DNA of 38,071 nucleotides from Bacteroidota bacterium (GCA_026709335.1 JAPOTE010000052.1:1-38071); one strand, 5' to 3'. Shown: positions 1-38,071, counted from the stretch's first letter. Numbers and translations: made by a program. Notes: a model not told the origin generated them from the sequence alone.

Positions 1-1384
1 TTGAGGGTAATGGAACCGAGTGGGGAAGAGCGCGAGCAAATGGCCCCCAAATTTGACTAAACCCTTTCCCTTGTGCATTTTTTACCTTCTCGAGTAGTCG
101 GATCCCACGAATCAGCCACCATAGTCGAATTGTCAATGAATGAACAATAACAAAGGTCCGACGCCAATCGAGCCGATTGAACGATTTAGGGATTGCTGAT
201 CCAACAGCCTCAAACAGGACTTTTGATCCAGCAAGTGCCATATTCGAGATGGCAATCTCTTCGCACGCGAGCAACCGCATTGTGCGACTACGAAATGATG
301 GGCTTACGCGCCAACGATGATATAATGCTTTTCTGACGGAGGTCACTTCCACATGTTGATCCGCAAATACTTCGTAAATCTCCATTGCTAAAAGCTCTGG
401 CGTACGAACCGCCTGGAATCTCTCCACAACAAAATCGGTGAATCTTTCAGATTCTGCCAACGCGAGGGCATCACCGAACCCAAGCGTCATCCCTATTGCC
501 GTTAAAGGATGATAATATCCAGCTGCATCGCCAATCAGAACACGATCTGATCTCCCATAAGAAACGCGCGGGCTCATAGAGTTTACCGCTCCATGAAACT
601 CTCCCTCCTGGAGAGATTCTATAAAGGCAGATCGGAGCATTTCCGGTAAAAATTGAACTGATACCTCAGACAGATATCCAACACGGTCGCTGGAATTCCA
701 GTAATGAGGAGGTATATCAACAATCACACGAATCTGATCTTCCCGCAAGCGATAGATGAACATTGGGCCAGGTCCGCCAGATAATAGATGCCCATATGTT
801 TCCATAGGTAAATCGACATTTTTCACAGTCACGCCTACCATACGGGAGCAGTTCATCGGAGAGGATTTAATACCGATTCCCAGTGATCTTCGTACCAGAG
901 AAGAGCGACCGTCAGCACCTACAATTCGCTCAGCGCTGACAGATTCCATGTTACCCTCATGAGAAAAAAAGACTTCCTTGCCCTCGATTTTTCTTACACG
1001 GGCAGCAGAAATAAAATCTATGCCTGACTGACTTTCCACCGCCTCGTGCAAAGAAGATACGATGACAGAATGCTCACATGCCAAGCCGTATGCATCATCG
1101 GAATAGGGAAGAATAATCGGATCGGAGTTATCTTCGGGCAATACTACAAATCCTCTTCCTATCGTACAATGCGCATGTTCATCAAGGTTTACTCCGACCT
1201 CCTTTAGTATCCGTACAGCTGGCGGATGTAACCACTCGCCAGCCATTCGTTTCGTAGCTTTCGTGTTTGCTTCAAGTAAAGCTACTCGTGCACCTCTCTG
1301 TGCGTGAGCAAGTGCACATACACTCCCAACAGGCCCAGCACCCACAATAGCTACGTCATAAAAGGACGAAGAGGAAGTGTTCAT
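1..1384 (-). CDS. Squalene epoxidase-like FAD-dependent monooxygenase (3' end beyond window)
   Basis: The reading frame starts at ATG 1384-1382 and stays open for 461 codons to the left edge, so the C-terminus is cut off. An FAD-binding Rossmann motif (GAGPVG, residues 15-20) is followed by a ribose-binding Glu at 38. A DG motif (GADGRSS) lies near residue 157. The motif GDAAGYYHPLT...GMT lies near residues 283-300. HPLT..GMT right after the GD motif is the hallmark of squalene monooxygenases. The family uses FAD, NAD(P)H and O2 to make 2,3-oxidosqualene, the substrate of oxidosqualene cyclase. The start overlaps the stop of the CYP51 gene as ATGA, suggesting translational coupling in the sterol operon. 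A related flavin monooxygenase of another specificity cannot be excluded, but the neighbours favour squalene epoxidase. Confidence 0.78.
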   Translation of the reverse strand, partial: MNTSSSSFYDVAIVGAGPVGSVCALAHAQRGARVALLEANTKATKRMAGEWLHPPAVRILKEVGVNLDEHAHCTIGRGFVVLPEDNSDPIILPYSDDAYGLACEHSVIVSSLHEAVESQSGIDFISAARVRKIEGKEVFFSHEGNMESVSAERIVGADGRSSLVRRSLGIGIKSSPMNCSRMVGVTVKNVDLPMETYGHLLSGGPGPMFIYRLREDQIRVIVDIPPHYWNSSDRVGYLSEVSVQFLPEMLRSAFIESLQEGEFHGAVNSMSPRVSYGRSDRVLIGDAAGYYHPLTAIGMTLGFGDALALAESERFTDFVVERFQAVRTPELLAMEIYEVFADQHVEVTSVRKALYHRWRVSPSFRSRTMRLLACEEIAISNMALAGSKVLFEAVGSAIPKSFNRLDWRRTFVIVHSLTIRLWWLIRGIRLLEKVKNAQGKGFSQIWGPFARALPHSVPLPS

Positions 1385-2793
1385 TGGAAAACACTTGACT
1401 GTGAACGACGGCGATAACGGATGAGACACGGCTCTTTAGGGCCTGTTACCCAGCTACCATAATTCGGATCTGGAATCCCTGAATCAAGATGAAACTCAAA
1501 GCGATCAAGCAACACGGTCCAGATCGCTTTGAGTTGCATGTATGCAAAGTGTTTCCCCATGCACTGGTGCTTGCCCCCTCCAAATCCGATCAACGTATAA
1601 TGGTGTTGCTTATGCTCACTTCTAGGGGGAGCAAATCGTTCGGGAACGAACTCATTCGGATTTTCAAAAACTTCTGGTAACCTGTGAGATACTGCAGGCG
1701 ACACCATTGCAAGTGTTCCGGGGGATACGACATGATCTTTGTATCGGATCGGCTGGAGAACCTTACGAATCAATACAATGAGTGGTGGATGTAATCGTTC
1801 GTTTTCTCGTATGACACACTCCAGTGCTAATTGTTTTTTGAGTGTATCATAGTTCATTTCGCCCTCTTGACCATATACCTCCTGCATTTCGTTTCTCACA
1901 TGGTCAATACAAGAAGGTGCCTGTGACATTTCCAATCCTGTCCAAGTTGCCAGAACCGTGCTGGTATGCTGCCCTGCAAACAGAACAGTCAGTAAAATCC
2001 CGGTAATCTCATCATCCGTTAATGCACGCCCATCTTTGTACTTTGCCTCCATGAGAGTATTCATGAAATCATCCTGCACAGAACCTGTACGGCGACGCTT
2101 CTCAATAATTTGACTAAGAAGATGTGCTATTGTTTTCCGTGCGCGATCACGAGCTCGATGGGAAGGAATTGGCAGATAAGGGAGAAAAAAACCGATCAGA
2201 TTTATCCCATTTTGTAAATAATGATATGCATCCGCAAAACCTTCATCTATCTGCTCCCGAATCTCCTTGCCAATCAGACAATGACTGGCAATCTTGACAG
2301 TGAGGCGATTGAGTGCTTCTGGTAAATTAAGTTCACCCTCGTCATCCAGCTCATCTGCAAACATTGTCGCTTCCTTGAACATGATTCGAGCGAACCTGCG
2401 CATGGCAGGTTCTCGAAGTGCTGGAAACAGAAAACCTAGCTGTTCCGACATGATTTCCGGAGCAACATCATAGGCTACACCACGTCCAAATATTGGCACA
2501 GTGAACTGATAGACGGCTCTGGCATCGAGCTGAGCTTCGGATGCTTTGAAATAGACATCATGCGCATTTGGACCAGTAAAAAGAACGAATTCACGAGTGC
2601 CGAGCCGAAAGCGTGCGAGATCACCTTGCTCACGCCAACCGCGTCCCATCATTGCTACGGGATCCTTCTGAAATTCCAACGCATGTCCCAACAAAGGCCA
2701 CCCCCCATCAAGTTCGGGAACGACTGATAGAGAAGTCATCAAATCATCTGATGCAGAATGTGGGGTTACCCCATTAGAAGATTGCTGTGTCAT
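1381..2793 (-). CDS. cyp51: CYP51-type cytochrome P450, sterol 14alpha-demethylase
   Basis: This 470-residue P450 carries the CYP51 signatures in order. The B-C region motif YQFTVPIFGRGVAYD lies at 95-109, the I-helix motif AGQHTS at 273-278, the K-helix ExxR at 330-333 followed by LHPPL, and the heme loop FGGGKHQC at 404-411 with Cys411 as thiolate ligand. The family removes the 14alpha-methyl group of lanosterol-type sterols in three O2-dependent steps, leaving a C14-C15 double bond. No N-terminal membrane anchor is evident, as in other bacterial CYP51s. The gene lies 8 nt after the sterol reductase that would act on its product, and its TGA overlaps the next ATG by 4 nt. It needs a ferredoxin or reductase partner, and none is encoded in the window. 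The subfamily call is very secure. Confidence 0.95.
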   Translation of the reverse strand: MTQQSSNGVTPHSASDDLMTSLSVVPELDGGWPLLGHALEFQKDPVAMMGRGWREQGDLARFRLGTREFVLFTGPNAHDVYFKASEAQLDARAVYQFTVPIFGRGVAYDVAPEIMSEQLGFLFPALREPAMRRFARIMFKEATMFADELDDEGELNLPEALNRLTVKIASHCLIGKEIREQIDEGFADAYHYLQNGINLIGFFLPYLPIPSHRARDRARKTIAHLLSQIIEKRRRTGSVQDDFMNTLMEAKYKDGRALTDDEITGILLTVLFAGQHTSTVLATWTGLEMSQAPSCIDHVRNEMQEVYGQEGEMNYDTLKKQLALECVIRENERLHPPLIVLIRKVLQPIRYKDHVVSPGTLAMVSPAVSHRLPEVFENPNEFVPERFAPPRSEHKQHHYTLIGFGGGKHQCMGKHFAYMQLKAIWTVLLDRFEFHLDSGIPDPNYGSWVTGPKEPCLIRYRRRSQSSVFQ

Positions 2794-2801
2794 TACTTCA
2801 A

Positions 2802-3917
2802 TTAATGAATAAAAGGTACCATGGAATATGGAACCCGCTGTTTATACTTCACCCATAGCTCACCGTACTTGGCACTACATCGTCGCTCATCCCGCCACGA
2901 ACGATGCCACAAAAGTCCTATGAGCCAAGCCGGTAACAAAAATGGGATCCACGAAACAAATCCAGTTGTAAACGTGAATGCCAAGTAGACGCAAATTTCC
3001 CCAGAATAATTGAGGTGGCGTCCAATGCCCCAAAAACCTGAAACAAGAAGGCGGCCTTCTAAACTCTCCGCAGGCTTCCCCCAAATGGTAATTTCAGAGT
3101 TGCGCTTAAAGCGGTGTTTCTGCTCATTAGCACCACGAAAGAGCCAAAATCCAAATACAAATAATAAAACGATGGCAATCGCGACAGGAATAGGTAGTGA
3201 TCCCGATGCATTCAGTAACCACCATCCTGAGATACAATAGAAAAAGGGAACGAGTACATAATCTCCCCAGACCAACATCCAGCCAAAACGTTCACTGACA
3301 AGATCCCAAGTGTGGATCATGCCATACTCAAACTGAAAATAATTGAGAATATACAGGAAAGTAAAGCACTGATAAAGTATCATGGCAAGACTCAACTCTC
3401 CATACTCTTCATATTGTGCTACTCCGAATGAGAGATTGAATATTGCCAAGGCAATCAGGGATGGGCGGTAGCTGAAAAGTTTCAAATCTACTCCAAACCA
3501 GGCAGGGCTGTGTTCTGCGCCATAAAAATAGGCGTTCCAGAATTTTCTGGGGGGAGTTTGGGAACGAGATCCGCGCCAGCACAGCCAGCCAGAAAGTGTA
3601 AATGCAAACAGGTTTGCTACCACGAACAGTGCCAGAAAATCATCAAGTAACGTAGAAAGAGAGAATATATTGGCCACCTGAAGGCCACCCGCCATGAGGA
3701 CAGTAATCAGAAAGAGAAGAAGACCGTTCAGTTTGTAGGTACGGGCTTTTCCGTCAATTACAGGTCCGATAGTTTTTTTGCCTGGCAATACAATTGAGCC
3801 GATAAACAACAGAACAATAAACCCCAGCATGAGGGCAGTCGCCCTGAGCAAGGCATCTCCTGATAACCCATCGAGTAACTCAGCCATCAGATTGAGAGCT
3901 TGTTGCGTGTACCCCAT
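2802..3917 (-). CDS. Sterol C-14 reductase, ERG4/ERG24 family membrane protein
   Basis: This 371-residue polytopic membrane protein has about 8-10 hydrophobic segments. The N-terminal GKARTYKLNG element (about 57-66) and the C-terminal hallmarks of the sterol reductase family are present: GIGRHLNYSGE near 297-307, LLWHRSWRDERRC near 334-346, and KYGELWVKY with a final VPYSMVPFIH. The family reduces sterol double bonds with NADPH. Between a CYP51 and a C-4 demethylation pair, the expected job is reduction of the C14 double bond left by CYP51. A delta-7 or C24(28) reductase of the same family is the alternative. The ATG at 3917 follows a GGAG by 3 nt and overlaps the upstream Rieske gene by 38 nt. 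A second ATG at codon 11 is possible but has no ribosome-binding site. Confidence 0.9.
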   Translation of the reverse strand: MGYTQQALNLMAELLDGLSGDALLRATALMLGFIVLLFIGSIVLPGKKTIGPVIDGKARTYKLNGLLLFLITVLMAGGLQVANIFSLSTLLDDFLALFVVANLFAFTLSGWLCWRGSRSQTPPRKFWNAYFYGAEHSPAWFGVDLKLFSYRPSLIALAIFNLSFGVAQYEEYGELSLAMILYQCFTFLYILNYFQFEYGMIHTWDLVSERFGWMLVWGDYVLVPFFYCISGWWLLNASGSLPIPVAIAIVLLFVFGFWLFRGANEQKHRFKRNSEITIWGKPAESLEGRLLVSGFWGIGRHLNYSGEICVYLAFTFTTGFVSWIPFLLPAWLIGLLWHRSWRDERRCSAKYGELWVKYKQRVPYSMVPFIH

Positions 3918-5040
3918 TCACTCCGTTATTTCGATACTCCAAGTGCTCCCGCCATTTTCGGACAGTTACTTTTTGAAATGCACGCACTACCGGATTTACT
4001 TCCATTGGGGGTGCCTCCCAAAAAGATTCATAACCGTCCTGTTCTGCTTCCATAGCAAATTGATCTTCGGAGAGCAAAGGACCGATCAATCGACGATTAG
4101 CAATCTTCAATACCATAGTCATGGCCCAACGTGGAATACGCACGGGTAGAAAAGGAATCTTCAGTGACTTGAAGTAGAACAAAAAGAATGTACGGCTAGT
4201 GCGTTCATCAATGGGAAGCACAAAAAGCCAGTGCTTGATCTCGTCATCTGTATTTGACCATTGGTAGGGATACTCAAAACAGAGGTCCATTTTGTTAGTG
4301 TCAATTCGATCATGCTCAACGAAGAGACTAGAGATACGGCCTCGGCCGACTTTGGTATTGTAAGCGAGATGAACATTGTCACCAACCGTTTCAAATCGTA
4401 TAAGCTCTGCACCTTGAAAAGGTCGATATTTGCGGTGTAGATAGGCATGAGAAAAGTCGCTCACATTATCTATAACCATCGAGTGGTGAGCAGAACATTT
4501 AAAGCTGACTGGTACACAAGCCCACCGCCCTGGTCCTTCGAGTTCAGGAATTTCGGGAATTTGGCGAGATTCAGCCATTTCAGGATTACCGGGAAATATC
4601 CAAACCAAACCGTATCGGATCTTGACAGGATAGCTTCGAACCGCAAGTTTCGGGACGCTTTTCCGACCGAAAAGATCAGGGATTTCTACAACACGTCCAG
4701 TTTGGTCATACTCCCATCCATGATAAGGGCACACAAGTCTACAGCCCTCTACATTTCCCTTGGAGAGTTTTAATTGTCTATGTAGGCAACGATTTTCAAT
4801 CGCATGAAAGGAACCATCTTTGGTACGATAAAGCGCAATGGATCGTTTCCAGAAGATGACCTCTACCGTAGTACCAGGTTTAACTCGGCGTACCTCCTCC
4901 ACCGCATACCAATAGTCAGGGTGCATCCCGGAAGAACGAGCTTGCTGGCGCAGAGTACCTCCTTCTTCAAATCGAGGTGGAGCAGTTGTTGAAGGATCGA
5001 CATCATGTGTTGGTTGAGATGTTATCTTGGTATCTGACAT
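3880..5040 (-). CDS. sdmA: Rieske [2Fe-2S] sterol C-4 methyl oxygenase, SdmA-like
   Basis: This 386-residue Rieske non-heme iron oxygenase alpha subunit has cluster ligands CLH (Cys85, His87) and CPYH (Cys104, His107). The mononuclear iron site is NVSDFSHAYLH with Asp195, His198 and His202. A probable carboxylate ligand lies in EDQFAMEAEQ (325-334), with Asp326 the best candidate. In Methylococcus capsulatus the Rieske enzyme SdmA, with SdmB, removes a C-4 methyl group of sterols, replacing the eukaryotic ERG25 hydroxylase. The dehydrogenase just upstream (28-nt gap) matches the partner role, and CYP51 and a sterol reductase follow. The sdmA symbol rests on architecture and context. A KshA/DAF-36-like 7-desaturase or another steroid Rieske oxygenase is the main alternative. 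No dedicated reductase is nearby. Confidence 0.8.
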   Translation of the reverse strand: MSDTKITSQPTHDVDPSTTAPPRFEEGGTLRQQARSSGMHPDYWYAVEEVRRVKPGTTVEVIFWKRSIALYRTKDGSFHAIENRCLHRQLKLSKGNVEGCRLVCPYHGWEYDQTGRVVEIPDLFGRKSVPKLAVRSYPVKIRYGLVWIFPGNPEMAESRQIPEIPELEGPGRWACVPVSFKCSAHHSMVIDNVSDFSHAYLHRKYRPFQGAELIRFETVGDNVHLAYNTKVGRGRISSLFVEHDRIDTNKMDLCFEYPYQWSNTDDEIKHWLFVLPIDERTSRTFFLFYFKSLKIPFLPVRIPRWAMTMVLKIANRRLIGPLLSEDQFAMEAEQDGYESFWEAPPMEVNPVVRAFQKVTVRKWREHLEYRNNGVNGVHATSSQSDG

Positions 5041-5068
5041 AGTGCCTAAATCTGAAGAGATTAGTTAG

Positions 5069-6172
5069 TTAAATATTAAGATTTCTTGGAGGTTTTGCTT
5101 TCGGATTTGTAATTGCGTTGCGAGAGTAGTGAAATGCATATGCTTCATGCACCGCGTCACGGATTGTGGTTGGCTTAAACCCAAGTTCATTTCTCGCTTT
5201 GCTGGTATCTGCATGGCGACGTTTTTGCAGCAGTCGAATTGCACCAGGTGTGAAGCGTTGTGGGACACTGGGGTGAAATTTACTCAGATAAAAACTTGCA
5301 ATCTCCGATGCCACTAGCATCAAGCGGGGGGGAATTCTGCGGCTGGATCTTTTAATACCTGAGACTTCCTCAAACAGGTCCAATATTTGGGAAATCGTCT
5401 TATACTCGGTGCTGAAGATATATTTTTCCCCGGAGCGTCCATGGTGCATGCACAAAAGATGTCCCTGAACGATATCACGAGCCGCGACAAATTCAAAGCC
5501 CCCGTCCACATATGCGCGAATTTTGCCACGGGTGTAATCACATAAAGTTCTTCCCAGGCGGGAAGGAAGGTAATCATAACTCCCAATGAGGGCGCAGCAT
5601 GTTGCTACAACAACATCTTGTCCTTGCGCCGCTGCCCTCCAGCATTCATGCTCAACCAATACCTTGCTACGCTCATAGGGCATTGTACGCTCCATGGGGT
5701 AGAACTGCATCGTTTCGTTACTGGGGGCTGACGGATCATCTAGATCATATCCAACCGCGCTGAAGGATCCTGTTACAACTACTCGCCCTGCGTTAGCTTC
5801 CCGGGCTGCTTGCAATATATTGCGGGTCCCAATTACGTTGCATTCGTATATTTCCCGACGATGGGCATGATTCCCGACGATGGTCGATATTTTTGCAGCG
5901 ACATGATAAATGCCTTGGCAACCTTCTACGGCCTTTTTGGTGGCATCGAGATCCCGAACATCTCCGTAGACCCGTTCAACGTCAAGGCCTTCAAGTGCTT
6001 CGTTATTATCCTCTTGACGTAGTAATACCCTCACCCGCACGTCATCACTAAGGAGTCGTCTCAGGAGATTTGCTCCCAAGTGACCTGCAGCCCCAGTCAA
6101 TAAATAGGGTGCATTTGGTGAACTGGTAGGTGAATTTGATTCAGAAGAATTAACAATGGGATTATCAGGCAT
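5069..6172 (-). CDS. sdmB: NAD(P)-dependent 3beta-hydroxysteroid dehydrogenase/C-4 decarboxylase, SdmB/NSDHL-like
   Basis: This 367-residue extended short-chain dehydrogenase has the cofactor motif TGAAGHLG (26-33), a catalytic Ser in TGSFSAVG (134-141) and the YERSK pair (Tyr166, Lys170). The first 20 residues are Ser/Asn/Pro-rich and look disordered. NSDHL/ERG26 enzymes and bacterial SdmB oxidise the 3-hydroxyl of a 4-carboxysterol so that the carboxyl group is lost as CO2. That is the expected role here after the Rieske oxygenase. It is the first gene of the sterol operon, and 732 bp separate its ATG from the divergent squalene synthase. Other extended SDRs (dihydroflavonol-4-reductase-like) look similar, so the sterol call leans on context. 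Confidence 0.8.
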   Translation of the reverse strand: MPDNPIVNSSESNSPTSSPNAPYLLTGAAGHLGANLLRRLLSDDVRVRVLLRQEDNNEALEGLDVERVYGDVRDLDATKKAVEGCQGIYHVAAKISTIVGNHAHRREIYECNVIGTRNILQAAREANAGRVVVTGSFSAVGYDLDDPSAPSNETMQFYPMERTMPYERSKVLVEHECWRAAAQGQDVVVATCCALIGSYDYLPSRLGRTLCDYTRGKIRAYVDGGFEFVAARDIVQGHLLCMHHGRSGEKYIFSTEYKTISQILDLFEEVSGIKRSSRRIPPRLMLVASEIASFYLSKFHPSVPQRFTPGAIRLLQKRRHADTSKARNELGFKPTTIRDAVHEAYAFHYSRNAITNPKAKPPRNLNI

Positions 6173-6904
6173 CTACTACAAAGAAGCAATACAGATTTCT
6201 AGGTGCAACATCATAAGATCGCGGATCATACGATAACGAGACCAACAGCCTGTGGGCTCTTGAAAAGAAGACAAGTACACGCAACTCAAACTGATTTAGT
6301 ACAACAACCGTGGGCAAAAGCAGGCAACGCATTCTCACGCAAGGAAGTTATACAATACACTAAACACTAGAGAGTAACTGAGTTGAGGGTTAAGGAAATA
6401 CCATTATCTAACATCTATTATTATTATTTCTTGTGATGGATAAACTATTTCAATAATATTATTTCAACAATTCGACGAGATATCTGTAACAGACAATTCC
6501 GAAAATATTAAATCCAAGAAACGGCTACGGAACCATCATTTCTTTATAAACTATTCGTAACTTCAACATTTATCATACCTAATAGAAAGATAAGAAATTT
6601 CTGATAACTAGAGACAAACAGAATTTGTGAAGAGATTTTCCCTGGTTTGGTAAATAGTTGGTTATTGGTTATGGGGGCGTATTGCAACTACCATCAGCTT
6701 TTTGATAACTCATAGGAAACGTCAGCGGGGTTGCGTATATGTTAGATTAAGTGTGACCGCGTGGTGATCTGCATCCTCAGTTGATGGTTTTTGCCTGTCA
6801 CTCTTCGCCAATACGTTAGTTGAATCAGTACCATCTCGAAGATGTTTCCGATTCGCGCTAAATTGATCAGAATCAACAGTTAACGCACTTATATTGATAT
6901 TTAG
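6173..6904. promoter_or_regulatory. Divergent AT-rich intergenic region between sterol operon and squalene synthase
   Basis: This 732-bp stretch carries no convincing gene. The open frames in it are short and show no family motifs. It is AT-rich, especially 6400-6660, which has runs of ATTATTATT and AATATTATTT. Both divergent transcription units must start here: the minus-strand sterol operon (ATG at 6172) and the plus-strand squalene synthase (ATG at 6905). Neither start has a clear Shine-Dalgarno sequence. I could not pick promoter boxes or an operator with confidence. The length is unusual for this gene-dense window and leaves room for regulation or a small RNA. Confidence 0.5.
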
Positions 6905-7936
6905 ATGGCAGCTGATTATTCCCATCTTAAAGAAGATTTGGCTTATCAGACAGAAATTCTACAGGATGTCTCTCGAACCTTCGCATTAACGATTCCCGAG
7001 CTGCCCTCTGAGCTACGAATCGTCGTTGGTAATGGCTATCTCTTGTGTCGAATCGCGGATACAATAGAAGATGAGGAGGGGCTTTCCGCACAACAGAAAC
7101 GTGAATTCTCTGACCGTTGGTTTAATGTATTGAAGGGAACCACTGATGCGGAGACTTTTTCCCGAGATTTGGGCAAATTGCTCACTCTCTCTGCAACAGA
7201 ACGAGAAATTGATTTAATTGACAACGTAAATAGGGTTGTCAGAATTACAAACAGTTTTTCCGAGCCGCAAAAGAAGGCACTTTTGCGTTGTGTGGATATC
7301 ATGGCCGATGGCATGGCCGTATTCCAACAGAACGCCAGTCTCGAAGGATTGACAGATTTGGACCATCTTAATCGCTACTGCTATCATGTTGCAGGCGTTG
7401 TTGGTGAAATGCTGACAGAACTTTTCTGTGATTATTCCGATGAAATCGCAACACACAAGGACGCGCTCTTTACACTCTCCTCGTCCTTTGGACAGGGCCT
7501 CCAGATGACGAATATTCTCAAAGACATCTGGGAGGACCATCGTCGTGGTGCTTGCTGGTTACCACGCAGTGTTTTTCAGGAGAATGGCTTTGATCTTCAT
7601 TCCCTTTCTCCAGATCATACCGATCCTGGATTCACACGGGGAATGAACACTCTCATTGCGGTTGCCCGCCAACATCTCAATAACGCGCTCCAATATACTC
7701 TTCTCATCCCTGCTCATGAAGTCGGTATTCGTCGCTTCTGCCTATGGGCGCTCGGAATGGCGGTTCTAACCTTGCGAAAAACTTATAACACCCCAACGTT
7801 CAAAAGCGGTCAGGATGTCAAAATCACAAGGCGAACGGTAAAAGCGGTTGTTGTGTCTACCAGCGTACTCGCACGCTTTGATTCTGCCTTAAAATTACTA
7901 CACTTTGTTCTTAGCCGAGGCCTCCCCCGCCCCTGA
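6905..7936 (+). CDS. Squalene synthase (farnesyl-diphosphate farnesyltransferase family)
   Basis: This 343-residue all-alpha trans-isoprenyl diphosphate synthase has DVSRTFALTIP (21-31), the first Asp-rich motif DTIED (52-56), YCYHVAGVVGEM (158-169) and the second Asp-rich motif DIWED (207-211) followed by RRGACWLP. Two DxxED motifs bind Mg-diphosphates in squalene and phytoene synthases. YCYHVAGVVGE resembles the squalene synthase consensus, and the gene sits beside squalene-consuming genes. It should condense two farnesyl diphosphates to squalene with NADPH. Phytoene synthase or a dehydrosqualene/HpnD-type enzyme is the alternative, since the second motif resembles that branch. No strongly hydrophobic C-terminal anchor like that of eukaryotic squalene synthase is seen. 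The gene is monocistronic and divergent from the sterol operon. Confidence 0.85.
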   Translation: MAADYSHLKEDLAYQTEILQDVSRTFALTIPELPSELRIVVGNGYLLCRIADTIEDEEGLSAQQKREFSDRWFNVLKGTTDAETFSRDLGKLLTLSATEREIDLIDNVNRVVRITNSFSEPQKKALLRCVDIMADGMAVFQQNASLEGLTDLDHLNRYCYHVAGVVGEMLTELFCDYSDEIATHKDALFTLSSSFGQGLQMTNILKDIWEDHRRGACWLPRSVFQENGFDLHSLSPDHTDPGFTRGMNTLIAVARQHLNNALQYTLLIPAHEVGIRRFCLWALGMAVLTLRKTYNTPTFKSGQDVKITRRTVKAVVVSTSVLARFDSALKLLHFVLSRGLPRP

Positions 7937-8056
7937 AACATCTGTAGTCACATTTTCATTACAGCAACTTTGCAATTTGTAGTGGAATTTTTCATGAGTT
8001 TTGGTGGTTTCCATTTTCAGGGAATCTGTCCTGAACACCATTAATTCGGTGTTTTT

Positions 8057-8410
8057 CTACATTTCCTCTTCCTTTTCTGTCGGACATTTTGCCTTGGTTT
8101 TTTGCACATTTCTGCCCAATCTTAGCCCCATTGCTTGGAAGACTTTTTGCGCAAACGGCTTCAGTTTTGCATCTTGCTTGAGCAGGATACAGTAGGTCTC
8201 GTTTTGCGGAAGAACGGCCGCCACCCGGTTCTGATGATTGAGTTTGACCTTGATCGTTCCCCAGCTGCTGTGGATCTGATGATCCCCAAGTTTACTCCGA
8301 ATCAGATGCGCGGTATGAAAGGCGAGAATGCACAAAAACAGATACGCCTCAATCCGCAGTTTCTTGCGGTGGTAAATCGGGGCAGGCCCAGATCGGATCT
8401 CATGTATCGT
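8057..8410 (-). pseudogene. IS1634-family transposase remnant (C-terminal end only)
   Basis: The minus frame reads PIYHRKKLRIEAYLFLCILA, then HLIRSKLGDHQIHSSWGTIK, and ends in FAQKVFQAMGL. This matches the C-terminal end of IS1634-type (IS4-like) transposases, in which 'PIYH', 'HLFI..LAYHL', 'IH.SWETL' and '..IY.ALG' occur in this order. Only about 115 codons remain. An in-frame TAG at 8411-8413 and the intact neighbouring gene ending at 8445 cut off the N-terminal catalytic part. Terminal inverted repeats were not found. It is a dead scar of a mobile element just downstream of the sterol genes. Family naming is from memory of the motif pattern. Confidence 0.7.
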
Positions 8411-8444
8411 CTAGAAAATCGAGAAGTTTCCCGAATCATCGAGA

Positions 8445-9566
8445 TCATCTAGGTTTGTAAACCCGAATTTGGGGAAACCCCTCATTTTGCGTTGTAGTGA
8501 AACGATATTCACCGTCTACGGCCAACAGATGTTCACTAGGTTCTGGACCAGTACCCAGATAATGTCCCAAACCTGTTCGTGCATCAATACGAAATATGTG
8601 ATTTTCCGTGAATTTGAGAGGTAGCATGTTTCCCGAATCTTTTTCTACAAAACCATAGGTTACGTAGAAATAATTCCCATCAGAAAAAAGTGACTGGAAT
8701 ACTGACGTACCATCTTCTAGCAGAACAGTGTGATACATCCTCCCATTCTCTACACTCTCTAGAACCGTGCCGCTACGATAATCTGAAAACGTTACCTGCC
8801 AGAGTACTTCTCCATCTTCCGAATATCCTGTCATTACAGGAATATGGTTGGTGACCTGAGCAATCACACCGTGCTTTACATTGCACGCAAGCATTGCATC
8901 CAACATAATCATGGATACAATAAAAGGCTTCTTGTAATTGTATGGTTTACCGAAGGAATTTTCCCAATTACCGTCCAGCGTATATTTGTGAATCACGCCA
9001 TCATGTTGTTCCTCAACATAACTCTGGTTATAGTAATATCCATTCATGGCACAGAGCGCATGTCCTTTGTATGCGGGTCGATTTGTAGAAATCAGATTGA
9101 ATATATCTTCTTCACGCCGGAATACATGATCCACTTCGATGTCCCCCACAATTATCTTACGACCATCTTCTATAACTGAGAGCCCCAAGGGTTGACGGAA
9201 CTCACCAGGCCCCCCTCCAGAAGTGCTCACATCAGCAATAAATTCACCATCATAACCGTAGGCTCGAACTTGTGAATACATTAGATCAACATAGTACATA
9301 GTACCATTCTGATCAATATCAAAATTCATCAATAACCCAATCATTTCGTACGCATGCCCCTCATTAACGCCTACCGTTGCTATTACGTCCATCATATCCC
9401 AATTCCACATCTTCTCGTTATCACTATGTCCTAACTCAAAACGAGGATCTGAGGAAACTGGAATATTTTCCTTGGTAGGATGAATTACTGACTGAGCAGA
9501 TGTTCCCAACGAAAATAGCAGAAGCACGACCGACAGAATAAGGTTACATCTAACGTATCGCATCAT
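8445..9566 (-). CDS. Secreted 6-bladed beta-propeller protein
   Basis: This 373-residue protein has a signal peptide of about 24 residues (hydrophobic core then TSA-QSV). Blade-like repeats follow. The best is YGYDGEFIADVS followed by GGGPGEFRQPLGLSV and DGRKIIVGD, the typical blade signature of Bacteroidota 6-bladed beta-propeller (NHL-like) proteins. Such proteins are exported and their ligands are mostly unknown. It is a single gene, bounded downstream by a transposase remnant and upstream by about 1.1 kb without an intact gene. The start could be either of two adjacent ATGs, and no Shine-Dalgarno is seen. No catalytic residues were recognised. Confidence 0.75.
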   Translation of the reverse strand: MMRYVRCNLILSVVLLLFSLGTSAQSVIHPTKENIPVSSDPRFELGHSDNEKMWNWDMMDVIATVGVNEGHAYEMIGLLMNFDIDQNGTMYYVDLMYSQVRAYGYDGEFIADVSTSGGGPGEFRQPLGLSVIEDGRKIIVGDIEVDHVFRREEDIFNLISTNRPAYKGHALCAMNGYYYNQSYVEEQHDGVIHKYTLDGNWENSFGKPYNYKKPFIVSMIMLDAMLACNVKHGVIAQVTNHIPVMTGYSEDGEVLWQVTFSDYRSGTVLESVENGRMYHTVLLEDGTSVFQSLFSDGNYFYVTYGFVEKDSGNMLPLKFTENHIFRIDARTGLGHYLGTGPEPSEHLLAVDGEYRFTTTQNEGFPQIRVYKPR

Positions 9567-9891
9567 GAGAATATCGGATATTTTTAAAGGAAGTAATAAC
9601 GAGGTTCATAGCACACTACTGAAGATGAGTTTTCTTTCAATATCTGTCAACCTTCATCAAAAATTCGCATTCGGTATAGATTTCTATCTTTTTTCGAAGC
9701 TGTATCAAGATTTCGGCGAGTTACCGTCATAAGCTCCGTAAGGCTCGATTAATTGTAGACACGTCGTGTCATGTTTAGAAGGCGAAGTGCCGTTTCTCTG
9801 GATGAATACCAATCTAGTCTGAAGTTCTTTGTGATAGGGTTCATGAATGTTTTCTCTTGGATCGCCCCTGACTCTCTACCCTACCACTTAA

Positions 9892-10101
9892 TTATTTTCT
9901 GCACGCCCATCGGCTTCCATCCGCCCGCGCAGAATATATCCCACTCGGTAAGGCATCTCCATCCCCGTTGTATCTGGTGCAAGCCACTCCCGCAGAGTTG
10001 ATTCGTGGCTATCACTATCCTGCACCCGATACATCAAACACATCCAGTCGTACATTCGCCGCCTGTTTTGCAGTAAACCTGCGAACTATCGGCACGTTCA
10101 G
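9892..10101 (-). pseudogene. Decayed C-terminal sorting (FlgD-like/T9SS-type) domain remnant
   Basis: Two minus-strand frames together rebuild a typical secretion tail. The first reads FTAKQAANVRLDVFDVSG and ends at a TAG (10015-10017). A middle piece (GSGLHQIQ) is in a third frame. The last frame gives NGDGDALPSGIYSARADG, then SRWACRK and a TAA at 9892-9894. In intact proteins this reads 'ANVRLEVFDVLGREV...AGxHxxxWDG...LPSGIYFYRL...'. The frameshifts show that the gene is dead. Nothing clearly recognisable survives of its body upstream (10102-10620), although a 62-codon open stretch at 10363-10551 on the same strand may be another piece. It supports a bacterium with a type IX-like secretion system. 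Confidence 0.6.
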
Positions 10102-10687
10102 TTACTCTCGATTTTGTTAGATCAACGATTTACAAAGGCCCGTATCGGTGCCCATTTAAATTTTGTCAGAGCTGGCTCAGAATACCAGTAGATCCCTGCA
10201 ATGACCGTATTCGCTCGCTTCAACAAACATTTTTTGGATTCATAGATAGCTGATTCACCTCCGTAGATCGCTTGTAACCCAGGAGAAGGTCACCACGAGG
10301 GCTTGGGATACGAAACCATCCGATTCTGGAACAAGCCCGGATGGCACGCGATGTCTCAACTCTCACCTTTGTCTCTGGAACGCTGCGTCAGTGTCATGCG
10401 TGTGGATCATGTATTCCCGCTCGCCAATGAAATACGTGGCCTCTTGCGTAAAGGGTTCAGTGTGTTCGTCGTCGCAGTGATACGAACAGTACCTGACGGT
10501 GCCCTCTCTATCGTCCCAAACTGGAGATTGGAATCTGCCGAAGCAGATCATCTCAAACTGTATATCTACCCAAGCTCAAACTCCTATTGCGGAACAAGTT
10601 TGGAAACATCGGCTTAAACCCGGTCTAAGCTGGTTGTGGGTAAAATAAGTTGCTGCGACCGTTCTCAGGGATTCGCTTCTTTCTCAG
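10102..10687. other. Spacer without an intact gene
   Basis: Short open frames exist on both strands (plus 10303-10617, minus 10363-10551), but neither shows a family motif, a ribosome-binding site or a partner. The minus frame may be a fragment of the gene whose sorting-domain tail lies at 9892-10101. The region just upstream of 10688 must contain the promoter of the plus-strand block. I could not define promoter boxes. The stretch 9567-9891 on the other side of the remnant is likewise empty apart from a short palindrome at 9758-9770. Confidence 0.5.
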
Positions 10688-11152
10688 ATGCTTATGAAAT
10701 TCTTCCTGATTCCGGCTGTATTTCTGGCAATCCTGTTCTGGGGCTGCATTACGACGCCTTTGGGAGTAACTATCACTTCAAGGGCACCCAAAGATTCAAC
10801 CTCTTCTGGGCCTGTCCAGATAAAGCGAGCATGGATCTTTGTAGAGGGATCTCAGCAAGGGACAACCCCGGCAACTGTTCGTATTCGACGCGACTATGAG
10901 ATTACAAACGTTTCGTTGCACGTAGGGCAGAATTTTGATGAAGTTCGTCGATATGAAATTGAGAGAAGTGTCACATCTAATCGAATCATGCAAGACTTTA
11001 CATTTCAGGGCTCTAGCGACAGCGGAATGCTCACATTCAATTCCACCGAATTATCCCGTGACAGCAAAGGCAGATTTATAGTCCCTTATTATCAGTATCC
11101 TCTTCAAATCGTTGATCATGAATACGATTTGGTTTTGATTGTCACCCAATAG
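10688..11152 (+). CDS. Small lipoprotein with PEGA-like segment
   Basis: This 154-residue protein has a lipoprotein signal: a hydrophobic stretch from residue 5 and a lipobox-like FWGC with Cys20. A segment near 55-75 (AWIFVEGSQQGTTPATVRIR) resembles the PEGA motif, a beta-rich surface-protein module with '..V.G...G.TP..V.'. The remainder is beta-rich and unrecognised. It is the first gene of the plus-strand block and overlaps the creatininase start, so the two are probably co-translated. ATGs at codons 1 and 3 are both possible starts. The function is unknown. Confidence 0.65.
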   Translation: MLMKFFLIPAVFLAILFWGCITTPLGVTITSRAPKDSTSSGPVQIKRAWIFVEGSQQGTTPATVRIRRDYEITNVSLHVGQNFDEVRRYEIERSVTSNRIMQDFTFQGSSDSGMLTFNSTELSRDSKGRFIVPYYQYPLQIVDHEYDLVLIVTQ

Positions 11153-11921
11153 AGTGAGTGCCCGACCATACGTTCTTCAGGAAACCAACTGGAAATCAAT
11201 CAAGGAAATTGATTGGCAGGTTGCTGTACTTCCTTGGGGAGCTACCGAAGCCCATAATACTCACCTCCCCTACGGAACTGATAATATCCAACTGGATCGA
11301 ATCGCTACCGATGCCTGCGGATATGCATGGGATCAGGGAGCCAGAGTGATCACTCTACCAACTGTCCCCTTCGGTGTGAATACTGGTCAACCGGATATTA
11401 CTCTCGATCTGAATATGATGCCCAGCACCCAGCAGGCACTGATGAAGGATATCGCATGTGTTCTTGAGAGGCAGAACATCCTGAAGTTGGTTATCCTGAA
11501 TGGGCATGGGGGAAACAACTTCCGTCAAATTATTCGTGAGGTAGGGTTTCACTATTCCAGATTGTTTATCACTGAGATTAACTGGTTTAAGGTGCTAAAT
11601 CCAACGCATTACTTTAATTATCCCGGAGATCATGCCGGCGAGCTTGAAACAAGCCTGATTCTTGAAATTGCACCAGATCTGGTTCTTCCTCTTGACCAAG
11701 CAGGGTCCGGCTATGCACGATCATGGAGAATTCCCGAATTACGGGAAGGTTGGGCATGGGCTGAGCGCCGCTGGAGTGAAGTGACTGAGGATACGGGGGC
11801 GGGCAATCCACAAGGAGCTTCTGGGAATAAGGGGAAACTTTTTCTTGAAGCATTGCAACAAAAATTGGGAACATTTCTTGTCAAACTAGCTTCGGCTGAT
11901 ATTACTGACCTTTATCAGTAA
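11139..11921 (+). CDS. Creatininase-family metal-dependent amidohydrolase
   Basis: This 260-residue protein carries the family signature LPWGATEAHNTHLPYGTD (31-48), with likely metal ligands Glu37, His39 and Asp48. NGHGGN (121-126, His123) and DHAGELETS (164-172) follow. Creatininase-fold enzymes hydrolyse cyclic amides or formamides such as creatinine or mycofactocin and riboflavin intermediates, and the substrate here cannot be told. No signal peptide is seen, so it is cytoplasmic. The start used is TTG at 11139, which overlaps the lipoprotein gene by 14 nt. GTG at 11154 is an equally plausible start. Neither has a strong ribosome-binding site. Confidence 0.85.
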   Translation: MSPNRVSARPYVLQETNWKSIKEIDWQVAVLPWGATEAHNTHLPYGTDNIQLDRIATDACGYAWDQGARVITLPTVPFGVNTGQPDITLDLNMMPSTQQALMKDIACVLERQNILKLVILNGHGGNNFRQIIREVGFHYSRLFITEINWFKVLNPTHYFNYPGDHAGELETSLILEIAPDLVLPLDQAGSGYARSWRIPELREGWAWAERRWSEVTEDTGAGNPQGASGNKGKLFLEALQQKLGTFLVKLASADITDLYQ

Positions 11922-11977
11922 ACCCTTACTAATTGAATCTAATTCATACATTCCTTTCATGAGTCAAGTTAGTTCGT

Positions 11978-12745
11978 ATGATTTTTGGGGTAGCCATATA
12001 TGCTATACCGTTCTTTTCCCAAGCCCAGAATCAATCAGGGGTTTATTTGCAGGATATTGATCACCTTCTTGAAAGTGCATATTCGGCTAGCCAACAGGGA
12101 GAACAATCCACCGACATCCAAGCAATCAAATCACAGGCTGACTTCGTAATCGAAAGTATTTGGGGGATATCTTCAGGCTTGCTGACAAAGAATGGCGCTG
12201 CCTCGGTTCATGGCTGGAAAACAAGGTGGCAAACCGACGGGACGGAGTTTGATCAAGCTCACTATGAACGTCACGGTTCGGATGCACCAAGAATTTTTGA
12301 TCCTGCACAGCTTGGGGTTATGGGGCGAGGTCGCGCGATAATTCGTATGCTCTCGGATTCGAGCAATGAAGCACATGCCGATCATGTCATAATATCTCTT
12401 AGTAATGTGATTGGATGGATGCGTCTTAGTGATGGGGTCACCAAAGGCGAACGCCAACCAAGAATTGATCTTACTCATGTGTGGGATGCCCCTACTCGCT
12501 TCTGGAATTCAACCGCAGATACGGGGTGGCTGGGAGAGGTCTATGCGCAAGCACTAAATATTCTGAAAACAGACTATCGCGGGAATCTTTCGCTGGCCCG
12601 GGAGCACATCAGTGACTTAACCATTCTTTTGGATAAATGCAGAATGGGGGAAGATGAAAATGAAGATGGAATTATATCTCCAATAATGATGGAAGGTGGA
12701 ATTAATACGGCAATTCAGCACGCTGAATATCTAGGGATTTTTTAG
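11978..12745 (+). CDS. Exported protein of unknown function with Ca-binding-like loop
   Basis: I do not recognise this 255-residue family. It begins with a short signal peptide (cut likely after SQAQ, residue 17). It is predicted to be mainly helical, with several conserved-looking aromatic patches (HVWDAPTRFWN, about 173-183). Near the end, D226-E-N-E-D-G-I-I matches the DxNxDGxI calcium loop of EF-hand/dockerin proteins. Only 11 nt separate it from the DUF1080/ThuA/PQQ fusion downstream, so it probably belongs to the same operon and compartment. A stop at 11960-11962 limits the frame, so ATG 11978 is the best start. Confidence 0.6.
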   Translation: MIFGVAIYAIPFFSQAQNQSGVYLQDIDHLLESAYSASQQGEQSTDIQAIKSQADFVIESIWGISSGLLTKNGAASVHGWKTRWQTDGTEFDQAHYERHGSDAPRIFDPAQLGVMGRGRAIIRMLSDSSNEAHADHVIISLSNVIGWMRLSDGVTKGERQPRIDLTHVWDAPTRFWNSTADTGWLGEVYAQALNILKTDYRGNLSLAREHISDLTILLDKCRMGEDENEDGIISPIMMEGGINTAIQHAEYLGIF

Positions 12746-12756
12746 GAGATAGGAAA

Positions 12757-15700
12757 ATGATTATCACAATTCCCGACACCTTTCGTTCTACTCTAATTAG
12801 CCTTCTGATCATATTCAGTGCGGTATACCCCGCGCAGGCTCAGTGGCAGATACTCTTTGATGGCTCTACGCTAGAAGGATGGCGTCAGATCGGGCCCGGA
12901 CAGTTTACTCTACGTGAAGATGGATCTATGATCAGTAGTGGCGGAATGGGACTCTTCTATTATAGCGCTCAGCCCTTCCAGGATTTTGAACTAGAACTTG
13001 AGTGGATGGCTAACAAATACAATGCAAACAGTGGAGTATTTGTACGATTCCCTGAAACAGACGATCCCTGGGTTGCCGTGAATGAAGGGTATGAAATTCA
13101 GATTGATGACAGTCGAGATCCCGATCATAAGACTGGAAGTATTTTTTCAATCAGCAAACCATTTCGTTCAAATGCCCGGCCGGCAGGAGAATGGAATGAT
13201 TTTCGTATTCGCGTAACCGGACAAAGGTATGAGATTTGGCATAATGGAATTAAAGTAAATGATTATGTAGGAAATCGAGGGAGAGAAGGTTTTATCGGGT
13301 TTCAAAACCATGATGACAGCTCGCGTGTTGCATTCAAAAATGTCAGGATTCGCCCCATCTTGGAAGAAGAATATGAATCGCTCGCTAAAATGATGGCTAT
13401 TCCAGAATCAAGCGAGGAAATTCGAGTGCTCATGTTAACTACCACGCAGGCTTTTCGACATGGAGCTGCAATTGAAGCTCAGAAAGAGATAATGACTGCC
13501 CTCAGTAGGGCAACTTCAATTCAAGTTGATACCACTGAGGATGTTACCATGCTACATCCTGATATTCTCGAGGACTATGATGTTCTTTTTCTGGCTAACT
13601 CCACATTGCGACTCCCTCGCCCCGAAGGAGTGTCATCGCCAGAACTGGAAGGAGCTATGTTACCCGGAACTCTTGCCAACTTTGATCTCACATTGATGGT
13701 GCCAGACAATGAAATTCAGGGCCAGGTTGGAATCAGTGAAGGTTCAGATTCCCTGACAGGATTGATAAAATTCAACTTGTTTCCTGATCCGGCGTATTTG
13801 ACAAATATTCAATTGGAGGATGATTCACTGAAGTTTCAGTGGGATACAGGAGCAATGGGGGTCGCACATATGGAGCTTAGCATAAAAACTGATTCATTAT
13901 CGGGCTTGATGGTCATGGGAGAGATGGAGGTTCCGGTGGTTGGGGTTGCAAGCATTCCTCCTCCAATGAACTATGCTATCACGATCACAGCGCCACAGGC
14001 TTCCATAGATGCTCTCTTGACCTTACAGGGAACTGAGAGTAGCCTTGAATTTCCTGAAGGAAAAACACCACTCAATGACCTTGTCCTTCAAGGGGATTCT
14101 ATTCAATTCCACTTTAACCTGAATGAGTTTGGAGATTTCTATGCGTCAGGAATCTTCAAAGATGATCGCATTCATGGCGTTATTACCAGTAGTAATCTTG
14201 GTGAGATGTCATTTGATGGACCGCTTCAGACTGGAGAGCCTGAATTTGAAGGAGAAACGATTGATTCTAGTCATGTTGCAGCAATCTTATCATTTCTTGA
14301 AGATGGTAAGGGAATCGCTGTTGCACACGCAGGATTGGATGCGCTCTATCACTCCGAAGAATATCGTCAAATGGTTGGCGGTGGATTGTTTGAGAGTCAC
14401 CCGTGGACACAGAGTGTTCGAGTATTAGTGGAAAATCCGGATACACCTGCAACGCGCCACCTTGGAGAAGATTTGTGGGTTCATGAAGAGATTTATGTTC
14501 TGGACGTTAATCCTCGCTGGAATTCCAAGGTTTTGCTATCCCTCGATACAGAAACGGTTGAACTACCAGAATCATTTGCAGGGTCTGAACCAAATGATTA
14601 TCCCTTGAGCTGGATACGCACACATAACGGAGGGCGGGTGTTTGTCACCTCGCTCGGACATTTTGCCGATACCTGGAAAACGCCTGCATTCATTGAACAT
14701 GTTGTTCAGGGCTTACGGATGGTTGCAGGGCAGACAGATGTAGATTTTTCTGGACATCGGGTCAAGGAAGTCATTGCGGATAATGTATGGCCGGATGACA
14801 TTGCTGTGGATGAGCGAGGCAATGTCTGGATTGCAGAATTACGGGGAAAAATTCATCGATACGACGCCCAATCAGATGAAGTGAGTCAGGTTGCACATTT
14901 ACCAACCACTGATCCCACAAATATAGAGCATGGGCTGTATGGAATTGAAGTTGATCCGGAATTTTATGACGGTTCCCCATTCGTTTATCTCTACTATGCA
15001 GAGCCACATACATTTATCAATACGCTTTCACGATTTATCTATGAAAGCGGAGTTTTGGATCTGAATTCTGAGCATATTCTCCTTCGTGTTCCAACCGAGC
15101 CCCAATGCTGCCATCAGGCTGGCGACCTGGAATGGGGGCCCGATTCGACACTCTATCTTTCTACGGGTGATACAGGTATGTCAGAAGTTCGTCCGGGATG
15201 GAAGCTGTCTGAGGAACAACTATTTGAATTCATGCAAACCCATGCGCTCAAAGATTACCATTGGGCACGTATTGTAGATTCTGAACGTTCTGCGCAAAAC
15301 TTGCAGGATCTGCGCGGGAAAATTCTTCGCATCAACCGGGATGGGACAATTCCTCACGATAACCCGTTTTTTGGAATCCCGGGTGTTCGCTGGGAGATCT
15401 ACGCTTATGGCCTGCGAAATCCCTATCGATTTAAGGTAGATTCCCAAACTAATGCATTATATATCGGTGTAGTGGGGCCGGACGCATCTTATGATTATGA
15501 CGAATATAACATTTCACTACATGGAGGAGAGAACTTCGGTTGGCCTCGTACTCTCGGGAAATTGTTCTATAATGAATGGACACCTGAGTTGATTTCAAAT
15601 TTTGTGCCTCCCTTCTGGGAGTATACCTATGAACATGGAGGACGATCGGCTACGGTTGGGCCGATTTATCGTTCTCATGGCCGGTATGCTTTTGAGCCGC

Positions 15701-16023
15701 TTCTAGACAACAAACTCTTCGTGTTTGATTGGGCAAGGCGCTGGATCAAGTATGGAGAACTCGTAGATGCAACTTTCGAGAATGATCAAGAAGAAGACGT
15801 CCGACAGGATGTTCCTCTAATTCAAATTCCTGCAAAACGCTTCGTGAATATCAAAACGTTTGACACACTTCGGGATACAGCTCCGATTTCTATGGAAATT
15901 GGACCGGATGGAAGTATTTATTTGGCTGAATTTGATGGTTTCTGGGATGCTGGCCCCAATGCGAAGGTTACAAGATATCGCTGGATTCGGGAAACTAATT
16001 CATCCTCAGATTCTGATGAATGA
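12757..16023 (+). CDS. DUF1080 - split ThuA-like - PQQ sugar dehydrogenase-like fusion, exported
   Basis: This 1088-residue exported protein (signal peptide ending near AQA, residue 28) is a multidomain fusion. Residues 30-200 form a DUF1080/3-keto-disaccharide-hydrolase-type lectin fold (LFDGSTLEGW; NSGVFVRF; GEWNDFRI). Residues about 219-288 are the first half of a ThuA-like domain (VLMLTTTQAFRHGAA). Residues about 299-497 are a beta-rich insert made of two similar halves. Residues about 505-660 are the second ThuA half (GIAVAHAGLDALY; SWIRTHNGGRVFVTSLGH). Residues about 668-1080 are a glucose/sorbosone dehydrogenase-type PQQ propeller (GLYGIEVDPEF; LRGKILRINRDG; YGLRNPYRF). The order suggests a periplasmic or surface carbohydrate enzyme. 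Cytochrome c and lactonase genes follow, which fits electron export and lactone opening. Confidence 0.85.
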   Translation: MIITIPDTFRSTLISLLIIFSAVYPAQAQWQILFDGSTLEGWRQIGPGQFTLREDGSMISSGGMGLFYYSAQPFQDFELELEWMANKYNANSGVFVRFPETDDPWVAVNEGYEIQIDDSRDPDHKTGSIFSISKPFRSNARPAGEWNDFRIRVTGQRYEIWHNGIKVNDYVGNRGREGFIGFQNHDDSSRVAFKNVRIRPILEEEYESLAKMMAIPESSEEIRVLMLTTTQAFRHGAAIEAQKEIMTALSRATSIQVDTTEDVTMLHPDILEDYDVLFLANSTLRLPRPEGVSSPELEGAMLPGTLANFDLTLMVPDNEIQGQVGISEGSDSLTGLIKFNLFPDPAYLTNIQLEDDSLKFQWDTGAMGVAHMELSIKTDSLSGLMVMGEMEVPVVGVASIPPPMNYAITITAPQASIDALLTLQGTESSLEFPEGKTPLNDLVLQGDSIQFHFNLNEFGDFYASGIFKDDRIHGVITSSNLGEMSFDGPLQTGEPEFEGETIDSSHVAAILSFLEDGKGIAVAHAGLDALYHSEEYRQMVGGGLFESHPWTQSVRVLVENPDTPATRHLGEDLWVHEEIYVLDVNPRWNSKVLLSLDTETVELPESFAGSEPNDYPLSWIRTHNGGRVFVTSLGHFADTWKTPAFIEHVVQGLRMVAGQTDVDFSGHRVKEVIADNVWPDDIAVDERGNVWIAELRGKIHRYDAQSDEVSQVAHLPTTDPTNIEHGLYGIEVDPEFYDGSPFVYLYYAEPHTFINTLSRFIYESGVLDLNSEHILLRVPTEPQCCHQAGDLEWGPDSTLYLSTGDTGMSEVRPGWKLSEEQLFEFMQTHALKDYHWARIVDSERSAQNLQDLRGKILRINRDGTIPHDNPFFGIPGVRWEIYAYGLRNPYRFKVDSQTNALYIGVVGPDASYDYDEYNISLHGGENFGWPRTLGKLFYNEWTPELISNFVPPFWEYTYEHGGRSATVGPIYRSHGRYAFEPLLDNKLFVFDWARRWIKYGELVDATFENDQEEDVRQDVPLIQIPAKRFVNIKTFDTLRDTAPISMEIGPDGSIYLAEFDGFWDAGPNAKVTRYRWIRETNSSSDSDE

Positions 16024-16163
16024 ACAAGGATGGTTCCGAGACAGTTATTGTTTCTGGAGACAGGATATGTTGGTGAATCAGCTGTGTAAAAGTTGCAACA
16101 GAAATCACTAGAACTATTTGTAACATCCCCCTTTTGCCGAACCCTTTAGGCATCAAAATTTAA

Positions 16164-16700
16164 ATGGAATTCAAATCTGGCCTTCAACACTGTTTTTTCG
16201 TCATTCTTATCGGATTAATTTTGAGTGTAGTGGCTGAAGGCGGCATTGCACAGGACTCTGCAGTGCCAGACGGAGAACCACTTTACATGACTCGGTGCGC
16301 TTCCTGTCATCAAGCTAACGGGGAAGGAATCTCCGGCGTATTCCCCCCCTTAAATGAGGTAGATTGGGTCACAGGAGATAAAGGACGCCTGATTCGACTC
16401 GTATTAGATGGAGTAATGGGACCATTACAGGTAGGAGATATGGTCTATACTGGCGCTATGCCGCCTTGGAAAACCTTTTTAAATGACCAGGAAATGGCCG
16501 CACTTCTTACTTATATTCGGACTGCCTGGGATAACGATGCTTCAGCTGTCACTGAAAACGAAGTTCGACTTGTTCGAGAAGCAACCAATGACAGGAAGAA
16601 AGCTTGGACTACCGAAGAATTAGAAGATGAGATCAATCAGGGAATTCCAGGCTCCTTTGGATTTATCATTTCTCCCAGAGATACCACAGGAACAAATTAA
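16164..16700 (+). CDS. Periplasmic monoheme cytochrome c
   Basis: This 178-residue protein has a signal peptide (hydrophobic 11-23, cut near IAQ-DS) and one class I heme c site, CASCH (45-49). The probable axial Met99 lies in YTGAMPPW. The pattern ANGEGISGVFPPL right after the heme site is typical of small electron carriers paired with PQQ dehydrogenases. A charged C-terminal tail of about 50 residues extends beyond the usual domain. It lies 140 nt after the PQQ fusion and 17 nt before the lactonase gene, so it is the likely electron acceptor for the sugar dehydrogenases on either side. Confidence 0.9.
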   Translation: MEFKSGLQHCFFVILIGLILSVVAEGGIAQDSAVPDGEPLYMTRCASCHQANGEGISGVFPPLNEVDWVTGDKGRLIRLVLDGVMGPLQVGDMVYTGAMPPWKTFLNDQEMAALLTYIRTAWDNDASAVTENEVRLVREATNDRKKAWTTEELEDEINQGIPGSFGFIISPRDTTGTN

Positions 16701-16717
16701 ATCAAGCCACTATATTC

Positions 16718-17737
16718 ATGCGTCGTCTATTTTGTATTCAGCTGTGTTTGGTAGTATGTCAAGTTTTTACAGCTTCAGGTCAGGAATTAATTGGTTCAGT
16801 TCAGGTTTTGGATGAATCAGTGAAGAAGTTGGTTGCTCCGAATGCGCAGTTAGAAATTTTGGCAGAAGGATTTAGTTGGTCAGAAGGGCCGGTCTGGATC
16901 AGTGATGGAGAATATTTGCTTTTTTCCGATGTACCGACCAACCAAATCTATGAATGGAGCGAAGAAAATGATCTTCAGGTATTTCTGGAACCCTCTGGAT
17001 ATACTGGATCTGAAGAAAGAGGAGGATCTCTTGGATCAAATGGACTCACACTGGATTTTGAGGGAAATCTAATTATTGCTCAACATGGCGACCGCCGGAT
17101 TGCTCGATTGAGAGTAGTGAATCCATGGAACCCTGAGCCAGCTTACCAGACAGTTGTAGATCAGTACAAGGGAGCGCGATTAAATAGCCCCAATGATCTT
17201 GTTTATCACTCAAATGGGACGCTTTATTTTACAGATCCACCATATGGACTTCAGCTACGTTCTGAAGATCCTGGCAAGGAATTAGACTTTGAAGGTGTTT
17301 TTAGCTTTACTCCAGATGGTGAGATTACACTTTTGGTATCCGATTTAAGTCGCCCCAATGGCCTGGCCTTTTCACCAGATCAAAAAACACTGTATGTCTC
17401 AAATTCGGATCCCGAACGTGCGATCTTGATGGCTTACGATGTGATGGATAATGGTGGAATAGAGAACGGACGAATTCTTTTTGATGCAACGAGTTTTGTA
17501 AAAGAAGGACTTCCTGGATTACCTGACGGTTTGAAGGTGGATTTAGATGGTAATATATTCGCGACAGGGCCCGGGGGAATTTTGATCATCAGTTCTGATG
17601 GAACTCACTTGGGAACAATCAACACTACTCAGCCTGCCGCCAATTGTGCTTTCGGAAACGACGGAAGCATGCTATACATCACAGCTAACATGTACCTGCT
17701 CCGTATCCCACTACTCACCAAAGGAGCAATTCCGTGA
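16718..17737 (+). CDS. SMP-30/gluconolactonase family protein, exported
   Basis: This 339-residue beta-propeller has a signal peptide (about 1-21). Family signatures are FSWSEGPVWISDGEYLLFSD near 53-72, NGLTL, LNSPNDLVYHSNGTLYFTDP near 150-170 and LPDGLKVDLDGNIFATGPGG near 267-286. These hold the expected metal ligands: Glu of SEGP, Asn of SPND and Asp of PDGLK. The family hydrolyses sugar lactones with Ca or Zn. Next to PQQ sugar dehydrogenases it would open the aldonolactone product to aldonic acid in the periplasm. The substrate is inferred from context only. Confidence 0.88.
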   Translation: MRRLFCIQLCLVVCQVFTASGQELIGSVQVLDESVKKLVAPNAQLEILAEGFSWSEGPVWISDGEYLLFSDVPTNQIYEWSEENDLQVFLEPSGYTGSEERGGSLGSNGLTLDFEGNLIIAQHGDRRIARLRVVNPWNPEPAYQTVVDQYKGARLNSPNDLVYHSNGTLYFTDPPYGLQLRSEDPGKELDFEGVFSFTPDGEITLLVSDLSRPNGLAFSPDQKTLYVSNSDPERAILMAYDVMDNGGIENGRILFDATSFVKEGLPGLPDGLKVDLDGNIFATGPGGILIISSDGTHLGTINTTQPAANCAFGNDGSMLYITANMYLLRIPLLTKGAIP

Positions 17738-17834
17738 TGGCTACGATACCCTCCTGCATATCTTATGGCAAATATCCAAGTCATGAATGTAATAGCTAAG
17801 GATTTACCCGACAGGTGCTGCATACCAGATCATT

Positions 17835-17839
17835 GGAGG
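17835..17839 (+). promoter_or_regulatory. Ribosome-binding site GGAGG deciding an ATC start
   Basis: GGAGG is followed by a 6-nt spacer (CCCTAA) and then ATC at 17846-17848, the first codon after an in-frame TAA (17843-17845). It is one of the best Shine-Dalgarno matches in the window and points to ATC as the initiation codon of the HAD gene. Confidence 0.55.
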
Positions 17840-17845
17840 CCCTAA

Positions 17846-18517
17846 ATCACTGAAGCTCCTTCAGCCATACTATTTGATATGGACGGAGTCCTCGTTGACT
17901 CGGAGTCTATACATGAAAAAGCTCAGAATATTGTCTGTAGACAATACGAACTGAATGTTCCCAAGTCCGTCTCTCCTATCTTCAAGGGATGGACAGAAAA
18001 ACGAGTCTATGAGTATATCGCTGAAAATTTTGGGACAGGGCCTGCGACTGTAGAAGAATTGATCAAAGCAAAACATGCAACTTATGCCGATTTGGTAGAT
18101 GAACTTCAAATGGTGCCAGGAGCACTACGTTTGCTTCAATTTGTTCATAGCTCTGGTCTGCCTCTGGGCCTTGTTACTTCTGCAACAAAAGCAGATCAGG
18201 AGCGAGCGTTTGCCAATTTTGATCTGAGTCCCTACTTCTCATCAGTAGTCACAGTCGAAGATGTCACACGTCCCAAGCCTGACTCTCAGCCATTTTTGAG
18301 AGGCGCTACGCAATTGGGGGTATCGGCCACAGAATGCCTCGTAATTGAAGACTCCACCTATGGGATCCTTGGCGCACTGCGAGCGGGATGCCATGTATTT
18401 GGTATTTCAACAACCTTCTCCTCTCAAACTTTACAGGAAGCTGGCGCACATGCCGTGTATAATTCGATGGAAGATATAGAATTGCAACTGAAAGCAGTTC
18501 TCACAGCGACTGCATGA
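17846..18517 (+). CDS. HAD-superfamily phosphatase, beta-phosphoglucomutase-like (probable ATC start)
   Basis: Read from ATC 17846 this gives 223 residues. HAD motif I is ILFDMDGVLVDS with nucleophile Asp11 and acid/base Asp13. Motif II is in LVTSATK, motif III is the Lys of RPKPDSQP, and motif IV is VIEDSTYG. The small alpha-helical cap between motifs I and II fits the beta-phosphoglucomutase/phosphatase subfamily, which acts on sugar phosphates. The first ATG (17879) lies between the two catalytic Asp residues and would delete the nucleophile, so it cannot be the functional start. No ATG, GTG or TTG exists between it and the upstream stop. ATC with GGAGG 6 nt ahead is therefore the best start. 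A sequencing error is the alternative. Confidence 0.82.
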   Translation: MTEAPSAILFDMDGVLVDSESIHEKAQNIVCRQYELNVPKSVSPIFKGWTEKRVYEYIAENFGTGPATVEELIKAKHATYADLVDELQMVPGALRLLQFVHSSGLPLGLVTSATKADQERAFANFDLSPYFSSVVTVEDVTRPKPDSQPFLRGATQLGVSATECLVIEDSTYGILGALRAGCHVFGISTTFSSQTLQEAGAHAVYNSMEDIELQLKAVLTATA

Positions 18518-18571
18518 GCGGATTAAGCATCGTATCGTATGTCACCCCATTTTTGAACGAACCTTTGATCG

Positions 18572-20725
18572 ATGCTACGCGCGATTACTTCGTCGTTGAT
18601 ATTACTTATTCTGTGTGGCTGCGTCTCCAAACAAAACCACATCAAAACCAGTGAGGCCTATACTCAATGGTCTGTCTACCTGGGTGATGCCACAAGTAGC
18701 CACTACTCTACGCTCGATCAGATCAATCGGAATAATGTAGATGAACTTACCCTTGTTTGGAGCTACAATTCTGGGGACGCAGATAGCACTGATCGTACAC
18801 AGATACAATGCAATCCGATCATTGTAGAATCTGTCTTATATGCTACTTCGCCAGAATTAAAAGCACTTGCCTTGAACGCGGTTACAGGTGAAGAAATCTG
18901 GCGTTTTGATCCATTCGAATCTGGTGCTGTCGCTGAGGGGCCTGGAATTAACAGAGGTGTCAGCTATTGGGAGGGCAATGATCAACATGTATCGCGCATC
19001 CTATACTCGGCCGGATCCAAATTATTTGCCCTGAATGCAAGGACTGGAAAGCTAATCCAGTCATTCGGCGAAGGCGGAGTCGTTGATTTACGAGAGGGTT
19101 TGGGGCGTGATGTGAATGATTTATCCGTATCTGCACGCACTCCTGGAATAATTTTCAAGCATTTGTTGATTCAGGGAACATCTTTATCCGAAGGAATTCG
19201 ATCAGCACCAGGCCATATCCGAGCATATGACGTTCGCACAGGAGGGATTGAATGGATCTTTCATACCATTCCACATCCAGGTGAGTTTGGATATAAAACA
19301 TGGCCGCCGCAGGCATATCAATATGTTGGAGGAGCTAATGCTTGGAGCGGAATGAGCTTGGATGAAGAACGAGAAATTGTTTTCCTGCCCATTGGGTCGG
19401 CAGCATTTGATTTTTGGGGCGGCAATCGACACGGGGAAAACCTGTTTGCCAATTCCATCCTTGCACTTGATGTGATGACTGGAGAGCGTAAATGGCATTA
19501 TCAAGTGGTTCGTCACGATCTGTGGGATCGTGATCTACCGGCAGCTCCAAATTTGGTTACCGTCGAATATCAGGGACGAAGAGTGGATGCTGTGGCTCAA
19601 GTAACCAAAAGTGGTCACGTATTTCTTCTTGACCGGGAAACTGGAGTCCCTCTTTTTCCGATTGAGGAACGAGCATTCCCGCCGTCTGATCTGGAAGGCG
19701 AAGAGGCATGGCCAACCCAACCGATTCCGCTTGCCCCTCCTCCGTTCGCACGCCAACGGTTTGACGCGAAGGATATAACAAATATTTCACAGGAATCACA
19801 CGATTATGTAAGAGAACGTTTTCATCAGGTTCGCTCAGATGGTCAATTTATTCCTCCCAGTGTGGAAGGAACAATGATCTTCCCGGGATTTGACGGAGGC
19901 GCAGAATGGGGAGGCGCCGGCTATGATCCAACAACAGGTATGTTGTACGTCAACAGTAATGAGATGCCATGGATTCTCACAATGGTTCCCTTAAATCCCG
20001 ATGGAGTGACAACAGGTAGAGGTTTATATGCACGCTATTGTGCAGGTTGTCATGGTATCAGACTGGATGGATCTGCTGGTAGCGATATGCCTGCATTGAC
20101 AGATATAGAATTGCTCATGACTCGAGATGAAGTCATGGACAGGGTGACAAAAGGTATCGGCTTTATGCCTTCATTTGGGTTTCTATCATCAAATGAAATA
20201 TCCGCTATTACCGATTATCTGTTTAGTGATGTAGAGCTGAATCAGGATGAATCTATCCAACTATCCGGTCATGAAATGAGCAGTTCTTTTGCAGGCTCCC
20301 CATACGGGCATACAGGGTATAATAGATTTCTTGACCAGGACGGTTATCCCGCGATCAAGCCTCCGTGGGGGACACTGAATGCAATTGACCTGAATAAGGG
20401 TACGATTGAATGGTCTGTGCCATTCGGTGAATATCCAGAACTTACCGCGAAGGGTATTCCGCAAACGGGTACAGAAAACTATGGTGGTCCAGTGGTTACT
20501 GCTGGGGGATTAATATTTATTGCCGCGACAAAAGACGAACGTTTTCGAGCATTTGATAAAGATACCGGAGCAGTTCTGTGGGAGACTCAGCTTCCGGCAG
20601 GTGGTTATGCAACTCCAGCAACATATGAAGTATACGGAAAACAATACGTGGTCATTGCCGCGGGTGGCGGTAAAATGGGCACAAAGTCGGGGAATTTCTA
20701 TCTAGCTTTCGCGCTGACAAATTGA
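18572..20725 (+). CDS. PQQ-dependent dehydrogenase with inserted cytochrome c domain, lipoprotein
   Basis: This 717-residue quinoprotein has a lipoprotein-like leader (LILCGC, Cys17). The propeller covers about 35-475 and 570-715, with PQQ tryptophan-docking style repeats (LNAVTGEEIWRF; LDVMTGERKWHYQVVRHDLW; FDKDTGAVLWETQLP). Between the blades sits a class I heme c domain, with CAGCH at 490-494 and probable axial Met532 in GFMPSF. The DLWDRDLPAAPNL region is typical of the membrane-associated glucose/alcohol dehydrogenase branch. It oxidises sugars or alcohols outside the cytoplasm and passes electrons through its own heme to the respiratory chain. Substrate is undetermined. No pqq biosynthesis gene is in the window. 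Confidence 0.9.
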   Translation: MLRAITSSLILLILCGCVSKQNHIKTSEAYTQWSVYLGDATSSHYSTLDQINRNNVDELTLVWSYNSGDADSTDRTQIQCNPIIVESVLYATSPELKALALNAVTGEEIWRFDPFESGAVAEGPGINRGVSYWEGNDQHVSRILYSAGSKLFALNARTGKLIQSFGEGGVVDLREGLGRDVNDLSVSARTPGIIFKHLLIQGTSLSEGIRSAPGHIRAYDVRTGGIEWIFHTIPHPGEFGYKTWPPQAYQYVGGANAWSGMSLDEEREIVFLPIGSAAFDFWGGNRHGENLFANSILALDVMTGERKWHYQVVRHDLWDRDLPAAPNLVTVEYQGRRVDAVAQVTKSGHVFLLDRETGVPLFPIEERAFPPSDLEGEEAWPTQPIPLAPPPFARQRFDAKDITNISQESHDYVRERFHQVRSDGQFIPPSVEGTMIFPGFDGGAEWGGAGYDPTTGMLYVNSNEMPWILTMVPLNPDGVTTGRGLYARYCAGCHGIRLDGSAGSDMPALTDIELLMTRDEVMDRVTKGIGFMPSFGFLSSNEISAITDYLFSDVELNQDESIQLSGHEMSSSFAGSPYGHTGYNRFLDQDGYPAIKPPWGTLNAIDLNKGTIEWSVPFGEYPELTAKGIPQTGTENYGGPVVTAGGLIFIAATKDERFRAFDKDTGAVLWETQLPAGGYATPATYEVYGKQYVVIAAGGGKMGTKSGNFYLAFALTN

Positions 20726-20733
20726 AGATAACT

Positions 20734-20768
20734 GATGTATATTCGGGATGATTAACCGAGTATACATC
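20734..20768. terminator. Bidirectional hairpin between convergent genes
   Basis: GATGTATATTCGG (20734-20746) pairs with CCGAGTATACATC (20756-20768) over 13 bp with one T-G mismatch and a 9-nt loop. It lies between the ends of the plus-strand PQQ dehydrogenase (20725) and the minus-strand DUF1080 gene (20861), where a shared terminator is expected. There is no long T tract on either side. Confidence 0.65.
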
Positions 20769-20860
20769 CCTAATCTTCGACAAGCAGAGTATCCCTGAAA
20801 TGGAAGTTTCCTAACCGATTAAAAGTCGAACAGCGACCTCTCAGTCGGCGTCACTGTATT

Positions 20861-21598
20861 CTATGAATCCGATGCAGGTAAAGATCGGATACGAATATTT
20901 CTAAACCATACGGGGTCACTGTGATCCTGAAGGCAAATATGCCCTACTTTGTTCATGCCGTAAGTGGGCATGTCAACCCACTTACTTTCTGCAATCGTGG
21001 CCTTCCAGTCATCACTCCACAACTCGTATGAAACAATCATTTCACCATTCAACCAATGTTCAACGTTGGCTCCGTTTACAACAATGCGTGCTTGATTCCA
21101 TTCTCCAGCAGGATTGACCGCATCAACTGAAGGGGCGTGCATATCATAGTTTGCACCAGCAAGGCGATCACCACCCTGTTGGGCATCCGGATGTTTCTCA
21201 TCATCCAGGATTTGATATTCCGGGCCGGTCCTCCAAGGCGCATCGTGCTCTTCAGAAACTCTGAACATAATTCCACTATTGCCACCGGGCGAGACTTTCC
21301 ATTCCAGTTCCAGCTCAAAGTTTTCGTACTCATCGACAGTTACAATATCACCTCCTTTCCCATCAGCTGAGAAGTGCAAGGTCCCGTCATCCATTACATG
21401 CCATGCCTCGGGCAACCCCTCTCCTGCATAGAGACGCCAATGATCCGCTCCCAATTCCTGCCAAGTGGAATCCATGGTGGTTAATTCTTCAGTCATTTCT
21501 TCAGTCGCATCTTGTTGTAAAGCACTGTAAGAATTCATACAAAGCAGAGAACCCGCTGCAACAATAAAAAATATTCGACAAATCATCAATAAATACAT
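20861..21598 (-). CDS. DUF1080 (3-keto-disaccharide hydrolase-type) exported protein
   Basis: This 245-residue protein has an N-terminal signal segment and one DUF1080 domain from about 55 to 240. Motifs are WRLYAGEGLPEAWHVMDDG, YENFELELEWKVSPGGNSGI near 91-110, GPEYQILDDEKHPDAQQGGD, PAGEWNQARIVVNG and the terminal IRIRSL. The fold is concanavalin-like. Members in Bacteroidota and Planctomycetota are secreted carbohydrate-active proteins, some acting on 3-keto-glycosides. The first domain of the fusion at 12757-16023 belongs to the same family. The gene lies 13 nt after the sugar/nucleoside-type MFS carrier, suggesting uptake of its product. Confidence 0.88.
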   Translation of the reverse strand: MYLLMICRIFFIVAAGSLLCMNSYSALQQDATEEMTEELTTMDSTWQELGADHWRLYAGEGLPEAWHVMDDGTLHFSADGKGGDIVTVDEYENFELELEWKVSPGGNSGIMFRVSEEHDAPWRTGPEYQILDDEKHPDAQQGGDRLAGANYDMHAPSVDAVNPAGEWNQARIVVNGANVEHWLNGEMIVSYELWSDDWKATIAESKWVDMPTYGMNKVGHICLQDHSDPVWFRNIRIRSLPASDS

Positions 21599-21611
21599 AT
21601 TTAAGGATATA

Positions 21612-22862
21612 CTATCCAGGTTGAGTTTCAGCAGATTTGTTATGATCTGCTATTCGATCATTAAATAATAATACGAAAGCCAGTGAGAATATAAATGTAG
21701 CGATGGCAAAAATTAACCAAAAGACTCCCCATCCACCAGGATCCAACTGCCCATTCACTCCAAGGGTATTCACATAAGCTCCACTTAGCTGAGTTCCCAA
21801 AAAGAATCCAATTCCTTGAGTCAGCAGAACAAGCAGGCCCTGTACCTGACCGCGAACCTCCGGAGCGGTTTTCTTGTCAATATAAATTTGGCCTGTAACG
21901 AAAAAGAAATCATAGCAGATACCATGAATAAGAATACCAATAAGAATAAAATAGTATACTCCGACACTTGCCCCCAAAGCAAAGATTGCAAAGCGCACGA
22001 CCCAGGCAAGCATTCCCAGGAGGAGCATCCACTTTACTCCCAAACGACGAAAGAAAAAAGGAATTAGGAGCATAAAGAAAATTTCACTTACTTGGCCAAA
22101 TGCCATTTCTCCGCTGGGGTTGGCGAAAAATCCTGTGCCAGAGAAAAATTCTTCATGAATTGCAGTGAAATAGAGTGGTGCATACGGGAAGTAAGTGCCA
22201 AAAGCGATGAAGATGAGCATTGCGGCCGCCAGGAATACCACAAAAGATTTGCTTTTTAGAGCATTAAATGCATCAATTCCTGCAATTTGCTTCCAGGATG
22301 TAGTTTGGCCTTTTGACGGGGGCGGTGTGTACGGTAATGTGAAACTATACAAACCAAGAAAGAGAGCTGCGCCTCCACCGATATACAATGGCGTAGCAGT
22401 GGCATCCGCTTTCAAAACATATCCCATGAAAAGACCAATTGCAGCCCAGCCAATGGTTCCGAATACTCGAACTATCGGAAACTCAGTTTCCTGGTTTTTC
22501 AGGTGATGAAATGCCAGTGAGGCAGTTAATCCAAGTGTCGGAAAATAACATAACGCATGTAATCCCAGAAGCGGCAGGAAAAGATAGGAACCGGCTGCCA
22601 ACGGCATGGCACACATTGCTGCCCCGGCAACCAACATGAGTACCGCTAACAACTTCTCTGAGTCGAAAAACCGATCAGCTATCATTCCAAGAAAAAATGG
22701 AGCAATTATACAGGCAATCGGTCCTAATGCATAGGCCCATTGAATCAATTCTCCAACACCAATCGTGTTCATGTAATTACCCAAAGTGGGGGCCCATGCT
22801 CCCCAGATAAAGTATTGCACGAACATCATCAGACTTAGGCGTGCGACAAGGCCTATATTCAT
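21612..22862 (-). CDS. MFS transporter, nucleoside:H+ symporter (NupG/XapB-like) family
   Basis: This 416-residue protein has about 12 hydrophobic segments. The opening LSLMMFVQYFIWGAWAPTLG and the loop GMIADRFFDSEKLLA are characteristic of the nucleoside:H+ symporter branch of the major facilitator superfamily. A second-half match is RGQVQGLLVLLTQGIGFFLG. Family members carry nucleosides. In Bacteroidota and Planctomycetota many copies sit beside DUF1080 or sugar-oxidoreductase genes, where a sugar or glycoside cargo seems more likely. The gene is first of a two-gene unit with the DUF1080 gene. It starts at ATG 22862 without a clear ribosome-binding site. Confidence 0.85.
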   Translation of the reverse strand: MNIGLVARLSLMMFVQYFIWGAWAPTLGNYMNTIGVGELIQWAYALGPIACIIAPFFLGMIADRFFDSEKLLAVLMLVAGAAMCAMPLAAGSYLFLPLLGLHALCYFPTLGLTASLAFHHLKNQETEFPIVRVFGTIGWAAIGLFMGYVLKADATATPLYIGGGAALFLGLYSFTLPYTPPPSKGQTTSWKQIAGIDAFNALKSKSFVVFLAAAMLIFIAFGTYFPYAPLYFTAIHEEFFSGTGFFANPSGEMAFGQVSEIFFMLLIPFFFRRLGVKWMLLLGMLAWVVRFAIFALGASVGVYYFILIGILIHGICYDFFFVTGQIYIDKKTAPEVRGQVQGLLVLLTQGIGFFLGTQLSGAYVNTLGVNGQLDPGGWGVFWLIFAIATFIFSLAFVLLFNDRIADHNKSAETQPG

Positions 22863-22958
22863 TTGAATCTCATATTTGTTGAAAGGTAATTAGCGTCAGT
22901 TATTTATTATTCACCCATATTGAACTGCCAGATTGTATCACAGAATATAAGATGAAGA

Positions 22959-24809
22959 TTAATTCTGACTTCGAATCAACTCTTCTATCCGATCCACAAT
23001 TGACAGGTCTTCCTGTTGCTCCGCTTCATTAATTTCTGCACGCAAGGAAGCGATTTCTTCGGCGGTCGCTCTTTGGTTTCTTTCCATCTGATCTACGTGT
23101 GCACGTGCAAGAGCAAATGAAGGAGGCCATACATAGGTTGGTTGCTTCTGTGCATTCAGGTATTCCATTTGGACGGTGTTTGCGGCTGCAATTTCATTTT
23201 CTGTTAGAAACTCACTGGGAGTGAGCTCAAAAACATCCAGTCCACGAGCAATTTCGCTATTATATATATAGCCATTGTACCAATAGACGGACCAGCTCCC
23301 TCCCATTGCAGACTCTTCATCGCTCACAGGTCCACGATCATGGTAAGCGATTTCGATGACGTTGGTTGGATCGGTCCAATCTGTAATCGATATTCCTCCC
23401 TGATACCATGATTGAACAAAAATATCTCTGCCTGGAATCGGAATCAGTGATCCATTATGTGCAACACAGTTCTCTGTTTTTGTTTGGGGAACAGGCAACT
23501 TATAGTAGCCTACAAAAGTCATCTGATTATTTTCATCAATCGTAAAGTATGCATTTGCCCCCCATTCCATCGGATCGGTTTCGCGACACTTTGCTCCTCT
23601 TCCACCTCCCCATTCATCTGTAAAGAGGATTTTTGATCCATCATTGCTGAATGTTGCCGAATGCCAATAGGCAAAATTGCTATCAGCAACTGCATCTATT
23701 CGAACCGGATTGAGTGGATCAGAAATATCCAGAAGAAGGCCATATCCCTCACATGCGCCACCGGCCAAGCCAATTTCAGGATACAGTGTGATATCGTGAC
23801 ATTGATCGGGGCCGCGGTCCTCGTCATTGTTTGCCCCCATCATCGCTGACATGATCTCCGGAAGAGCTTCACGAAATGCAGCTGTGTCTGACGAAGTTGG
23901 CTCAGTGATTTCCTGCTGCGAAAAATAGTTAGCAATCATCGGTGCAACGTATCTATCAGGGAGAGTGTAGTTCCGTGGACCAATCGAAACAACAAATTCT
24001 CCTCGAGCTCGTGCTTCTTCGAACTCAATTTTCTCAGCCTCAGTGGGGCCATGGACAGGCGGAGCGGCTAAATCTTCAAAAATCCGGGGAGAACTCATGA
24101 TGGCTGCTTCGACGGGGTTAGCTAAGGGCACTTTGATGACTTCAATACGAAAGAGAGAACTTTCTGGATCTTCACTTGGAGACAAACCCGAACATCCAGG
24201 TAATTCCTCCGCAGGCCTTACTGGTGCTGATCCAGCAACGTAGACATATATATTCTCATCATCCTCAGGATCTTTCAATAGGGAATGCGTATGAGATCCG
24301 CGACAAGTCTGTACATTATGGATATACTGTGGATCAAGAACATCAGTAATGTCAAAGATCCGAATTCCTCTCAGGCGATCTTCACTGATCTGTTCATCTA
24401 CCCCTTGCGTTCCGCAATCAAGGCGCCCCCCGAGTCCCTCTCCAGATACAAATAACAGATTTTCATATACAGATACGTCGCTCTGAGAAGCTGGACATAA
24501 ATATTCTTTTGCGAGAACAGGGTTCGCCGGATCAGATACATCCCATATTTGAATCCCATTGTAATTCCCCTGGAACACATAGTGATCTTTGAAAGCAAGG
24601 TCAGTATTGGTTGCTCCAATAAAATCTTCGGGAGGACGAACAGTAGTCAGCTTAGTTAAATTCCAAATTGCTTCTTCTGCGTCAAAAAGGCCGGCTGCAA
24701 GACCAACTCTCGGGTCATCAAAAACCATTTCCTGCTGAGAAAAGCTATTTTGTGCTGGAATTAGGGCTATTACCATGAACGTGGCCCCAAGTAGATACCG
24801 AGTATTCAT
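22959..24809 (-). CDS. Exported LVIVD-repeat beta-propeller protein
   Basis: This 616-residue protein has a signal peptide (about 1-24, ending SFS-QQ). It contains LVIVD-type repeats, each reading 'G(I/L).I.D(V/I)SDP.NP': GIQIWDVSDPANPV near 105-118, GIRIFDITDVLDPQYIHN near 167-184, LLLDISDPLNPVRI near 375-388 and GISITDWTDPTNVIEI. HSATFSNDGSKILFTDEWGGG gives a further blade. Such propellers are surface or periplasmic, with no known catalysis. A coiled-coil-like, Glu-rich tail (about 575-616) closes the protein. Its downstream neighbour is the nucleoside-type MFS gene, 96 bp away. Confidence 0.85.
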   Translation of the reverse strand: MNTRYLLGATFMVIALIPAQNSFSQQEMVFDDPRVGLAAGLFDAEEAIWNLTKLTTVRPPEDFIGATNTDLAFKDHYVFQGNYNGIQIWDVSDPANPVLAKEYLCPASQSDVSVYENLLFVSGEGLGGRLDCGTQGVDEQISEDRLRGIRIFDITDVLDPQYIHNVQTCRGSHTHSLLKDPEDDENIYVYVAGSAPVRPAEELPGCSGLSPSEDPESSLFRIEVIKVPLANPVEAAIMSSPRIFEDLAAPPVHGPTEAEKIEFEEARARGEFVVSIGPRNYTLPDRYVAPMIANYFSQQEITEPTSSDTAAFREALPEIMSAMMGANNDEDRGPDQCHDITLYPEIGLAGGACEGYGLLLDISDPLNPVRIDAVADSNFAYWHSATFSNDGSKILFTDEWGGGRGAKCRETDPMEWGANAYFTIDENNQMTFVGYYKLPVPQTKTENCVAHNGSLIPIPGRDIFVQSWYQGGISITDWTDPTNVIEIAYHDRGPVSDEESAMGGSWSVYWYNGYIYNSEIARGLDVFELTPSEFLTENEIAAANTVQMEYLNAQKQPTYVWPPSFALARAHVDQMERNQRATAEEIASLRAEINEAEQQEDLSIVDRIEELIRSQN

Positions 24810-24838
24810 TTTATGTTAGGTTTACTCTAGTTTGAAGT

Positions 24839-25474
24839 TTAAAGTTGTTCAAGCATCAGTTTCATGCGTTCAATTTCCGTAATTTGATCAACATGAATGT
24901 CAGATGCCAATCTGTAAATATCATCATCTGTGATGGCTCCATCTATCTTGAATAGTTCTCGAACCATATAGACGGCTCCTTCATGATGCATGATCATATA
25001 CTCAAGAAATAACCGATCGAAATCATTCCCCTCGGCTCCTTCAAGCTCTTTCAGTTGCTCATCAGAAAGCATTCCTGGCATATGCATCTTGTGGTCATGT
25101 GTACCATGAATCATCAGAGAGCTTCCCTCTATCATGATATGTGGAATTGGCTGACCTCGTTTACGAAGCCAATCCTGCATGAGTTGGATTTCATCATTTT
25201 GTGCATTGATAATCCGACTGGCGAGGGTCTGGATAATAGGGCTTGCCCCATTGGGCTCAGCAAAAGATGACATGATCAAGGCCTGAGCATGATGAGCAAT
25301 CATACCAGTCATAAAATCTACATCTGCCTGTGAAAAGCGTGTGAGAGCGCTGTCTTTGCGGGCCCAGAAAAGTGCTTCAAGTCTCTCAGTCTCAGAATCC
25401 TGAGCTGCAACAGGATCTGCAATACACAGGAAAAACAAAAAGACAAGTCCGAATCGACCTGAAAAAAATTTCAT
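24839..25474 (-). CDS. Exported DUF305 protein, His/Met-rich
   Basis: From ATG 25474 this encodes 211 residues with a good signal peptide (MKFFSGRFGLVFLFFLC to about AAQ, residue 25). The frame stays open further upstream, but that part overlaps the preceding gene and lacks a signal peptide, so this start is preferred. DUF305 hallmarks are DVDFMTGMIAHHAQALIMS near 53-71 and EYMIMHHEGAVYMVRELF near 165-182, each a helix with paired HH. A His/Met-rich loop (HGTHDHKMHMPGM) lies between them. Four-helix DUF305 proteins such as CopM bind copper or silver in the periplasm. Metal binding is probable here, but the metal is not shown. Confidence 0.87.
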   Translation of the reverse strand: MKFFSGRFGLVFLFFLCIADPVAAQDSETERLEALFWARKDSALTRFSQADVDFMTGMIAHHAQALIMSSFAEPNGASPIIQTLASRIINAQNDEIQLMQDWLRKRGQPIPHIMIEGSSLMIHGTHDHKMHMPGMLSDEQLKELEGAEGNDFDRLFLEYMIMHHEGAVYMVRELFKIDGAITDDDIYRLASDIHVDQITEIERMKLMLEQL

Positions 25475-25541
25475 AAGTAATGTAAAGTAGCGAACAGAAG
25501 GTAATGTACAGGTGCTACAGGGTACCAATATAATGCATCTT

Positions 25542-28500
25542 CTAAAAAGTTGCAGATAGTTGCATGCGTACTGTATGAATTTGTGGTGCATTTTGAGGGC
25601 TTCTACCAGAGTAAGAAATTGTTGTACGCAGGGTATTTGTCAGTTGTATCCACCCATTCAACTGCCAGAGTAATGAGCGTCCTGCTCCACGGCCATCAGT
25701 AAGCTCAAAAAGGGCCAATCCTATTGAGCTTGCTCCCCCACTTAAGCCCGTATGTGCAAATTCGAAACGCCCACTGATGTTTGTCCGCCCTGCTCGATCC
25801 CAAGAGCTCTTTATTGGTAGCTTCCAAATCACTGCCTTGCCTCTCGCTTTTGAATTTTTTACAGAATAGTTTAATTCAGTGGATAATCTGATATTTGACT
25901 TAATGGAAACTTGAGTTTCTTGAGACACAGACTTGGTCTGAATATCAAAGTCCCTGGAAGTAAAAGTTGTACTATTGTTCATCTTGTCGGAAAGTACTCC
26001 TTCGGAAGTAAAAGTCCATAGATCGCCTAAACTCCATCGAATTTGTGCTCGAAATTCATCAATACTCCGCCGCTCAGTTTCAGCAGCGAATACATTAGCG
26101 GAGCGAATTTTTCGCCAAGACACATGGAATCCATATTGTGGATGATTCCTGAAGAGCCATAGATCCTGCATCATGTTGAGTGTACCGCGAATAGAATATT
26201 CAGGATGCCGAAATCTGTGTTGTCGTAGAAGGTAAATATTAACAGGATGAGGGTCCGTGCTCTTTTCTTGTACTTCCAGGCTACTTCTAAGTGTGATATG
26301 GCGAAGCCATTTTTGCCATGTTGTCCGAGAATTACTCCAGTGTCGCCTTCCTTCAAATTGAATATTTAACCGAGTTTTTAGGCCTGTCACAGATTGTAGC
26401 GAATCAGATGGAATCAGTGTACGAGCGTATTCTCCTTCGTCTTGGGTAACCTCGGGAATAAATTCATCAATTTCCAAAATTCCATTCCCATTCGCATCAT
26501 TCCAAACATATTCTCCCAATTCGGGCCCCGTACGGATATATATTTCTTGAAGTACAGGGGTTTGCTCCGAGAGTGCTTCATAGAGCCAGCTCAAACGCAA
26601 GAGACGATTCCACAGCTGTGAGCGGCCATGGAATCGAATGACGACAGAGCGTTCATCCGATAATCCCTGTTTTGTCTGAAAAAAATCTGTGTAACTGGTG
26701 TAACGCAACCCAAGACGTCCCTGGCTTTGAAAAATTTGTTGAGATTTTGAAGCAAAGCTGATGCTGGTTGTTGCTGTTCGTCTACCGGGGATCAGTTTGT
26801 AATCAGAGGCCCAGAGATGCTCTTCACGCCAATCAAAGCCTGCCGAAAGCGTCCCCCAATTCTCTCGATACCCTATCTGGGGAGAAATTTCCCAGTATTG
26901 CTGTGAATCGTGTCGAAGTCCTTGGGGGATAAATTGATGGCGACGACTGGTCATGAGGCGTGTATCGATAGTCAGCCGTTTCTGGATAAATGATTGGCTG
27001 ACATATGCTTCTTGCCGGACCCACTCTCCTCGAACTGAATCGGCATTACTTTCAATATGAATAAACCGATAGTTAAGTTGAGGTACGCCAAGCTCGTTGA
27101 TCGTCAAATCTATTTCCCTTCTGTCACCATGAAATACATCTTCCCGCTCCAATCGGCCAAGAACGCCTGTCACTGAAGAACCATCTGAAAGTTGCCATCC
27201 CAAGTTTACTTCTTCGATCGTTTCCTGATGCGCCTGTATGAGCCCTCGATGAATGGGTAAATTCCAGGAGCGAACAAATTCTACAGGTTGAGTCCGATCA
27301 AATGTGGCAAATTTTTTTCCTGTATGACGTCGATTGATCACAGCATTAACATTGCCCAATCCCACAGGAAGATCCACGATTTGCAGTAAGGTTAGATAAC
27401 TATGTGCAGTATTATCCGCTGCATCCATAGGGGAAAATCTGTTTTCATCACGAAATGAATATGCCCATTCTCCAGCGACTTCTACATAGCGAATTGGAGC
27501 AAAGCTTCCCTGCAGGTCCACCATTCTCTGTTGTGTCGGTTTTGGTAATACGCGAATTGGTAAATATGCTCCTTGTTGAGGTCCACGGTAACTATAAACG
27601 ATTCCGTTGGCGGTCTGGCCTTGGCGCACATAATCCCCCATCCCCTGCCCTACTCTGGTAAACTCAACTCGAAATGCCTCACGTTCAGTGATCTCTGTAA
27701 TGGGCTGATAGATTGAATAATTACGGCCTGCAATGAGAGTATCCTGAAGTGTATAATGTATCCATGGAGCATCCGGGTCATAGATTACAGGAGTAGCGCC
27801 ACTGCGAGATGCATCCTGATCTCCTAGTTGCCTGAGCAATTCTTTGTCGGCATCTGTAAGACCAAACTCTTGATCAAAAGATTTACCATCTGCCTCACGA
27901 ATAAAGGTAATCCCAAATGAAGCCAATGGTGGGCCAGAATCTCGTGGGGCTGTGGAAATGGCTGCTTCCATAGCTGTAAGAGTGCGTGTAAACTCCGTCG
28001 TCCGGTATTGAAATTCAACGGCAATTCGATGATGATATTTGATCAGGCGATTGACCGTAAAGATTAACTCACCTGTGGCATAGTCAATTACATAGTCATT
28101 GGATTCTCCACGTTGTAGGCGTACACCGTCTAGGTAGACTGATTCAGATCCAGGAATGACTAGAATAAACGGTTCATTCGTATTGCCCTGCAGGCGATAG
28201 GGGCCCTGTACCCCATCTTTCACTTGAATATCCTGTACTTTAAATATCCCTCTTGAAGTAGCCCCGGCTGCACGCAATGAGTCTTTTGATACGCCGAAGG
28301 GTAATGGAGTTGTAATTCCAATTCCTTGAACTTTTCGATTTAATTGAGCAAATGTGCTACGATCTAGTCGTAGCTGAAAATCGCCCAATTGAGCTGAACT
28401 GTATGGTGTGTCAATTTCTATAAATACACGGTCAAGTTCACTGAGTCTCTGAGTAGTTCCCTCTGGTAGAATGGGAGTATTTTCATCTGTCAGGGCTGCT

Positions 28501-29057
28501 CTCAAATGTATGTCTGGTGCCAGTTGCCCTGACATCTGCAAGCGTAGCCCTGATTCTATGGTTGCATTACGGTTGTTGCCTGCTAAAATCCCGCGTGTAA
28601 TTGATCCGCTCCGTCTGAGTAAAGTAGTTGATTGCTGTATTGCATCTGGTTTTGTGAACTGGATTACATTCGTTGAATCAACAATGGGCAACGACTCAAG
28701 AACCCTTGTATATCGGTTAGAAAGGGCTAAATCCCAAATCCCATATTTGACGATGGCGGTATCCCCGGTAGCAAGGGAAGGGACTTGAAGAGATCCCGAC
28801 CTCGGATCAAACTGAAATTCACTTGAATCCAGTTTCAGGTCTTTAATCGAGATACTAACAGTGTTCGGTATGACAAACAGGTCAAGAAAAAATGGTTGTT
28901 CACCAGTTAAAGTGTCCGACCTAGTTTGCAGGTTCTGTGTGAATGCCGTGGGGATAAATAACACTGCATACAATAAGCACAGCCACTGCCATTTTATGAT
29001 AAAACCAAATTTCCAAACCCACCTAAACGCCAAAGCTAACGTCGTCCGCGAGTTCAT
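25542..29057 (-). CDS. Large outer-membrane beta-barrel-like protein
   Basis: From ATG 29057 this encodes 1171 residues. A hydrophobic leader with a long basic n-region (about 1-41, ending AFT-QN) is followed by a conserved segment around SGSITRGILAGNNRNATIES and LTDENTPILPEGTTQRLSEL. The same pattern occurs in large uncharacterised outer-membrane proteins of Bacteroidota and relatives. The C-terminal 700 residues alternate short amphipathic beta strands and end in an aromatic residue (QLSATF), as outer-membrane barrels do. A calcium-type loop, DANGNGILEIDEF, lies near 880-900. The start overlaps the TPM gene by 35 nt. The function is unknown, and TTG/GTG starts further upstream cannot be ruled out. 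Confidence 0.72.
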   Translation of the reverse strand: MNSRTTLALAFRWVWKFGFIIKWQWLCLLYAVLFIPTAFTQNLQTRSDTLTGEQPFFLDLFVIPNTVSISIKDLKLDSSEFQFDPRSGSLQVPSLATGDTAIVKYGIWDLALSNRYTRVLESLPIVDSTNVIQFTKPDAIQQSTTLLRRSGSITRGILAGNNRNATIESGLRLQMSGQLAPDIHLRAALTDENTPILPEGTTQRLSELDRVFIEIDTPYSSAQLGDFQLRLDRSTFAQLNRKVQGIGITTPLPFGVSKDSLRAAGATSRGIFKVQDIQVKDGVQGPYRLQGNTNEPFILVIPGSESVYLDGVRLQRGESNDYVIDYATGELIFTVNRLIKYHHRIAVEFQYRTTEFTRTLTAMEAAISTAPRDSGPPLASFGITFIREADGKSFDQEFGLTDADKELLRQLGDQDASRSGATPVIYDPDAPWIHYTLQDTLIAGRNYSIYQPITEITEREAFRVEFTRVGQGMGDYVRQGQTANGIVYSYRGPQQGAYLPIRVLPKPTQQRMVDLQGSFAPIRYVEVAGEWAYSFRDENRFSPMDAADNTAHSYLTLLQIVDLPVGLGNVNAVINRRHTGKKFATFDRTQPVEFVRSWNLPIHRGLIQAHQETIEEVNLGWQLSDGSSVTGVLGRLEREDVFHGDRREIDLTINELGVPQLNYRFIHIESNADSVRGEWVRQEAYVSQSFIQKRLTIDTRLMTSRRHQFIPQGLRHDSQQYWEISPQIGYRENWGTLSAGFDWREEHLWASDYKLIPGRRTATTSISFASKSQQIFQSQGRLGLRYTSYTDFFQTKQGLSDERSVVIRFHGRSQLWNRLLRLSWLYEALSEQTPVLQEIYIRTGPELGEYVWNDANGNGILEIDEFIPEVTQDEGEYARTLIPSDSLQSVTGLKTRLNIQFEGRRHWSNSRTTWQKWLRHITLRSSLEVQEKSTDPHPVNIYLLRQHRFRHPEYSIRGTLNMMQDLWLFRNHPQYGFHVSWRKIRSANVFAAETERRSIDEFRAQIRWSLGDLWTFTSEGVLSDKMNNSTTFTSRDFDIQTKSVSQETQVSIKSNIRLSTELNYSVKNSKARGKAVIWKLPIKSSWDRAGRTNISGRFEFAHTGLSGGASSIGLALFELTDGRGAGRSLLWQLNGWIQLTNTLRTTISYSGRSPQNAPQIHTVRMQLSATF

Positions 29058-29676
29058 TGGTGTCATCTGATCGAATCGTAACACCAGCTTTTTCAAGAAG
29101 ATGACCACACTGTTGAATACCTTCCACCAGTCCCTCGGCCAATTGTCCAGACTTGAGGTGACGTTGAATGGTAGCAACTATATCCACCCAATCATCTGAG
29201 TCGACCTTGGAGTTAATCCCGGTGTCTCCTACGACTTCAATCCGATGTTCAAACAGGGATACAAACAATAAAATTCCGGTCCGCTCGCGAGTCAGAAACA
29301 CTTCTTTTTCCACAAAAGCTTGCATCGCTCGCTGATGTGTGGCGAAGGCCAAGCGGGCTCTTCCTGCAAAATAACGTTTTACTCCCGGGATCCAATGCAC
29401 AACCATGGCTCCGATGCAACCCGTTACGATGATCAGGAGTACAGGTGTGATCCCTTCGGTAAGTTGGGTGCCTCCCCAACCTGAAAACCACCGAATTCCC
29501 AAAACAATGGCATATGCCAGAAGAGCAAATAATCCGGCTCCTCGCCAGATTGCCACCTCGTGCCTTGCACTTTTTTGGACGATATAGGGAACGATCTCGC
29601 CAGAAGTCTGCTTTTCAGCAGTGGCGACGGCTTCTTTTATCCGATCAAGTTCAGCTTCGGTCAAAATGGATTTCAT
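29023..29676 (-). CDS. TPM-domain membrane protein
   Basis: This 217-residue protein starts at ATG 29676; an in-frame TTG at 29685 is less likely. The TPM (TLP18.3/Psb32/MOLO-1) domain is split by two membrane spans: LTEAELDRIKEAVATAEKQT and SGEIVPYIV at about 5-33, then helices near 48-66 and 75-95. The second half is TRERTGILLFVSLFEHRIEV followed by VGDTGINSKVDSDDW. TPM proteins are found in envelope maintenance and photosystem repair. Bacterial versions with two membrane helices often occur beside LemA genes, which are absent here. It follows modB by 13 nt. Confidence 0.85.
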   Translation of the reverse strand: MKSILTEAELDRIKEAVATAEKQTSGEIVPYIVQKSARHEVAIWRGAGLFALLAYAIVLGIRWFSGWGGTQLTEGITPVLLIIVTGCIGAMVVHWIPGVKRYFAGRARLAFATHQRAMQAFVEKEVFLTRERTGILLFVSLFEHRIEVVGDTGINSKVDSDDWVDIVATIQRHLKSGQLAEGLVEGIQQCGHLLEKAGVTIRSDDTNELADDVSFGV

Positions 29677-29689
29677 GGAATACAAAAGA

Positions 29690-30370
29690 CTATGTGCGTG
29701 TCAAGCGTGATGATAAATAAGCATGTATGGATAAACTAAATACACTCAAAACTACAGCAATAAGCACCAACCTGATCAGTGGTGCTTCCATACCAACTTG
29801 GCCTAACTTGGTAAATACGGCAAGCGGAATGGTTTGGGTTCGTCCTGGAATATTACCCGCAAAGACAATGGTCGCTCCAAATTCACCTATTGCTCGAGCG
29901 AATCCAAGAACAACCCCCGCAATGATTCCCTTTATTGAGAGTGGAAACGTGACCCATCTAAAAGCAGCCCAGCGCCCTCCCCCGTAAACTGATACTGCTT
30001 CTTCCCACTCGGGATCAATCTGTTCTATGGCAATGCGAAAAGTTTGTACGAGTAAAGGGAAGGACATCACCCCGGCGGCAATTGCAGCTCCCGCACTCGT
30101 AAATGCCAATTCTATCCCAAATAGATCATTCAAAAGTTGCCCGCCTTTTCCTCGTGGCCCAAGAAACATCAACAATAGAAGTCCAGTGACAACTGGTGGA
30201 AGTACTAACGGAAGCTGAACAAGGTTCTCAACAAAAAAAGTTATAGGGTTTTTTCTTCGAGCTAAGTACCAGGCAGTCAGGATTCCGGGAACGGTCATAA
30301 TTGCCGTGGCAGCCAATGCAACTCGGGCAGATAACAGGATGATAGGCCACTCTGGAGAATAATCATCCAT
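29690..30370 (-). CDS. modB: Molybdate ABC transporter permease ModB
   Basis: From ATG 30370 this encodes 226 residues with five or six membrane spans. LPLVLPPVVTGLLLLMFLG (about 52-70) and the cytoplasmic EAA loop EEAVSVYGGGRWAAFRWVTF (about 127-146), ending with GFARAIGEFGATIVFAGN, are the ModB/CysT-type permease signatures. The ATG lies 4 nt after the modA stop. The permease would pass molybdate or tungstate from ModA, powered by a ModC ATPase. No ModC lies downstream, where it usually follows. The next gene is a TPM protein, so the ATPase must be encoded elsewhere. Confidence 0.92.
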   Translation of the reverse strand: MDDYSPEWPIILLSARVALAATAIMTVPGILTAWYLARRKNPITFFVENLVQLPLVLPPVVTGLLLLMFLGPRGKGGQLLNDLFGIELAFTSAGAAIAAGVMSFPLLVQTFRIAIEQIDPEWEEAVSVYGGGRWAAFRWVTFPLSIKGIIAGVVLGFARAIGEFGATIVFAGNIPGRTQTIPLAVFTKLGQVGMEAPLIRLVLIAVVLSVFSLSIHAYLSSRLTRT

Positions 30371-30374
30371 TACG

Positions 30375-31115
30375 CTAAGAGCTAAACCCAAACTTTGTCC
30401 ACAAATTCAACTGTAATGAGTCAGTAACGAAGTCGACAAAAGCTATTGCAGCATCAAGATTTGCAGTTCTTTGCAGGGTACTGATTACATAGTTGATCTC
30501 CGGCATGCACGAATCCGGTACCTGGAACATGAATTTCAACTCAGGTACTAGCCCTACATCTGAGCCATAAACGATTGCTAGGTCAGCTGCACCGCTACTT
30601 AAGGCTGCTAGCGCAGCTCGAACGTCAAGCGTCGGGATTATAGATGATTCCATAGCATTCCATTTCCCGGCACATTCAAGAGCATGCTTACCATAAATGC
30701 CTGCAGGTACATGCAAAGGATCTGCCATGGCAAGTTTCTGATTAGTTGTGAGTTCAGAAAGATCGGTGATTGCCGGGGTTGCTGGAGTTCCAAGAACAAC
30801 AAGAGTATTTTTCGCAAAATTAATTTCTTTCTCCTTAATCAAGTTTTGCTGGCGCAGATAATTCGTCCATTCAGGGCTGGCAGACATAAATATATCGGCA
30901 GGAGCGCCCTGTTGGATTTGTCTTGCAAGTAGAGATGTTGGTCCAATATGGAGATTGACGATGGTCCTTGGCTGTTGGAGTTCAAAGAGTCTTACTAATT
31001 CATGGAGCGCATCGGTCAAGGATGCCGCAGCAAAGACAGTGATTGAATTTTCCGATGAGTCAAATTGTGAACTACATCCAACGGCCAGAAAAACTGCGAC
31101 CAGAAATAGTCGCAT
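30375..31115 (-). CDS. modA: Molybdate-binding lipoprotein ModA
   Basis: This 246-residue periplasmic binding protein has a lipoprotein signal (LAVGC, Cys14). The ModA signatures ITVFAAASLTDAL, NLHIGPTSLLARQIQQGAPA (54-73) and ADIFMSASPEW are all present. DPLHVPAGIYGKHAL is the hinge region that closes on the anion, and AADLAIVYGSDVG follows. It binds molybdate or tungstate outside the membrane and delivers it to ModB. Its ATG overlaps the stop of the upstream zinc-ribbon/TPR gene by one base (TAATG), so the two are translationally coupled. Confidence 0.93.
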   Translation of the reverse strand: MRLFLVAVFLAVGCSSQFDSSENSITVFAAASLTDALHELVRLFELQQPRTIVNLHIGPTSLLARQIQQGAPADIFMSASPEWTNYLRQQNLIKEKEINFAKNTLVVLGTPATPAITDLSELTTNQKLAMADPLHVPAGIYGKHALECAGKWNAMESSIIPTLDVRAALAALSSGAADLAIVYGSDVGLVPELKFMFQVPDSCMPEINYVISTLQRTANLDAAIAFVDFVTDSLQLNLWTKFGFSS

Positions 31116-32086
31116 TACAGATTGGTTTGTTCTCGAATGGATGAAATCAATGCAACCGCTCGCTGGTAATGCATTGAAGTAGAATCAGGCGCCAGCCTAA
31201 GTACTCGTTCAAGTTGATCAATTGCATCTTCATTGCGGCTGATCCGGGCAAGCATTAGCCCATAGTTGAAGTTAGCATTTAAGTGATCTGGATCCATCTC
31301 CAAGACTTTTTTGATTTCTGTGACCCCCAGCATTGGGCTACCTGTATTCAGATAAGCTGTGGCCATATCTGTACGAACATCAAGATTCTCCGGATTCAGT
31401 AACAGCGCCTCTTGATAAGCACTCACTGCAAAGTTAGCACTCCGGCTACGCAGTTCTGGTTGGGTTTCATCGGTCATCTGTTCGTAATATAAATCGCCTG
31501 CTGTTTTCCAATCTTCGGCAAGTCCTGTCTCTTCAGCAATCTGTGATTGTAGGTCAGCAGCCAAATCAAGGCGCCCCCCTTGAACGAGAACATAAACTTT
31601 TTCGCGCTGAAGTAAAAACGAGAGAGCACTAGTATCACTTGCAATCGCCGTATCTAAATCATTGATTCGCTCAGCTAAATCCCCAGACAGTGGAATTTCT
31701 TCTGTAGTAACAGAAGAAGAGGTCGATGCAGTGCTGGATACAGTCGGAGGCATACGCTTGCTTACTATGGTGGTTATAAATAATACAACAACCAGAAGTA
31801 CACCAACTCCGATGATTGCAAAAATCTGCACCCCCATTCCTGATTCAACATTTGCAGGGCGCTTATCAACTTTCATTGATTTGGGAGGAGGCTGTGCGAC
31901 TACACCTGTCTCTTCCTCTGTTGCTGCCCATTCACGCCTATCAATTTTCATTGGCTCATCAGGTAGAAGCTGGGGATTCAGAGCCAGTTGTTGCAACTCG
32001 GAACCACATCGGGAGCAGAAATTGGAGTCGGGTGGATTTTCCCAACCACAAGCGTTGCAAAAAATACTTTCGACTTGATTGTAGAT
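31115..32086 (-). CDS. Zinc-ribbon, single-TM, TPR-repeat protein (probable ATC start)
   Basis: Read from ATC 32086 this gives 323 residues. A zinc ribbon opens the protein (Cys10-x2-Cys13 and Cys24-x2-Cys27, in FCNACGW...FCSRCGSEL). A Pro/Lys-rich linker and one membrane span (about 86-109) follow. Two or three TPR units occupy about 210-320 (LDVRTDMATAYLNTGSP; LNANFNYGLMLARISRNEDA; SMHYQRAVALI). No ATG, GTG or TTG lies ahead of the zinc ribbon before the upstream in-frame TAA. A TTG start at 31996 would delete it. ATC 32086 has GAGG 6 nt upstream and is the best start. The topology suggests a cytoplasmic zinc ribbon and an extracytoplasmic TPR scaffold. It is co-transcribed with modA and modB, and its role is unknown. 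Confidence 0.8.
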   Translation of the reverse strand: MYNQVESIFCNACGWENPPDSNFCSRCGSELQQLALNPQLLPDEPMKIDRREWAATEEETGVVAQPPPKSMKVDKRPANVESGMGVQIFAIIGVGVLLVVVLFITTIVSKRMPPTVSSTASTSSSVTTEEIPLSGDLAERINDLDTAIASDTSALSFLLQREKVYVLVQGGRLDLAADLQSQIAEETGLAEDWKTAGDLYYEQMTDETQPELRSRSANFAVSAYQEALLLNPENLDVRTDMATAYLNTGSPMLGVTEIKKVLEMDPDHLNANFNYGLMLARISRNEDAIDQLERVLRLAPDSTSMHYQRAVALISSIREQTNL

Positions 32087-32186
32087 CAGTTTCCTCGGAT
32101 TAATTAACTCTACTTATCAGTTGCATAAACCACAGCGTAAATCCTTTGTTAATGAATTTGACACGGCGTTCAGAGTAGATCTCCAC

Positions 32187-32474
32187 CTACTCTTGAGTAC
32201 TATTTTTAATACGATCCTTCAATTCTTTTGAAGGTTTGAAGACAGGAACCTTTCGAGCTTCCAGATGCATGGAATCACCAGTGGCAGGGTTACGTACCTT
32301 ACGGGCCGCTTGATGATGAACCCTAAATGAAGCATACCCTCGAAGTTCAACGGACTCCCCTCGTACCAGAGCTTCTTCGATGGTTTCCCAAAATGCAAGA
32401 AACGCCGCTGTGGTTTCTTTTTTGGTCAAGCCGGTTTTTCGGGCAATAGATTCAATCAGTTTAGCTTTAGTCAT
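32187..32474 (-). CDS. HU/IHF-family DNA-binding protein
   Basis: This 95-residue protein covers the whole HU fold. The N-terminal helices read MTKAKLIESIARKTGLTKKE. GESVELRGYASFRVHHQAAR (39-58) holds the conserved GFGxF-like turn, and KVRNPATGDSMHLEARKVPV (59-78) is the DNA-gripping arm with the RNPxTG motif and its intercalating Pro63. KPSKELKDRI follows. It bends DNA and compacts the nucleoid as a dimer. GYASF in place of GFGSF is a mild variant. The gene has its own 100-bp gap before the TPR gene and is probably transcribed alone. Confidence 0.93.
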   Translation of the reverse strand: MTKAKLIESIARKTGLTKKETTAAFLAFWETIEEALVRGESVELRGYASFRVHHQAARKVRNPATGDSMHLEARKVPVFKPSKELKDRIKNSTQE

Positions 32475-32524
32475 AGGAGTATTAGGAACACATTATGTAC
32501 AAAATCAGGAATTCTGCGCAGCCT

Positions 32525-32549
32525 TGGTCTAACCTAAACGATTAGACCA
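32525..32549. promoter_or_regulatory. Perfect inverted repeat upstream of the HU gene
   Basis: TGGTCTAA (32525-32532) and TTAGACCA (32542-32549) are perfect inverted repeats with a 9-nt centre. The site lies 51-75 bp upstream of the HU start and about 200 bp after the end of the giant surface-protein gene. It lacks a T tract, so an operator for a dimeric regulator is about as likely as a terminator. The rest of 32475-32752 is AT-rich and shows no gene. Confidence 0.45.
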
Positions 32550-32752
32550 GTAATTGCCGCAATTGTGCCATCGGCATAGAGATATGGTTAAACTTCACAA
32601 ATGAGGTTCTTGCAAAATCTCTGTTTTCAGACAGAAAAAACTCTCTCACGTGCTTTCAAAGCAATGTTGATGATAGGTTATTTTTTCACCAGTCCTAAAT
32701 TAGGTTTGGATTAGATTTGAAAAACAAATATTCATGCTTCAAATGTACTGCG

Positions 32753-35700
32753 TCATTCCTGAATTAGAAGCTCTTCGTATTGGTAGGGTATGGTTGTAGT
32801 TTTAGTGGGTGTGGAATGGATGAGACTCATACTAAATCCTGGACCGCCGAATTCATTCTCGTAGCTACCCCCGAAATTTAACTTGAATCCTGCGGGCAAC
32901 TGGACGGTGTAGTTGGCACGCATATCAAGAATCCAGCGGTCTATTTCTTTGATGTTGAGGTGCTCGCCAAGTAGGTTTTGATCCCGAAAGAGTTTATCAC
33001 TGGACCGTGCCGAACTGCCCCAACGTGGCGATATTGAGAAAGAAAAGCCTTCCCTACTACGCTGCTCCCCGAAGGTAAATGTGACTGCTGCCCCACGCTC
33101 ATCGTAGCCTTCTACCGAATAATAGGCAAGGGTTCGCGCTTGGGCATCGATGCGTATAATATTAAGAGCAACTTGGAATCCTCCGGCGATCTCAATACCA
33201 TTTCCGGTAATTCCTGCTCCACCATCGTGGCGTGCATGCACAGTACCAAACGGCTTCAATTCAGCGCCACCAAAGCGCACAGGGAGTGATAGATCTACCC
33301 CGATTCGAGCCTGGTTCACAACAACGCTCTGGCCGTCAATGGTTTCTTTCCCTGTCCCGGTCCATAACTTAGCTGAGCCGATATCGCCCAGGATAGCGAA
33401 TCCAAATTTGTTTCCCGTGCCAAATTGTTTTTCAAGCTCAATCAGCCAAAGTCGGAGGCTCGCCTGACTCGTGCCTATCCAACCAGTGTTTCGCGTGTTG
33501 CGTGTATCTCCGCTTCCGGCACCAATTGAAGCCCAAACAGATGAGGACCTAGTAGCCCATCGCACATATGGATGAATGGCCATCATCGACTGGGTCAGCC
33601 GCCCACCCGAAGCTGCTACATACCATTCCCCTGCACTCCTGTTTCGTGAGAGTGCCACGCCAACCAGCCAGCGTCGCCCCAGCCGTGTATCTAGGCCTAA
33701 ATACGCAGTAGAGAGGCTTCCATCGTAGCCTGCATTATATCCATGGACAGACGGAATCCCTTCAAATTCCTGTATGTCTCCTTGCCCCCATATGAACCAA
33801 CGCCTACTTACTGGACACCGCTCCTCTTTTATTTCTAAGTCACCCCAGCCGAGTAGGAAGTCCGCTGTGGCGGTGGAGGGAGTGTTTCGAATTCCAAGTA
33901 CTTGACTTGGAATTGAATGGAGTGTAGAATTTAGTTGCTTATACGTGCCTGGAAATGTCGAGAAGTGTGTGAGATGCGAAGATTCATCGACTCCTTCTCT
34001 GAGCTTCAGCGCAGAAAATACTGCCGAGTAAGCAGTACGTCCAATCTGCATAGGTATCCCCGCAGCCTCTTCTCGGTTTAGTGGCACATTTCGCCCCATG
34101 ACTTCAAGCCAAGATGCTCTACAAGTGTCAAGCTCCATTCTGCGGCCCAAAGCCATGCGTAGGCTTGACAAGTGATTTCGTGCATTTGCCGCCAACAGGT
34201 GTTCAATGATTGCACGCTGTGGGTGATCACTGACGTTCACATCGAATCTTTGGATAGCGTAGAACCCCTCGGGGTCAGATGCAGAAATTTGGACTGTAGC
34301 CGGCCCATACCTGATCGGAGTCAGCGTGAGAATGGTTTCTGTTACTTTAACTAGGAGCACACCGGGATCTGATTGTACACTATAGGTGAGCACGTCTCCG
34401 TCTATATCAAGGAAATATGGCAACAAATCCAAGTGCACCTCCTCGCCGCCCTCATCAAGAATTTGATCAGGAATTGTGCCGACGGCAATCGGTGTGTCAT
34501 TGACTGGAAGTACCGTCATCTCCACCGATGCGTGATCAGTAAATCCCTGTTCATCCGAAACGACATAGCTGAACGCGTCAGTTCCATGGAAGTCAGGTTC
34601 TGGTGTATATATGACATGTCCTTCCGAATCGATGTCTACCACTCCATGAACTGCTTCCGTCGTGGATTGGACACGCAAGAAATCACCTTCGGGATCCGTA
34701 TCGTTAGCAAGTACATCAATGGTCACTGCTTGATCCTCCGCCGTCACTGCCACATCATTGGTTGCCTCTGGTTTCTCATTTATATCGGTCACTTCAATCG
34801 TTACGTCCGTATACGCTTCGGCTTGGAATTCATCCTTTGCGCGTACCCGAAGGCCAAAGCGATTGGGCAAGGTTTCAAAGCTTTCTCCCGTACCAATATA
34901 CTGGATTACTCCTTCTTGCATACTCACTACAAAACGTTGTTGGTCACCAGACACCAGTTCGTAGTTCAATACGTCACGGTCAGGATCCAAGGCGGCAACG
35001 GTGCCGAGAGGAACGGGCTGTGTTTGGCCGCTCATATTCTCGACTAACTCAAAGGTGTAGGCAGATTTCTCGAATGAAGGGGAGCGGTTGAAAACCTTGA
35101 CAGTTGCAGTAGCAGATGCGAATCCCCCACGCCCGTCCGAAACTTCCACATGGAGGTCAACTCGTCCAGTATCACTTGGAGCAATCCAGTGTACTACGGG
35201 TCTAGAATCTTCCCCTGTAAACTCGCCCGCGTCAGTACTCCAGGCGTAGATGAGCGGATCTCCATCGGGATCCATTGCACTCGCATCAAGCCTCACTTCC
35301 CCAAAGCGATGCACTATGCACGGGGTACAGGTAACCGTGACTGTGGGAATCTCATTTAAGTCAATGACCTCCACCAAAACCTCCACTGAGTCAACTCCTC
35401 CAAGCTCATCCTGAACACATACGGTTAATTCAAACAAGTTCGGCTCTATTTCATAATCCTCACCGGGCCCGATATAATGAAACGCTCCGTCGAGTTTATC
35501 CACCGTAAACCATTGCAGTTCTCCTGATATCATTTCATAAGCCAACGCATCTTGATCAGGATCTTCTGCGATAACCGTACCGAGCCGAACAGGTTGAGTT
35601 TGGCCTCCCAAGTTCTCTGACAATTCAAAGGAATAGGTAGGTTGCTCGAAAACGGGAGAGCGGTTGGCGACATTCACGTTCACGGATACCGATGCGGATC

Positions 35701-38071
35701 CTCCTCGACCATCGGAAACTTCAAGCAAGATTTCAACGCGGCCTGTATCGGTTGGTGCAGTCCAATATGCCATGGGGGTATCAGCCGCCGTGAATCTCCC
35801 AATATCCGCACTCCAAGAGTAGGTAAGCGGATCTCCGTCAGGGTCTGTCGCAATCGCTTTTAGTTGTACTTCTCCGGAGCGAGGCACCGTGCACGGGGTA
35901 CAGGTGGCAGTCACCATGGGAAGCTCATTCAAGTCAATGACTTTTACCAAGACCTTTACTGAATCAACTCCTCCAAACTCATCCTGAGCATGTACGGTTA
36001 ATTCAAACAAGTTCGGCTCTATTTCATAATCCTCGCCAGGCCCGATATAGCGGACCACTCCATCATGTCTGCCCACCCTAAACCGATCTTGATCTCCAAG
36101 TACTATTGAGTATACCAGCTCGTTGCCATCGGGATCTGTGGCAGATACTGTACCGAGATCGACAGGATTGACTCGGCCATCCAGATTTTCGGGTAACTCA
36201 AAGGTGTAAGAGGGTTGCCCAAATTCTGGTTCATAATTGATGACTTCAATTTCTGCTTCGGCAGATGCGAAGCCTCCAAATCCGTCAGAAACCTCAATGC
36301 GGATCGTGTAAATTCCAGGTTGACCTGGGGCAGTCCAAGTTGTGGCTGGTTCATCGAGTGCCCCATCGAAGCTCCCGGATGGCGCACTCCACTCATAAGT
36401 TAATTCGTCTCCATCGGGATCGGTAGCTGTAGCCGTCATGTGTACCACACCTCCGAGTTCAACTTTGCATGGCATACATGAAATTGTTACAGTTGGTGGC
36501 CGATTAGGAGGCAAAGTATGATCAAGAATCGTTACCTCAATCGATGAGGGGGTGCCTTTTTCGAGTTCCTCCGGCAAGGTGCCAAGTTCTATAGTAAATG
36601 CCTCGTCGTCTTGATCCGAATCTTCGAGAGTTGTAATAGTGCCAGTTCCACTCGTTGCGTTAGCGGCGATCACAACCTGTGTCATCGGCGTATAGTCCTC
36701 CGGTTCAGCAGTAATCGGTGTAAGTATAATCGGGGCCGTTATTGTCTTTGACATAGTTTTGGACATCAAAACTGTCACGGTAAGAGTTTCTCCTTCGTCA
36801 ACTGGATTTGGGGTAACTGATAAACTTACCTTCGGCGGAGATACTATGTCGTCATTGATAATCGTACCTGTTCCCGTGTCGCTAGAGGCTACTGACCATG
36901 TAGTTTCGGAGACCGTTAGACCGACTGTAAAGGTTTCATCTTCCTCCACGATTACATCTTCGATCGTCTCGACCGTGAAGCTCTGTGCCTCTCCTGCCGT
37001 ACCCTCGAAGGATAGAGATGCAGTATTCTCCTTATAGTCTATTCCCGAGTTTGCAGTGCCATCCAGAAAATTCTGGGTCACTGTCAGGCCGTCCGGCACA
37101 TTTCCAATCAGAGTTACGGTGAAAGTGATTGATTCCCCTTCGTTGGCAGAGGCATCTCCGATGCTCAAGGAAGCGATAACTGCATTCCAGATTGCAGTGG
37201 CGGTAACGGGATTAAGTGGGCCGGTATTGAGGCCATCGGTAGCAGAATTAGCAGTTACTGTAACGACTACGTGAGCATTTCCATTCGGTGTGAGGAGCAG
37301 CGTATAAGTGGTTGCGCTACTAGCGGTAAAAGTCCCCTTGACTGCACCGGTGACCGTTATATCGCCATTGACGAAACCAGTCACATCCTCGTCAAAGGTG
37401 AAAGTGGCCGTGAAGGGAGTTCGATCATTAATCTTGTCTGGAACGCCGGTAATGCTTACGGAGGGGGCGCCTCCATCCCAGATCGCAGTTTTGGAGACGT
37501 TGTTGGTGGGGCCAGTGTTGAGACCGTCGGTGGCGGAGTTAGCTTCTACGGTGACAACCACATTAGCATTTCCAATCGGTGTGAGGAGCAGCGTATAGGT
37601 GGTTGCGCTACTAGCGGTAAAGGCCCCCTTGACTGCACCGGTGACCGTTATATCGCCATTGACGAAACCAGTCACATCCTCGTCAAAGGTGAAAGTGGCC
37701 GTGAAGGGAGTTCGATCATTAATCTTGTCTGGAACGCCGGTAATGCTTACGGAGGGGGCGCCTCCATCCCAGATCGCAGTTTTGGAGACGTTGTTGGTGG
37801 GGCCAGTGTTGAGACCGTCGGTGGCGGAGTTAGCTTCTACGGTGACAACCACATTAGCATTTCCAATCGGTGTGAGGAGCAGCGTATAGGTGGTTGCGCT
37901 ACTAGCGGTAAAGGCCCCCTTGACTGCACCGGTGACCGTTATATCGCCATTGACGAAACCAGTCACATCCTCGTCAAAGGTGAAAGTGGCCGTGAAGGGA
38001 GTTCGATCATTAATCTTGTCTGGAACGCCGGTAATGCTTACGGAGGGGGCGCCTCCATCCCAGATCGCAGT
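32753..38071 (-). CDS. Giant modular surface protein with C-terminal autotransporter-like barrel (5' end beyond window)
   Basis: The frame is open from the right edge to TGA at 32753, so about 1,772 C-terminal residues are seen and the start is missing. In order it holds three or more 97-residue Ig-like repeats (SVSITGVPDKIND; FTATFTFDEDVTGF). Two Calx-beta-type domains follow (ANEGESITFTVTL; DEDETF-like acidic loop; GTGTIINDD). Three alternating PKD and cadherin-like pairs come next, with DPDGD calcium motifs (ATDPDGDELTYEWSAPSG; SYTFELPENLDG). A cadherin/Big-type region (VLANDTDPEGD; DAFSYVVSD) precedes a roughly 330-residue beta-strand-rich tail (WFIWGQGDIQEF; GYDGSLSTAYLGLDTRL) resembling an autotransporter barrel. 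It is likely a cell-surface adhesin. Secretion by a type V-like route is inferred from the tail. Confidence 0.85.
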   Translation of the reverse strand, partial: TAIWDGGAPSVSITGVPDKINDRTPFTATFTFDEDVTGFVNGDITVTGAVKGAFTASSATTYTLLLTPIGNANVVVTVEANSATDGLNTGPTNNVSKTAIWDGGAPSVSITGVPDKINDRTPFTATFTFDEDVTGFVNGDITVTGAVKGAFTASSATTYTLLLTPIGNANVVVTVEANSATDGLNTGPTNNVSKTAIWDGGAPSVSITGVPDKINDRTPFTATFTFDEDVTGFVNGDITVTGAVKGTFTASSATTYTLLLTPNGNAHVVVTVTANSATDGLNTGPLNPVTATAIWNAVIASLSIGDASANEGESITFTVTLIGNVPDGLTVTQNFLDGTANSGIDYKENTASLSFEGTAGEAQSFTVETIEDVIVEEDETFTVGLTVSETTWSVASSDTGTGTIINDDIVSPPKVSLSVTPNPVDEGETLTVTVLMSKTMSKTITAPIILTPITAEPEDYTPMTQVVIAANATSGTGTITTLEDSDQDDEAFTIELGTLPEELEKGTPSSIEVTILDHTLPPNRPPTVTISCMPCKVELGGVVHMTATATDPDGDELTYEWSAPSGSFDGALDEPATTWTAPGQPGIYTIRIEVSDGFGGFASAEAEIEVINYEPEFGQPSYTFELPENLDGRVNPVDLGTVSATDPDGNELVYSIVLGDQDRFRVGRHDGVVRYIGPGEDYEIEPNLFELTVHAQDEFGGVDSVKVLVKVIDLNELPMVTATCTPCTVPRSGEVQLKAIATDPDGDPLTYSWSADIGRFTAADTPMAYWTAPTDTGRVEILLEVSDGRGGSASVSVNVNVANRSPVFEQPTYSFELSENLGGQTQPVRLGTVIAEDPDQDALAYEMISGELQWFTVDKLDGAFHYIGPGEDYEIEPNLFELTVCVQDELGGVDSVEVLVEVIDLNEIPTVTVTCTPCIVHRFGEVRLDASAMDPDGDPLIYAWSTDAGEFTGEDSRPVVHWIAPSDTGRVDLHVEVSDGRGGFASATATVKVFNRSPSFEKSAYTFELVENMSGQTQPVPLGTVAALDPDRDVLNYELVSGDQQRFVVSMQEGVIQYIGTGESFETLPNRFGLRVRAKDEFQAEAYTDVTIEVTDINEKPEATNDVAVTAEDQAVTIDVLANDTDPEGDFLRVQSTTEAVHGVVDIDSEGHVIYTPEPDFHGTDAFSYVVSDEQGFTDHASVEMTVLPVNDTPIAVGTIPDQILDEGGEEVHLDLLPYFLDIDGDVLTYSVQSDPGVLLVKVTETILTLTPIRYGPATVQISASDPEGFYAIQRFDVNVSDHPQRAIIEHLLAANARNHLSSLRMALGRRMELDTCRASWLEVMGRNVPLNREEAAGIPMQIGRTAYSAVFSALKLREGVDESSHLTHFSTFPGTYKQLNSTLHSIPSQVLGIRNTPSTATADFLLGWGDLEIKEERCPVSRRWFIWGQGDIQEFEGIPSVHGYNAGYDGSLSTAYLGLDTRLGRRWLVGVALSRNRSAGEWYVAASGGRLTQSMMAIHPYVRWATRSSSVWASIGAGSGDTRNTRNTGWIGTSQASLRLWLIELEKQFGTGNKFGFAILGDIGSAKLWTGTGKETIDGQSVVVNQARIGVDLSLPVRFGGAELKPFGTVHARHDGGAGITGNGIEIAGGFQVALNIIRIDAQARTLAYYSVEGYDERGAAVTFTFGEQRSREGFSFSISPRWGSSARSSDKLFRDQNLLGEHLNIKEIDRWILDMRANYTVQLPAGFKLNFGGSYENEFGGPGFSMSLIHSTPTKTTTIPYQYEELLIQE
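37188..38071 (-). repeat. 291-bp tandem repeats encoding Ig-like domains
   Basis: The coding DNA repeats with a 291-bp (97-codon) period: 37188-37478 (diverged copy), 37479-37769 and 37770-38060. The last two look identical by eye over their full length. Each unit encodes one Ig-like domain with the motif SVSITGVPDKIND and ends in AIWDGGAP. The array continues beyond the right edge. Such identity implies recent duplication or gene conversion, and it also makes the copy number in an assembly unreliable. Confidence 0.9.

Follow-up and report, generated by a model that had tools for sequence, protein, structure and literature searches.

Clusters of steroid genes (CSGs) were described in 2022 by Kelly et al. 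in 115 out of 537 Ircinia MAGs, distributed over 11 classes in 10 phyla with Rhodothermia among them, and both horizontal transfer and purifying selection were put forward for these clusters (PMC9531527). Their core, ERG24-CYP51-LSS, is preceded on the same strand by genes annotated as 'dihydroflavonol-4-reductase' and 'hypothetical protein', and the 3' (OSC) end is 'usually' flanked by an SMT or FDFT1 gene of the opposite strand, the flank not being a defining feature. In the text of that study SdmA and SdmB are unannotated and squalene epoxidase is unmentioned; the LSS alignment of 3765 nt is consistent with a fused gene (PMC9531527). A fusion of squalene epoxidase (SE) with the cyclase was already named in 2020 in the Melophlus msb cluster (msbE) (PMC7074536). 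In 2023, Brown et al. reported symbiont sterol C-24 methyltransferases (SMTs) able to make 24-isopropyl side chains and mentioned 'fused SMO/OSC homologs' in their methods, where they trimmed the fusion before building the tree and neither discussed it nor gave its phyletic range (PMC10070321). The pathways of Methylococcus, Calothrix, and Enhygromyxa share the oxidosqualene cyclase (OSC), CYP51, ERG24 and/or SdmAB with the locus described here (PMC4919349, PMC10202945), but with an individual gene given for each of SE and OSC (PMC4919349), and they are without an operon of this layout.

The present locus has the core of the Ircinia CSGs in the same order on one strand, and the two genes preceding that core in the CSGs correspond to its SdmB and SdmA genes (PMC9531527). 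The flank differs, as the squalene synthase (SQS) gene of the host, although likewise encoded on the opposite strand, flanks the 5' (SdmB) end, and the SMT gene is located on another contig, C68. With the Melophlus cluster the locus shares the enzyme set and the SE-cyclase fusion; that cluster, however, belongs to one gammaproteobacterium, has its SQS gene elsewhere and was proposed to produce sarasinosides, whereas here the host is a member of the Rhodothermales and the SQS gene is adjacent (PMC7074536). Like the SMT clusters of sponge symbionts in Brown et al., the host genome has both sdmAB and an SMT gene (PMC10070321). The cluster and the SE-OSC fusion are thus both already known, and the host provides a well-resolved further example. 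An earlier reading of the DNA made from the sequence alone had regarded such a cluster as notable for this group of bacteria, a view that gives way to the report of this cluster in Rhodothermia and nine other phyla of sponge symbionts by Kelly et al. (PMC9531527).

The window, by which we mean the whole stretch of 38,071 nucleotides analyzed, corresponds to bases 1-38071 of contig C60 in a 2.8-Mb host genome. The genome is a MAG of 125 contigs with 97.8% completeness and an estimated contamination of 0.09%, and it was placed within a genus whose MAGs are titled Rhodothermales. A six-gene sterol operon at positions 1-7936 was confirmed, far above chance expectation (Table 1). The five minus-strand genes are operon-packed with intergenic gaps of at most 28 bp, including an ATGA overlap between the CYP51 and epoxidase genes provided that the latter starts at ATG 1384; this start is likelier than GTG 1429, where a longer ORF begins. 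The SQS gene diverges from the SdmB end across approximately 730 bp. All six genes were found at the place and on the strand given by the sequence-only reading, and family and structure-sequence searches identified each of them as part of one sterol pathway block. The same searches supported its view of CYP51 and the Delta14-reductase as genuine sterol enzymes, and the host is of the Bacteroidota/Rhodothermota type that it had expected. The GC content is even across the 38 kb of the contig (43-51%), and a composition scan over this length gave no island signal. No tRNA was found in a tRNA scan, and a scan for promoters and terminators gave matches no better than those in shuffled sequences.

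Table 1. Genes of the sterol operon in the window and the cyclase half of the fusion gene on contig C113 of the host genome (G000).
Feature	Coordinates	Strand	Evidence
SE domain, N-terminal part of the SE-OSC fusion	1..1384	-	PF08491 E 1.3e-21; human SQLE 6c6n E 5e-27
CYP51, sterol 14-alpha-demethylase	1381..2793	-	PDB CYP51 matches (6mcw), E 6e-103
ERG24-type Delta14-sterol reductase	2802..3917	-	PF01222 E 4e-62; 4quv E 1.4e-66
SdmA-like Rieske oxygenase, C-4 methyl oxidation (predicted)	3880..5040	-	NF052579 E 4e-119, 398 bits
SdmB-like SDR reductase/decarboxylase (predicted)	5069..6172	-	NF052578 E 7e-92, 309 bits
Squalene synthase	6905..7936	+	PF00494 (SQS_PSY) E 3e-55; TIGR01559 E 3e-35
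OSC half of the SE-OSC gene	G000:C113:1-2175	+	overlap with C60

The CYP51 gene product matched the p450 family with an E-value of 3e-63 and its top PDB matches were all CYP51 structures. Both the B-C loop motif YxFxxPxFGxxVxYD and the heme-Cys motif are present in it, as they are in 67 out of 68 homologues. The ERG24 product scored 210.8 bits against the ERG4_ERG24 family (cut-off 27), with a Delta14-reductase as the closest solved structure; its homologues begin near 3887, compared with the ORF start at 3917. The Rieske motif of SdmA was found in 67/68 homologues, and the SdmB motifs TGxxGxxG and YxxSK in 64/65 each. The scores of the two proteins, 397.6 and 308.7 bits, respectively, are below the curated 600-bit cut-offs of the methanotroph models, and judged by its score the SdmA protein is a homologue that lies beyond the bounds of the curated methanotroph equivalog. 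For SQS, the best NCBIfam model was the squalene synthase model TIGR01559 with 121.8 bits, which is below its cut-off of 286.75, while the Pfam cut-off of PF00494 was exceeded.

The epoxidase gene is truncated by the left end of the contig, at base 1 of C60. A cyclase-domain search of the host genome gave exactly one match, located on contig C113 with its frame open at the 5' end, and an SE search gave the C60 gene as the single match (SE domain 77 bits, gathering cut-off 20.1). The first 70 bases of C113 are identical, with 1 mismatch, to the last 70 bases of the epoxidase strand of C60, and the frame stays open into the OSC. Since this overlap is in frame and the intact gene is present, uninterrupted and 1156-1179 codons long from stop to stop, in four genomes of the same genus, the join across the contigs is credible, and the C60 epoxidase and C113 cyclase most likely form one SE-OSC fusion gene of approximately 1,180 codons. 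The sequence-only reading had suggested a search for an OSC to the left of the window and named its absence from the genome as a refuting result; the OSC was found, in the same gene as the SE. Its 'squalene epoxidase-like' fifth gene does carry a real SE domain, although not as a stand-alone enzyme but as the N-terminal half of SE-OSC.

Three other interpretations of the fusion gene were rejected. An unrelated cyclase on C113 was ruled out by the continuation of the SE frame over the 70-bp overlap and by the four intact genes of the congeners. A squalene-hopene cyclase was ruled out by the DCTAE motif, by the better match to human OSC (E 7e-133) than to SHC (E 6e-48), and by this being the sole cyclase of the genome. 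An artefact of stop-to-stop translation in high-GC DNA was ruled out by 55 fused ORFs with alignable ends, short linkers and invariant columns in both domains. The structure of the fusion protein of locus L013, from the same genus, was modeled with AlphaFold2 using an alignment of 49 fusions. The model had a mean pLDDT of 83 and a pTM of 0.80, with low confidence in residues 457-466 (the linker) and in the C-terminal tail. Residues 2-430 were superimposed on human SQLE (6c6n) with a Z-score of 39.6 and 2.5 A over 419 residues, and residues 470-1113 on human lanosterol synthase with a Z-score of 42.1 and 1.8 A over 640 residues. Such a fusion presumably helps to hand oxidosqualene from the SE site to the OSC site.

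The motif GWPVSDCTAE of the host cyclase comprises the DCTAE motif of OSCs and V453 (human numbering), which classifies the protein, as a prediction, as a cyclase of the lanosterol synthase type; among tested bacteria V453 accompanies lanosterol production (PMC4919349). We consider it highly probable that the gene block was acquired horizontally as a sterol operon of the kind known from sponge symbionts, and that it follows the lanosterol route by means of a fused SE-OSC. In this route, with activities and exact product deduced from established family functions, squalene synthase would form squalene, the SE domain would epoxidise it with O2 (flavin), and the resulting 2,3-oxidosqualene would be cyclised to lanosterol by the OSC domain within the same polypeptide. 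CYP51 would then take off the C-14 methyl, ERG24 would reduce the Delta14 bond left by the CYP51 step, and SdmA/SdmB would oxidise and remove one or both of the C-4 methyls. The end product would be a Delta8, C-14-demethylated, 4-methyl or 4-desmethyl sterol. The Delta8 nucleus is taken as the default because neither EBP nor ERG2 was seen when these isomerases were searched for in the genus, a search in which the positive controls were weak or absent.

The host genome carries one SMT (C68), which may alkylate the sterol side chain, a second reductase of the ERG4/ERG24 family (C28), and one protein of the fatty-acid-hydroxylase family (C108), so edits of both the side chain and the ring are possible. 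An SMT was found in 10/10 genomes of the host genus, and some congeners carry it without the sterol pathway. SdmAB removes one C-4 methyl in methanotrophs and both in Calothrix, and Enhygromyxa needs SdmC (PMC10202945). Because the C-4 outcome varies in this way among SdmAB homologues and the genome has an SMT, the zymosterol-type product predicted by the sequence-only reading is not established, and sterols with a 4-methyl or a 24-methyl group are equally plausible products.

The operon could instead yield a sterol natural product that is secreted or glycosylated, resembling saponins such as the sarasinosides, and not a membrane sterol. The Melophlus msb cluster matches it in enzyme set, down to the bifunctional SE/cyclase, and was proposed for sarasinoside cores (PMC7074536). 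On the other hand, the neighbours of the operon in the window and 3' of the OSC on C113 encode a sugar transporter, a sodium/solute symporter-like protein, an HD-domain protein, a creatininase and others, with no glycosyltransferase beside the cluster. This is weak evidence, because the glycosyl genes of Melophlus lie at another locus, and we regard a natural product of this kind as unlikely.

It is less likely still that the cyclase makes another product, such as cycloartenol, parkeol or an arborane-type triterpenol, on which the later enzymes work. Bacterial OSCs making parkeol or arboranes are known, and 58/58 of the fused OSCs have A and H in place of human T381 and C449. However, the same A/H pattern was seen in four of the five unfused OSCs of Myxococcota and Streptomyces. 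V453 is present in 58/58 fused sequences, as are C456, T457, A458 and E459 (D455 in 57/58), H232 is kept in every OSC row having that column, and the adjoining CYP51, ERG24 and SdmAB are enzymes of the lanosterol pathway.

The generality of the fusion was surveyed in the GTDB genome collection, at 80 loci that harbor the closest relatives of ERG24. The complete set of six functions was found on single contigs, SE and OSC sharing one ORF, in 53/80 loci from at least six phyla, and 52 of the 53 have the one-strand order SdmB-SdmA-ERG24-CYP51-[SE-OSC]. By title, the fused loci belong to Pseudomonadota (28), Chloroflexota (10), Nitrospirota (8), Rhodothermota (2), Acidobacteriota (2), Bacteroidota (1), Binatota (1) and one other. 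The nearest relatives are MAGs bearing names that we take to be those known from sponge studies. In the class to which the window belongs, the cluster was present in 7/245 genomes and 2/89 genera, and the gene was fused in all six carriers uncut by a contig end. Separate cyclases, with 37-42% identity, are encoded in outside loci of Myxococcota (L081, L082, L085, and L090) and Streptomyces (L089). A branch with an SH-aLRT support of 99 sets all fused sequences apart in the cyclase tree, the first to branch among them being those of a Sandaracinaceae MAG (L083) and of the soil MAG Chromatiales USCg_Taylor (L080); the deepest branching order is not secure, because a quick method was used and some branches are long.

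For RpoB, the host shares 83-87% identity with its congeners and 56-57% with Nitrospira MAGs. In contrast, the corresponding values were 67-73% and 67-71% for OSC, 69-72% and 66-69% for ERG24, and 77-80% and 76-79% for SdmB. As the operon proteins, unlike RpoB, are about equally similar across phyla and within the genus, the data fit a horizontal movement of the cluster between phyla. The operon is present in 5/10 genomes of the host genus, whose OSCs form one clade with a support of 99, so a single acquisition followed by losses is possible; separate acquisitions within the genus, considered on the basis of differences in CYP51 and OSC identity, were dropped in view of this clade. Contamination of the bin with a contig from another sponge symbiont, conceivable given the number of contigs and the close homologues in other phyla of sponge-associated MAGs, is very improbable with an even GC content, a low contamination estimate and the cluster in four more genomes of the genus, and it is largely refuted by the genus-level OSC clade. 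Contamination may affect MAG bins, but two of the carriers are complete Pseudohongiella chromosomes (L055 and L079).

Tentatively, and with somewhat less than even confidence, we propose a single origin of the fusion, in Myxococcota or Gammaproteobacteria or close to them. From there it would have passed, in a fixed operon, to at least six phyla of sponge symbionts, because one polypeptide committing squalene to lanosterol would make the transferred pathway self-contained, and in some lineages the fusion would have grown further. The survey makes the fusion the rule in this cluster type; as far as the literature shows, its near-universal presence there and its single clade are new, as is its occurrence in the two early-branching MAGs, which fall outside the symbiont radiation. 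The identification of the CSG 'DFR' and 'hypothetical' genes as SdmB and SdmA is new in the same sense. Whether the unusual sterols of sponges come from bacteria or from the animal bears on 24-isopropylcholestane as the oldest animal biomarker, and the host genome offers a complete testable set from squalene synthase to C-4 demethylation, together with an SMT, in a Rhodothermales lineage. Given its predicted activity, the SE-OSC gene would also be a ready one-gene tool for the production of lanosterol in bacteria. Finally, a triple fusion, SE-OSC-SMT, was found in one Acidobacteriota genome and an SE...SQS fusion was also seen, both of them new as far as the literature shows.

Fusion of squalene epoxidase (SE) to further sterol domains was found in two forms beyond the fused gene with oxidosqualene cyclase (SE-OSC). 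At locus L035, the SE, OSC and sterol C-24 methyltransferase (SMT) domains of one reading frame each exceeded the Pfam cut-off, and this is apparently a triple fusion found at this locus only. L035 comes from a Candidatus Versatilivorator (Acidobacteriota) MAG. At L083, from a Sandaracinaceae MAG, a frame that adjoins the SE-OSC gene of the same locus holds a second SE and a squalene synthase, linked by a middle region that contains toroid-like repeats.

SMT was also kept in congeners that have no cyclase (G003 and G006-G009). In G006, it lies downstream of a Rieske oxygenase of the KshA type and of a P450 that carries a fused GPP34 domain (Golgi phosphoprotein 3), and this arrangement suggests that sterols obtained from elsewhere, perhaps from a host, are edited.

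Within the ERG24 family of the cluster, one tight Acidobacteriota clade was formed by L050, L054, L056, L057, L059, L063, L065, L068-L070 and L088. No further sterol gene was present in the flanking DNA examined, and each member is a putative lone Delta14-type reductase. The second reductase of the window's own genome (L094) is distant in sequence and sited away from the sterol cluster.

On contig C57 of this genome, the 626-aa reading frame, of which the profile test covered the phytoene synthase part only, is followed by a CrtI-like desaturase; the pair reads as a carotenoid locus, distinct from the sterol squalene synthase. At the right end of the window, the repeats of the very long protein are tandem and near-identical, and extend into the contig end.

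Coordinates of the features discussed
Feature	Location	Strand	Remarks
SE + OSC + SMT, single ORF	L035:11061-15602	+	1514 codons
Second SE + squalene synthase, single ORF	L083:10846-14379	+	1178 codons stop to stop
SMT in cyclase-less congeners	L106:3009-7536, and other genomes of the genus		
Second ERG4/ERG24-family reductase	G000:C28:3030-4181 (L094)		~30% identity
ORF, polyprenyl synthase + phytoene synthase by reading	G000:C57 (L114:472-2352)		626 aa
Very long Ig/cadherin-repeat protein	window 32753-38071	-	autotransporter-type barrel match
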